Under the pieces are notes generated by a model. It searched no databases. It saw nothing but the letters and a program-made list of their open reading frames with translations, and was not told the origin of the DNA. Shown here in pieces: positions 1-34,553 of a stretch of DNA of 34,553 nucleotides. The stretch's first letter is position 1. Each line of letters starts with the position of its first letter. Origin of the DNA: a methanotrophic endosymbiont of Bathymodiolus puteoserpentis (Logatchev) (GTDB lineage: Bacteria > Pseudomonadota > Gammaproteobacteria > Methylococcales > Methylomonadaceae). A program made the position numbers and the translations under genes. Where the stretch lies: contig NZ_FQTQ01000017.1 in the NCBI RefSeq assembly GCF_900128525.1, positions 1 through 34,553 of the forward strand, written 5' to 3'.

Positions 1-54
1 TTCTCGCATCTGCGCTTCAATTTCTTTTGAGTAAGGTTTTATCTTGGGTCGATT
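1..54 (-). other. Possible 5' end of a transposase-like reading frame, cut by the window edge
   Basis: On the minus strand a frame opens after a stop near position 57 and runs off the left edge. It reads NRPKIKPYSKEIEAQMRE. This hydrophilic start reminds me of the N-termini of some transposases (ISAzo13-like), but there is no ATG in the visible part and only 18 codons can be seen. The identity is a guess. Confidence 0.2.
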
Positions 55-120
55 TTAAATAAAGTTTATGAGTTGCATCATTATAATTCTTAAATTGAAC
101 TTGCCTAAATTAATTTGTGC

Positions 121-891
121 TCATTCCTTAATACAAAATGATGCAGCCACACGTGTGAAGGCATATAACCCCAATAAACCAAGAACTAAGATAATGTAAA
201 AAACAATGACTTGTGTGTTGTGTACATTGGTATGGAAAAGAAATTCAATCAGATGATCTAAGTTATATTCAATAAGTTCAAACAGCAAATGTATTGCTTC
301 TGTAAAATATTCAATAAGAAGGTTAAATAGGCCTATAAAAAAATCAAATATTATTTCAGGGAATACAAAGGCTGTAATAAGAAGAGTGGCTAACAAGCTA
401 TTGAATACAAATTGTTGCCGGCGTTTTTTATTGATATATTTATTGAGTAGTTCAGTGTCTTCTGGACTGATATTAACAAAACAAACACCAATTAAATAAG
501 GGTAGCGGTCTTTTTCAAAGGGGTTGCTGTTTTTACAATAGATCACTTTGCAGCTTACTGTGACTACCGTCATGTTGGATAATAGCAGTATTCTAAGAAT
601 TAAAGAGTCGCCAGGTTTTAATTTCTCTTTACAGGTAAAAGATGCTCCACTGCTACTGATGTTAATATTTAAAGCATCATTTTCATGGACCTTTGATGTG
701 GGGAGTGGCTGGTCTGCTATAGATTTTACATCGTCAGTGTTTTTAGTGTCTGGTAAAGACTCAGGCAAGTCAAAATGCGTGCCATTTTCTCCCTGCTTGT
801 TGACCTTCTGGTAAAACAAGTCAACCGGTTCATAAATACGGAATGCACGTCTACGGTTTGTCAGTTTATTTGGGGGGGAAATAATATCCAT
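121..891 (-). CDS. PilZ-domain protein with C-terminal membrane segments
   Basis: 256 residues. The N-terminal half carries the two PilZ c-di-GMP-binding signatures: an arginine-rich RRRAFR near residues 13-18 and an N-x-S-x-x-G motif (NISSSG) near residues 77-82, separated by a long polar insert. The C-terminal ~90 residues contain several hydrophobic segments, so the protein is probably anchored in the inner membrane with PilZ in the cytoplasm. The ATG at 891 follows AAGAGG at good spacing. The gene is divergent from the DUF2782-thrB pair. The family responds to c-di-GMP; the output of this member is unknown. The hydrophobic region rich in Phe, Ile and Leu with acidic residues could be a poorly packed helical bundle rather than a classical transporter. 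Confidence 0.8.
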   Translation of the reverse strand: MDIISPPNKLTNRRRAFRIYEPVDLFYQKVNKQGENGTHFDLPESLPDTKNTDDVKSIADQPLPTSKVHENDALNINISSSGASFTCKEKLKPGDSLILRILLLSNMTVVTVSCKVIYCKNSNPFEKDRYPYLIGVCFVNISPEDTELLNKYINKKRRQQFVFNSLLATLLITAFVFPEIIFDFFIGLFNLLIEYFTEAIHLLFELIEYNLDHLIEFLFHTNVHNTQVIVFYIILVLGLLGLYAFTRVAASFCIKE

Positions 892-1065
892 ATAGGCCTC
901 TTATCTGCTATGAGTTAGTAATAATAGTGCATTATTATTGTAGTGTTTAGAGCTAAACTATAACTTATTTTAGTTAATTGATAGCGTGTAATTTTATCGG
1001 CAAAAGAGGCGGGTGAGCGTATAATAAGGTCAGTTTCCTAAATTTTATACTTAGAGCAATCACTT

Positions 1066-1407
1066 ATGTATCGTTCCCTTTTGTTGTGTTTAGCCTTATT
1101 TTCTAGCTCAGTTATTGTTGCAGAAGAGCTTGTTGAAACGACAGAAATGATTGAAGTGCCAGAGATGCCAATGCCTGTAGAAGATGGCGAACCAATGGAT
1201 GCGGATATTACGATTACTCGAAAAGGTAAAAAAACAATCCACGAGTATAGTGTTAATGGCAAAATTTATAAAATAAAAATTATTCCTGATGTGGGGCCTG
1301 CTTATTATTTTATTGACCCTGATGGTGATGGAGAAATGGAAGAAGTAACTGCCAGCGACTTAGATGAACTATTGAAAATCAACCAATGGACTATTTTTAG
1401 TTGGTAA
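1066..1407 (+). CDS. Exported DUF2782 family protein
   Basis: 113 residues with a signal peptide (hydrophobic residues 2-18), then an acidic Met/Pro/Glu-rich linker and a small globular domain with TITRKGKKTIHEYSVNGKIY and a DPDGDGEME stretch. This matches the gammaproteobacterial DUF2782 family, usually about 100 residues, with no known function. It is typically found beside thrB or polA, as here: thrB begins three bases after its stop codon, so the two are almost certainly cotranscribed. The acidic loop DPDGDGE looks able to bind a cation, but this is only an impression. Confidence 0.75.
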   Translation: MYRSLLLCLALFSSSVIVAEELVETTEMIEVPEMPMPVEDGEPMDADITITRKGKKTIHEYSVNGKIYKIKIIPDVGPAYYFIDPDGDGEMEEVTASDLDELLKINQWTIFSW

Positions 1408-1410
1408 GCA

Positions 1411-2337
1411 TTGTCAGTTTATACCTCACTTAGTCAGGCTCAAATTGCGCAGTTTATTGGTTCTTATGGGCTTACTTCTCTTAAGCAGTTTTCGGGTATT
1501 AGTGCTGGCATAGAAAATACCAATTATTTATTAGAGACAGTACAAGGCGATTTTGTTTTAACGGTGTACGAACACTTGAAGGCGCATGAAGTCAGTGAGT
1601 ATTTGTGCTTAATGCAACAGTTAAGCGAGGCAGCAGATTATTACCCTTGTCCACTAGTCGACTCTAAGCAACAAACTTTAAGAGTTTTGTCTAATAAACC
1701 TGCTGCTTTATTTAAGTGTTTACTGGGTGAGTCTGTTGCTATTGCTACGCTTAATCAATGCCGGTCAATTGCAGTTGCTTTGGCGCGCTTACATTTAAGT
1801 AGCCCTACCATACAGTTTGTTAAGACAAACCCTCGGTCTCTTATTGATCTACAGGTTAGTAGGCAACAAATAGCAAGGCATTTATCTACGCAAGATTTAG
1901 CTTTATTGACAGATGAGCTTGCTTACCAATTTAGTCAAGAAACGGGGTATTTAGCACAAGGTCTTATTCATGCAGACTTATTTAAAGACAATGTTTTATT
2001 TGTCGGCGACACTGTTACGGGTTTGTTAGATTTTTATGCTGCTTGTTGTGATTGTTTTATTTTAGATGTTGCCGTGGCTTTGAATGATTGGTGTATTAAT
2101 GAGCAAGGTCGCTTCGATCAAGAAAAACAACAAGCTTTTTTGCAAGCATATCAATCGGTACGTGTTTTTTCGGCAGATGAAGAACGTTTATTACCGGTTT
2201 TTTTAAGACGAGCTAGCTTGCGTTTTTGGTTGTCTCGGCTGGAGCATAGATTTAAAGCAAGAGCTGGAGAGATAACGCAAGATAAAGACCCTAATGCGTT
2301 TAAACAATTATTGCTAAGGCATAGGGCTGTATTCTAA
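1411..2337 (+). CDS. thrB: Homoserine kinase, APH-fold type
   Basis: 308 residues, the usual length for the aminoglycoside-phosphotransferase-fold homoserine kinase, which phosphorylates L-homoserine with ATP in threonine synthesis. The start is a TTG at 1411; the resulting MSVYTSL N-terminus is characteristic of the family, and no better ATG lies nearby. Visible motifs: the N-terminal substrate-binding GISAGIENTNY, the catalytic HADLFKDN loop (H-x-D-x4-N) and the metal-binding GLLDFYAA. The C-terminus ends in basic helices as in relatives. The weak TTG start and 3-base gap suggest translational coupling to the DUF2782 gene upstream. Confidence 0.93.
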   Translation: MSVYTSLSQAQIAQFIGSYGLTSLKQFSGISAGIENTNYLLETVQGDFVLTVYEHLKAHEVSEYLCLMQQLSEAADYYPCPLVDSKQQTLRVLSNKPAALFKCLLGESVAIATLNQCRSIAVALARLHLSSPTIQFVKTNPRSLIDLQVSRQQIARHLSTQDLALLTDELAYQFSQETGYLAQGLIHADLFKDNVLFVGDTVTGLLDFYAACCDCFILDVAVALNDWCINEQGRFDQEKQQAFLQAYQSVRVFSADEERLLPVFLRRASLRFWLSRLEHRFKARAGEITQDKDPNAFKQLLLRHRAVF

Positions 2338-2438
2338 CCCTATGAAGTGTAAGCTTGTATCTGCGAGTTAATATTTTATTTAGCATGATACAATCAGAAC
2401 TAGGTATATTAAATAATAATTATAAAGAGGAACTCGTA

Positions 2439-2822
2439 ATGAAATTGATACATGGCTTACTAGTCGGGGCAACATTTTTATTTTCAGTTGCAGCGAATGC
2501 TGAAGTTAAACTAGAAGATGATTCTAAAATTTTAGGTAAATGGAATTTATATGCTGAGGCGATAGGATTGGACAAAGAGAAAGTACAGTTATTTTCTAAG
2601 TGGGATTTTAGAAAAGATGGTGTTTTACATACTGAATCAGAAGACCGTTTTGGTCGAACTAAGACATTAGTCATTGATTTAAAATATGCAGTTGAAGATG
2701 GTGTTATTAAGAAGCAAAAAACGGTGGGACGTTCAAAAATGGAGAGCTGTAAAGTCGTCGCATTAGATGCTAATGATATGACATTAAAATGTACATTTGT
2801 GCATTTGTTCTTCCGCCGTTAA
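2439..2822 (+). CDS. Small exported protein of unknown function (paralogue of 16713-17102)
   Basis: 127 residues from the ATG at 2439, which follows AAAGAGGAACTCGTA; a longer in-frame start at 2355 lacks a good ribosome site and would bury the signal peptide. The mature part begins after AANA-EVKLED. The core has a motif D-(D/N)-S-K/Q-ILG-K/N-W, then a K-W-D/N-F sequence, IKKQ, and a C-K-V-V site, all shared with the protein encoded at 16713-17102. The two Cys residues near the C-terminus (SCKVV and LKCTF) are conserved in both, suggesting a periplasmic disulfide. The overall pattern resembles small lipocalin-like beta proteins, but I do not recognise a named family. It is convergent with bluB, with a palindromic repeat between. 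Confidence 0.7.
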   Translation: MKLIHGLLVGATFLFSVAANAEVKLEDDSKILGKWNLYAEAIGLDKEKVQLFSKWDFRKDGVLHTESEDRFGRTKTLVIDLKYAVEDGVIKKQKTVGRSKMESCKVVALDANDMTLKCTFVHLFFRR

Positions 2823-2837
2823 GCCAAATACTATTAT

Positions 2838-2864
2838 GTAAGGCGGACTTTTAGTCTGCCCTAC
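2838..2864. repeat. Palindromic repeat between convergent genes (GGCGGACT family)
   Basis: GTAAGGCGGACTT and AGTCTGCCCTAC form an imperfect hairpin with a short loop. The same GGCGGACTTTA core recurs at 24098-24159. It lies four bases before the bluB stop codon and 15 bases after the exported-protein stop codon, so it may also act as a bidirectional terminator. Confidence 0.6.
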
Positions 2865-2868
2865 AATT

Positions 2869-3519
2869 TTAGGTATCAGATCCCCAGCTATTTTCACTCA
2901 CAAATTCTTCTAAAGCACGCCCTTTTGTCCAGTTCTCTAGTTCTAACATGGGTTTACTATAAAATTCTTCTACATGACCTAAGCATAATATAGCGATCGG
3001 CTGGCTGCCTTGGGGCATTTTTAGCAAGGTAGATAATTTGTTAGGATCAAATAAAGATACCCAGCCCATACCTAATCCTTCTGCACGTGCAGCGAGCCAA
3101 ATATTTTGTATGGCACAAGAGGCGGAAGCTAGATCCATTTCGGGTAAAGTGCGGCGACCAAAAATATGTTGTTCACGGTTATTTGGCAAGGCGACAACTA
3201 ACAGTTCAGCGCACTCTAAAACGCCTTCAACTTTCAGTTTCATAAATTCATCTTTGCGTTCGCCTAGGGCCTGGGCTGTTAATTGGCGTTCAATTTCGAC
3301 TAATTGATAAATAGACTGACGTAATATGTTAGAGGTGATGCGAATAAAATGCCACGGTTGCATTAAGCCAACACTGCCAGCCTGGTGTGCTGCTTGGAGT
3401 AATTTAGTTAAGGTTTCAGCAGGAATAGGTTTATTAATAAAGTGGCGCATATCTCGGCGTTCGGCTATGGCACGATATACGCCTGCAATTTCAGCTTTAG
3501 AAAATTTATGTTTATCCAT
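2869..3519 (-). CDS. bluB: 5,6-dimethylbenzimidazole synthase BluB
   Basis: 216 residues, nitroreductase fold. BluB breaks down reduced FMN with oxygen to form 5,6-dimethylbenzimidazole, the lower ligand of cobalamin. Supporting motifs are the N-terminal AIAERRDMRHF FMN-phosphate loop, GLMQPWHFI, and the GLGMGWVSLFDP segment typical of BluB rather than general nitroreductases. The ATG at 3519 overlaps the end of cobS by eight bases, so the two form a two-gene cobalamin unit. The enzyme needs oxygen, fitting an aerobic host. Confidence 0.9.
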   Translation of the reverse strand: MDKHKFSKAEIAGVYRAIAERRDMRHFINKPIPAETLTKLLQAAHQAGSVGLMQPWHFIRITSNILRQSIYQLVEIERQLTAQALGERKDEFMKLKVEGVLECAELLVVALPNNREQHIFGRRTLPEMDLASASCAIQNIWLAARAEGLGMGWVSLFDPNKLSTLLKMPQGSQPIAILCLGHVEEFYSKPMLELENWTKGRALEEFVSENSWGSDT

Positions 3520-4246
3520 AGAATAATACCCAATTAATTAACACAGCGGCTTCAATGATTTCTACACTAGCACCATAGACATCGCCTGTTATACCTTGTA
3601 TGCGTTGTAAGGCTAAATATCGTATCCCAGCGATAATAAATAATATGCTCAGGACAATATAAATTGAGAACAGCCAAGCACACGCAGTCAATGCAATGGT
3701 GGTAATGATTAACGCAAGCTGTTTTGGTAGGTGCTGTTGCATAGCGCTACCTAAACCATTTTCTCGGATATAGGGCGTGCTAAGCATTAATATTAAGATA
3801 CTTAGGCGTGCTAAAAAGGGTGCGACTAAAAGTGGTAGAAGAACTTGCTTCGAGCTAAGTAGTTGTTGTAATGCGCTCCATTTTAATAGCAATAGCAAAA
3901 TTAAAATGATAACGGCAATAGGGCCAGCAGCTGGGTCTTTCATGATTGCTAAACTGCGCGTTTTGTCACCTAAACCGCCCGCCCAAGCATCACTACAATC
4001 TGCTAATCCATCTAAATGTAAGCCACCGGTTATCAATACCCAAAGCGTTAAAATCAGAGCAGCATTGAGTGTTATTGCATGAGGCGGTAAGAAATAAGCA
4101 AGTACGGCAAGAAAGCAACCAATTAATAAACCAATAATTGGATAAAACAGCACAGATTGCCCCAGGCGTTTATCAGAGAATTCAGTCTTAATATTGAGTG
4201 GAAAGCGCGTTAAAAATTGTAAAGCAAGTGCGAATGAGGCAAACAT
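3512..4246 (-). CDS. cobS: Adenosylcobinamide-GDP ribazoletransferase (cobalamin synthase)
   Basis: Integral membrane enzyme joining adenosylcobinamide-GDP with alpha-ribazole in the last part of cobalamin synthesis. The hallmark LQFLTRFP near the N-terminus and the acidic metal-binding HLDGLADCSDAWAGG are present, followed by the KDPAAGP loop and several hydrophobic helices. I place the start at the ATG at 4246 (244 residues), where the family homology begins. An upstream GTG at 4294 adds MSRAFARAQ..., but that segment is encoded by a palindromic repeat and is probably not native. Neither start has a strong ribosome site. bluB is directly downstream and overlapping. Confidence 0.9.
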   Translation of the reverse strand: MFASFALALQFLTRFPLNIKTEFSDKRLGQSVLFYPIIGLLIGCFLAVLAYFLPPHAITLNAALILTLWVLITGGLHLDGLADCSDAWAGGLGDKTRSLAIMKDPAAGPIAVIILILLLLLKWSALQQLLSSKQVLLPLLVAPFLARLSILILMLSTPYIRENGLGSAMQQHLPKQLALIITTIALTACAWLFSIYIVLSILFIIAGIRYLALQRIQGITGDVYGASVEIIEAAVLINWVLFYG

Positions 4247-4269
4247 GAAAGAGGGAGGTTTTAGTGATT

Positions 4270-4294
4270 GTGCACGGGCAAAAGCCCGTGACAC
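4270..4294. repeat. Perfect-stem palindrome upstream of cobS
   Basis: CACGGGC-AAAA-GCCCGTG lies inside a longer near-palindrome that begins GTGCA and ends GACAC. It sits between the TM2 gene and the likely cobS start, and in mRNA it forms a strong hairpin directly ahead of the cobS start. Confidence 0.65.
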
Positions 4295-4304
4295 TCAGGT
4301 GGGT

Positions 4305-4724
4305 TTACTTTAAAGGGCGGCCTTCTTGATCTTTATCTATTCTACCGGCGATTAATAAAATGCCTTCGACAAAAGGCCATAAATAGCCAGTACCTAAAGT
4401 AAAAGCAGTAACTGTTAGTTGGATCATAGCGATTTTATAAAAGCCTAGGTACCAACGGTGCCCGCCAAATAAGCCTGTTAAAGGAAACATTGCTAAGAAA
4501 ATAGCCAGTTTACGTGATTTAACCGCCTCTTTATGTTGTAGATAGCTGCCGATTAAAGTGACCATGCTAGCGGTATCGCCCTCGCCTTCAAAAAGCACAT
4601 CAGAATCAATACGGGGTTCTTCAGTTTCGCTCCAGTCGTCAATATGAAAACCGTAATAAATCCCATCGCATTGAATGACGCCTGTTTGTGTGTCTGCATC
4701 GTAACTTTTAATTTTTCCAATCAT
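4305..4724 (-). CDS. TM2-domain membrane protein with an N-terminal cold-shock-like segment
   Basis: 139 residues. Residues 1-35 (MIGKIKSYDADTQTGVIQCD) have the look of a cold-shock or OB-fold strand pair, as in other bacterial TM2 proteins. The C-terminal half is a TM2 domain: two hydrophobic helices with the GLFGGHRWYLG motif between polar turns and a following GTGYLWPFVEGI. It is predicted to be an inner-membrane protein of unknown function. It is probably expressed alone or at the head of the cobS-bluB group, which follows after a palindrome. Confidence 0.75.
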   Translation of the reverse strand: MIGKIKSYDADTQTGVIQCDGIYYGFHIDDWSETEEPRIDSDVLFEGEGDTASMVTLIGSYLQHKEAVKSRKLAIFLAMFPLTGLFGGHRWYLGFYKIAMIQLTVTAFTLGTGYLWPFVEGILLIAGRIDKDQEGRPLK

Positions 4725-4861
4725 GTTAAGCCTCTTTAATAATATATTAGAGATTTTACTACAACTAAGCGACCTACTGGGGAAATATCGGCTTGGTTCA
4801 GTACGACTGAGCTTTCGTCTGTAAGTTCAGGTAAGAGTAGACTTGTGAATTAAATTCGGCC

Positions 4862-5527
4862 TTACGTTGGTTTTGAGGTTTTTTTCATTTTTCTAGCTAG
4901 AATATTGTTTAGCCATCTGATTGATAATGCGCCAAGAATAATGCTAAAAGCTAAGGCAGCCCAAGTAAAACGGTCATTATGAATTGGATAATAATCCGGT
5001 GTCAGCGGTACAGTTAAGCCTAAAATACTATCTAAGTCACCACTGCCTTCGCCGACTTTTAACTGTGCTTTCATACCTTTTTCGGTATGGGTTGATACTT
5101 CGCAGTGAATATAATAAGTATAGTCGCGAGAGGGCACGATAAATGAGCCAGTTTTTTGTCCTTTACCGTAGAGTTCAATCGTGAACATACCTTTAGGGTA
5201 CAGATAACCAGGCAGCCCATGAAGCATAAATTGATGGCGAATATCATCTTCATTTATAAAGGTGATATTAACTCGAGCACAAGCAGGTACTTGCCAGTCA
5301 CGTTTATCATAGGTGAACATTTTGCCATTAAAGCCTTTAACAAATTTATGTCCTCCACGAATAGTAATATCAACATCTTTTGATATTTCCTTGCAGTCTT
5401 TAGGTAATTTATCGGGGTTATGATTCATAATCATCCCTGATTCATCCATAATCATTCCGCCGTGATTCATCGCTGAAAAGGTCGCTGTAGAGCTTAGTAA
5501 TAAAATTAAAAGTAATAGAGTTTTCAT
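4862..5527 (-). CDS. Membrane-anchored cupredoxin (type 1 copper protein)
   Basis: 221 residues: signal peptide (1-19), a Met/His-rich stretch (NHGGMIMDESGMIMNHN, about residues 21-37), a cupredoxin domain and a C-terminal transmembrane helix (about 187-206). The copper ligands of a type 1 site can be read: His98 (in DIRHQF), Cys142, His147 and Met152 (HCEVSTHTEKGM). Cys45 and Cys83 could pair. The start codon is one base after the stop of the multicopper oxidase gene, so the two are cotranscribed. Inference: it passes electrons to, or delivers copper to, the oxidase on the periplasmic face. The Met/His-rich N-terminus suggests additional Cu(I) binding. Confidence 0.8.
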   Translation of the reverse strand: MKTLLLLILLLSSTATFSAMNHGGMIMDESGMIMNHNPDKLPKDCKEISKDVDITIRGGHKFVKGFNGKMFTYDKRDWQVPACARVNITFINEDDIRHQFMLHGLPGYLYPKGMFTIELYGKGQKTGSFIVPSRDYTYYIHCEVSTHTEKGMKAQLKVGEGSGDLDSILGLTVPLTPDYYPIHNDRFTWAALAFSIILGALSIRWLNNILARKMKKTSKPT

Positions 5528-5528
5528 A

Positions 5529-7178
5529 TTAATCTGCCTTACTCAGACCGCGAATAATGAATATGAGTAAGCCAAAAATGAGCCCGACTAATAATCCCCA
5601 TAAAATAAGATGAACATAATCAGGCGCTAGCATGCCGGGATCTTTTTTCCCCCATTGCGGTTTTTCTTTGTTTTGGTAACTGTTAGTCAGTACATCATCT
5701 AAGGCATCTTTACGTATCATGGGCATACCATTAGGGTTTAACATACTTTCGTAAACCATGAGAGCCATATTTCCGCCAGGACTTATACCATCATTGGCCA
5801 CGCCTGTTTCTACATGATCATGAAATAACCAAATTCCCTCGCCATAGCTATGTAGACCATCATTCGTGGTTTGTAAGTGGAGGTCTATACGCTGTGCCGC
5901 CGATAAATTGTAGACATCACGAGTAATTTGCGCGGCTGGGTTTTGTGTAACACCATCATAATCAGTGATTGTCGCTTTATGTCCGTGGATATGGACGGCA
6001 ATACCACTATGCTGGGTGTTAAGTAGGCGCAGCTTAATATTCTCATTAGGTTTAGCGATAATGAGTGAGTCGCGTAGCGTATATGGGAAGGAGTGGCCAT
6101 TTAGCATAAAGTAATTTTCATTGGATTCACTCATATTATAAACGCGGTGCATTTGTTTGGAAATTTCTCTAATATCGTTAGATTCTTGGATGGTTTTTGC
6201 TAAATTTTTATCAATTGATTGGTAGTGTAAATCATATTCTCGGTCATATTTTTCTTTAATAGCCACGGAGGAATAGCGTACCTGTCCTGCGCCAATATTA
6301 AAAGTCTGCACCCAGTTGTTAGGCCGGTTTTCTTCAACCACAAACATACCATTTAAACCCATGAGTAAATGCTTGTCGGTTTGCACATGGCAATGATAAA
6401 GCATCGTACCAGCATGGCGTGGTTGTAATTCATAAGTACGTATAGCACCGGGCATCACCGGTTTTTCACCTGTGATGGGGACGCCATCATTATCTCCTCC
6501 ATTTAGCGTCTGGAATGCATGATCGACGCCATGAAAATGTAGGGTATGCGGGAAGTAGTGGGTATTTTCTAAAGTAATATAAACTTTATCGCCTTGCTCA
6601 ATTCGGATGACAGGTGAGGGGGCTCGTAAAATGGCATTGGCTTTATTTGAACGAAAATTTTTCACGCTCATGCCGCGCAATTTAGGAGAGAAAGCCCACA
6701 TGCCAGGTTGTATGCCTGGGGCAATATCATAAGTTGGAAAGACATTAGGGCTGTCGGGTGTTGCACCATTGAGCTCTAAAACTTCCAATTTAATACGGAT
6801 TATATCAGGGTCTCCATCACCATCTAAATCATCCGATTTAATCAGCGCATCCTCTGCCATATGTGTGTTCATTAAAGTGCGCATAGAGATATTATTCATA
6901 CCTTTAACTGAGGCGGCGATATTATATGGGTTATCAGGTTCGCATAATAAAGACTCTGCCATAGTAACCGCATCAATTGTTTGTGCTGCTCGCCATTCAG
7001 GGTGTTCATCAAGGCAAGGTTTAGTGACAACAAAAGGTTTACTTAGTTGTGGCAGCTGCCCATCAGGTAAATTAATGCCTGCAGTGCGTTGAAAGAACGC
7101 GGGTTGTAACCAAATAGCTAAAGCAATCAAGGTGATAATAACGGGAATAAGGCGGTAATAGAAAACTTTATTAGGCAT
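5529..7178 (-). CDS. Membrane-anchored multicopper oxidase, type 1 copper in the first domain only
   Basis: 549 residues from the ATG at 7178; an in-frame TTG at 7223 would add 15 residues ahead of the N-terminal hydrophobic helix. Residues 1-30 form a membrane anchor or signal, and a second hydrophobic helix lies at the C-terminus (about 521-543). All four His pairs of a trinuclear cluster are present: H214/H216 (LHFHG), H262/H264 (HCH), H396/H398 (HIHGH) and H453/H455 (FHDH). The type 1 set, Cys263 with His270 and Met273, is in domain 1. In domain 2 the equivalent motif is HDH, with no Cys. The N-terminal ~190 residues contain a DLDGDGDPD loop (near 117-125) that may bind calcium. The substrate is unknown. 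Cotranscribed with the cupredoxin downstream. Confidence 0.85.
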   Translation of the reverse strand: MPNKVFYYRLIPVIITLIALAIWLQPAFFQRTAGINLPDGQLPQLSKPFVVTKPCLDEHPEWRAAQTIDAVTMAESLLCEPDNPYNIAASVKGMNNISMRTLMNTHMAEDALIKSDDLDGDGDPDIIRIKLEVLELNGATPDSPNVFPTYDIAPGIQPGMWAFSPKLRGMSVKNFRSNKANAILRAPSPVIRIEQGDKVYITLENTHYFPHTLHFHGVDHAFQTLNGGDNDGVPITGEKPVMPGAIRTYELQPRHAGTMLYHCHVQTDKHLLMGLNGMFVVEENRPNNWVQTFNIGAGQVRYSSVAIKEKYDREYDLHYQSIDKNLAKTIQESNDIREISKQMHRVYNMSESNENYFMLNGHSFPYTLRDSLIIAKPNENIKLRLLNTQHSGIAVHIHGHKATITDYDGVTQNPAAQITRDVYNLSAAQRIDLHLQTTNDGLHSYGEGIWLFHDHVETGVANDGISPGGNMALMVYESMLNPNGMPMIRKDALDDVLTNSYQNKEKPQWGKKDPGMLAPDYVHLILWGLLVGLIFGLLIFIIRGLSKAD

Positions 7179-7262
7179 AGTAGGTATATCTAATGGGTAT
7201 GAGGATTTACTTATACAAAGCAATATATTGGCTGGCGTTAGCTCGTGACCGACAATAATATT

Positions 7263-7287
7263 ATTCCTGAAGTTTTTTATCAGGAAT
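7263..7287. promoter_or_regulatory. Candidate operator or hairpin upstream of the multicopper oxidase gene
   Basis: ATTCCTGA and TCAGGAAT are perfect inverted repeats separated by nine bases, about 85 bases ahead of the oxidase start. The dyad could be a regulator site or an mRNA hairpin. I do not recognise the consensus. Confidence 0.3.
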
Positions 7288-7486
7288 CCATTGTATTGCA
7301 GTAATCAGATGATTGCTCTTGGTTTAACGTGGAGAAATTTTACTGCATATTAAGGCTGTGAGTTTTTGACTAGTACAGCATTCTTGAAATAAGCGATAAA
7401 ATAACAAGATGATTAATCAATTAAAAATAATGTCTTAGACCATTTCTTCATGACCGTTCATATCTCCCTAGAAAACATCAAAATAC

Positions 7487-7562
7487 CTTGTTATTCTGGC
7501 GCATTTCTAGCAGGGACCTATATCCTCAAACAGATTCTCGATTAAATACTTCGGGAATGACG
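7487..7562. repeat. Degraded MITE-like inverted repeat (GTCATTCC family)
   Basis: The left end reads TTGTTATTCTGGCGCATTTC and the right end, on the opposite strand, CGTCATTCCCGAAGTATTTA followed by ATCGAGAATC. They are related by imperfect inversion. This resembles the widespread proteobacterial CGTCATTCCCG...GGGAATC repeats. Both arms have diverged, so it looks old. Confidence 0.4.
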
Positions 7563-7843
7563 ATATTTTTATGAGGGTCTGTGAATGGTTATGTTTCTTT
7601 ATGTCCCAAAATCAAGCGGTGCAGTATTGGCAGATAGAAGCAATAATTAATATTTGCTTATATTACCATGGTTTAGTCTCTAGCCCGTAGGGAGATTAAG
7701 GATATTTATTATACGAACTCAGGTAATATTAATTTCTGCACCAAAGCAATTTGCAGCGAATGTCATCGATCTGAAAATATCTGTTATCAAAGCCTGTATA
7801 GGGCTCGTAATACTTCGATGTCTGTGGGTAATAAGACCTTATG

Positions 7844-8689
7844 TTAATTGCCAAAAATAAATTCCACAGAGAAATTCATTGACCAAGTTGGTCCTGCATC
7901 GGGCGTTACAGGGTTATAATAGCCACCTAAGCGACTATTAATCGCATTCTCGCCAATTTTAAATAATTTTCCCACACCTGCACCAATAGGGACTGTCCAG
8001 CGTTGTTCTGAGTTAGATCGCCAGTTAGCCACCATTTGCATATCTGAAAGTAAATACCAGCCTTGCGGTAAGTTATAATAAATAGAGGGTTGAACGATCA
8101 TTTGACTGACCTCTTCTCGCTCTGAGCTACCAAATACTGACCAAATTTGTTGTATTTCTAAGCTTAAAGTCCATTGCTTTGGTTGATAAACCAGCATTAA
8201 TGCAGGCCCCATGCTGAATTTACCACTGCCTAATTCACGCGTAGGTTCATCGGTTGGGAATGTGAACGTTGGTCCAAAACCATAAGTAAAATCCTTACCT
8301 ATAGTCGAGGAAAAATAACTGGTAAAATCGGTGTCAGCTAAGCCTGCCGCGTAGCCGTCACTACCGCCATGACCATCGCCAGTATACGGCTCAGGTAAGC
8401 CTTTAATGCCAGTAATATCTCCGGGGGTCCACATGACACTCAAAGTTAGTTGGTTAATAATATTCCAGCCATCAAATTTGATTGGCATAATGGGGGCAAA
8501 GCTTAGGACATTTACATTGCCAGCAGGCGCATTGCCATAAAAATTGTATTCAAGTGGTAATCTAAAATTAGGGCTTAAGGGGTTTTGTGCCGTTCTTTGC
8601 CATTCAGTATAAGAGGGCGTGAACTCTTCTGCCTGAACAGGGGAAGAAAGAAAAGTAACAGCACAAAGAGGGAGTAAATAACGTTTCAT
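7844..8689 (-). CDS. Outer-membrane beta-barrel protein (neuromedin U / phenol-pathway MetA-like type)
   Basis: 281 residues with a clear signal peptide ending at VQA-EE. The mature protein starts with a plug-like QNPLSPNFRLPLEYNFYGN and continues with alternating polar/aromatic strands (for example GWNIINQLTLSVMW, GKFSMGPALMLVYQ), ending in FSVEFIFGN. This pattern fits the group of outer-membrane proteins often labelled neuromedin U or MetA-pathway of phenol degradation. The start lies three bases after the stop of the propeller gene, so the two are one operon. The transported substrate, if any, is not evident. Confidence 0.65.
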   Translation of the reverse strand: MKRYLLPLCAVTFLSSPVQAEEFTPSYTEWQRTAQNPLSPNFRLPLEYNFYGNAPAGNVNVLSFAPIMPIKFDGWNIINQLTLSVMWTPGDITGIKGLPEPYTGDGHGGSDGYAAGLADTDFTSYFSSTIGKDFTYGFGPTFTFPTDEPTRELGSGKFSMGPALMLVYQPKQWTLSLEIQQIWSVFGSSEREEVSQMIVQPSIYYNLPQGWYLLSDMQMVANWRSNSEQRWTVPIGAGVGKLFKIGENAINSRLGGYYNPVTPDAGPTWSMNFSVEFIFGN

Positions 8690-8692
8690 TAA

Positions 8693-9709
8693 TTAGTTTT
8701 TAGTAAAATGCGAATGGGCTTGTTGGTTAAAAGAAAAATCATTACTTACCGGCTCGATTTGGAAAATTCGGTTAGGCATTTGGGTATTAAATTTACGTTC
8801 TTTACCATCTGCAGTGCGTTCACGTAAATTAAACGTATTACAGTCAGCGATTAGGTGCGAACCCGAAGGTTGCTCTACTGTATCTTGTACCCATTTGACA
8901 GGAAATAAGGAATTAGTCCCATCGATAATTTCTAGCAATTGGAAGTTACGGTCATAAATATGTGTTTCACCTTTGCGTGAATTAGAGAGCATATAACCTT
9001 TTGAGTGAGGGCGAATATGATGTGCGCCATTTAGATTCTCAATGACATGCTCTAATTGTAGTGTTTCTCTGTCTATTCGAGCGACTTTGCCTTGATAGAA
9101 AAGAATGGTCAGGATTTTGCTTTCGTCATACGGATCTACGATGGCTGAGTTCAAATGTGTGGTTTGTAATTTTCCTGAATAACAAAGTGTACGGTGGTCA
9201 AAGTCACGGTCAATAGTGCGTTCGCCTCCACCGTAACGTGTAGAATAACCTTGCTCAGTACCGAACCAGTCCCAGATGATTTCACCGTCTAAATTGACCT
9301 CTAAGATGGCATCTATGCCGCTAGAAGTGACTAATATGCCGTTTTTAGTTCGGCGTAGAGAGCGCATTTGTGAAAATAATGGATGTTTGATAACCAAGTC
9401 AATTTCCCCTTGGTCGTTTAGCCTAAGAATATGCTCATCACCTGCTTGGCCATCAATACAACACGGTAAGCCAGTAATAAAATAAAGCCCTTCACCGGCG
9501 ACATATTCCATACCAAAAGGTTTAGTAGGATAAATCTCATCCAATAAGCGAAATTTGCCCAAAGGTTCAAGCTGCTCTAATAATTGGATTTTACCGCCAG
9601 GTGACCCGGTAAACACATCATTTGATTTATCTTTCCCTCTGATAATGCGGTTTAAACGGAACTTGGCATAATCCCAGTTTGTTTGCGGGTAGGAAATTAA
9701 AAAACGCAT
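8693..9709 (-). CDS. Beta-propeller protein, arylsulfotransferase/NHL-like
   Basis: 338 residues without an obvious signal peptide. Repeated strand motifs, such as the DGEIIWDWFG and IDRETLQLEHVIENL types, give a six-bladed-propeller impression. The combination LNLDGEIIWDW..., HLNSAIVDP and GAHHIRPHSKGYMLSNSRKG is reminiscent of ASST-like and SMP-30-like propellers. Two adjacent cysteines (LPCCIDG) sit in the first third. It starts from ATG at 9709 after a GGAGA site. It precedes the outer-membrane barrel gene by three bases. The catalytic histidines of true arylsulfotransferases are not clearly identifiable, so activity is not assigned. Confidence 0.55.
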   Translation of the reverse strand: MRFLISYPQTNWDYAKFRLNRIIRGKDKSNDVFTGSPGGKIQLLEQLEPLGKFRLLDEIYPTKPFGMEYVAGEGLYFITGLPCCIDGQAGDEHILRLNDQGEIDLVIKHPLFSQMRSLRRTKNGILVTSSGIDAILEVNLDGEIIWDWFGTEQGYSTRYGGGERTIDRDFDHRTLCYSGKLQTTHLNSAIVDPYDESKILTILFYQGKVARIDRETLQLEHVIENLNGAHHIRPHSKGYMLSNSRKGETHIYDRNFQLLEIIDGTNSLFPVKWVQDTVEQPSGSHLIADCNTFNLRERTADGKERKFNTQMPNRIFQIEPVSNDFSFNQQAHSHFTKN

Positions 9710-9891
9710 GAATGATGTCTCCGAGAATATTAAATTGCTAGCAAACTTAGGAAGTAGCCTATAAAAAGGATAATAAATCCAGCAATCAAGATGATATATG
9801 AAATTAAGCCCAACTTAGCCGATAATTATACCGTATATCATGCGTGTCGCTGAAAAAACTGAGTTTGTTGAGTTGGGCGAGTGATGAGTTA

Positions 9892-9927
9892 AGCATAATA
9901 CATAAGGGTTTTCTTATGTATTATGCT
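9892..9927. terminator. Perfect 15-bp hairpin downstream of the RND efflux genes
   Basis: AGCATAATACATAAG, loop GGTTTT, then its exact complement. It lies 60 bases past the RND transporter stop codon. No T-run follows on the minus strand, so it may be a processing or stability hairpin rather than an intrinsic terminator. Confidence 0.55.
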
Positions 9928-9986
9928 CGCCTTTAGTGAGGAAAGGTATTCCTTGCACTATTATTTGTCAAAATGATGGGGGTTAG

Positions 9987-12900
9987 CTAAGCTGAATTTT
10001 TCTTGCTGAAGCGCTCACTTAAACCTTGCATGACGACATAAAAAATAGGCGTAAAGATGAGTGACATACAGATAGCAGCCACCATCCCCCCGACGACAGC
10101 GGTACCAATTGCTTGACGACTTGCTGCGCCTGCACCGCTAGCAACCATTAACGGCATAAAGCCTAAGACAGAGGAGAGGGCGGTCATTAATATAGCGCGG
10201 AAACGCAGTCTTGAGGCCTCAACGGCTGAATCAAAAATACTAGTACCTTTGGCGCGTAGTTCAGAGGCTAATTCGACAATTAAAATGGCATTTTTACTGG
10301 CCATACCAATAATAAGCACGATCCCGATTTGAGTGTAAACATTATTATCAAAGTCACGCATTATTAAGGCGGCAACGGTACCTAGTAAGGCTAAAGGAAC
10401 CACCATTATCACTGCAAGAGGTAAGCTCCAGCTTTCATATTGAGCTGCTAAAACCAAAAATACCAGCACAATAGCTAAAGCAAAAACAACGATTGCTTCA
10501 GATCCGACTTGTTTTTCTTGGTAAGACATACCTGTCCATTCGAAGCCCATAGAGTCAGGGAATTTTGTTTTTGCCATTTGTTCCATTAGGTTTAATGCTT
10601 CACCCGAACTAAAACCAGGTGCAGCACTACCTGTAATGGAGGCCGCAGGATAGAGGTTGTAACGTAAAATCGTTTGCGGGCCTAAAGTTTCATCTACTCT
10701 GATCAGTGTACCTAAGGGGATCATATCGCCTTTTTTATTGCGTACTTCTAATTGACGGATATCTTCGGGTTTTAAGCGGAATTGGGCATCGGCTTGAACT
10801 TTAACCTGCCAAGTTCGGCCAAACTGATTAAAGTCATTGACATAAGCTGAACCTAAGTAAGCCTGCAAGGTGTTGAACAGATCACTTAAAGGAATCTCTA
10901 AAATTTTTGCTTTGGTACGATCCACTTCGGCAAATAATTGGGGTACACCTGCCCTAAATGTTGAGTTCAAGCTGGCTAATCCTGATTGGCTGCGACTATC
11001 CTCAATCATTTCAGTCGCCATGTGTTGTAGTTCATCTAAACCGACATTAGCTTTATCTTGGATTTGCATTTGAAAGCCACCGGAAACCCCTAAGCCTGGA
11101 ATAGCAGGAGGGACAAAGGTAAAGGCAATGGCTTCTTGAATCTGACTTAGCTTTTGATTTAAATGTTGCAAAATAGCTGCTTGCGTTTCATTTGCAGCGG
11201 TGCGCTCTTCCCACGGCTTCATGACCACAAAAATAGTGGCTGCATTCGAGGCATTGGTACCATCAATCATGGAAAACCCGCCTAATGATATCCAATCTTG
11301 TAAGCCAGGTGTTTCTTTTAAGATGCCATCAATTTTCTTTAGCACCTCATCAGTACGTTCTTTGGAGGCTGCATCGGGTAATTGCACGGAAGTGATAACA
11401 TAGCCTTGATCTTCGACTGGCAGGAAGGCGGACGGGATTTTTCCAAATTGCCAGCCACTTGCAACCGCGATACCTAGGGCTAATAACATCATCAAAAAAC
11501 CACGGCGAACGACGATTTTTAAAAAGCTAGCATAGCCGTTAGAGCTGATTGTAAAAAATGTATCAAAGCCGCGAAAAAAAGCATTTTTGTCTGTTGGCGC
11601 AGGGCGTAATAATAAAGCGGCTAAGGCTGGGCTTAAAGTTAAGGCATTGAGCGAACTGAAAACTGTCGATACCGCAATAGTCAAAGAAAATTGGCTGTAC
11701 ATGGCACCGGTAATTCCAGGTAAAAAGGCCGTTGGTATAAATACCGCTAACAATACCAGTGTAGTAGCTATAACGGGCCCTGATACATCGCTCATTGCTT
11801 GAATGGCCGCGTCTCTTGAGGACATTCCTTTTTCAATATAAGCGGTGGTTGCTTCAACTACAACGATTGAGTCATCGACCACAATTCCAATGGCGAGTAC
11901 TAGACCAAATAAGGTCAGCATATTCAAGGAAAAGCCTATCATGGACATGACAATAAAGGTAGAAATTAAGGATACTGGGATAGTTATGGCTGGGATCAGC
12001 GTAGAACGCCAATCTTGCAAGAAAATAAATAAAACAATAAAAACTAATGCACCCGCTTGATATAAGGTAACGAAAACTTCATCAATAGACGCGCTAACAA
12101 ATAGTGTTGTGTCGTAAGGGATTTTGTATTCTAAGCCTTGGGGGAAGTTTTTTTCTAATTCTTGCATTTTTGTGCGAACTTGATTCGCCACCTCTAAAGC
12201 ATTCGCTCCAGGTAATTGATAAATACTGATGCTAGCTGAGGGTGCTCCATTTACATTGGCGCTAATGTCGTAAGTTTTCCCGCCTAAGTCAATGCGAGCA
12301 ACATCTTTTAAACGTGTAATACTGCCATTTTCTCCTGTTTTAATAATAATATCTTCAAACTGGGCAATATCCGTTAAACGACCTAATACATTAATCGTGT
12401 ATTGAAAATTAGTGCCAGCTGGAACGGGGGGCTGGCCAATTTGTCCCGCAGCCACCTGAACGTTTTGCTCGCGAATTTCATTTAGTATGTCTTGCGTGGT
12501 AATGCCACGTGATTTCATTTGATTGGGGTTGAGCCAAATTCGCATACTGTAATCACTCGGCGGGAAAATCATAACATCCCCTACGCCTTTAATACGCGCT
12601 AATTGGTCGCGTATATTTAAGGTTGCATAATTGCTCAAATATAGCTCATCAAAGGTACTATCTGGCGAAGTTATCGCAATAAATAAAATAATATTGGCTG
12701 ATTTCTTTTTAGTGCTAACGCCTTGACGGTTCACTTCCTCTGGTAAATTAGGCGCGGCTAATGCAACGCGGTTTTGCACCATAACCTGAGCAATATCTAA
12801 ATCGGTACCAACATCAAAAGTTACGGTTAAGGTATATGAGCCATCACCCGCACTCGTGGATGACATATACAGCATATTTTCCACACCGTTGACTTGTTGT

Positions 12901-13100
12901 TCAATTGGTGCGGCGACTGTTTCAGCAATTACTTGAGCATTGGCTCCTGGATAAGTTGCTTTAACTTCAACAGTAGGCGGGGTGATTTCAGGGTATTGCG
13001 CACTAGGTAAAGTTAAAACAGAGACAACACCAGCGATTAACAAGACAATGGAAATAACAGCTGCAAAAATAGGACGTTCTATAAAAAATTTAGAAAACAT
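9987..13100 (-). CDS. RND multidrug efflux transporter, HAE1 family (AcrB-like)
   Basis: 1037 residues, standard for AcrB/MexB-type inner-membrane proton antiporters. It begins MFSKFFIERPIFA, and has the TM4 proton-relay pair of aspartates in IGIVVDDSIVVVEAT, the SGPVIATTLVLLAVFIPTAF segment, the GASKNAILIVE-type helix (MASKNAILIVELA) and the duplicated porter halves. It starts four bases after the adaptor stop codon, so adaptor and pump are one operon. No outer-membrane TolC-type gene or local repressor is adjacent; a TolC elsewhere must serve it. Substrate range cannot be read from sequence. Confidence 0.92.
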   Translation of the reverse strand: MFSKFFIERPIFAAVISIVLLIAGVVSVLTLPSAQYPEITPPTVEVKATYPGANAQVIAETVAAPIEQQVNGVENMLYMSSTSAGDGSYTLTVTFDVGTDLDIAQVMVQNRVALAAPNLPEEVNRQGVSTKKKSANIILFIAITSPDSTFDELYLSNYATLNIRDQLARIKGVGDVMIFPPSDYSMRIWLNPNQMKSRGITTQDILNEIREQNVQVAAGQIGQPPVPAGTNFQYTINVLGRLTDIAQFEDIIIKTGENGSITRLKDVARIDLGGKTYDISANVNGAPSASISIYQLPGANALEVANQVRTKMQELEKNFPQGLEYKIPYDTTLFVSASIDEVFVTLYQAGALVFIVLFIFLQDWRSTLIPAITIPVSLISTFIVMSMIGFSLNMLTLFGLVLAIGIVVDDSIVVVEATTAYIEKGMSSRDAAIQAMSDVSGPVIATTLVLLAVFIPTAFLPGITGAMYSQFSLTIAVSTVFSSLNALTLSPALAALLLRPAPTDKNAFFRGFDTFFTISSNGYASFLKIVVRRGFLMMLLALGIAVASGWQFGKIPSAFLPVEDQGYVITSVQLPDAASKERTDEVLKKIDGILKETPGLQDWISLGGFSMIDGTNASNAATIFVVMKPWEERTAANETQAAILQHLNQKLSQIQEAIAFTFVPPAIPGLGVSGGFQMQIQDKANVGLDELQHMATEMIEDSRSQSGLASLNSTFRAGVPQLFAEVDRTKAKILEIPLSDLFNTLQAYLGSAYVNDFNQFGRTWQVKVQADAQFRLKPEDIRQLEVRNKKGDMIPLGTLIRVDETLGPQTILRYNLYPAASITGSAAPGFSSGEALNLMEQMAKTKFPDSMGFEWTGMSYQEKQVGSEAIVVFALAIVLVFLVLAAQYESWSLPLAVIMVVPLALLGTVAALIMRDFDNNVYTQIGIVLIIGMASKNAILIVELASELRAKGTSIFDSAVEASRLRFRAILMTALSSVLGFMPLMVASGAGAASRQAIGTAVVGGMVAAICMSLIFTPIFYVVMQGLSERFSKKNSA

Positions 13101-13104
13101 ACGT

Positions 13105-14280
13105 TTACCCTGCAGTGGCTGAAGCGGTTTGAGGATTTACGACACTGCCTGGCCTGGCTTTTTGCAAGCCATTAATGATGACTTTATCGTCTGCTTTAAT
13201 GCCTTTGCTAATAACCGTCATACCATTAAGGCGTTGTCCTAGAGTGACTAGGCGTTTTTCAACTTTATTTTCCTGATTAACGACTAAAAGATAGTGTCCA
13301 CTTTGATCAGAGCCTATGGCGCGTTCGTTAATCAATAAAGCGTTGGGCATTTTTCCCACAGGTAAGCGTAAGCGGCTAAATAGACCAGGAATTAAGCGTT
13401 CTGGCTGTTCAGAATTAGTAAATACGCCGCGTAATTCGATGGTGCCGGTACTTGTATTTAGCTCAGATTCAACAAAGTCTAATTCGCCTTCATGTGGATA
13501 GCCTTCTTCATCCGCCAAACCTAAAAAGAGAGGAATATTTAAGTTTTGATAAAGTTCTTTTTCTTGGTTATGCCCCAGTTGCTGAGCTTTTTCACCGCTC
13601 AATTTCATTAAGCGTAATAAATCACGTTCATTTAAATGAAAATAAGCATACATCGGTTGGTATTGCGTTACAGTTGTTAATAAAGTGGCCTCTCCTTCGC
13701 CTACTAAATTGCCAATATCAACAGCATTACGGCTTATACGACCCGATATAGGTGCGGTAACTCGCGTGTAACTCAGCTGAATTTTTGCGCTTTGCACGGC
13801 GGCTGATTTTAAGCCTATTGTTGCTTGTGCTACATCACGTTCTGTTTTGAGTTGTAGATATTCTGTTTTAGAAATAAAGCTTTTCTTAATTAATTCATCG
13901 GCACGGTTCAATTCAGCTTGAGCGCGCTTGAGTTGTGCTTTAGCACTGACTAATTCAGCTTGCGCAGCCGCTAATTTAGCTTGATAAAGCTCTGGCTCAA
14001 TAATAAATAATAAGTCACCTTGCTTAACATTAAGGCCGGGTTCAAAGTGCATACTTTTTAATATGCCTGAGGCTTGTGCTCTTACTTCTGCAACGCCAAC
14101 TGATTGCGTCGTACCAGTAAACTCTATGTATTCGGTGACGCTTTGCTGCACAGGTTGACTAACAGTGACTTCCGGTGGTGGAGGTGCGATATATTCATTT
14201 TTTTGATCGCAGGCAGTGAGCCACAGGAAACACAAAATAAGGATAAATTGAACTGATCGATGGTTATGTAATAAAGACAT
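13105..14280 (-). CDS. RND efflux periplasmic adaptor lipoprotein (AcrA-like)
   Basis: 391 residues. The signal ends in the lipobox LTAC (Cys24), so the protein is probably a lipoprotein of the inner membrane. The biotinyl-lipoyl-like halves flank an alpha-helical hairpin (about residues 97-160, rich in Ala, Gln and Lys), with VTAPISGRISRNAVDIGN marking the second half-motif, followed by beta-barrel and membrane-proximal domains. It bridges the RND pump encoded directly downstream to an outer-membrane channel. It starts with ATG at 14280. Confidence 0.9.
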   Translation of the reverse strand: MSLLHNHRSVQFILILCFLWLTACDQKNEYIAPPPPEVTVSQPVQQSVTEYIEFTGTTQSVGVAEVRAQASGILKSMHFEPGLNVKQGDLLFIIEPELYQAKLAAAQAELVSAKAQLKRAQAELNRADELIKKSFISKTEYLQLKTERDVAQATIGLKSAAVQSAKIQLSYTRVTAPISGRISRNAVDIGNLVGEGEATLLTTVTQYQPMYAYFHLNERDLLRLMKLSGEKAQQLGHNQEKELYQNLNIPLFLGLADEEGYPHEGELDFVESELNTSTGTIELRGVFTNSEQPERLIPGLFSRLRLPVGKMPNALLINERAIGSDQSGHYLLVVNQENKVEKRLVTLGQRLNGMTVISKGIKADDKVIINGLQKARPGSVVNPQTASATAG

Positions 14281-14509
14281 AGATTAAGCCGAAGAGTTAA
14301 AAGGGTTGTGCTTGATTGTTCATATTTAAACACGTAATTATATTAAATGTTAGTGCTGGATGATTATGGTTATATGCATCTTAAGGTGGATTTTCTACCA
14401 AAATAGCGATTTTATCTGCTTAGCTAGCCATCATTGGAATTATAGGCTAGTATGATTAAGCTATTCTTGTAGGGTGGCTTCTTTCTCAAACTTACACTCA
14501 ATAAAAATT

Positions 14510-15058
14510 ATGAAAAAATTACAGTCTTTAAGTATTCTTGTGCTGGCTATTTTTATTTCAGCTTGTGCACCTTCGTTAACAAAAGATATAGAGGTTGATG
14601 CGGCATCAGACCCTAAAGTAAATTTAAAAGCTTATACAACTTATGCGTGGAATGGGGCGGTGATATTATTCAATGACCCAGAAGGGCAATGGGCAACACC
14701 TAAACTTGATGTTTCTAGTGAGATTAAATTTCAGATTGATAAGCAATTACGTGCTAAAGGTTTAACGGAGGTTGCTGATCAAAATGCTGAGATTGCAATG
14801 AGCTTCTTTGCTGGGGTAGATATGGATGCACAGAGCTTAAAATTTGACCCAGCAACTGACGTTGCAATTCCTGAAAATGCTCCTAAATCGGCGTTAATTG
14901 TTGTCGCTTCAGATGTAAAAACTGGATATGTTATTTGGGTTGGCATAGCGACAGCAGATATTAAAGTCGGGGCTACAGTTGCAGAATCTAAAGCGCGTAT
15001 CGCTTATGCGGTTAATAAAATGTTTAATCCTAAATTTTATGATTCTTGGTTTAAATAA
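14510..15058 (+). CDS. DUF4136 lipoprotein
   Basis: 182 residues from the ATG at 14510, which places the signal peptide and lipobox (FISACAPSL, Cys near residue 19) correctly; an in-frame ATG at 14474 would add 12 residues ahead of it. The motif LKAYTTYAWNG just after the lipobox, the paired hydrophobic strands and the length match DUF4136, a family of outer-membrane-attached lipoproteins of unknown function. The ribosome site is weak. A long hairpin at 15138-15177 follows the gene. Confidence 0.8.
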   Translation: MKKLQSLSILVLAIFISACAPSLTKDIEVDAASDPKVNLKAYTTYAWNGAVILFNDPEGQWATPKLDVSSEIKFQIDKQLRAKGLTEVADQNAEIAMSFFAGVDMDAQSLKFDPATDVAIPENAPKSALIVVASDVKTGYVIWVGIATADIKVGATVAESKARIAYAVNKMFNPKFYDSWFK

Positions 15059-15137
15059 TGGTTGCTTAACCAGACTTTATATTAGTTTCAGTCATAATTA
15101 AAAATAGTTTACGTTAGTTGGCTTGATGATAACGTAG

Positions 15138-15177
15138 CCCCATCATTTCTCTGCTAAGGCAAGCAGAAATGATGGGG
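15138..15177. terminator. Long hairpin between DUF4136 and AI-2E transporter genes
   Basis: GCCCCATCATTTCT and AGAAATGATGGGG pair, with a two-base bulge and further inner pairing around AAGGC. It has no T-run. It may end the lipoprotein transcript or protect its 3' end. Confidence 0.5.
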
Positions 15178-15204
15178 TATAGCTAATCTATAAGGGGTCT
15201 ACCT

Positions 15205-16239
15205 ATGTCTTCTAAGTGCCTTCCTATCCTTATTTCACTCGCGGCAATTTGTATTATTATTGCTAGTATGAAAGCAGCCGCACCTATTTTAAACCCCTTA
15301 TTCCTATCAATTTTTATCGCTATTATTTGTTTGCCATCTTTGGCGTGGTTAAATAATAAAGGGGTCTCTTCTTTATTAGCGGTATTTTTGGTGGTTGGTA
15401 CCTTGTTTGTGGTCGTGGGAGCATTAGGTATTTATGTTGTCAGTTCAGTCGATGTTTTTTCCAAACAACTCCCTGTTTATCAGAAAAACCTTAATCAACA
15501 AGCGGCCGTTTTAATTAATTGGTTATCTAAGCATGGTTTAGAGAATATATTTGATATTAATATATTGAATGAATTAGGTTCCAGTAAAATTATGAAATTT
15601 ATAGGGGGGCTTATCACGAGCTTAGGTGCAGTATTTGCAGATATGTTTATGATCCAGTTGACGGCTATCTTTATTTTATTTGAAAGTTATGTCTTACCGA
15701 AAAAAATTCATGCCGCTTTTGGAGAGTCTAGTCTAAGTTATGATTCTCACGAAATTATACGTAGTATAAATCAGTATCTTGCGATAAAGGCCTTTACAAG
15801 CTTAGTGACTGGGTTGTTTATTGCTGTGTGGTTATCCATTATCGGTGTTGATTTTCCGGTATTATGGGGTGTTATTGCCTTTATGCTAAATTTTGTACCA
15901 ACGATTGGTTCTATTATTGCCGCTGTGCCAACTGTATTATTAAGTTTGGTACAGTTGGGTGTGGATAGCAGCTTATTTGTTTTGTTAGGGTATTTTTTGG
16001 TTAATATGCTAGTGGGAAATGTTTGGGAGCCGAGAATTATGGGGAAAGGGCTAGGTTTATCAACGCTAGTGGTATTTTTGTCCTTAACCTTTTGGGGGTG
16101 GGTTTTTGGTAGTGTTGGTATGCTGCTATCAGTGCCTTTTACAATGATTGCTAAGATTATTTTAGAAAAAAACCCTGAAACGCATTGGATTGCTATTCTG
16201 CTGGGCTCAGAGGCTGATTTGTCGCAAGCGGAAGGTTGA
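15205..16239 (+). CDS. AI-2E family membrane transporter (PerM/TqsA-like)
   Basis: 344 residues with about seven or eight hydrophobic helices: two pairs at the N-terminus, a soluble middle region (about residues 85-150), and a C-terminal bundle with the family signatures FVPTIGSIIAAVPTVLL and GNVWEPRIMGKGLGLS. The AI-2E family includes TqsA, an exporter of autoinducer-2, and sodium/proton antiporters, so the substrate cannot be assigned. The last conserved stretch SVPFTMIAKI is also present. A single gene with its own start after AAGGGG. Confidence 0.88.
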   Translation: MSSKCLPILISLAAICIIIASMKAAAPILNPLFLSIFIAIICLPSLAWLNNKGVSSLLAVFLVVGTLFVVVGALGIYVVSSVDVFSKQLPVYQKNLNQQAAVLINWLSKHGLENIFDINILNELGSSKIMKFIGGLITSLGAVFADMFMIQLTAIFILFESYVLPKKIHAAFGESSLSYDSHEIIRSINQYLAIKAFTSLVTGLFIAVWLSIIGVDFPVLWGVIAFMLNFVPTIGSIIAAVPTVLLSLVQLGVDSSLFVLLGYFLVNMLVGNVWEPRIMGKGLGLSTLVVFLSLTFWGWVFGSVGMLLSVPFTMIAKIILEKNPETHWIAILLGSEADLSQAEG

Positions 16240-16303
16240 AAGCTTGTCACATATTTTTAATATAAATAGTAGATACTGTGAGTTTTAACTGAGAGAATAC
16301 CTG

Positions 16304-16510
16304 ATGCAACAAATAGAGATTTGTCATTATTGGCGAGAAATGGAGCTAGGTGATATCGATCATTTAGCAGCTGATACTATATTAAGCCCTGAGATTGTTA
16401 AATTTTTAAGTACTAATGTAATGTTGCCGGAGGTTCGGCTAGAGCAAATTAAAGAGCCGAGACTAGTCAGTAAAGAATTGGATGATTATGAGTTAGCGAT
16501 GATCGCTTAA
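16304..16510 (+). CDS. Small protein of unknown function
   Basis: 68 residues, acidic, no signal peptide. The ATG at 16304 follows GAGAGAATACCTG. The composition is protein-like, and a 12-bp terminator-like hairpin follows 25 bases downstream, which supports a real transcription unit. I recognise no domain. Confidence 0.45.
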   Translation: MQQIEICHYWREMELGDIDHLAADTILSPEIVKFLSTNVMLPEVRLEQIKEPRLVSKELDDYELAMIA

Positions 16511-16534
16511 ATCCGGAATGAAGTTGTATTGTGT

Positions 16535-16575
16535 TACTCATTCCTACTTAAAGACTATAGGAATGAGTATTTGTT
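16535..16575 (+). terminator. Hairpin after the 68-residue gene
   Basis: TACTCATTCCTA and TAGGAATGAGTA form a 12-bp stem with an 11-base loop, followed by TTTG. It is a plausible weak intrinsic terminator. Confidence 0.5.
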
Positions 16576-16712
16576 AAAAGCGTTAGGATGTGATTTTTAA
16601 TAAAACTCGAAACGATAATGGCGAAGTATTGAAAAGTAAATAGCTTGCTTTTCCAGTATTTCAGAATCACAAGTTATATAGCCTATACTCAAGAAAGAGT
16701 GTTCCTAAATGC

Positions 16713-17102
16713 TTATTTTCTTTTTAAAAGATAGTAAAGATATTTACAATGTAAAATCATATCATCACCTTCTAACTTGACAACTTTACATGTTTCATAC
16801 TTTTCTCTTCCTGGCTGAATTTGCTTTTTAATCGCGCCATTTTCAATGCTATATTTAACTTGCACCGTTGCTTGAGCGTCTAATCTTGGGTCAAAGGCTG
16901 TGGAAGATAAGATTCCATTATCATTAAAGTTCCACTTGTTTTGTACTTTTTTTCTCTTTTTATGTAGGGCTGCCGTTTCTGCATAAATTTCCCAATTACC
17001 AAGGATTTGAGAATTATCTTCTAGTGGTATGGTCTTTTCTGCGTGTACAGAAGCAGTAAACAATAGCGCCGCTAGAGGCAGTAGTTTTATCATATATGTC
17101 AT
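16713..17102 (-). CDS. Small exported protein of unknown function (paralogue of 2439-2822)
   Basis: 129 residues with a signal peptide (cleavage near VHA-EK). It shares with the 2439-2822 product the ordered motifs LEDNSQILGNW, YAETAAL, KWNFNDNG, IKKQ and C-K-V-V with a second Cys in the final strand. The ATG at 17102 follows CAGGAG with eight bases of spacing. The very basic C-terminus (LLKRK) parallels FFRR in the paralogue. Both are lone genes. Two diverged copies in one 35-kb window suggest a family expanded in this lineage. Function unknown. Confidence 0.7.
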   Translation of the reverse strand: MTYMIKLLPLAALLFTASVHAEKTIPLEDNSQILGNWEIYAETAALHKKRKKVQNKWNFNDNGILSSTAFDPRLDAQATVQVKYSIENGAIKKQIQPGREKYETCKVVKLEGDDMILHCKYLYYLLKRK

Positions 17103-17199
17103 TTTTCAAACTCCTGTGAGTAGAGTGCGTAGTGCGAATTTTGAATTATAGCATGAGGAGGTTTTTTTGTGGACATGTAAAGAAGTTTATCAAGAGTTA

Positions 17200-17640
17200 C
17201 TAGCTTGGCTTTTTTAGCATTTTACGCACTTCACCCAAATGCATTTCTTCCAGCGAAATCATACGCCGAGCATATTCTTCCAGCATGACATCCTTGCCAT
17301 CGACCAAAGCCAATAAATTATGGTATTCAGCCAAAGCTAATGCCTCGTGCTCTAGTGACTCTTTCATAATATCACCAATATCGTGGCGATGAGTTTCTAG
17401 TAGTGGTCCTATGCCCAATGAAGGGTGACCCTCTAAATGCGTGATCAGCTCACCGGCTTGAGTAGCGTGATCGAGAGATTCGGTTGCTTGACCGCGCATC
17501 CAAGAAATAATTGGAATACGGTTATAGCCAAAAACCATGAGTGAGTAGTGCGTGTAACGCACGACACCCGATAATTCCGTTTCCAGAATTTTATTGAGTA
17601 CCTTAATCACTTCGTCATTATTTATAGCAGTATTAGTCAT
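17200..17640 (-). CDS. Bacterioferritin-like ferritin subunit
   Basis: 146 residues, a four-helix ferritin. Diiron ligands are visible as ETELSGVVRYTHY in helix A, the E-x2-H of ESLDHA in helix B, the EHEALALAEYH segment in helix C and the E-x2-H of EEMH in helix D. The fold and the LEGHPS loop match bacterioferritin (Bfr, usually about 155 residues). However, the position of the Bfr heme-ligand methionine (in E. coli DEMKHAD) is Leu here (ESLDHAT), so heme binding between subunits is doubtful. It would oxidise and store iron in the cytoplasm. There is a good ribosome site (TAGGAG). Confidence 0.8.
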   Translation of the reverse strand: MTNTAINNDEVIKVLNKILETELSGVVRYTHYSLMVFGYNRIPIISWMRGQATESLDHATQAGELITHLEGHPSLGIGPLLETHRHDIGDIMKESLEHEALALAEYHNLLALVDGKDVMLEEYARRMISLEEMHLGEVRKMLKKPS

Positions 17641-17677
17641 AATAATCTCCTAAATAAAAATAATTAAAATTTACTTC

Positions 17678-18049
17678 CTATAGCCGCCCGCTTTGATAAA
17701 GCCGACGATTTACCCGCCAATGATAAATTTTTGCAATCATCGGCCTTATCAAGGGTAGTCCAATTAACCAAGCAATAGCTTGCAATACAGGGACTTTAGC
17801 CATTAACAAAATATAGGCATCTATCTCAGAAAGAATCGTCTCATTCTCATCTTTAACATGCAATTCCGTTAACGCTTTAATGGGATCAATACCCAACTCC
17901 GATAACTTTTTTTCCTGACCGGTAATATCTACCCAGCACACATTATCCGCAGCTTTGCCTGCAAGCTTTTCATAAGTTTGCCTATCTTTGATACATTTTG
18001 GACAGGCCCCATCATAATAAACACTAATTTTACCTTTACTTTGCGTCAA
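17678..18049 (-). CDS. DCC-family thiol-disulfide oxidoreductase-like protein (DUF393)
   Basis: 123 residues beginning at a TTG at 18049, six bases after a strong GGAGGT. The family motif YYDGACPKC (Asp-Gly-x-Cys-Pro-x-Cys) is at residues 11-19. A hydrophobic stretch near residues 85-105 and a basic C-terminus follow, as usual. DCC proteins are thioredoxin-fold-like, with unknown partners. It lies 37 bases upstream of the ferritin start, so the two may share a transcript. Confidence 0.8.
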   Translation of the reverse strand: MTQSKGKISVYYDGACPKCIKDRQTYEKLAGKAADNVCWVDITGQEKKLSELGIDPIKALTELHVKDENETILSEIDAYILLMAKVPVLQAIAWLIGLPLIRPMIAKIYHWRVNRRLYQSGRL

Positions 18050-18156
18050 AATATTACCTCCAGACTAACTTATCTCCTGTCTAATAAATATAATGGATAA
18101 CCAGGTAAGCTTTATTTAGTTATTTCCCAGCTGATAAATTGTTTATACCTAGTGAG

Positions 18157-18912
18157 TTAATGTAAATCGAAATTCATAAAAAACTGACCCGAACCGGTTG
18201 GGGAGCCTTGTTCATAATAGAGTGATTTGAGCTTCATGTTACCTTCATCAGCAAGCCTAGGACCCGTTAATAAAGTACGAAAATCTAGCCCTCCAATTAA
18301 TTGATGGGTCATGGTTAAATATAAACGAGAAAGCTGTTTTTCTCTAATCATGGTATCTAGCATTCTGGGGCCAGCGATAAGATAAATGCTTTTGTATTTT
18401 AATTTTTTCAGTTGTTGAATTAATGCCGCTCCTTGAACCATTTTCTCTTCACCTGCTCTCAGGATTTTAAAATTTTTATCCTGCCAGTAGCGTATTCTCT
18501 CAGCATCGGCATTTTCCCCAGTAGCAATAAAACAATCCTGTTGATGCGTGTGCAGACTGGGATGTATCGGAAAATCTAGATTTGCACTGGCAATGATGAC
18601 TGCCGGTTGGGGTTTTAATCCGTGATTGCGTCGCCACTCTATAAGCTCGTTACTTTTAACTTGTAATATATTACCCAATCTTTTTTCGCTGAGAGCACGC
18701 ATATATCCGCCATGCGTAATAAGACAGTCAGCCTGGGCATGCAATTCCATAAACAACTTGAAGTCTGAAACTGTTGTTATATGTTTGGGGATATAGGAGG
18801 GAATATTTTGTGCTCTATCTTCTAGTGCTATGCGGCCATCCAGACTGGACAGGAAATTAGCGTAGATAAAAGGATCGGTAGCGCTACCCAAAGTATCTAC
18901 TCGGTGAGCCAA
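18157..18912 (-). CDS. RibD C-terminal-like (dihydrofolate-reductase fold) reductase
   Basis: About 251 residues from a TTG at 18912. The RibD reductase signature is YANFLSSLDGRIAL, followed by a conserved NAD(P)H-binding core with YLIAGPRML and LYLTMTHQLIGG. The family reduces a pterin- or pyrimidine-like substrate; a deaminase domain is absent, so it is a stand-alone reductase. The true start is uncertain: in-frame codons upstream back to 18957 encode YPLCGQQHQLNGLYLAHR, which looks homologous to the N-termini of relatives, yet contains no ATG, GTG or TTG before the TTG at 18912. A CTG at 18957 is the only near-cognate start. Either the CTG is used or the original start was lost. Confidence 0.65.
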   Translation of the reverse strand: MAHRVDTLGSATDPFIYANFLSSLDGRIALEDRAQNIPSYIPKHITTVSDFKLFMELHAQADCLITHGGYMRALSEKRLGNILQVKSNELIEWRRNHGLKPQPAVIIASANLDFPIHPSLHTHQQDCFIATGENADAERIRYWQDKNFKILRAGEEKMVQGAALIQQLKKLKYKSIYLIAGPRMLDTMIREKQLSRLYLTMTHQLIGGLDFRTLLTGPRLADEGNMKLKSLYYEQGSPTGSGQFFMNFDLH

Positions 18913-19060
18913 GTATAAGCCATTCAGCTGGTGTTGTTGACCACAAAGAGGGTACAGATTAAGAAGTTGTTTTTAACCCCTATAATATCGATACATAAGC
19001 AGTGAACTATTCAGCTGGCAGAGGTCATGTGCCTAGACTGGTCCATGGTTATAAAGCTAA

Positions 19061-19441
19061 TTATTCAATCACGTAATCTGTTGTTATTATTTCTAGTAGA
19101 TGCCCGTTGGGGTCTTTAAAATAAATGCCACGACCACCATAATTATTATTTATTTTTCCATCATCATTTGAACGGGGGGCACTGCCAAAACTAATATTAT
19201 CTGCTTGCACACGCTCAAATATTTCATCAAATTGTTGATCGTTAACTTTGAAAGCATAATGATTTTTAGAAAATTTTTCTTGTGTATCGAAATCCAACGT
19301 TAAGCTTGAATTCACCTTAACTACCGCGAAATGCCCCCACTCTTTAATGAATTCAAAACCAAATATTTTTTCATAAAATTTGGCAGACTCAACATTATTT
19401 TTGGCAGCAACAATTGTATGATTTAATGTGATTTCCATCAT
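19061..19441 (-). CDS. Glyoxalase/VOC-superfamily protein
   Basis: 126 residues forming one full vicinal-oxygen-chelate module: an N-terminal ITLNHTIVAAKN strand, AKFYEKIFGFEF, and a C-terminal GRGIYFKDPNGHLLEIIT. Two adjacent ATGs follow AAAGGAAAAA. The metal ligands are plausibly His in LNHTI, His in NHYAFKV and Glu in LLEI. The reaction is unknown; the superfamily includes glyoxalases, dioxygenases and resistance proteins. Confidence 0.8.
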   Translation of the reverse strand: MMEITLNHTIVAAKNNVESAKFYEKIFGFEFIKEWGHFAVVKVNSSLTLDFDTQEKFSKNHYAFKVNDQQFDEIFERVQADNISFGSAPRSNDDGKINNNYGGRGIYFKDPNGHLLEIITTDYVIE

Positions 19442-19488
19442 TTTTTCCTTTTTAACAAGCTACTACACAAATACACTCATTCTTAAAC

Positions 19489-19821
19489 TTATAACTGGTC
19501 AGTTTTAGCGGCCATAATAAAATCATTAACGTGTAGGCCTTTTATTTTATGCGACCACCAATAAACGGTGACTTTTCCCCATTCCGTCAAAATAGAGGGA
19601 TGATGATTTTCATTTTCAGCAAGAACAGCAACTTTTTGTGTAAATGCCACAGCATCTATAAAATTGTTAAAGGTAAAAGCCCGTTTTAAGCGTTTGATTC
19701 CATCTTTCTCAATAATTATCCAGTTCGGTAATTGCTGCTTAAATTCATTAATTTCATCCTCTGTCGCTAGTGGTGCACCTACTTTACAAGCAACGCAAGT
19801 TTTATTGGTCAGTTGATTCAT
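19489..19821 (-). CDS. Pterin-4a-carbinolamine dehydratase (4a-hydroxytetrahydrobiopterin dehydratase)
   Basis: 110 residues with the catalytic ENHHPSI motif near residues 72-78, then VYWWSHKIKGLHVNDFIMAAK, where family members have a T-H-D-x-x-G-L-T-x-x-D pattern. It would dehydrate 4a-hydroxypterins, either in the recycling of a pterin cofactor or as a DCoH-like partner. No aromatic amino acid hydroxylase is in the window. An N-terminal C-x2-C (TCVACKVGAP) is common in bacterial members. It begins at ATG 19821. Confidence 0.88.
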   Translation of the reverse strand: MNQLTNKTCVACKVGAPLATEDEINEFKQQLPNWIIIEKDGIKRLKRAFTFNNFIDAVAFTQKVAVLAENENHHPSILTEWGKVTVYWWSHKIKGLHVNDFIMAAKTDQL

Positions 19822-19869
19822 CTAACCCCCTATCTATTTGAAAAGTAATCCATTTATTGCGTAAATAAA

Positions 19870-20076
19870 TTATTCCACTGAAATTTTTCCTTGAACACAA
19901 TGACTAAGCCCTATAGAAGGCGCTTCCAAAGTCATTTTTATATCGAAGGTATTAGTATCATTTAATCTGCCTGATTCGACAGCCTTTATAACAGCATGTT
20001 CAATTTCACGCTGAGATGTAACCCCCACTTGTTTTAGAAATTTTCTGATTTCCATATTAAACTTATCTTCATTCAT
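19870..20076 (-). CDS. Small DUF6494-like protein
   Basis: 68 residues from the ATG at 20076, preceded by GGAGGTCACC at ideal spacing; the longer in-frame reading from 20148 has no such site. The sequence includes FLKQVGVTSQREIEHAV and a C-terminal half with strands ending in QGKISVE. It resembles DUF6494 proteins, small conserved proteins of unknown function common in Proteobacteria. It sits 48 bases upstream of the pterin dehydratase and may be cotranscribed with it. Confidence 0.65.
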   Translation of the reverse strand: MNEDKFNMEIRKFLKQVGVTSQREIEHAVIKAVESGRLNDTNTFDIKMTLEAPSIGLSHCVQGKISVE

Positions 20077-20259
20077 GGTGACCTCCAAAAGATCTTTAAT
20101 AAAAATTGTCGCAACGAAATTATTAAATGTTAGTTGCTCGAATACCACTTGATTGTTTAAATCGGCACTCCTAATTTATACACCGATTTCTCAAAATATC
20201 ATAAAAATAACAAACCCGATAAGCGGTTCTATTGAAAATATCCATAAACCTGAGTACGC

Positions 20260-20358
20260 TCACTCTAAAGGAAAAGCTATATGGCTAAAACCATACACAG
20301 ATAACTGTCCCTTTCTGATCATATATGCAATTTCAATTCCAGCAACAAATACGCCTTA
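20260..20358 (-). pseudogene. Decayed C-terminal fragment of an IS6-type transposase
   Basis: The minus-strand frame reads GVFVAGIEIAYMIRKGQL then SVYGFSHIAFPLE before a TGA. The G-I-E-x3-M-I-R-K-G-Q signature followed by F-x-x-x-A-F-P-L-E is the C-terminal hallmark of IS6-family DDE transposases. The frame upstream is broken by stops, so only about 33 codons survive. A plus-strand open frame here (20153-20362) is its shadow. Confidence 0.45.
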
Positions 20359-20407
20359 TTGATAGAGTGAGAGTTACATTTATCCTCCACCCTTATGTAG
20401 GAATATT

Positions 20408-20783
20408 TTACATTCCAGGAGAATCACCTGCCTTTTTAGAATGTCCAGATTCCTCATTGGCTGCCTTATAAGCCGGTGCTCATGATTTTCTACTTGGGGT
20501 TTGAACTGCAACGGTACAAAAAGTACCGCTATCTTCTAGATTAAGTTTGTTTCATTGGTTCAATGATTTTAATTTACTTTTTAAATAAGAGTCATTAATA
20601 CAAACGGATAAAAGGGAACGAACCCATTTCTACTACTGGCAAGCAATACAGCCTTGCAACTGTAAGTGATAATCAAATGGTATATTCTCAAATAACAGCT
20701 TAGGTGATCTAGCGGTGCAATCCCACTCGTTAATAGGTTTTGGGGGAACTTGACCGTTTTTTTCGTAGATGTATCTTAATTTA
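20408..20783 (-). pseudogene. Possible decayed coding frame downstream of rubredoxin
   Basis: In one minus-strand frame that overlaps the rubredoxin 3' end, protein-like segments follow each other, separated by stops: a ~55-codon segment containing VPPKPINEWDCTARSP and ending GCIACQ, then after further stops NLEDSGTFCTVAVQTP, and finally a segment ending KAGDSPGM. No start codon is visible. I do not recognise a family. It may be a degraded gene or chance; otherwise the stretch holds no intact gene. Confidence 0.25.
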
Positions 20784-20954
20784 TCAGTATACTAATCTGA
20801 AAGCTTTTTTAGTTGCACCACACTCAGGACAAACCCAATCTTCAGGGATATCTTCCCAGAGTGTGCCTGGCTCAATGTTACTATCTGGATCTCCTTTAGC
20901 TTCATCATAAATATGAGTACAAACCTCACACCTATATTTTTTGAATTCAGTCAT
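20784..20954 (-). CDS. Rubredoxin
   Basis: 56 residues from the ATG at 20954 (after AGGAGTAAGAGTT). The iron site is complete: [11 protein letters not shown] and [10 protein letters not shown] supply the four Cys ligands (C-x2-C twice), and the conserved [11 protein letters not shown] loop and WEDIPEDW lie between. It is a one-electron carrier. No alkane hydroxylase or rubredoxin reductase is nearby, so the partner is unknown. Confidence 0.93.
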
Positions 20955-21086
20955 AACTCTTACTCCTATTTCGCTCAATAATGATAACCAGATGTTCTTG
21001 GCTACTATCAATTTTATTATGCGCTTATGCTTATTAAAGGTAAAGATACTAGCAATTCTCAATTTAGGGACATAAATATAAATCAA

Positions 21087-21389
21087 TTAGTTACAGTGAT
21101 TTTATGTTCCGATCATGAATGATTTTTCAGCACTCAGAGCTTTTTCTATGAAAAAAGGCACTTTTTTCAATTTTAACTCCAGTTTGTGTAATTTTTATTG
21201 AAATTACTTAATAATTTAAAATTTCAGAAATGTGTATTTAAACTATGTCCAAGCATAAGTCATTGAATTTATTTAAATTGAGGATTTCTGGGAGTTTATA
21301 ATTGATTGCTTATGTTTTGTGTTTCATTCTGTCTACTGCAGTGATAAAATAATTCACTTAACAATAATAATGAAAGAGAAGGGGAAGTC
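21087..21389. other. AT-rich intergenic stretch
   Basis: About 300 bases between divergent rubredoxin and 21390 genes. I see only AT-rich sequence and the ribosome site GAGAAGGGGAAG of the downstream gene; no gene, repeat or clear regulatory site. Confidence 0.5.
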
Positions 21390-21743
21390 ATGAAACTAAA
21401 ACTATTTGGTTTATTAGCGCTATTATTTGTTTTTTCTAGCTCATCTTATGCGCTCAGCGTAGATAAGTGGGAATATGAGTCTGTAACGGGTGATTTAAAA
21501 CCTACGGCGGGTTGTAAAGATAGGGCAAAGGCTGAGAAAAAAGCCTCTACAGGGTATCGATATAATAAATATACGACTGAACTATGTAATGCTAAAGGCT
21601 ATGGCTGGGGTAAAGATAAAGTGCTTGAGCCTGGCGAGTTAGTCTGTGAAGCTTGTGAAGGAGAGTATGACGGTATGGAAAAATATCGCTGCTATATGAA
21701 GGATGTCACTGTGCAATGCAGAATGGTTAAGCGTGGCTGGTAA
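21390..21743 (+). CDS. Small cysteine-rich exported protein of unknown function
   Basis: 117 residues with a signal peptide (cleavage near SYA-LS). The mature part is basic and holds six cysteines: one at GCKDR, one at ELCNAKG, two as C-x2-C (VCEACEG) and two near the end (YRCYM, VQCRM). This even number suggests periplasmic disulfides or metal binding. It is expressed alone, with a strong ribosome site and a hairpin after it. I recognise no family. Confidence 0.65.
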   Translation: MKLKLFGLLALLFVFSSSSYALSVDKWEYESVTGDLKPTAGCKDRAKAEKKASTGYRYNKYTTELCNAKGYGWGKDKVLEPGELVCEACEGEYDGMEKYRCYMKDVTVQCRMVKRGW

Positions 21744-21756
21744 AGGCTAGATATAC

Positions 21757-21790
21757 ATTGAGCAAGGAAGTTGTTCCTTGCTCAATGAGC
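21757..21790 (+). terminator. Perfect 13-bp hairpin after the Cys-rich exported protein
   Basis: ATTGAGCAAGGAA, loop GTTG, then the exact complement TTCCTTGCTCAAT. ATTATTTTAG follows a few bases later, so termination efficiency is uncertain, but its position 14 bases after the stop codon fits. Confidence 0.65.
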
Positions 21791-21934
21791 ATTATTTTAG
21801 TACAGCAGTCCCTAAATTAGCCATTAAAGATATGAGCTATAATAATTTAGAAAACAATTTATTATAGTTATTTTTATCGAAAAGTTTAAGCGGGGTGTTG
21901 TACTAAGGGCTGAATATTTTATCCTCAGTCCCTC

Positions 21935-23107
21935 CTAAGCTGCTTCCGCAATAATGACTGACTCGTCTAGTGATTCTATGGTATTGCCTTTTTTAGGCTT
22001 CAACATAGATGTTCGCCCAACCATAATATCTAAAGCTTTTCCTAAACGCTTAAATACGGAATCTTGGCGGTAAGGTATACCGTGTTTTTTGCAGACCTCT
22101 ACCACTTTCGGTTGTGCAAACTGGTATTGATTTAAAGGAATGTCCGGCCATAAATGATGTTCAACTTGGTAGTTCAGCCAGCCATAGAAGAAATCATTAA
22201 AATCAGAACCGGTAGGGTAATTCACTGATCCTAAAATCTGACGTAAGTAAAATTCTCCACGCCCTTTGCCTTTTTCCTCAAACATCATTACATCATCCCC
22301 TGCATGGTTAGGTACGATAACTAAGAATGTATGCATATTGGTGAATAATTCAGCCAAAATCGATGTTAATAAAACGCTCGTTGCGGCAAATGTACTTATT
22401 GGTAAAAATAGTGCAGGCAATAAGACAAAACGAAAAGTAGCATAAGGTAGCATGCTTTCAAACCATAAAGCGCGCCCCTGTTTGCTGAATAGGCTCCACG
22501 CTTTAATGCGACTCATGTCCGGTGTAGGTTCGCCATTTTGGCGGGCATGACTGATACGTAGCTCTTTGTGTGTTCTAGGTGTGTAATACAGAATTTTCCA
22601 TACTGTCGTAAATAAGCCCACTATTAAGAAGCGCAAAGCCATAGGTATTTTTGATTCTCTTAACCATTCTAAGTTGTATTGTAAATGGTCTGGGTCTAAT
22701 CTTTCGCCTAAATTATAGTGGTGTAAAATATCATGCTCTTGATGCCAGCCAGCAGGGGTAATCCAGTCGGGCCAATCAATAAAACGACGCCAGCCTACAG
22801 CAAACTTCTTGCTAGTATAGTGCTCAGGTATGCCCTCTACTTTATCGTAGCCTTTGTGCACAATCGGATGGGTCATTTGTGTCCAGCGGGTAAAACTACC
22901 TTGACTGATAAGTAGGGCCGAAATAGGGTTTGGAAAAATCCATGCGGTAGCATAACCCAGTAATGAACATGCTCTACCCCAGCGTTCCATTTTCTTTAAA
23001 TGTTTGAAATCATCCTCGCCCATACGGGCTAAAACCTCTGTGTGGATAGCATTAAGATCTTTTGCAAGCTCCTTTCTATCTACATTTTGATAACTGTTTA
23101 AACTCAT
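21935..23107 (-). CDS. Membrane fatty acid desaturase
   Basis: 390 residues from the ATG at 23107 (after CGGAGA); a longer in-frame start at 23161 lies inside the upstream hydroxypyruvate reductase gene and is unlikely. The three histidine boxes of the di-iron desaturase superfamily are visible as HQEHDILHH, the HTFLVIVPNHAGDD region and QVEHHLWPDIP, separated by hydrophobic helices. It would introduce a double bond into membrane acyl chains using oxygen and an electron donor; regiospecificity cannot be read. Only ten bases separate it from the dehydrogenase stop codon, so they share an operon, an unexpected pairing. Confidence 0.85.
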   Translation of the reverse strand: MSLNSYQNVDRKELAKDLNAIHTEVLARMGEDDFKHLKKMERWGRACSLLGYATAWIFPNPISALLISQGSFTRWTQMTHPIVHKGYDKVEGIPEHYTSKKFAVGWRRFIDWPDWITPAGWHQEHDILHHYNLGERLDPDHLQYNLEWLRESKIPMALRFLIVGLFTTVWKILYYTPRTHKELRISHARQNGEPTPDMSRIKAWSLFSKQGRALWFESMLPYATFRFVLLPALFLPISTFAATSVLLTSILAELFTNMHTFLVIVPNHAGDDVMMFEEKGKGRGEFYLRQILGSVNYPTGSDFNDFFYGWLNYQVEHHLWPDIPLNQYQFAQPKVVEVCKKHGIPYRQDSVFKRLGKALDIMVGRTSMLKPKKGNTIESLDESVIIAEAA

Positions 23108-23117
23108 TGTGTCTCCG

Positions 23118-24089
23118 TTAAATAACTTGATCGGGTAAAGGCTTACCGGCAAAAAATGCATCTAAATTGGCTAAAGCTTTTTCGCCCATGGCAGTTCTAG
23201 TTGATAATGTGGCGCTCCCTAAATGGGGCAGTAGTGAGACATTATCTAGTGTTAATAATTCATCTGGTACTGTAGGCTCGCCTTCGTATACATCTAGGCC
23301 TGCACCGGAAATTTGTTGTTTTTTTAAAGCAGCAATAAGTGCTTGAGTATCAACCACATCGCCACGCGCGGTATTAATTAAGTGGGCTTCAACTTTCATT
23401 AGTTTAAGTGTGTCGCTATTAATTAAATGTTTAGTTTCTGCGTTTCCTGGGCAATGCAGTGATACGAAATCTGACTTTTGTAGTAGTTCTTCTAGGTTGG
23501 TGCAGCGGGTAGCTTGTAAGTCATCGACTACATATTCGCTTGCAGGGCTAGGGTTGAAATAAATAATATTCATATCAAAGCCATGATGGGCTTTTCTAGC
23601 CATTGCTTGAGCGATACGACCAAAGCCAATTAAGCCTAAAGTTGCGCCTGTTACATTACTGCTTAGCATATGTGTAGGGCACCAACCTTGCCATTGTTTG
23701 CTCCTCACTAAACGATCGCCTTCAGCTCCGCGTCGAGCGGACATCAGTAATAAAGTCATGGCTATATCGGCAGTGCTGTGGGTCAATACACCAGGTGTAT
23801 TAGTAATAACTAAACCCTGTTGTTTAGCTGCAGTTACATCGATATGGTTATAACCGACCCCAAAATTAGCCAGAATCTTACAGCGCTTATTGGCGATATT
23901 AATAACTTCAGCGGGAAAAGAGTCGCAGACAGTTGGGCAAACGGCATCGTATTGTTGTAGTGCGGATTTAAACTCCCCAGCACTTAGTGGTCGATCGTCC
24001 TCATTTAAGGTAACTTGATAGCGCTCTTTTAATTTAGCCTCGACAGATTCAGGCCATTTGCGTGTAATAAAAACTTTAGGTTTGTTCAT
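23118..24089 (-). CDS. Hydroxypyruvate reductase / D-glycerate dehydrogenase
   Basis: 323 residues, D-isomer-specific 2-hydroxyacid dehydrogenase. The NAD(P)-binding loop GLIGFGRIAQAMA, the catalytic Arg in NTARGDVVD, Glu in YEGEP and His in PHLGSAT are all present. With serine-glyoxylate aminotransferase directly upstream, the likely reaction is NAD(P)H-dependent reduction of hydroxypyruvate to glycerate, as in the serine pathway. Glyoxylate reduction is an alternative. It is separated from that aminotransferase by a terminator and a repeat, so the two may be transcribed separately. It is cotranscribed with the desaturase. Confidence 0.85.
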   Translation of the reverse strand: MNKPKVFITRKWPESVEAKLKERYQVTLNEDDRPLSAGEFKSALQQYDAVCPTVCDSFPAEVINIANKRCKILANFGVGYNHIDVTAAKQQGLVITNTPGVLTHSTADIAMTLLLMSARRGAEGDRLVRSKQWQGWCPTHMLSSNVTGATLGLIGFGRIAQAMARKAHHGFDMNIIYFNPSPASEYVVDDLQATRCTNLEELLQKSDFVSLHCPGNAETKHLINSDTLKLMKVEAHLINTARGDVVDTQALIAALKKQQISGAGLDVYEGEPTVPDELLTLDNVSLLPHLGSATLSTRTAMGEKALANLDAFFAGKPLPDQVI

Positions 24090-24097
24090 GGCGTAGA

Positions 24098-24159
24098 GTA
24101 GGGCGGACTTTATTTAGTCCGCTAATGTTAGGGGGTAAGCGGGCTAAAGTCCGCCCTAC
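24098..24159. repeat. Inverted pair of GTAGGGCGGACTTTA repeats
   Basis: GTAGGGCGGACTTTA at 24098-24112 and its exact complement TAAAGTCCGCCCTAC at 24145-24159 flank a 32-base spacer. The core GGCGGACTT occurs again at 2838-2864. The pair lies immediately upstream of the hydroxypyruvate reductase start and occupies where its promoter or leader would be. Confidence 0.75.
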
Positions 24160-24177
24160 GTATCTGTTTGTGTTCCA

Positions 24178-24220
24178 CGTAAAAAAGGCATCCCTATTAA
24201 AACTAACAGGGATGCCTTGG
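24178..24220 (-). terminator. Intrinsic terminator of serine-glyoxylate aminotransferase
   Basis: Read on the minus strand, AAGGCATCCCT pairs with AGGGATGCCTT around a 12-base loop, followed by a T-run (TTTTTTA). It lies about 25 bases past the sgaA stop codon. Confidence 0.85.
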
Positions 24221-24241
24221 TATTATTGAAATCGCATTAAT

Positions 24242-25411
24242 TTATGCTGTAGCCGTTGAACGATAATATTCAATTGCCGCAGCAACACCGCTACCAGGGA
24301 CAATATCAAAGCCACAGTCAAGCATGGCCATTTCTACACCAGCAATTGCACCCAGCATAGATACGTCATTCATATCGCCAATATGACCAATACGAAATAC
24401 TTTGCCCATGACTTCAGTTAAGCCAGCACCTAAAGAAATGTCATATTTATTAAATGCTGTTGCAATAACATCACGCGCATCTTTATCTTCAGGAACAACA
24501 ATAGCAGACACTGTATCTGACTCAAAACCAGGGTGTGCACAGAGTTTCAAGCCCCAAGCAGCAATAGCTCTACGTGTTCCTTCTGCTAAGCGGTGATGAC
24601 GAGCGTATACATTTTCCATGCCTTCTTCTAGTAATAGGTCTAGTGCTGCACGTAAGCCGTGTAGCATGGGCGTAGAAGGTGTATAAGGTGTATAACCTAA
24701 GGCATTTTGTGCCATTTGATCCTTAAGGTCTAAAAAGCAGCGTGGGAAAGTTGCCGTTTCTGTTAAAGCTAAAGCTTTTGGGCTGAAAGCAACGATTGCT
24801 AGCCCAGCAGGTAGCATAAAGCCTTTTTGCGAACCACTAATTGCGCCATCAATACCCCACTCATCCATACGGAAGTCGAGGCTGGCGATAGAGCTTACAC
24901 CATCAACAAATAATAGAGCAGGGTGCTTTGCTGCATTCATTGCTTTACGTACACCGCCAATATCACTTGTAACGCCGGTTGCAGTTTCATTGTGTGTTGC
25001 TAGAACCGCTTTAATTTCGTGTCCAGTATCTTCTTTTAGGCGGGCTTCCAGCGCATCTAAAGGAATACCTTTACCCCATTCAACTTCATGCATTTCAACA
25101 TCTAAACCTAGACGCTGAGCCATATTCATCCATAAATGACTGAATTGACCGAAACGATAGATAAGCACTTTATCGCCCGGATTTAAAGTATTTGTTAGAG
25201 CGATTTCCCATCCCGCTGTACCAGTGGCAGGGAAAACAAACGCTTGCCCTGTTTCTGTTTTAAATACCTTTTTTAAATCTTCTAAAATAGGCTTAAGCAA
25301 TAGTGGAAATGTAGGTGCACGGTGATCTTCCATAGGAAGGTGCATAGCACTTAATACTTCGTGTGGAGAGTTTGTAGGACCTGGGATATATAGATGATTA
25401 CGACCAGCCAT
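24242..25411 (-). CDS. sgaA: Serine-glyoxylate aminotransferase
   Basis: 389 residues, class-V PLP aminotransferase. The ATG at 25411 follows AAGAGG with seven bases of spacing and gives the typical MAGRNHLYIPGPTN N-terminus; an upstream ATG would add 18 unrelated residues. The PLP lysine is Lys196 in SGSQKGFML, with FVDGVSS upstream as the phosphate-pocket strand. The reaction transfers the serine amino group to glyoxylate, giving hydroxypyruvate and glycine, a serine-pathway step. Hydroxypyruvate reductase follows. Formate-derived or methylotrophic carbon flow is the likely context. Confidence 0.92.
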   Translation of the reverse strand: MAGRNHLYIPGPTNSPHEVLSAMHLPMEDHRAPTFPLLLKPILEDLKKVFKTETGQAFVFPATGTAGWEIALTNTLNPGDKVLIYRFGQFSHLWMNMAQRLGLDVEMHEVEWGKGIPLDALEARLKEDTGHEIKAVLATHNETATGVTSDIGGVRKAMNAAKHPALLFVDGVSSIASLDFRMDEWGIDGAISGSQKGFMLPAGLAIVAFSPKALALTETATFPRCFLDLKDQMAQNALGYTPYTPSTPMLHGLRAALDLLLEEGMENVYARHHRLAEGTRRAIAAWGLKLCAHPGFESDTVSAIVVPEDKDARDVIATAFNKYDISLGAGLTEVMGKVFRIGHIGDMNDVSMLGAIAGVEMAMLDCGFDIVPGSGVAAAIEYYRSTATA

Positions 25412-25689
25412 TGAAATGCCTCTTAAAAGGTTAAAATTATTGGAAAAATTGTTCAATGATGACATATAAATGATAGTTCATCAAGCATTGAAAAAAGGTT
25501 GTCCTGGGTATTCAATATATTTATCCTTCTGAAAGGCGTATATCGTATGGCATGTTAAATAGCCTTGTGCTTGATTGATCATTTTATGGTAACTCGCCTT
25601 TGAGAGGTTGCTTATGTGGTAAGTGAAACTTTCGCCTATTGGGTTAGCGTGCTATTATTTAACTTTAGAATACAACAGAGGAAAACGTT

Positions 25690-26034
25690 ATGAGAAAAAT
25701 TTTATTAGGTGTTTTGCCTGCTTTTTTAGCTTTAGCGGTTTTTGATGCAAATGCAAGGTATATACCTTATGTAGCGCCTACAGATGTCGTTACACAAAGT
25801 GGTGGTTATGATCAGAATGGTGATAACTATATTACTGCTGATGAAGTTGAAGAAGAGTTACGTGAAGATGCAATTGATAAAGCTATCGCAATGCAGAAAA
25901 AAGGTATGTCTCAAAAAGCGATTGATAAAGTGGTTAAAGATATGGAGCGTACTGTTGAACAAGATGCAGAAAAAATCATTGATATCTTGGATACAGATGG
26001 TGATGAATTAGTTGAGCCTGAAGAACTAAAGTAA
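25690..26034 (+). CDS. Exported EF-hand protein
   Basis: 114 residues with a signal peptide (residues 1-22, cleavage near ANA). Two canonical 12-residue EF-hand calcium loops are visible: DQNGDNYITADE at residues 41-52 and DTDGDELVEPEE at 101-112, separated by a charged helical region. It is probably a periplasmic or extracellular calcium-binding protein. The strong start follows AGAGGAAAACGTT. It is divergent from sgaA. In methylotrophs, calcium proteins can relate to methanol dehydrogenase, but nothing in the sequence shows that here. Confidence 0.82.
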   Translation: MRKILLGVLPAFLALAVFDANARYIPYVAPTDVVTQSGGYDQNGDNYITADEVEEELREDAIDKAIAMQKKGMSQKAIDKVVKDMERTVEQDAEKIIDILDTDGDELVEPEELK

Positions 26035-26157
26035 TTTTATAAGTAAAGTGTTCACTTTATAATTATTAAATTTCAGGATTTACTGGTCATTAGAATAACT
26101 TTTTTCAGGAATGTGTGGCGTAAGAGTGAAAAGTACTTTATAATTCCGCTTCTCGTT

Positions 26158-26234
26158 GGGGTGCTTAGCTCAGCTGGGAGAGCATCGCCCTTACAAGGCG
26201 AGGGTCGGGGGTTCGAACCCCTCAGCACCCACCA
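26158..26234 (+). tRNA. tRNA-Val (anticodon TAC)
   Basis: Acceptor GGGTGCT pairs with AGCACCC, the anticodon loop is CTTACAA (TAC), the T loop is TTCGAAC, and the CCA end is encoded. It stands eight bases before tRNA-Asp, so the two are cotranscribed. Confidence 0.95.
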
Positions 26235-26242
26235 CAAGACTT

Positions 26243-26319
26243 GGAGCGGTAGTTCAGTTGGTTAGAATGCTGGCCTGTCACGCCGGAGGTCGCGGGTTCG
26301 AATCCCGTCCGCTCCGCCA
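26243..26319 (+). tRNA. tRNA-Asp (anticodon GTC)
   Basis: Acceptor GGAGCGG pairs with CCGCTCC; anticodon loop CTGTCAC (GTC); T loop TTCGAAT; encoded G discriminator and CCA end. A strong terminator follows directly. Confidence 0.96.
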
Positions 26320-26323
26320 TATT

Positions 26324-26360
26324 AAAAACCTCGAAGCTTTTAGCTTCGAGGTTTTTTTTA
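26324..26360 (+). terminator. Bidirectional intrinsic terminator after the tRNAs
   Basis: CCTCGAAGC and GCTTCGAGG form a GC-rich stem with a short T/A loop, followed by eight Ts on the plus strand and five Ts on the minus strand. It can end both the tRNA transcript and the convergent nirJ end of the nir operon. Confidence 0.9.
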
Positions 26361-26419
26361 CTTAAAATGTGGCTCCAGTAGGATTCATTAAGAAAATTAA
26401 ATTTATAAGGCACTAAGTT

Positions 26420-27553
26420 TTATATTTCCCCCTCCGTTAAATAACATCCCGGGTCTTCAGCCCAAGCGTCGCCATAAACTTGTTGTGCGCGCACCCGGGT
26501 ATTACCATTACAAATCGCTTGATAGTGGCATGTTGCGCAACGACCTTTTAACGGGCGGGGAGATTGTTTCATGCCTGCCATAAGCGGATCAGAAATATCT
26601 TGCCAGATTTCTGAAAAAGGGCGTTGTTGTACGTTGCCTAAATCATAATGCCACCAAAATGTATCGGGGTGGACATTGCCTAGGTTATCAATATTAGCGA
26701 CATTAACCCCAGAAGCATTGCCGCCCCATTGTTTGAGTTTGGCTTGAATAGGCTTGGCTTGTGCAGGGAAATGACGTTTTACCCAATGCAAAAAATACAC
26801 GGCATCGGCATCATTATTGCCGGTGACGATTTCTCTATGCAGTCCTTTTTGTTCCCATTCCAGACATTTTTCAAACAGCGTATCCATCACTTCGCGGGTC
26901 ATGGTAAAAAAGGCATCGGTTTTACGATTTTTATTGCCACGGCCGCCATAATTCAAGTGAGATAGGTAAAACTTGTCTAGATTTTCATCATCCATTAATT
27001 GCAACATCGCAGGAAAGTCCTGCACGTTGTCTTGGGTTAATGTATAACGAATGCCTGCTTTAATACCCTGTTTTTGACATAAATGAATACCACGAATCGA
27101 GGCATCAAATGAGCCTTTTTGCTGACGAAATTCATCGTGAGTTGCACCGATACCATCTAAACTAACCCCCACATATTGGTAATTAATCGCGGCTATTTGT
27201 TGAATATTTTGTTCAGTAATTAATGTGCCATTACTGGATAGAGCGACATAAAATCCCATATCGCGTGCGCGTTGAGAAATAGTGAAAATATCGGGGTGTA
27301 ATAAAGGCTCACCACCAGATAAAATCAATACGGGGACTTTAAAGGCTTTTAAGTCATCCATGACTTTGAAAATAGCCTTAGTGCTTAGCTCGCCTGGAAA
27401 ATCAATATTCGCAGATGTGGTGTAGCAATGTTTACAGGTCAGATTGCAGCGGCGGATTAAATTCCAGATGACAACGGGTGCGACTGGCTTGCGTGTAGGT
27501 TTAAGTGGCGTAGGGTGTAGTACTTCACGCATAAACTGACTAAGACGGAACAT
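26420..27553 (-). CDS. nirJ: Heme d1 biosynthesis radical SAM protein NirJ
   Basis: 377 residues. The radical SAM cluster is C36-x3-C40-x2-C43 (RCNLTCKHC). A SPASM-like C-terminal domain holds Cys339, Cys342, Cys348 and Cys370. NirJ removes propionate side chains from 12,18-didecarboxysiroheme in heme d1 synthesis. GGEPLL and GVSLDG support SAM and substrate binding. The start overlaps the upstream siroheme decarboxylase gene by 14 bases, so it is the last gene of the operon, ending before the terminator shared with the tRNAs. Confidence 0.93.
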   Translation of the reverse strand: MFRLSQFMREVLHPTPLKPTRKPVAPVVIWNLIRRCNLTCKHCYTTSANIDFPGELSTKAIFKVMDDLKAFKVPVLILSGGEPLLHPDIFTISQRARDMGFYVALSSNGTLITEQNIQQIAAINYQYVGVSLDGIGATHDEFRQQKGSFDASIRGIHLCQKQGIKAGIRYTLTQDNVQDFPAMLQLMDDENLDKFYLSHLNYGGRGNKNRKTDAFFTMTREVMDTLFEKCLEWEQKGLHREIVTGNNDADAVYFLHWVKRHFPAQAKPIQAKLKQWGGNASGVNVANIDNLGNVHPDTFWWHYDLGNVQQRPFSEIWQDISDPLMAGMKQSPRPLKGRCATCHYQAICNGNTRVRAQQVYGDAWAEDPGCYLTEGEI

Positions 27554-28025
27554 TATTTTTAATCCTTAAGCCGGTTTTTTTCAAGATTCGTGTACTGTAT
27601 AGCACCTCATGTGCGCGACAATATTCGCCAAGTAAGTCGGCTATTTGTTGAATTTGTCGTTCTGCTGCTTCTGCTGTTTTACCATGAATCATGGCAAATA
27701 AATTATATGGCCAATCAGGTAAATGACGAGGCCGGTGGTAGCAATGACTGACAAAACCTAAAGCGCCTACTTTTTTTCCTAGCTCATCAATATGGGCATC
27801 GTTAATATCCCATACGGTCATACCATTATGTTGATAGCCTAATTTGTAATGATTAGGAATGGCTCCAATACGGCGAATAATGCCTTGTTCTTGCATGTCT
27901 GTTAGGCGCTGCATTAATTCATTGACGCTAATATCAATTTGTTCAGCAAGCGTTTGGTACGGTTCGGGGGTTAATGGTAATCCGGCTTGGCTGGCGCTGA
28001 TGATTTTTCGGTCGATATGATCCAT
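27540..28025 (-). CDS. nirL: Siroheme decarboxylase subunit, NirL/NirH type (AsnC-like)
   Basis: 161 residues, with an N-terminal Lrp/AsnC-like helix-turn-helix (DHIDRKIISASQAGLPLTPEPY) and a C-terminal RAM-like ligand domain. The family signatures RRIGAIPNHYKLGY and HCYHRPRHLPDWPYNLFAMIHG identify a CY-x-RPRH-type subunit, the partner of the HNY-x-REH type encoded directly upstream. Despite the fold, these are enzymes that decarboxylate siroheme to 12,18-didecarboxysiroheme. Its ATG overlaps the upstream stop as TAATG. The L versus H label is from memory of family traits and is less sure than the family. Confidence 0.78.
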   Translation of the reverse strand: MDHIDRKIISASQAGLPLTPEPYQTLAEQIDISVNELMQRLTDMQEQGIIRRIGAIPNHYKLGYQHNGMTVWDINDAHIDELGKKVGALGFVSHCYHRPRHLPDWPYNLFAMIHGKTAEAAERQIQQIADLLGEYCRAHEVLYSTRILKKTGLRIKNNVPS

Positions 28026-28468
28026 TAGGCTTCCAGTTTTAAGCCAACAAAGTATTCTTGTATTTTGGGCATGTTATAGACCGTTAATCCGGTTTGAGCT
28101 TCAATTTGGTTAATCACTTGCTGGATTTGTTCGGGTGTTTCAGTGGCGAGAACAAACCACATATTTAATACGTGTTCGCGTGCGTAATTATGTGCTACTT
28201 CTGGAAAGCTGTTAATGATTTCAGCCATCGTGTCATAGTTATCTTGAGGAGCTTTAATGGCCGCCAAAGTAAGAGCGCCCCCCATCTGTTCCGCATGAAA
28301 CATTGGGCCAAAGCGGGATAATATGCCATTATCTAATAATGTTTGTAAGCGCTCAATTAATGCCTGTTCACTGATATTTAAAGTCTTGGCCACTTTTTTA
28401 TAAGGTGAGGGGCAAATAGGAAAGCCTACTTGTAAGGTATTAATAATTGCGCGGTCTATTTCGTCCAT
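28025..28468 (-). CDS. nirD: Siroheme decarboxylase subunit, NirD type (AsnC-like)
   Basis: 147 residues from the ATG at 28468 (MDEIDRAII), the normal length of NirD. A longer in-frame reading from 28594 runs back through a REPIN repeat and is not native. Motifs RFGPMFHAEQMGGALTLAAI and HNYAREHVLNMWFVLATE match NirD as I remember it. It forms one half of a siroheme decarboxylase pair with the next gene, which overlaps its stop. The ribosome site is weak, and the leader between the previous gene and this start is occupied by the repeat. Confidence 0.8.
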   Translation of the reverse strand: MDEIDRAIINTLQVGFPICPSPYKKVAKTLNISEQALIERLQTLLDNGILSRFGPMFHAEQMGGALTLAAIKAPQDNYDTMAEIINSFPEVAHNYAREHVLNMWFVLATETPEQIQQVINQIEAQTGLTVYNMPKIQEYFVGLKLEA

Positions 28469-28485
28469 TATTGCTTTTATGAGGT

Positions 28486-28531
28486 TAGGAGCGACTTTAG
28501 TCGCGATTTTCGTGGCTAAAGCCACTCCCAC
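28486..28531. repeat. REPIN-like pair of palindromes inside the nir operon
   Basis: TAGGAGCGACTTTAGTCGCGA and, inverted, GTGGGAGTGGCTTTAGCCACG meet around TTTT. Each arm is itself a small palindrome, as in REP doublets. It lies between the nirH-type and nirD genes and overlaps the last 12 codons of the former. Confidence 0.75.
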
Positions 28532-29006
28532 GAGGGAAATAAAGCGCACCGCGTTGTTTAAAACAACGACGGCTAAATAAAATATCATGCGCATAATTTT
28601 CTAGTGCGCAGTGTTCGATTAAATAACTTAACTGCTGCAATACTTTCTCGCGGCTTTTGCCATGAATCATACAAAATAAGTTATATGGCCATTGATCACC
28701 GTGACGTGGGCGTTGATAGCATAAATTAATAAAATGAAATTGGCTTATCCGCTGTCCCATTTCATTGATGTGGGTGTCTGGCATATCAAAAACTACCATC
28801 GCATTAGAGCAATAGCCTAGACGACGATGTTTGACAATTACGCCGAGTCGTTTAATTAAACCTTGCTGTTTGAGCTTGCTAAGGCGGGCAATGACTTCGG
28901 ATTCATCTAAATTGAGTTGTTCAGCAATAAGTGCATAAGGGCGTGAAGCAATCGGTAGGCCTTCTTGCACCGCAGCAATTAAGTCTAAGTCTATTGCTTC
29001 TATCAT
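28497..29006 (-). CDS. nirH: Siroheme decarboxylase subunit, NirH/NirL type (AsnC-like)
   Basis: 169 residues. Signatures: AsnC-like N-terminus, KRLGVIVKHRRLGYCSNAMVVFD and CYQRPRHGDQWPYNLFCMIHG. It pairs with the HNYEREH-type subunit upstream, overlapping its stop by four bases (ATGA). Its C-terminal GSGFSHENRD and stop codon are encoded by the REPIN at 28486-28531, so the native C-terminus probably ended shortly after RGALYF. The tail is unlikely to matter for the core fold but marks a past insertion. The G/H versus D/L naming of the pairs is less certain. Confidence 0.75.
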   Translation of the reverse strand: MIEAIDLDLIAAVQEGLPIASRPYALIAEQLNLDESEVIARLSKLKQQGLIKRLGVIVKHRRLGYCSNAMVVFDMPDTHINEMGQRISQFHFINLCYQRPRHGDQWPYNLFCMIHGKSREKVLQQLSYLIEHCALENYAHDILFSRRCFKQRGALYFPRGSGFSHENRD

Positions 29007-29485
29007 GCGTTAATGGGAAAGTTTTCTTCTTGAGGCTCTAAATTAAGTTGAAAACCTAAATTAATAAAATAATCTTTTAGTAAGGGCAATTGCATGGTTT
29101 TAAAGTTTGTTTGTTTTTCTATTTGTTTAATAACATGCGTTAAATGTTGTTGATCATGAGCAATAAGAACAAACCAAAGATTGAAGTGGTGTTCGCGTTC
29201 ATAATTGTGGTTTACTTCGGGAAATTGACTAATTACCTCCGCAACTTCACTTATGTGTTTTTCAGGAATAGCCATAGCAACTAGTGTACTAATGCCGAGT
29301 TGGTTCGGCTGGATAATCGGCCCAATACGACTAATAAAATCCTGCTCTGATAAAGCAGAAAATGCCACCAGTACTTCTTCTTCAGTGATGCCTAAGGAAT
29401 TGGCAATATCCAAATAAGGCGTAGGCGATAGTGGGAAATCCTGCTGATAATCATTGAGTAGTTGCTTGTGTAATATAGTTAGCAT
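29003..29485 (-). CDS. nirG: Siroheme decarboxylase subunit, NirG/NirD type (AsnC-like)
   Basis: 160 residues, first of the four AsnC-like subunits. It has SRIGPIIQPNQLGISTLVAM and HNYEREHHFNLWFVLIA (residues 93-109). It forms a pair with the CY-x-RPRH subunit downstream. The order HNY-type, CY-type, HNY-type, CY-type suggests two ancestral heterodimer pairs, with this first pair less NirD-like than the second. The nirG label is tentative. It starts 24 bases after the antitoxin stop. Confidence 0.74.
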   Translation of the reverse strand: MLTILHKQLLNDYQQDFPLSPTPYLDIANSLGITEEEVLVAFSALSEQDFISRIGPIIQPNQLGISTLVAMAIPEKHISEVAEVISQFPEVNHNYEREHHFNLWFVLIAHDQQHLTHVIKQIEKQTNFKTMQLPLLKDYFINLGFQLNLEPQEENFPINA

Positions 29486-29509
29486 GAAGAAATACAGAAT
29501 AGGTTCTTT

Positions 29510-29812
29510 TTAAGAATCTGAATTGGCAGTTTTTTTAGTATTCGTATCATACAAGCTACTAGGTACATATTTATGTAAGATGCTACTGACTAATGTCTGA
29601 TAGGGCATGCCTTCCTTTAGGGCTCTTCTTTGCAATGCCGCAAGGTCTCGGTCTAAAATTTCAATTTTAACCTGTTGGCTTTTTTGTAAAGTATGAGCAG
29701 CTGACTGCTGTAAAAACTTCAAGCGCTCAGGTGTAAGCTGAGATTCGAATTTGCCTGACTCAAAAGTCTCTAAAATATCCTGTTCTTCTGAGTTGAGTTG
29801 TATGTTATTCAT
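29510..29812 (-). CDS. CopG/BrnA-type antitoxin of a toxin-antitoxin pair
   Basis: 100 residues. An acidic N-terminal segment (EEQDILETFESGKFES) is followed by ERLKFLQQSAAHTLQKS and a ribbon-helix-helix DNA-binding core, QQVKIEILDRDLAALQRRALKEGMPYQTLVSSILHKYV read in parts. This is the antitoxin that usually stands just after a BrnT-family toxin. The start follows GGGAGTAAGCA, only a few bases after the broken toxin remnant. The gene itself is intact and lies within the nir operon between nirF and nirG. Confidence 0.82.
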   Translation of the reverse strand: MNNIQLNSEEQDILETFESGKFESQLTPERLKFLQQSAAHTLQKSQQVKIEILDRDLAALQRRALKEGMPYQTLVSSILHKYVPSSLYDTNTKKTANSDS

Positions 29813-29815
29813 TGC

Positions 29816-29986
29816 TTACTCCCTAGATATTACTTGGTTGCTTTTCTGCTGGGTATTATCATCAATTAAGCCACCACTGCGCAGAAAGAAAACGATATCC
29901 TCAAATGAAACTCCTCTTTCTTCAATGAGCTTTTTGTTTTTCTCTGGATTTCAATTTAATGGTTTCAGCTTTTGTGATTGTAGCAT
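29816..29986 (-). pseudogene. Broken BrnT-family toxin gene
   Basis: After an in-frame TGA the minus strand reads NPEKNKKLIEERGVSFEDIV then FFLRSGGLIDD, the N-terminal part of a BrnT-type toxin (normally starting KFEWNPEKN). The sequence then jumps, in another frame, to IIPSRKATK-stop-YLG, the usual toxin C-terminus. About 35 central codons, including the catalytic core, are missing and the frame is shifted. The start region is also damaged where the normal F-E-W codons should be. The toxin is therefore inactive, while its antitoxin remains. Confidence 0.82.
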
Positions 29987-29991
29987 ATAGC

Positions 29992-31185
29992 TTACAACCC
30001 CATCTTATGTGCTCGTGAGCTAAAAAAGATACCACTAGGCTTATTGGCAGGCAAGCGGCTTATTTCTTTAAAGCTACTAGTGTCATAAATAATCACTTGA
30101 TTATCGTCGCGTGCAGAAATCCAAACGTTTTTACCGCGAGGAGTAAACTCCATATGTAAAACTGCCTTTCCCGGCGTTAAAGATTTTACTATTTGTAGTT
30201 CCTTAGCATCAATCACTTGTACTTGCGCATTATCAGGGAAAGCAAAATTTACCCAGATTTGCCTACCATCGGGGCGTGCCATTACAAACACGGGCTGACC
30301 AATAACCGGAATGCGTTTAACTAACTGCCAAGTATTTTGATCGACAACTAAAACTTCATGCTGGCCAACGGCAGGTATAAACATTAAGTTGCCCGCCATT
30401 GCCCAGCCTTCTAAATGCGGCATTTTATAGACGGGCATTTTTTCATCATTTTTACCGTAATCGGGCAAAATCCGTTTTACACCTTGTTCGGGAGACCATA
30501 AGTCTAATAAAGCTAAACCACGATCACCAAATAAACCGGCAATATAATAGCGGCCATCAGGCGAGAGCAGAGCATCATAAGGTTGTTTGCCGATATTTTT
30601 GAACTTTTCAATTTTTACTTGTGTGGGGTTTTTAAGGTTAGCAACCCAGATTTCACCGGCATCAAATAAGCTAAAAATAAACTTCTGATCTGGTGCATCA
30701 ACGAGACCAACGACTTTGGATAATTGATTATCACCATATAAAGCAGGAATATCCGCGATTAATTCCAATGTGTCTGAGGAAAAAATTTTTACCCCGCCTG
30801 GCGTGTAGTTAGATACTGCAATCAGCTCGCCATCTTGCGAAATGGCTCCGCCGATACTATTACCCGCTTGAATAATGCGTTGCGTAATTTTGTTTTGTAA
30901 TAAGTCTATTTTAGTTAGTCCACCATCACGACCAAAGATAAAGGCATAACGTGCATCGCGAGAATAAACGATTGATGCATGAGATAAATCTCCTAGCTCT
31001 GTAATTCTGCTGAGACTCTTATTGGTGCTGGTATTGATGAGTTGTATTGCCGCAGGCTCACGTTCAATAATGACGCCTAAATCGCCTGTACCACGTAATT
31101 CAGTGCAGCCAATTTGGCTAAAAATAAGGCTAAGTAGCAGAGGAACTTTGCTAAAAGGCGAGCAAGAGAAAGAGTGTTTAATCAT
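29992..31185 (-). CDS. nirF: Heme d1 biosynthesis protein NirF
   Basis: 397 residues: N-terminal signal with a lipobox-like IGC (Cys27), then an eight-bladed propeller related to the d1 domain of cytochrome cd1. Characteristic sequences include RGTGDLGVIIEREP, YAFIFGRDGGLTKID, AGNSIGGAIS, VVGLVDAP, MPHLEGWAMAG, GQPVFVMARPDGRQIWVNFAFPDN and VLHMEFTPRG. NirF acts late in periplasmic heme d1 assembly. The gene starts four bases after the NirC-like stop and reads into the toxin remnant. Confidence 0.96.
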   Translation of the reverse strand: MIKHSFSCSPFSKVPLLLSLIFSQIGCTELRGTGDLGVIIEREPAAIQLINTSTNKSLSRITELGDLSHASIVYSRDARYAFIFGRDGGLTKIDLLQNKITQRIIQAGNSIGGAISQDGELIAVSNYTPGGVKIFSSDTLELIADIPALYGDNQLSKVVGLVDAPDQKFIFSLFDAGEIWVANLKNPTQVKIEKFKNIGKQPYDALLSPDGRYYIAGLFGDRGLALLDLWSPEQGVKRILPDYGKNDEKMPVYKMPHLEGWAMAGNLMFIPAVGQHEVLVVDQNTWQLVKRIPVIGQPVFVMARPDGRQIWVNFAFPDNAQVQVIDAKELQIVKSLTPGKAVLHMEFTPRGKNVWISARDDNQVIIYDTSSFKEISRLPANKPSGIFFSSRAHKMGL

Positions 31186-31189
31186 AGTG

Positions 31190-31519
31190 TTATCTTAGTA
31201 AAGTCTGAATAAACCAGCGAGTTTCTTGTTCGGTGATAAAAGGTTTCCATGGCGGCATCGCTGTACCTTGGCGGCCATTTTGTATGGTTTCTAGTAAATA
31301 ATCATCTGGTTTATTGACTAAATCTTGAGCTAATAATGACGGGCCGAGCCCACCTTTTAACGTTAACCCATGGCAAGAGCCGCAATCATGTTTCAGCATA
31401 TTGCGTAATTCTTCTTGTCGATTCTGTGACGGGTCAAGCGCAAAAGCAGAGCTTGTACTGAGCAAGCTTAAACTGAATAATAATTGAGCGTGTCGGTTGC
31501 ATGGCCAAAATAGAGACAT
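31190..31519 (-). CDS. nirC: Small cytochrome c, NirC-like
   Basis: 109 residues from the ATG at 31519, which gives a proper signal peptide (LLFSLSLLSTSSAFA). A single heme c site CGSCH is followed by GLTLKGGLGPSL, with a distal methionine in GTAMPPWKPFI. The pattern CGSCHG-x-T-L-K-G-G-L-G-P-S fits cytochrome c55x (NirC), the electron carrier used by NirN or NirS during d1 maturation. It starts one base after the carbonic-anhydrase-like stop. Confidence 0.8.
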   Translation of the reverse strand: MSLFWPCNRHAQLLFSLSLLSTSSAFALDPSQNRQEELRNMLKHDCGSCHGLTLKGGLGPSLLAQDLVNKPDDYLLETIQNGRQGTAMPPWKPFITEQETRWFIQTLLR

Positions 31520-31520
31520 T

Positions 31521-32267
31521 TTATTCCAATATTTTGCGTGCATTAATTGCTTGTAGTGGGCGATTATTGGGCGTATCAATAATATGACCAAAATGTTGAA
31601 TTTGTCCTGCTGCGGCAGTTTGCGGTTGTTTTAAAACTACCCATAAAACATTTTCAGTGCACGGTGGTGTTGTTAATGAGCCATTATACCGGTAATAACT
31701 TAGCTTGTTCGGTAAAAGGCTTTTTGCTGATATGGGCGGTAATTTATTATTTGTTACCCCTGATTTTTCTGGCATTAATGCCCAAATGTCTTTGATTGCC
31801 GGATTTTCCATGCCTTTTGAAAACATAATTGACAGTACAGCTAAATTACCTAATTTATCAATATGTGTTAACTGTGCTTCTAAAGGGTATGATTTACCAT
31901 TGATCTGATTTTCACTTGGTGAGTGAAATTGCAACTGGGTTAATTCATATTTATGGTCATTAATAGATAGCAGGCTACCGCGCTGAAAGTTAACTTGAAT
32001 CGTATGACCATTATTTACAATATCACTAGCATTGGCGTTATAGCGCAAGGTTAGCGGTGCTAGTTTGGCTTTAACAAAATTACTAAGATTAATTGGTGAC
32101 TGTTGAGTGCCTGTAGCACAGGTAGCATAATCAGGACTTAACACGCCCCAGTTTTCAGGTGCTTGCGGTCCAGAGTATGCCCAAGGTGTAGCTTGTTCGG
32201 TTTGATTGATTAGTGCGCATCCTGAACTGAGTAAGCTGAATGCTAAGAGCGTTAATTTTATTTTCAT
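31521..32267 (-). CDS. Alpha-carbonic-anhydrase-like lipoprotein lacking two zinc ligands
   Basis: 248 residues with a lipoprotein signal (LLSSGC, Cys17). The alpha-CA fold signatures are strong: QQSPIN (about residues 55-60), VNNGH (proton-shuttle His88), SPSENQINGKSYPLE, the SLTTPPCTENV loop (with Thr199) and paired Cys50/Cys203. But the first and third zinc histidines are replaced. The normal Q-F-H-F-H is QLQFH here, so Gln113 replaces the first His while His115 is kept. The normal E-A-H is EAQ, so Gln132 replaces the third. Ordinary CO2 hydration is therefore unlikely. It lies between two cytochrome c genes of the nir cluster, preceded by a repeat. Confidence 0.88.
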   Translation of the reverse strand: MKIKLTLLAFSLLSSGCALINQTEQATPWAYSGPQAPENWGVLSPDYATCATGTQQSPINLSNFVKAKLAPLTLRYNANASDIVNNGHTIQVNFQRGSLLSINDHKYELTQLQFHSPSENQINGKSYPLEAQLTHIDKLGNLAVLSIMFSKGMENPAIKDIWALMPEKSGVTNNKLPPISAKSLLPNKLSYYRYNGSLTTPPCTENVLWVVLKQPQTAAAGQIQHFGHIIDTPNNRPLQAINARKILE

Positions 32268-32406
32268 AGGGGGTGTTTCTCGTGCCTGAAATTCTATTTA
32301 CGAATGCACAGTGAGAAGTTATGCTTCGTGAGTGCTGGGTTGGTATTTATCACAGGAGGAGCCAGTAAATAAGCTATAGCGAAATTTAAGTCTTGTATCT
32401 TTAAAT

Positions 32407-32440
32407 AGGGTAGGCAAAAAATCTGCCCACCCTACCTACG
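32407..32440. repeat. Palindromic repeat between cytochrome c and carbonic-anhydrase-like genes
   Basis: Reading GGGTAGGCA...TGCCCACCCTAC, it forms an imperfect hairpin with an A-rich loop, of the GTAGGGTGGGCA type. It occupies the 180-base gap that splits the nir cluster and may act as a partial terminator between the first two genes and the rest. Confidence 0.6.
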
Positions 32441-32447
32441 TCTTATA

Positions 32448-32759
32448 TTAAGGCTTTAAACGGCTATAATAAGATGCAATATTATTAATATCTCGGTCAG
32501 ATAAAGAGCCCGCGATATTATTCATAATCTCGGATACACGAGTCTTATTTCGGTATTGCTTTAAGGCATTTTCCATATATTCTTCATCACGCCCGGCTAA
32601 TGGCGGGAAAGGCGCTTCTGCGCTGGTTTTGCGTATGCCATGGCACTGTGAACAAACCGCTGCGGCTTTAGATTTTCCAGCATAAATACTGGCCGCTTGG
32701 CTCGTCGCATTAATGCTAAAAACTAGTAGCGTTGCGAGTAAATAAGTAAGTAGTTTCAT
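32448..32759 (-). CDS. Cytochrome c (class I, c553/c5-like)
   Basis: 103 residues with a signal peptide (cleavage near QAA). It has one CSQCH heme site, PPLAGRDEEYMENALKQYR and a distal Met in EIMNNIAGSLSD, as in small c553/c4-type electron carriers. It starts five bases after the cd1 stop codon. The position directly after the reductase fits the role of electron donor played by NirM in pseudomonads, but the sequence is not NirM, so I leave it unnamed. Confidence 0.85.
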   Translation of the reverse strand: MKLLTYLLATLLVFSINATSQAASIYAGKSKAAAVCSQCHGIRKTSAEAPFPPLAGRDEEYMENALKQYRNKTRVSEIMNNIAGSLSDRDINNIASYYSRLKP

Positions 32760-32764
32760 TGGTC

Positions 32765-34336
32765 TTACTCCATTTCATCAGGTGATAATCCACGGGTCAT
32801 ATATTTCACACGGCCACGCGAGAAGATACCGGCGGGGCTTTCCATTTGTATAGATCCTGTTTTTTTCAATGAAGTTGAATCGTAAACCACCACTTCATCA
32901 CCGGCATAACCCGCGCTGACATATAAGGATTTACCATCTGCACTATACTCAGGGAAGTAGGCATGACCACCGACATCAAGCGTTTTAACCACTTCTAAGG
33001 TTTTCTTGTCGATTAATTGAATAGTGCGTGCGCGTCTATCTTTAGTAATAATATCCACGGCGACATAAGGTGCATTAGCATGTGCAGCGGGCGATTCTGT
33101 CCCACCAGAAACAGGGACTTGTTTAACCAGTTTCATGGTATCTAAATCCCAAACGCTGACAACAGTTTTATCGCAAGTACCGAAGTTAGTACCAAAACCT
33201 AAAGTACGACCATCAACCTTAACCGCTGCACCTCCACCCACATGAGGTACACAGCCTGCTGGTAGCTTTTTAATAATTTCGCGTTTTTCTAAATCAATCG
33301 CAATGACGGTACTATCATCATACGAGGCAACCATTAATTTCTTGCCTTTATGGGTTAAGAAGGCATCGTGTAAATGACGACCCACATTTTTAATTTTGGT
33401 AACTGGAAAGCCTTCTTGCAAATCAACCACCCAAACTTGGCCAGCATTTTCTAAGGCAATAGCGAAAATATCCGCATATGGCGTACCAATGATCATACCT
33501 GAGTCAGAGCTCACCATTTTGCCGTCAGGGTCAATGCCTTCTAGTTCAAATTGCTTTAAAGGCTCTAAAGTATCTGCATCTAAAATAACGGCATTATGCG
33601 GTACGAAAGAACCCGCCATTAGGTATTTGCCATCGCGGGAGATACCGATACCAGGGCCATTCCAACCCGTTTTAATGCTGCGTACTGCTTGCATGGTATA
33701 TAAATCAACTTTATAAATTTCAGCGGTATCGGTTTTGACATAAGCCCAACGTTCATTAGCTGGGCTAAATTCGATAATATGTGCAGCGGTAACAGTGGGT
33801 ATTACTCCAATTTGTTGGTGTGTTTTACTGTTAATAAAGACGGCTTCTGAACCATTACCGCGACCGTATTTACCACGAGCAGCAACACCGATAATATCGT
33901 CCATGCTATCGATTTTAAAGGTTGGTTTATTCGGTAGTTTTGACTCGTCTTTCACATAAACTTTTAAAGAGGCTTGCATATCTTTAATAGTGAAAGCAGG
34001 GTTGGCTAATTTTGGCGTGCTTTGTAAATGCTTCACCATATCGCGAATATCCTTATCAGATAAACGTCCAAAGAATGGAGGCATTAAGGTTTCAAAGCTA
34101 CCGGTCATAATTAAAGTACGTAAAGCCGTTGGGCTACGACCTTTTAGGGTTTCGGAATTCAATGCTGGGGCTAAATAACCACCATGATCTGCACCATGAC
34201 AACTGGCACAGTTATCTTGATAAAGTTTATGCATTTTATGCTTAGTATCGGTTTCAGCGAACGTGTTTGCGCTAAAGAGTAGGCTGATGCTCGCGGCCAA
34301 AATGGATTTTTTAAGTGTTGTTATTTTTAGTTCCAT
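32765..34336 (-). CDS. nirS: Cytochrome cd1-type protein, probable nitrite reductase (NirS/NirN family)
   Basis: 523 residues: signal peptide (1-27), a heme c domain with C43-x2-C46-H47 and Met85 (TLMPPF), then an eight-bladed d1-binding propeller. The expected proximal heme d1 ligand is His186 (AAHIIEF), and both distal active-site histidines are in place: His365 (CVPHVGGG) and His419 (AAHANAPY). Family NirS reduces nitrite to nitric oxide in the periplasm. It is shorter than typical NirS (about 540-570) and some stretches (GSFVPHNAVILDA) resemble NirN, the d1 dehydrogenase, so NirN is an alternative. As the only cd1 gene seen in a d1 cluster, NirS is more likely. Start ATG at 34336 after TAGGAA. 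Confidence 0.78.
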   Translation of the reverse strand: MELKITTLKKSILAASISLLFSANTFAETDTKHKMHKLYQDNCASCHGADHGGYLAPALNSETLKGRSPTALRTLIMTGSFETLMPPFFGRLSDKDIRDMVKHLQSTPKLANPAFTIKDMQASLKVYVKDESKLPNKPTFKIDSMDDIIGVAARGKYGRGNGSEAVFINSKTHQQIGVIPTVTAAHIIEFSPANERWAYVKTDTAEIYKVDLYTMQAVRSIKTGWNGPGIGISRDGKYLMAGSFVPHNAVILDADTLEPLKQFELEGIDPDGKMVSSDSGMIIGTPYADIFAIALENAGQVWVVDLQEGFPVTKIKNVGRHLHDAFLTHKGKKLMVASYDDSTVIAIDLEKREIIKKLPAGCVPHVGGGAAVKVDGRTLGFGTNFGTCDKTVVSVWDLDTMKLVKQVPVSGGTESPAAHANAPYVAVDIITKDRRARTIQLIDKKTLEVVKTLDVGGHAYFPEYSADGKSLYVSAGYAGDEVVVYDSTSLKKTGSIQMESPAGIFSRGRVKYMTRGLSPDEME

Positions 34337-34441
34337 GTGAATTCCTATTGCCTGGCGATATGATGTGGATTCGATGTTTTTAGATTAAACCATGAAAAGC
34401 AATATAACGCATCTTTGTAATAACTAGTAATTTCTAATAAG

Positions 34442-34553
34442 TAAACCCCCAGCTTTGCTGGGGGACTCATAAAGTTTGACAATTACGGGAATCATCGTGA
34501 GTCTCCCTATCTGTGAACCGCCGAAAGTTCAAAAGATAAGGAAACAAACGATG
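34442..34553 (+). mobile_element. Left end and transposase start of an IS200-type element (partial)
   Basis: AAACCCCCAGC-TTT-GCTGGGGG forms a perfect 8-bp hairpin (34446-34464), followed by a ~87-base leader and a start codon in the last three bases, after a TAAGGA ribosome site. A subterminal hairpin plus a structured tnpA leader is the layout of IS200/IS605 elements. GGGGGACTCA (34460-34469) can also pair with TGAGTCTCCC (34498-34507), giving an alternative fold. The transposase itself is beyond the window. Confidence 0.5.

What the first reader, a model, noticed from the sequence alone, without database searches (positions are those of the whole stretch)
31521..32267. Carbonic-anhydrase-fold protein with two zinc histidines lost, inside the nitrite reductase cluster
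The alpha-CA scaffold, including proton-shuttle His88, Thr199 and the Cys50/Cys203 pair, is intact, but Gln113 and Gln132 stand where the first and third zinc histidines should be; only His115 remains. Such a protein should not hydrate CO2 normally. Its retention between two cytochrome c genes suggests it does something for nitrite reduction or heme d1 assembly, such as binding a ligand, an anion or a redox partner.
Basis: partly seen in the sequence, partly recalled or inferred. Interest (0 to 1): 0.82.

Follow-up and report, generated by a model that had tools for sequence, protein, structure and literature searches.

The report
Zinc-less carbonic anhydrase in nitrite-reductase operon
A methane-eating bacterium carries, between its nitrite-reductase genes, a well-preserved carbonic-anhydrase-shaped protein that has lost two of its three zinc-holding residues, so it has probably been reused for a job other than handling carbon dioxide.

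Summary
Window 31521-32267 (-) encodes a 248-aa alpha-carbonic-anhydrase (PF00194, 142 bits) lipoprotein with Q-H-Q where zinc ligands His94/His96/His119 belong; shuttle His64, Thr199, Glu106 and the Cys pair are intact. It sits in nirS-nirM-CA-nirC-nirF-nirDLGH-nirJ, its stop 1 nt before the likely nirC start. Two relatives (83-85% identical) share triad, Gln codons and gene position. dN/dS is 0.10-0.12. Of 31 columns invariant in 34 His3 relatives, the three changed in all QHQ members (His94, His119, Val121) line the zinc/CO2 pocket. Among 64 readable alpha-CA loci of the family, 59 are HHH and only these three QHQ; 29 of 29 class-level loci read are HHH. The gene is dispensable: relative G006, nested inside the QHQ clade, keeps only a C-terminal scar, and G007 an N-terminal one. 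Best reading: a bacterial carbonic-anhydrase-related protein (CARP) with a remodelled pocket, kept for a non-hydratase accessory role in the nir system. Partner (NirC/NirF, NirS) and ligand are inferred, not shown. A single His-to-Gln change keeps CO2 hydration in human CA II, so loss of metal and activity needs an assay. A second zinc-altered CA (E-H-Q) elsewhere in the family abuts hemCDXY.

The parts
31521..32267 (-). alpha-carbonic-anhydrase-fold lipoprotein with Q-H-Q instead of the zinc His triad (248 aa)
   Evidence: triad and Gln codons shared by two relatives
32217..32267 (-). signal peptide ending in lipobox L-S-S-G|C17, Ala at +2 (lipoprotein; outer membrane by the general Lol rule)
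   Evidence: sequence; Cys17 kept in the three QHQ proteins and in family sisters L013-L016; lipobox and sorting rules recalled
31929..31931 (-). codon of Gln113 (CAA), position of zinc ligand His94
31923..31925 (-). codon of His115 (CAC), the one zinc-ligand position kept (His96)
31872..31874 (-). codon of Gln132 (CAG), position of zinc ligand His119
31866..31868 (-). codon of Thr134 (ACA), position of the CO2-pocket residue Val121
31190..31519 (-). nirC-like monoheme c-type cytochrome; likely ATG 1 nt after the CA stop (TAA-A-ATG); longest frame runs to 31591
29992..31185 (-). nirF-like cytochrome d1-domain protein (heme d1 synthesis)
   Evidence: PF02239, 378 bits
32448..32759 (-). small c-type cytochrome (nirM-like)
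   Evidence: PF00034/PF13442
32765..34336 (-). nirS-like cytochrome cd1 nitrite reductase
   Evidence: PF02239 (169 bits) plus cytochrome c domain
32395..32450 (-). strong hairpin just downstream of nirM, between nirM and the CA gene
   Evidence: -24.2 kcal/mol, z -6.4; effect on transcription not tested
27540..29485 (-). four siroheme-decarboxylase-like genes (NirD/L/G/H family; which letter is which not tested)
   Evidence: PF22451 and PF17805 in all four
26420..27553 (-). nirJ-like radical SAM protein
   Evidence: PF04055

Best explanation
It is a bacterial carbonic-anhydrase-related protein: a periplasmic, probably outer-membrane-anchored lipoprotein that arose from an ordinary alpha-CA of this methanotroph family, came to lie in the nir cluster, gave up tight zinc binding (His94Gln, His119Gln) and the hydrophobic CO2 seat (Val121Thr, with Thr also at position 91), and is now kept for a non-hydratase accessory role in nitrite respiration. 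Most likely mechanism: the otherwise intact cone (His64, Asn62, Glu106-Thr199, Thr200, Trp209), now lined by amides and hydroxyls instead of a metal and Val, binds a small polar or anionic ligand or a partner side chain, and works next to the probably co-translated NirC and NirF in the periplasm. Shown: sequence, position, co-conservation, purifying selection, remodelling centred on the pocket, dispensability. Inferred: no functional zinc site, no CO2 hydration, ligand or partner binding, link to NirC/NirF, membrane location.
For: Q-H-Q triad in 3 of 3 nir-embedded copies; the other readable family triads were HHH (59), EHQ (1) or HHD (1) out of 64, and 29 of 29 class-level loci read were HHH. 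dN/dS 0.10-0.12 at dS 0.66-1.00; nirF of the same genomes 0.07. Of 31 columns invariant in 34 His3 homologues, 27 are unchanged, P37 changed in one genome only, and the three changed in all QHQ members are His94, His119 and Val121; shuttle His64 and Glu106-Thr199 are untouched. Long stem (0.41) before a short-branched QHQ group nested among family His3 CAs. CA stop and likely nirC start are 1 nt apart in all three. Four PF00484 beta-CA matches in the same genome, two strong, can cover cytoplasmic CO2 hydration. Non-catalytic roles of zinc-less CA folds are known: CARP VIII/X/XI enhance MCT1 (PMC6609565, abstract and passages); Toxoplasma CARP (PMC5437132, passages).
Against: The gene is absent from 11 of 14 genus nir clusters with a readable nirM-nirC junction, two of these with scars, so it is no fixed part of the pathway. 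Only three genomes carry it; none has expression or biochemical data here. His119Gln alone keeps catalysis in hCA II (PMC8843172 passage), so a weak or different metal site is possible. Operon position may reflect shared expression rather than joint function. The structure model is mediocre (best of five pLDDT 63.6, the others 35-44), so pocket geometry rests on homology.
Confidence: 0.55

Rival explanations
1. Cryptic metalloenzyme: Q-H-Q plus water still binds a metal (Zn, or Cu in a copper-rich methanotroph) weakly but usefully, and the protein is a slow hydratase, esterase or Cu-dependent nitrite-handling enzyme.
For: hCA II His119Gln keeps zinc and activity, and eta-CA is proposed to use one Gln ligand (PMC8843172 passages); hCA II His94Asn kept reduced activity (PMC5437132 passage citing Lesburg 1997). 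Cu-substituted CA II binds nitrite and is proposed to act as a nitrite reductase (PMC7055381 passages). Catalytic residues other than the ligands and Val121 are intact.
Against: Two of three ligands are changed at once; no Gln2His site was met in the passages read. The CO2 seat Val121 is also changed to Thr. The Toxoplasma protein with two ligands changed showed no activity. A predicted zinc probability already falls to 0.38 for His119Gln alone (Metal3D, PMC10175565 passage).
Confidence: 0.15
2. Passenger or relic: a formerly active CA that entered the nir cluster by chance, lost catalysis, and is on the way out.
For: Scars at the same site in G006 and G007 show repeated loss; no trace in 9 more genus clusters.
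Against: dN/dS 0.10-0.12 at high synonymous divergence, no stops or frameshifts, 27 of 31 family-invariant residues unchanged in every member. A decaying enzyme should lose shuttle and gate residues too.
Confidence: 0.17
3. Proton antenna: the protein buffers or relays protons for NirS (which uses two protons per nitrite) through His64 and surface carboxylates, without needing metal, as proposed for CARPs with MCT1.
For: His64 kept in all three; the non-catalytic antenna role was proposed for CARP VIII/X/XI (PMC6609565).
Against: CA II residue Glu69, named for the antenna, is Asn here, though it is not conserved in CARPs either (PMC6609565 passage). No reason why the zinc pocket should then be remodelled specifically.
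Confidence: 0.1

Closest known systems
Bacterial alpha-CAs (Persephonella marina 6IM0, Thermovibrio 4C3T, Neisseria 1KOP) and the family's own His3 CAs L013-L015
   Same: Fold, Cys pair, His64, Glu106, Thr199, export signal; 40-44% (these PDB entries) and 51-54% (family) identity
   Different: The family CAs keep the His3 zinc site and Val121 and lie outside nir clusters; the PDB entries 6IM0 and 4C3T show His at the zinc positions
Carbonic-anhydrase-related proteins (CARP VIII, X, XI of vertebrates; Toxoplasma TgCA_RP)
   Same: CA fold with one or more zinc His replaced, retained for non-catalytic roles (PMC6609565, PMC5437132; passages)
   Different: Different substitutions and lineage; TgCA_RP is Phe/His/Gln with Lys for His64; [quoted passage not shown] no operon link to cytochrome cd1 known to me
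eta-class CA of Plasmodium falciparum
   Same: Gln at the His119 position (PMC8843172, PMC5437132; passages)
   Different: First His kept there; enzyme active
Dioscorin (yam storage protein, 4TWL with ascorbate)
   Same: CA fold with a small redox ligand in a solved structure (entry title)
   Different: Plant storage protein; 31-36% identity; its zinc residues were not checked here
nir clusters of Pseudomonas/Paracoccus type (nirS, nirM, nirC, nirF, nirDLGH, nirJ)
   Same: Gene content and the NirF/NirC step of heme d1 synthesis (PMC13168839, abstract and two sections or parts read)
   Different: No alpha-CA hit at 1e-30 near nirF in the 64 other nirF-bearing class-level genomes: 47 without a hit, 16 on another contig, 1 over 2 Mb away

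Membership tests
alpha-carbonic anhydrase fold (PF00194) | Profile match over the gathering score along the domain | tested here: met
   142.1 bits against cut-off 27, profile 2-250 of 254
alpha-carbonic anhydrase fold (PF00194) | Predicted fold matches solved alpha-CAs | tested here: met
   The 50 listed Foldseek matches are CAs or dioscorin, best E 1.2e-22, TM 0.66/0.73; model pLDDT only 63.6
Catalytic alpha-carbonic anhydrase (EC 4.2.1.1) | Three zinc-ligand His (94, 96, 119) | tested here: not met
   Q-H-Q in 3 of 3
Catalytic alpha-carbonic anhydrase (EC 4.2.1.1) | Hydrophobic CO2 site including Val121 | tested here: not met
   Thr in 3 of 3; Val in 34 of 34 His3 homologues; role of Val121 from PMC7055381 legend
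Catalytic alpha-carbonic anhydrase (EC 4.2.1.1) | Proton shuttle His64 and Glu106-Thr199 gate | tested here: met
Catalytic alpha-carbonic anhydrase (EC 4.2.1.1) | Zinc content and CO2 hydration | not testable with these tools
   needs purified protein
Carbonic-anhydrase-related protein (CARP) | CA fold with one or more zinc His missing | tested here: met
   definition as in PMC5437132 passage
Carbonic-anhydrase-related protein (CARP) | No CA activity | not testable with these tools
   inferred from ligand loss only
Carbonic-anhydrase-related protein (CARP) | Retained under selection rather than decayed | tested here: met
   dN/dS 0.10-0.12
Conserved component of the heme d1 / nir pathway | Present in most nir clusters | tested here: not met
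   Intact in 3 of 18 genus genomes and 3 of 14 genus clusters with a readable nirM-nirC junction; not near nirF in 64 class-level nirF genomes at the limits used

The most novel reading that the evidence does not exclude
Zinc-less carbonic-anhydrase folds have been recruited more than once in methanotrophs as tetrapyrrole-pathway helpers. The nir copy binds the (di)lactone or carboxylate edge of the heme d1 precursor, or its anionic by-products, in the de-metallated CA cone and passes it to NirF/NirC; a second, independent zinc-altered CA (E-H-Q, Val121Arg) sits right behind hemC-hemD-hemX-hemY in relative G190.
Probability: 0.1. Interest if true: 0.85.

Novelty: new variant of a known kind. 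Interest (0 to 1): 0.55.

Why it matters
If right, this is a bacterial counterpart of the animal carbonic-anhydrase-related proteins, with a clear evolutionary before-and-after: His3 sisters in the same bacterial family, a pocket-centred burst of change, then conservation beside the genes for the last steps of heme d1 synthesis. It offers a simple genetic setting in which to learn what a zinc-less CA fold does, and could expose a facultative helper of cytochrome cd1 or heme d1 maturation in methane oxidisers, which matter for methane and N2O budgets. PMC13168839 leaves open how the heme d1 precursor becomes a dilactone and crosses into the periplasm, the compartment in which this lipoprotein should lie.

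Tried and rejected
Other His at the zinc positions by realignment: rejected. Sequencing or assembly error: rejected by two other genomes. Pseudogene: rejected by dN/dS and an intact frame. QHQ CAs in nir clusters elsewhere: none found. Family: 201 genomes searched with both CA (1e-3) and NirF (1e-20); a CA lay near nirF only in G000, G010 and G013. Family, 237 genomes, CA alone at 1e-55: no further close orthologue. Class: 369 genomes with CA (1e-30) and NirF (1e-60). These co-location checks were made by eye on contig and position, and many assemblies are fragmented. The one scan of named genome contigs used two short peptide patterns and returned only G010 and G013. Anaerobic FNR-like box TTGAT-N4-ATCAA (motif recalled): 2 hits at one mismatch, 2.59 expected, so nothing. 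Intergenic 32268-32446 as a mobile repeat: only three short weak matches elsewhere in the genome. His225/His228, conserved in the three proteins and absent from most of the sisters, as a metal or heme site: no evidence, dropped. pdb_via search not available.

Numbers that weaken my reading: the G006 scar scores only E 0.77 with the CA profile (0.002 pairwise) and the G007 scar E 0.004 (0.21 pairwise); both rest on position and strand as well. The printed support of the QHQ node in the CA tree is 54 after re-rooting. The hem-linked E-H-Q CA is a singleton without orthologues above 52%, so selection on it cannot be measured. The neighbour control scanned 50 of 54 neighbour ORFs of 28 other family CA loci (27 with HHH read, L011 not recovered by the script); the 31 HHH loci and L029 had no neighbour scan. 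19 of the 50 had no Pfam family at 1e-8, so a missed tetrapyrrole gene there is possible; one neighbour (L010) is a MauG-type heme protein, which is not a synthesis gene. In L042 (G135, HHH) hemDXY lie about 4 kb from the CA, on the other strand. Rows dropped from the triad count because they are fragments: second pieces of L211, L212, L214, L217, and L216, L219, L221.

Full report
What is there. The window (34,553 bases; the whole contig G000:C17 of a 3.23 Mb, 208-contig genome) ends in a nir cluster on the minus strand: nirS (32765-34336), a small cytochrome c (32448-32759), the CA-fold gene (31521-32267), nirC (31190-31519), nirF (29992-31185), a small CopG-antitoxin-like ORF (29510-29812, below Pfam's cut-off), four siroheme-decarboxylase-like genes (27540-29485) and a radical SAM nirJ-like gene (26420-27553). 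The genome holds a pMMO/AMO-family gene (PF02461, 424 bits), and relative G010 is deposited as a Methylococcaceae MAG, so the host is most likely a gammaproteobacterial methanotroph (placement of that family recalled).

The observation. P0001 (248 aa) matches PF00194 with 142 bits and bacterial CAs in the PDB (best E 2.5e-67). Q113, H115, Q132 align with zinc ligands His94, His96, His119. The best of five AlphaFold models from 10 sequences reaches only pLDDT 63.6, but the 50 Foldseek matches listed are carbonic anhydrases or dioscorin. The N-terminus carries a lipobox (LSSGC), with the Cys shared by family sisters.

Conservation. In the 18 genomes of the genus, an orthologue occurs in G010 (83%) and G013 (85%); their contigs match in length the MAG records JAIPFI010000068.1 and JAUVAA010000010.1. 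Both are QHQ with the same Gln codons and both lie between nirM and nirC. In all three the CA stop and the likely nirC start read TAA-A-ATG. Pairwise dN/dS is 0.112, 0.100, 0.122 at dS 0.66-1.00; nirF of the same three gives 0.069-0.072 and nirS 0.023-0.040.

How unusual the triad is. In the family, 64 alpha-CA loci could be read at all three positions: 59 HHH, 3 QHQ, 1 EHQ (G190), 1 HHD (G017) (33 loci, 31; fragments were left out, and L011 was not recovered). In the class sample, the 29 homologous loci read are all HHH; 70 of 369 genomes, the window's own included, had a hit at 1e-30, and only the best loci were returned. The whole held family (237 genomes) has no further close orthologue.

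Where the change happened. Of 31 alignment columns invariant in 34 His3 homologues (5 family, 29 class), the three changed in all QHQ members are His94, His119 and Val121; one further column (P37) changed in one genome. Val121 is one of the residues that hold CO2 (PMC7055381 figure legend). Position 91, on the same wall, is Thr in the three (Lys or Leu in 29 of the 34). The CA tree nests the QHQ group beside the family's His3 CAs L013-L015, with a stem of 0.41 substitutions per site and short tips (support printed for the QHQ node 54 after re-rooting). So the pocket was altered on a fast stem and then held, as expected for a new role and not for decay.

Gain and loss. Fourteen genus clusters show a readable nirM-nirC junction: three with the CA, two with scars, nine without a detectable trace (G005 and G017 are incomplete there, G016 gave only a fragment and G008 no nir hit). 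G006: 15 codons (DNQPLPAINARKILK, 73% identical to the CA C-terminus) end at the same stop just before nirC; an in-frame ATG inside this remnant could serve nirC, whose TAAAATG start reads TAAAATA there (inference from the sequence). G007: an N-terminal piece with signal, lipobox and the HWDYTG motif (E 0.004 with the CA profile). These two were the best non-orthologue hits among 701 translated fragments and are on the sense strand in the right place. In a tree of NirF, NirS, NirM and NirJ, G006 is sister to G010 inside the QHQ group (ultrafast bootstrap 94; four-genome clade 96), so G006 most likely lost a QHQ gene secondarily; G007 lies in another clade, so a CA stood at this site earlier or arrived twice. 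The gene is therefore useful but dispensable.

Function. Four beta-CA matches (PF00484, two strong and two weak) exist in the genome and this is its only PF00194 match. The neighbours tell the compartment and the step: NirF and NirC act in the periplasm and together turn the dilactone of 3,8-dideoxo-dihydro-heme d1 into dihydro-heme d1 with oxygen from water; how the dilactone forms is unknown (PMC13168839; abstract, introduction and part 2 of the results read). A CA-fold lipoprotein probably co-translated with nirC is well placed to help there or at NirS, but most genus clusters do without it. Two facts limit the claim of inactivity: His119Gln in hCA II retains activity and the eta-CA is proposed to use Gln (PMC8843172 passages), and His94Asn retained reduced activity (PMC5437132 passage citing Lesburg 1997; the original paper was not read). 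Two ligands at once plus Val121Thr make normal hydration unlikely, but it must be measured.

A parallel. The E-H-Q alpha-CA of G190 lies right behind hemC-hemD-hemX-hemY on the same strand. Neighbour ORFs of 28 other family CA loci (50 of 54 scanned, 19 without any Pfam family) gave no tetrapyrrole-synthesis family, and the HHD gene of G017 is not next to one by eye. Two of two lineages with two altered ligands beside tetrapyrrole genes against none of 28 is suggestive (1 in 435 by hand, post hoc, HHD left out), but G190 is a singleton and the control covers only part of the family's CAs.

Literature. Searches for CA with nirS/nirC/cytochrome cd1, for acatalytic CAs and bacteria, for CARPs and for Methylobacter nir clusters listed no title or abstract start on a zinc-less CA in a nir cluster or on a bacterial CARP; each listing showed only its top 10-20 rows. 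Six papers were opened: PMC13168839, PMC10175565, PMC7055381, PMC8843172, PMC5437132, PMC6609565. PMC5437132 (2017) states that CARPs were known from vertebrates, insects, nematodes and viruses.

Verdict. Observation confirmed; interpretation partly supported. New variant of a known kind: a CARP-like protein in a bacterium, in an operon context for which I found no report, with mechanism open.

Noticed in passing
L044:8231-9136 (-), genome G190:C79: A second zinc-altered alpha-CA (E-H-Q, Val121 to Arg) lies directly downstream of hemC-hemD-hemX-hemY on the same strand; nearest relatives (52%) are HHH and it has no close orthologue in the family.
   Followed up: partly
L078:7827-8282 (+), and the nirC-nirF gap of L079, L082, L083, L085, L086, L087: Seven genus relatives carry a CreA-like periplasmic protein between nirC and nirF (PF05981, 172 bits on L078; the others by eye), a slot that is empty in the window; a different facultative nir accessory.
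   Followed up: partly
window 32395-32450 (-): A strong hairpin right after nirM (z -6.4); G006 has one at the same place with a different sequence (z -5.8), G010 and G013 weaker (z -2.0, -1.5). Possible terminator or processing site splitting nirSM from CA-nirCF.
   Followed up: partly
window 29510-29812 (-): A 100-aa ORF between nirF and the NirD-like gene resembles CopG antitoxins, below Pfam's cut-off (18.4 against 28 bits).
   Followed up: no
L085 around 6167-6696 (G009): The nirM-nirC gap of G009 holds two short ORFs that look like a toxin-antitoxin pair (by eye from the sequence), so this gap seems prone to insertions.
   Followed up: no
L007:1111-1992 (+), genome G017: An alpha-CA with Asp in place of His119 (H-H-D) near tpiA- and secG-like sequence (names by eye).
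   Followed up: no
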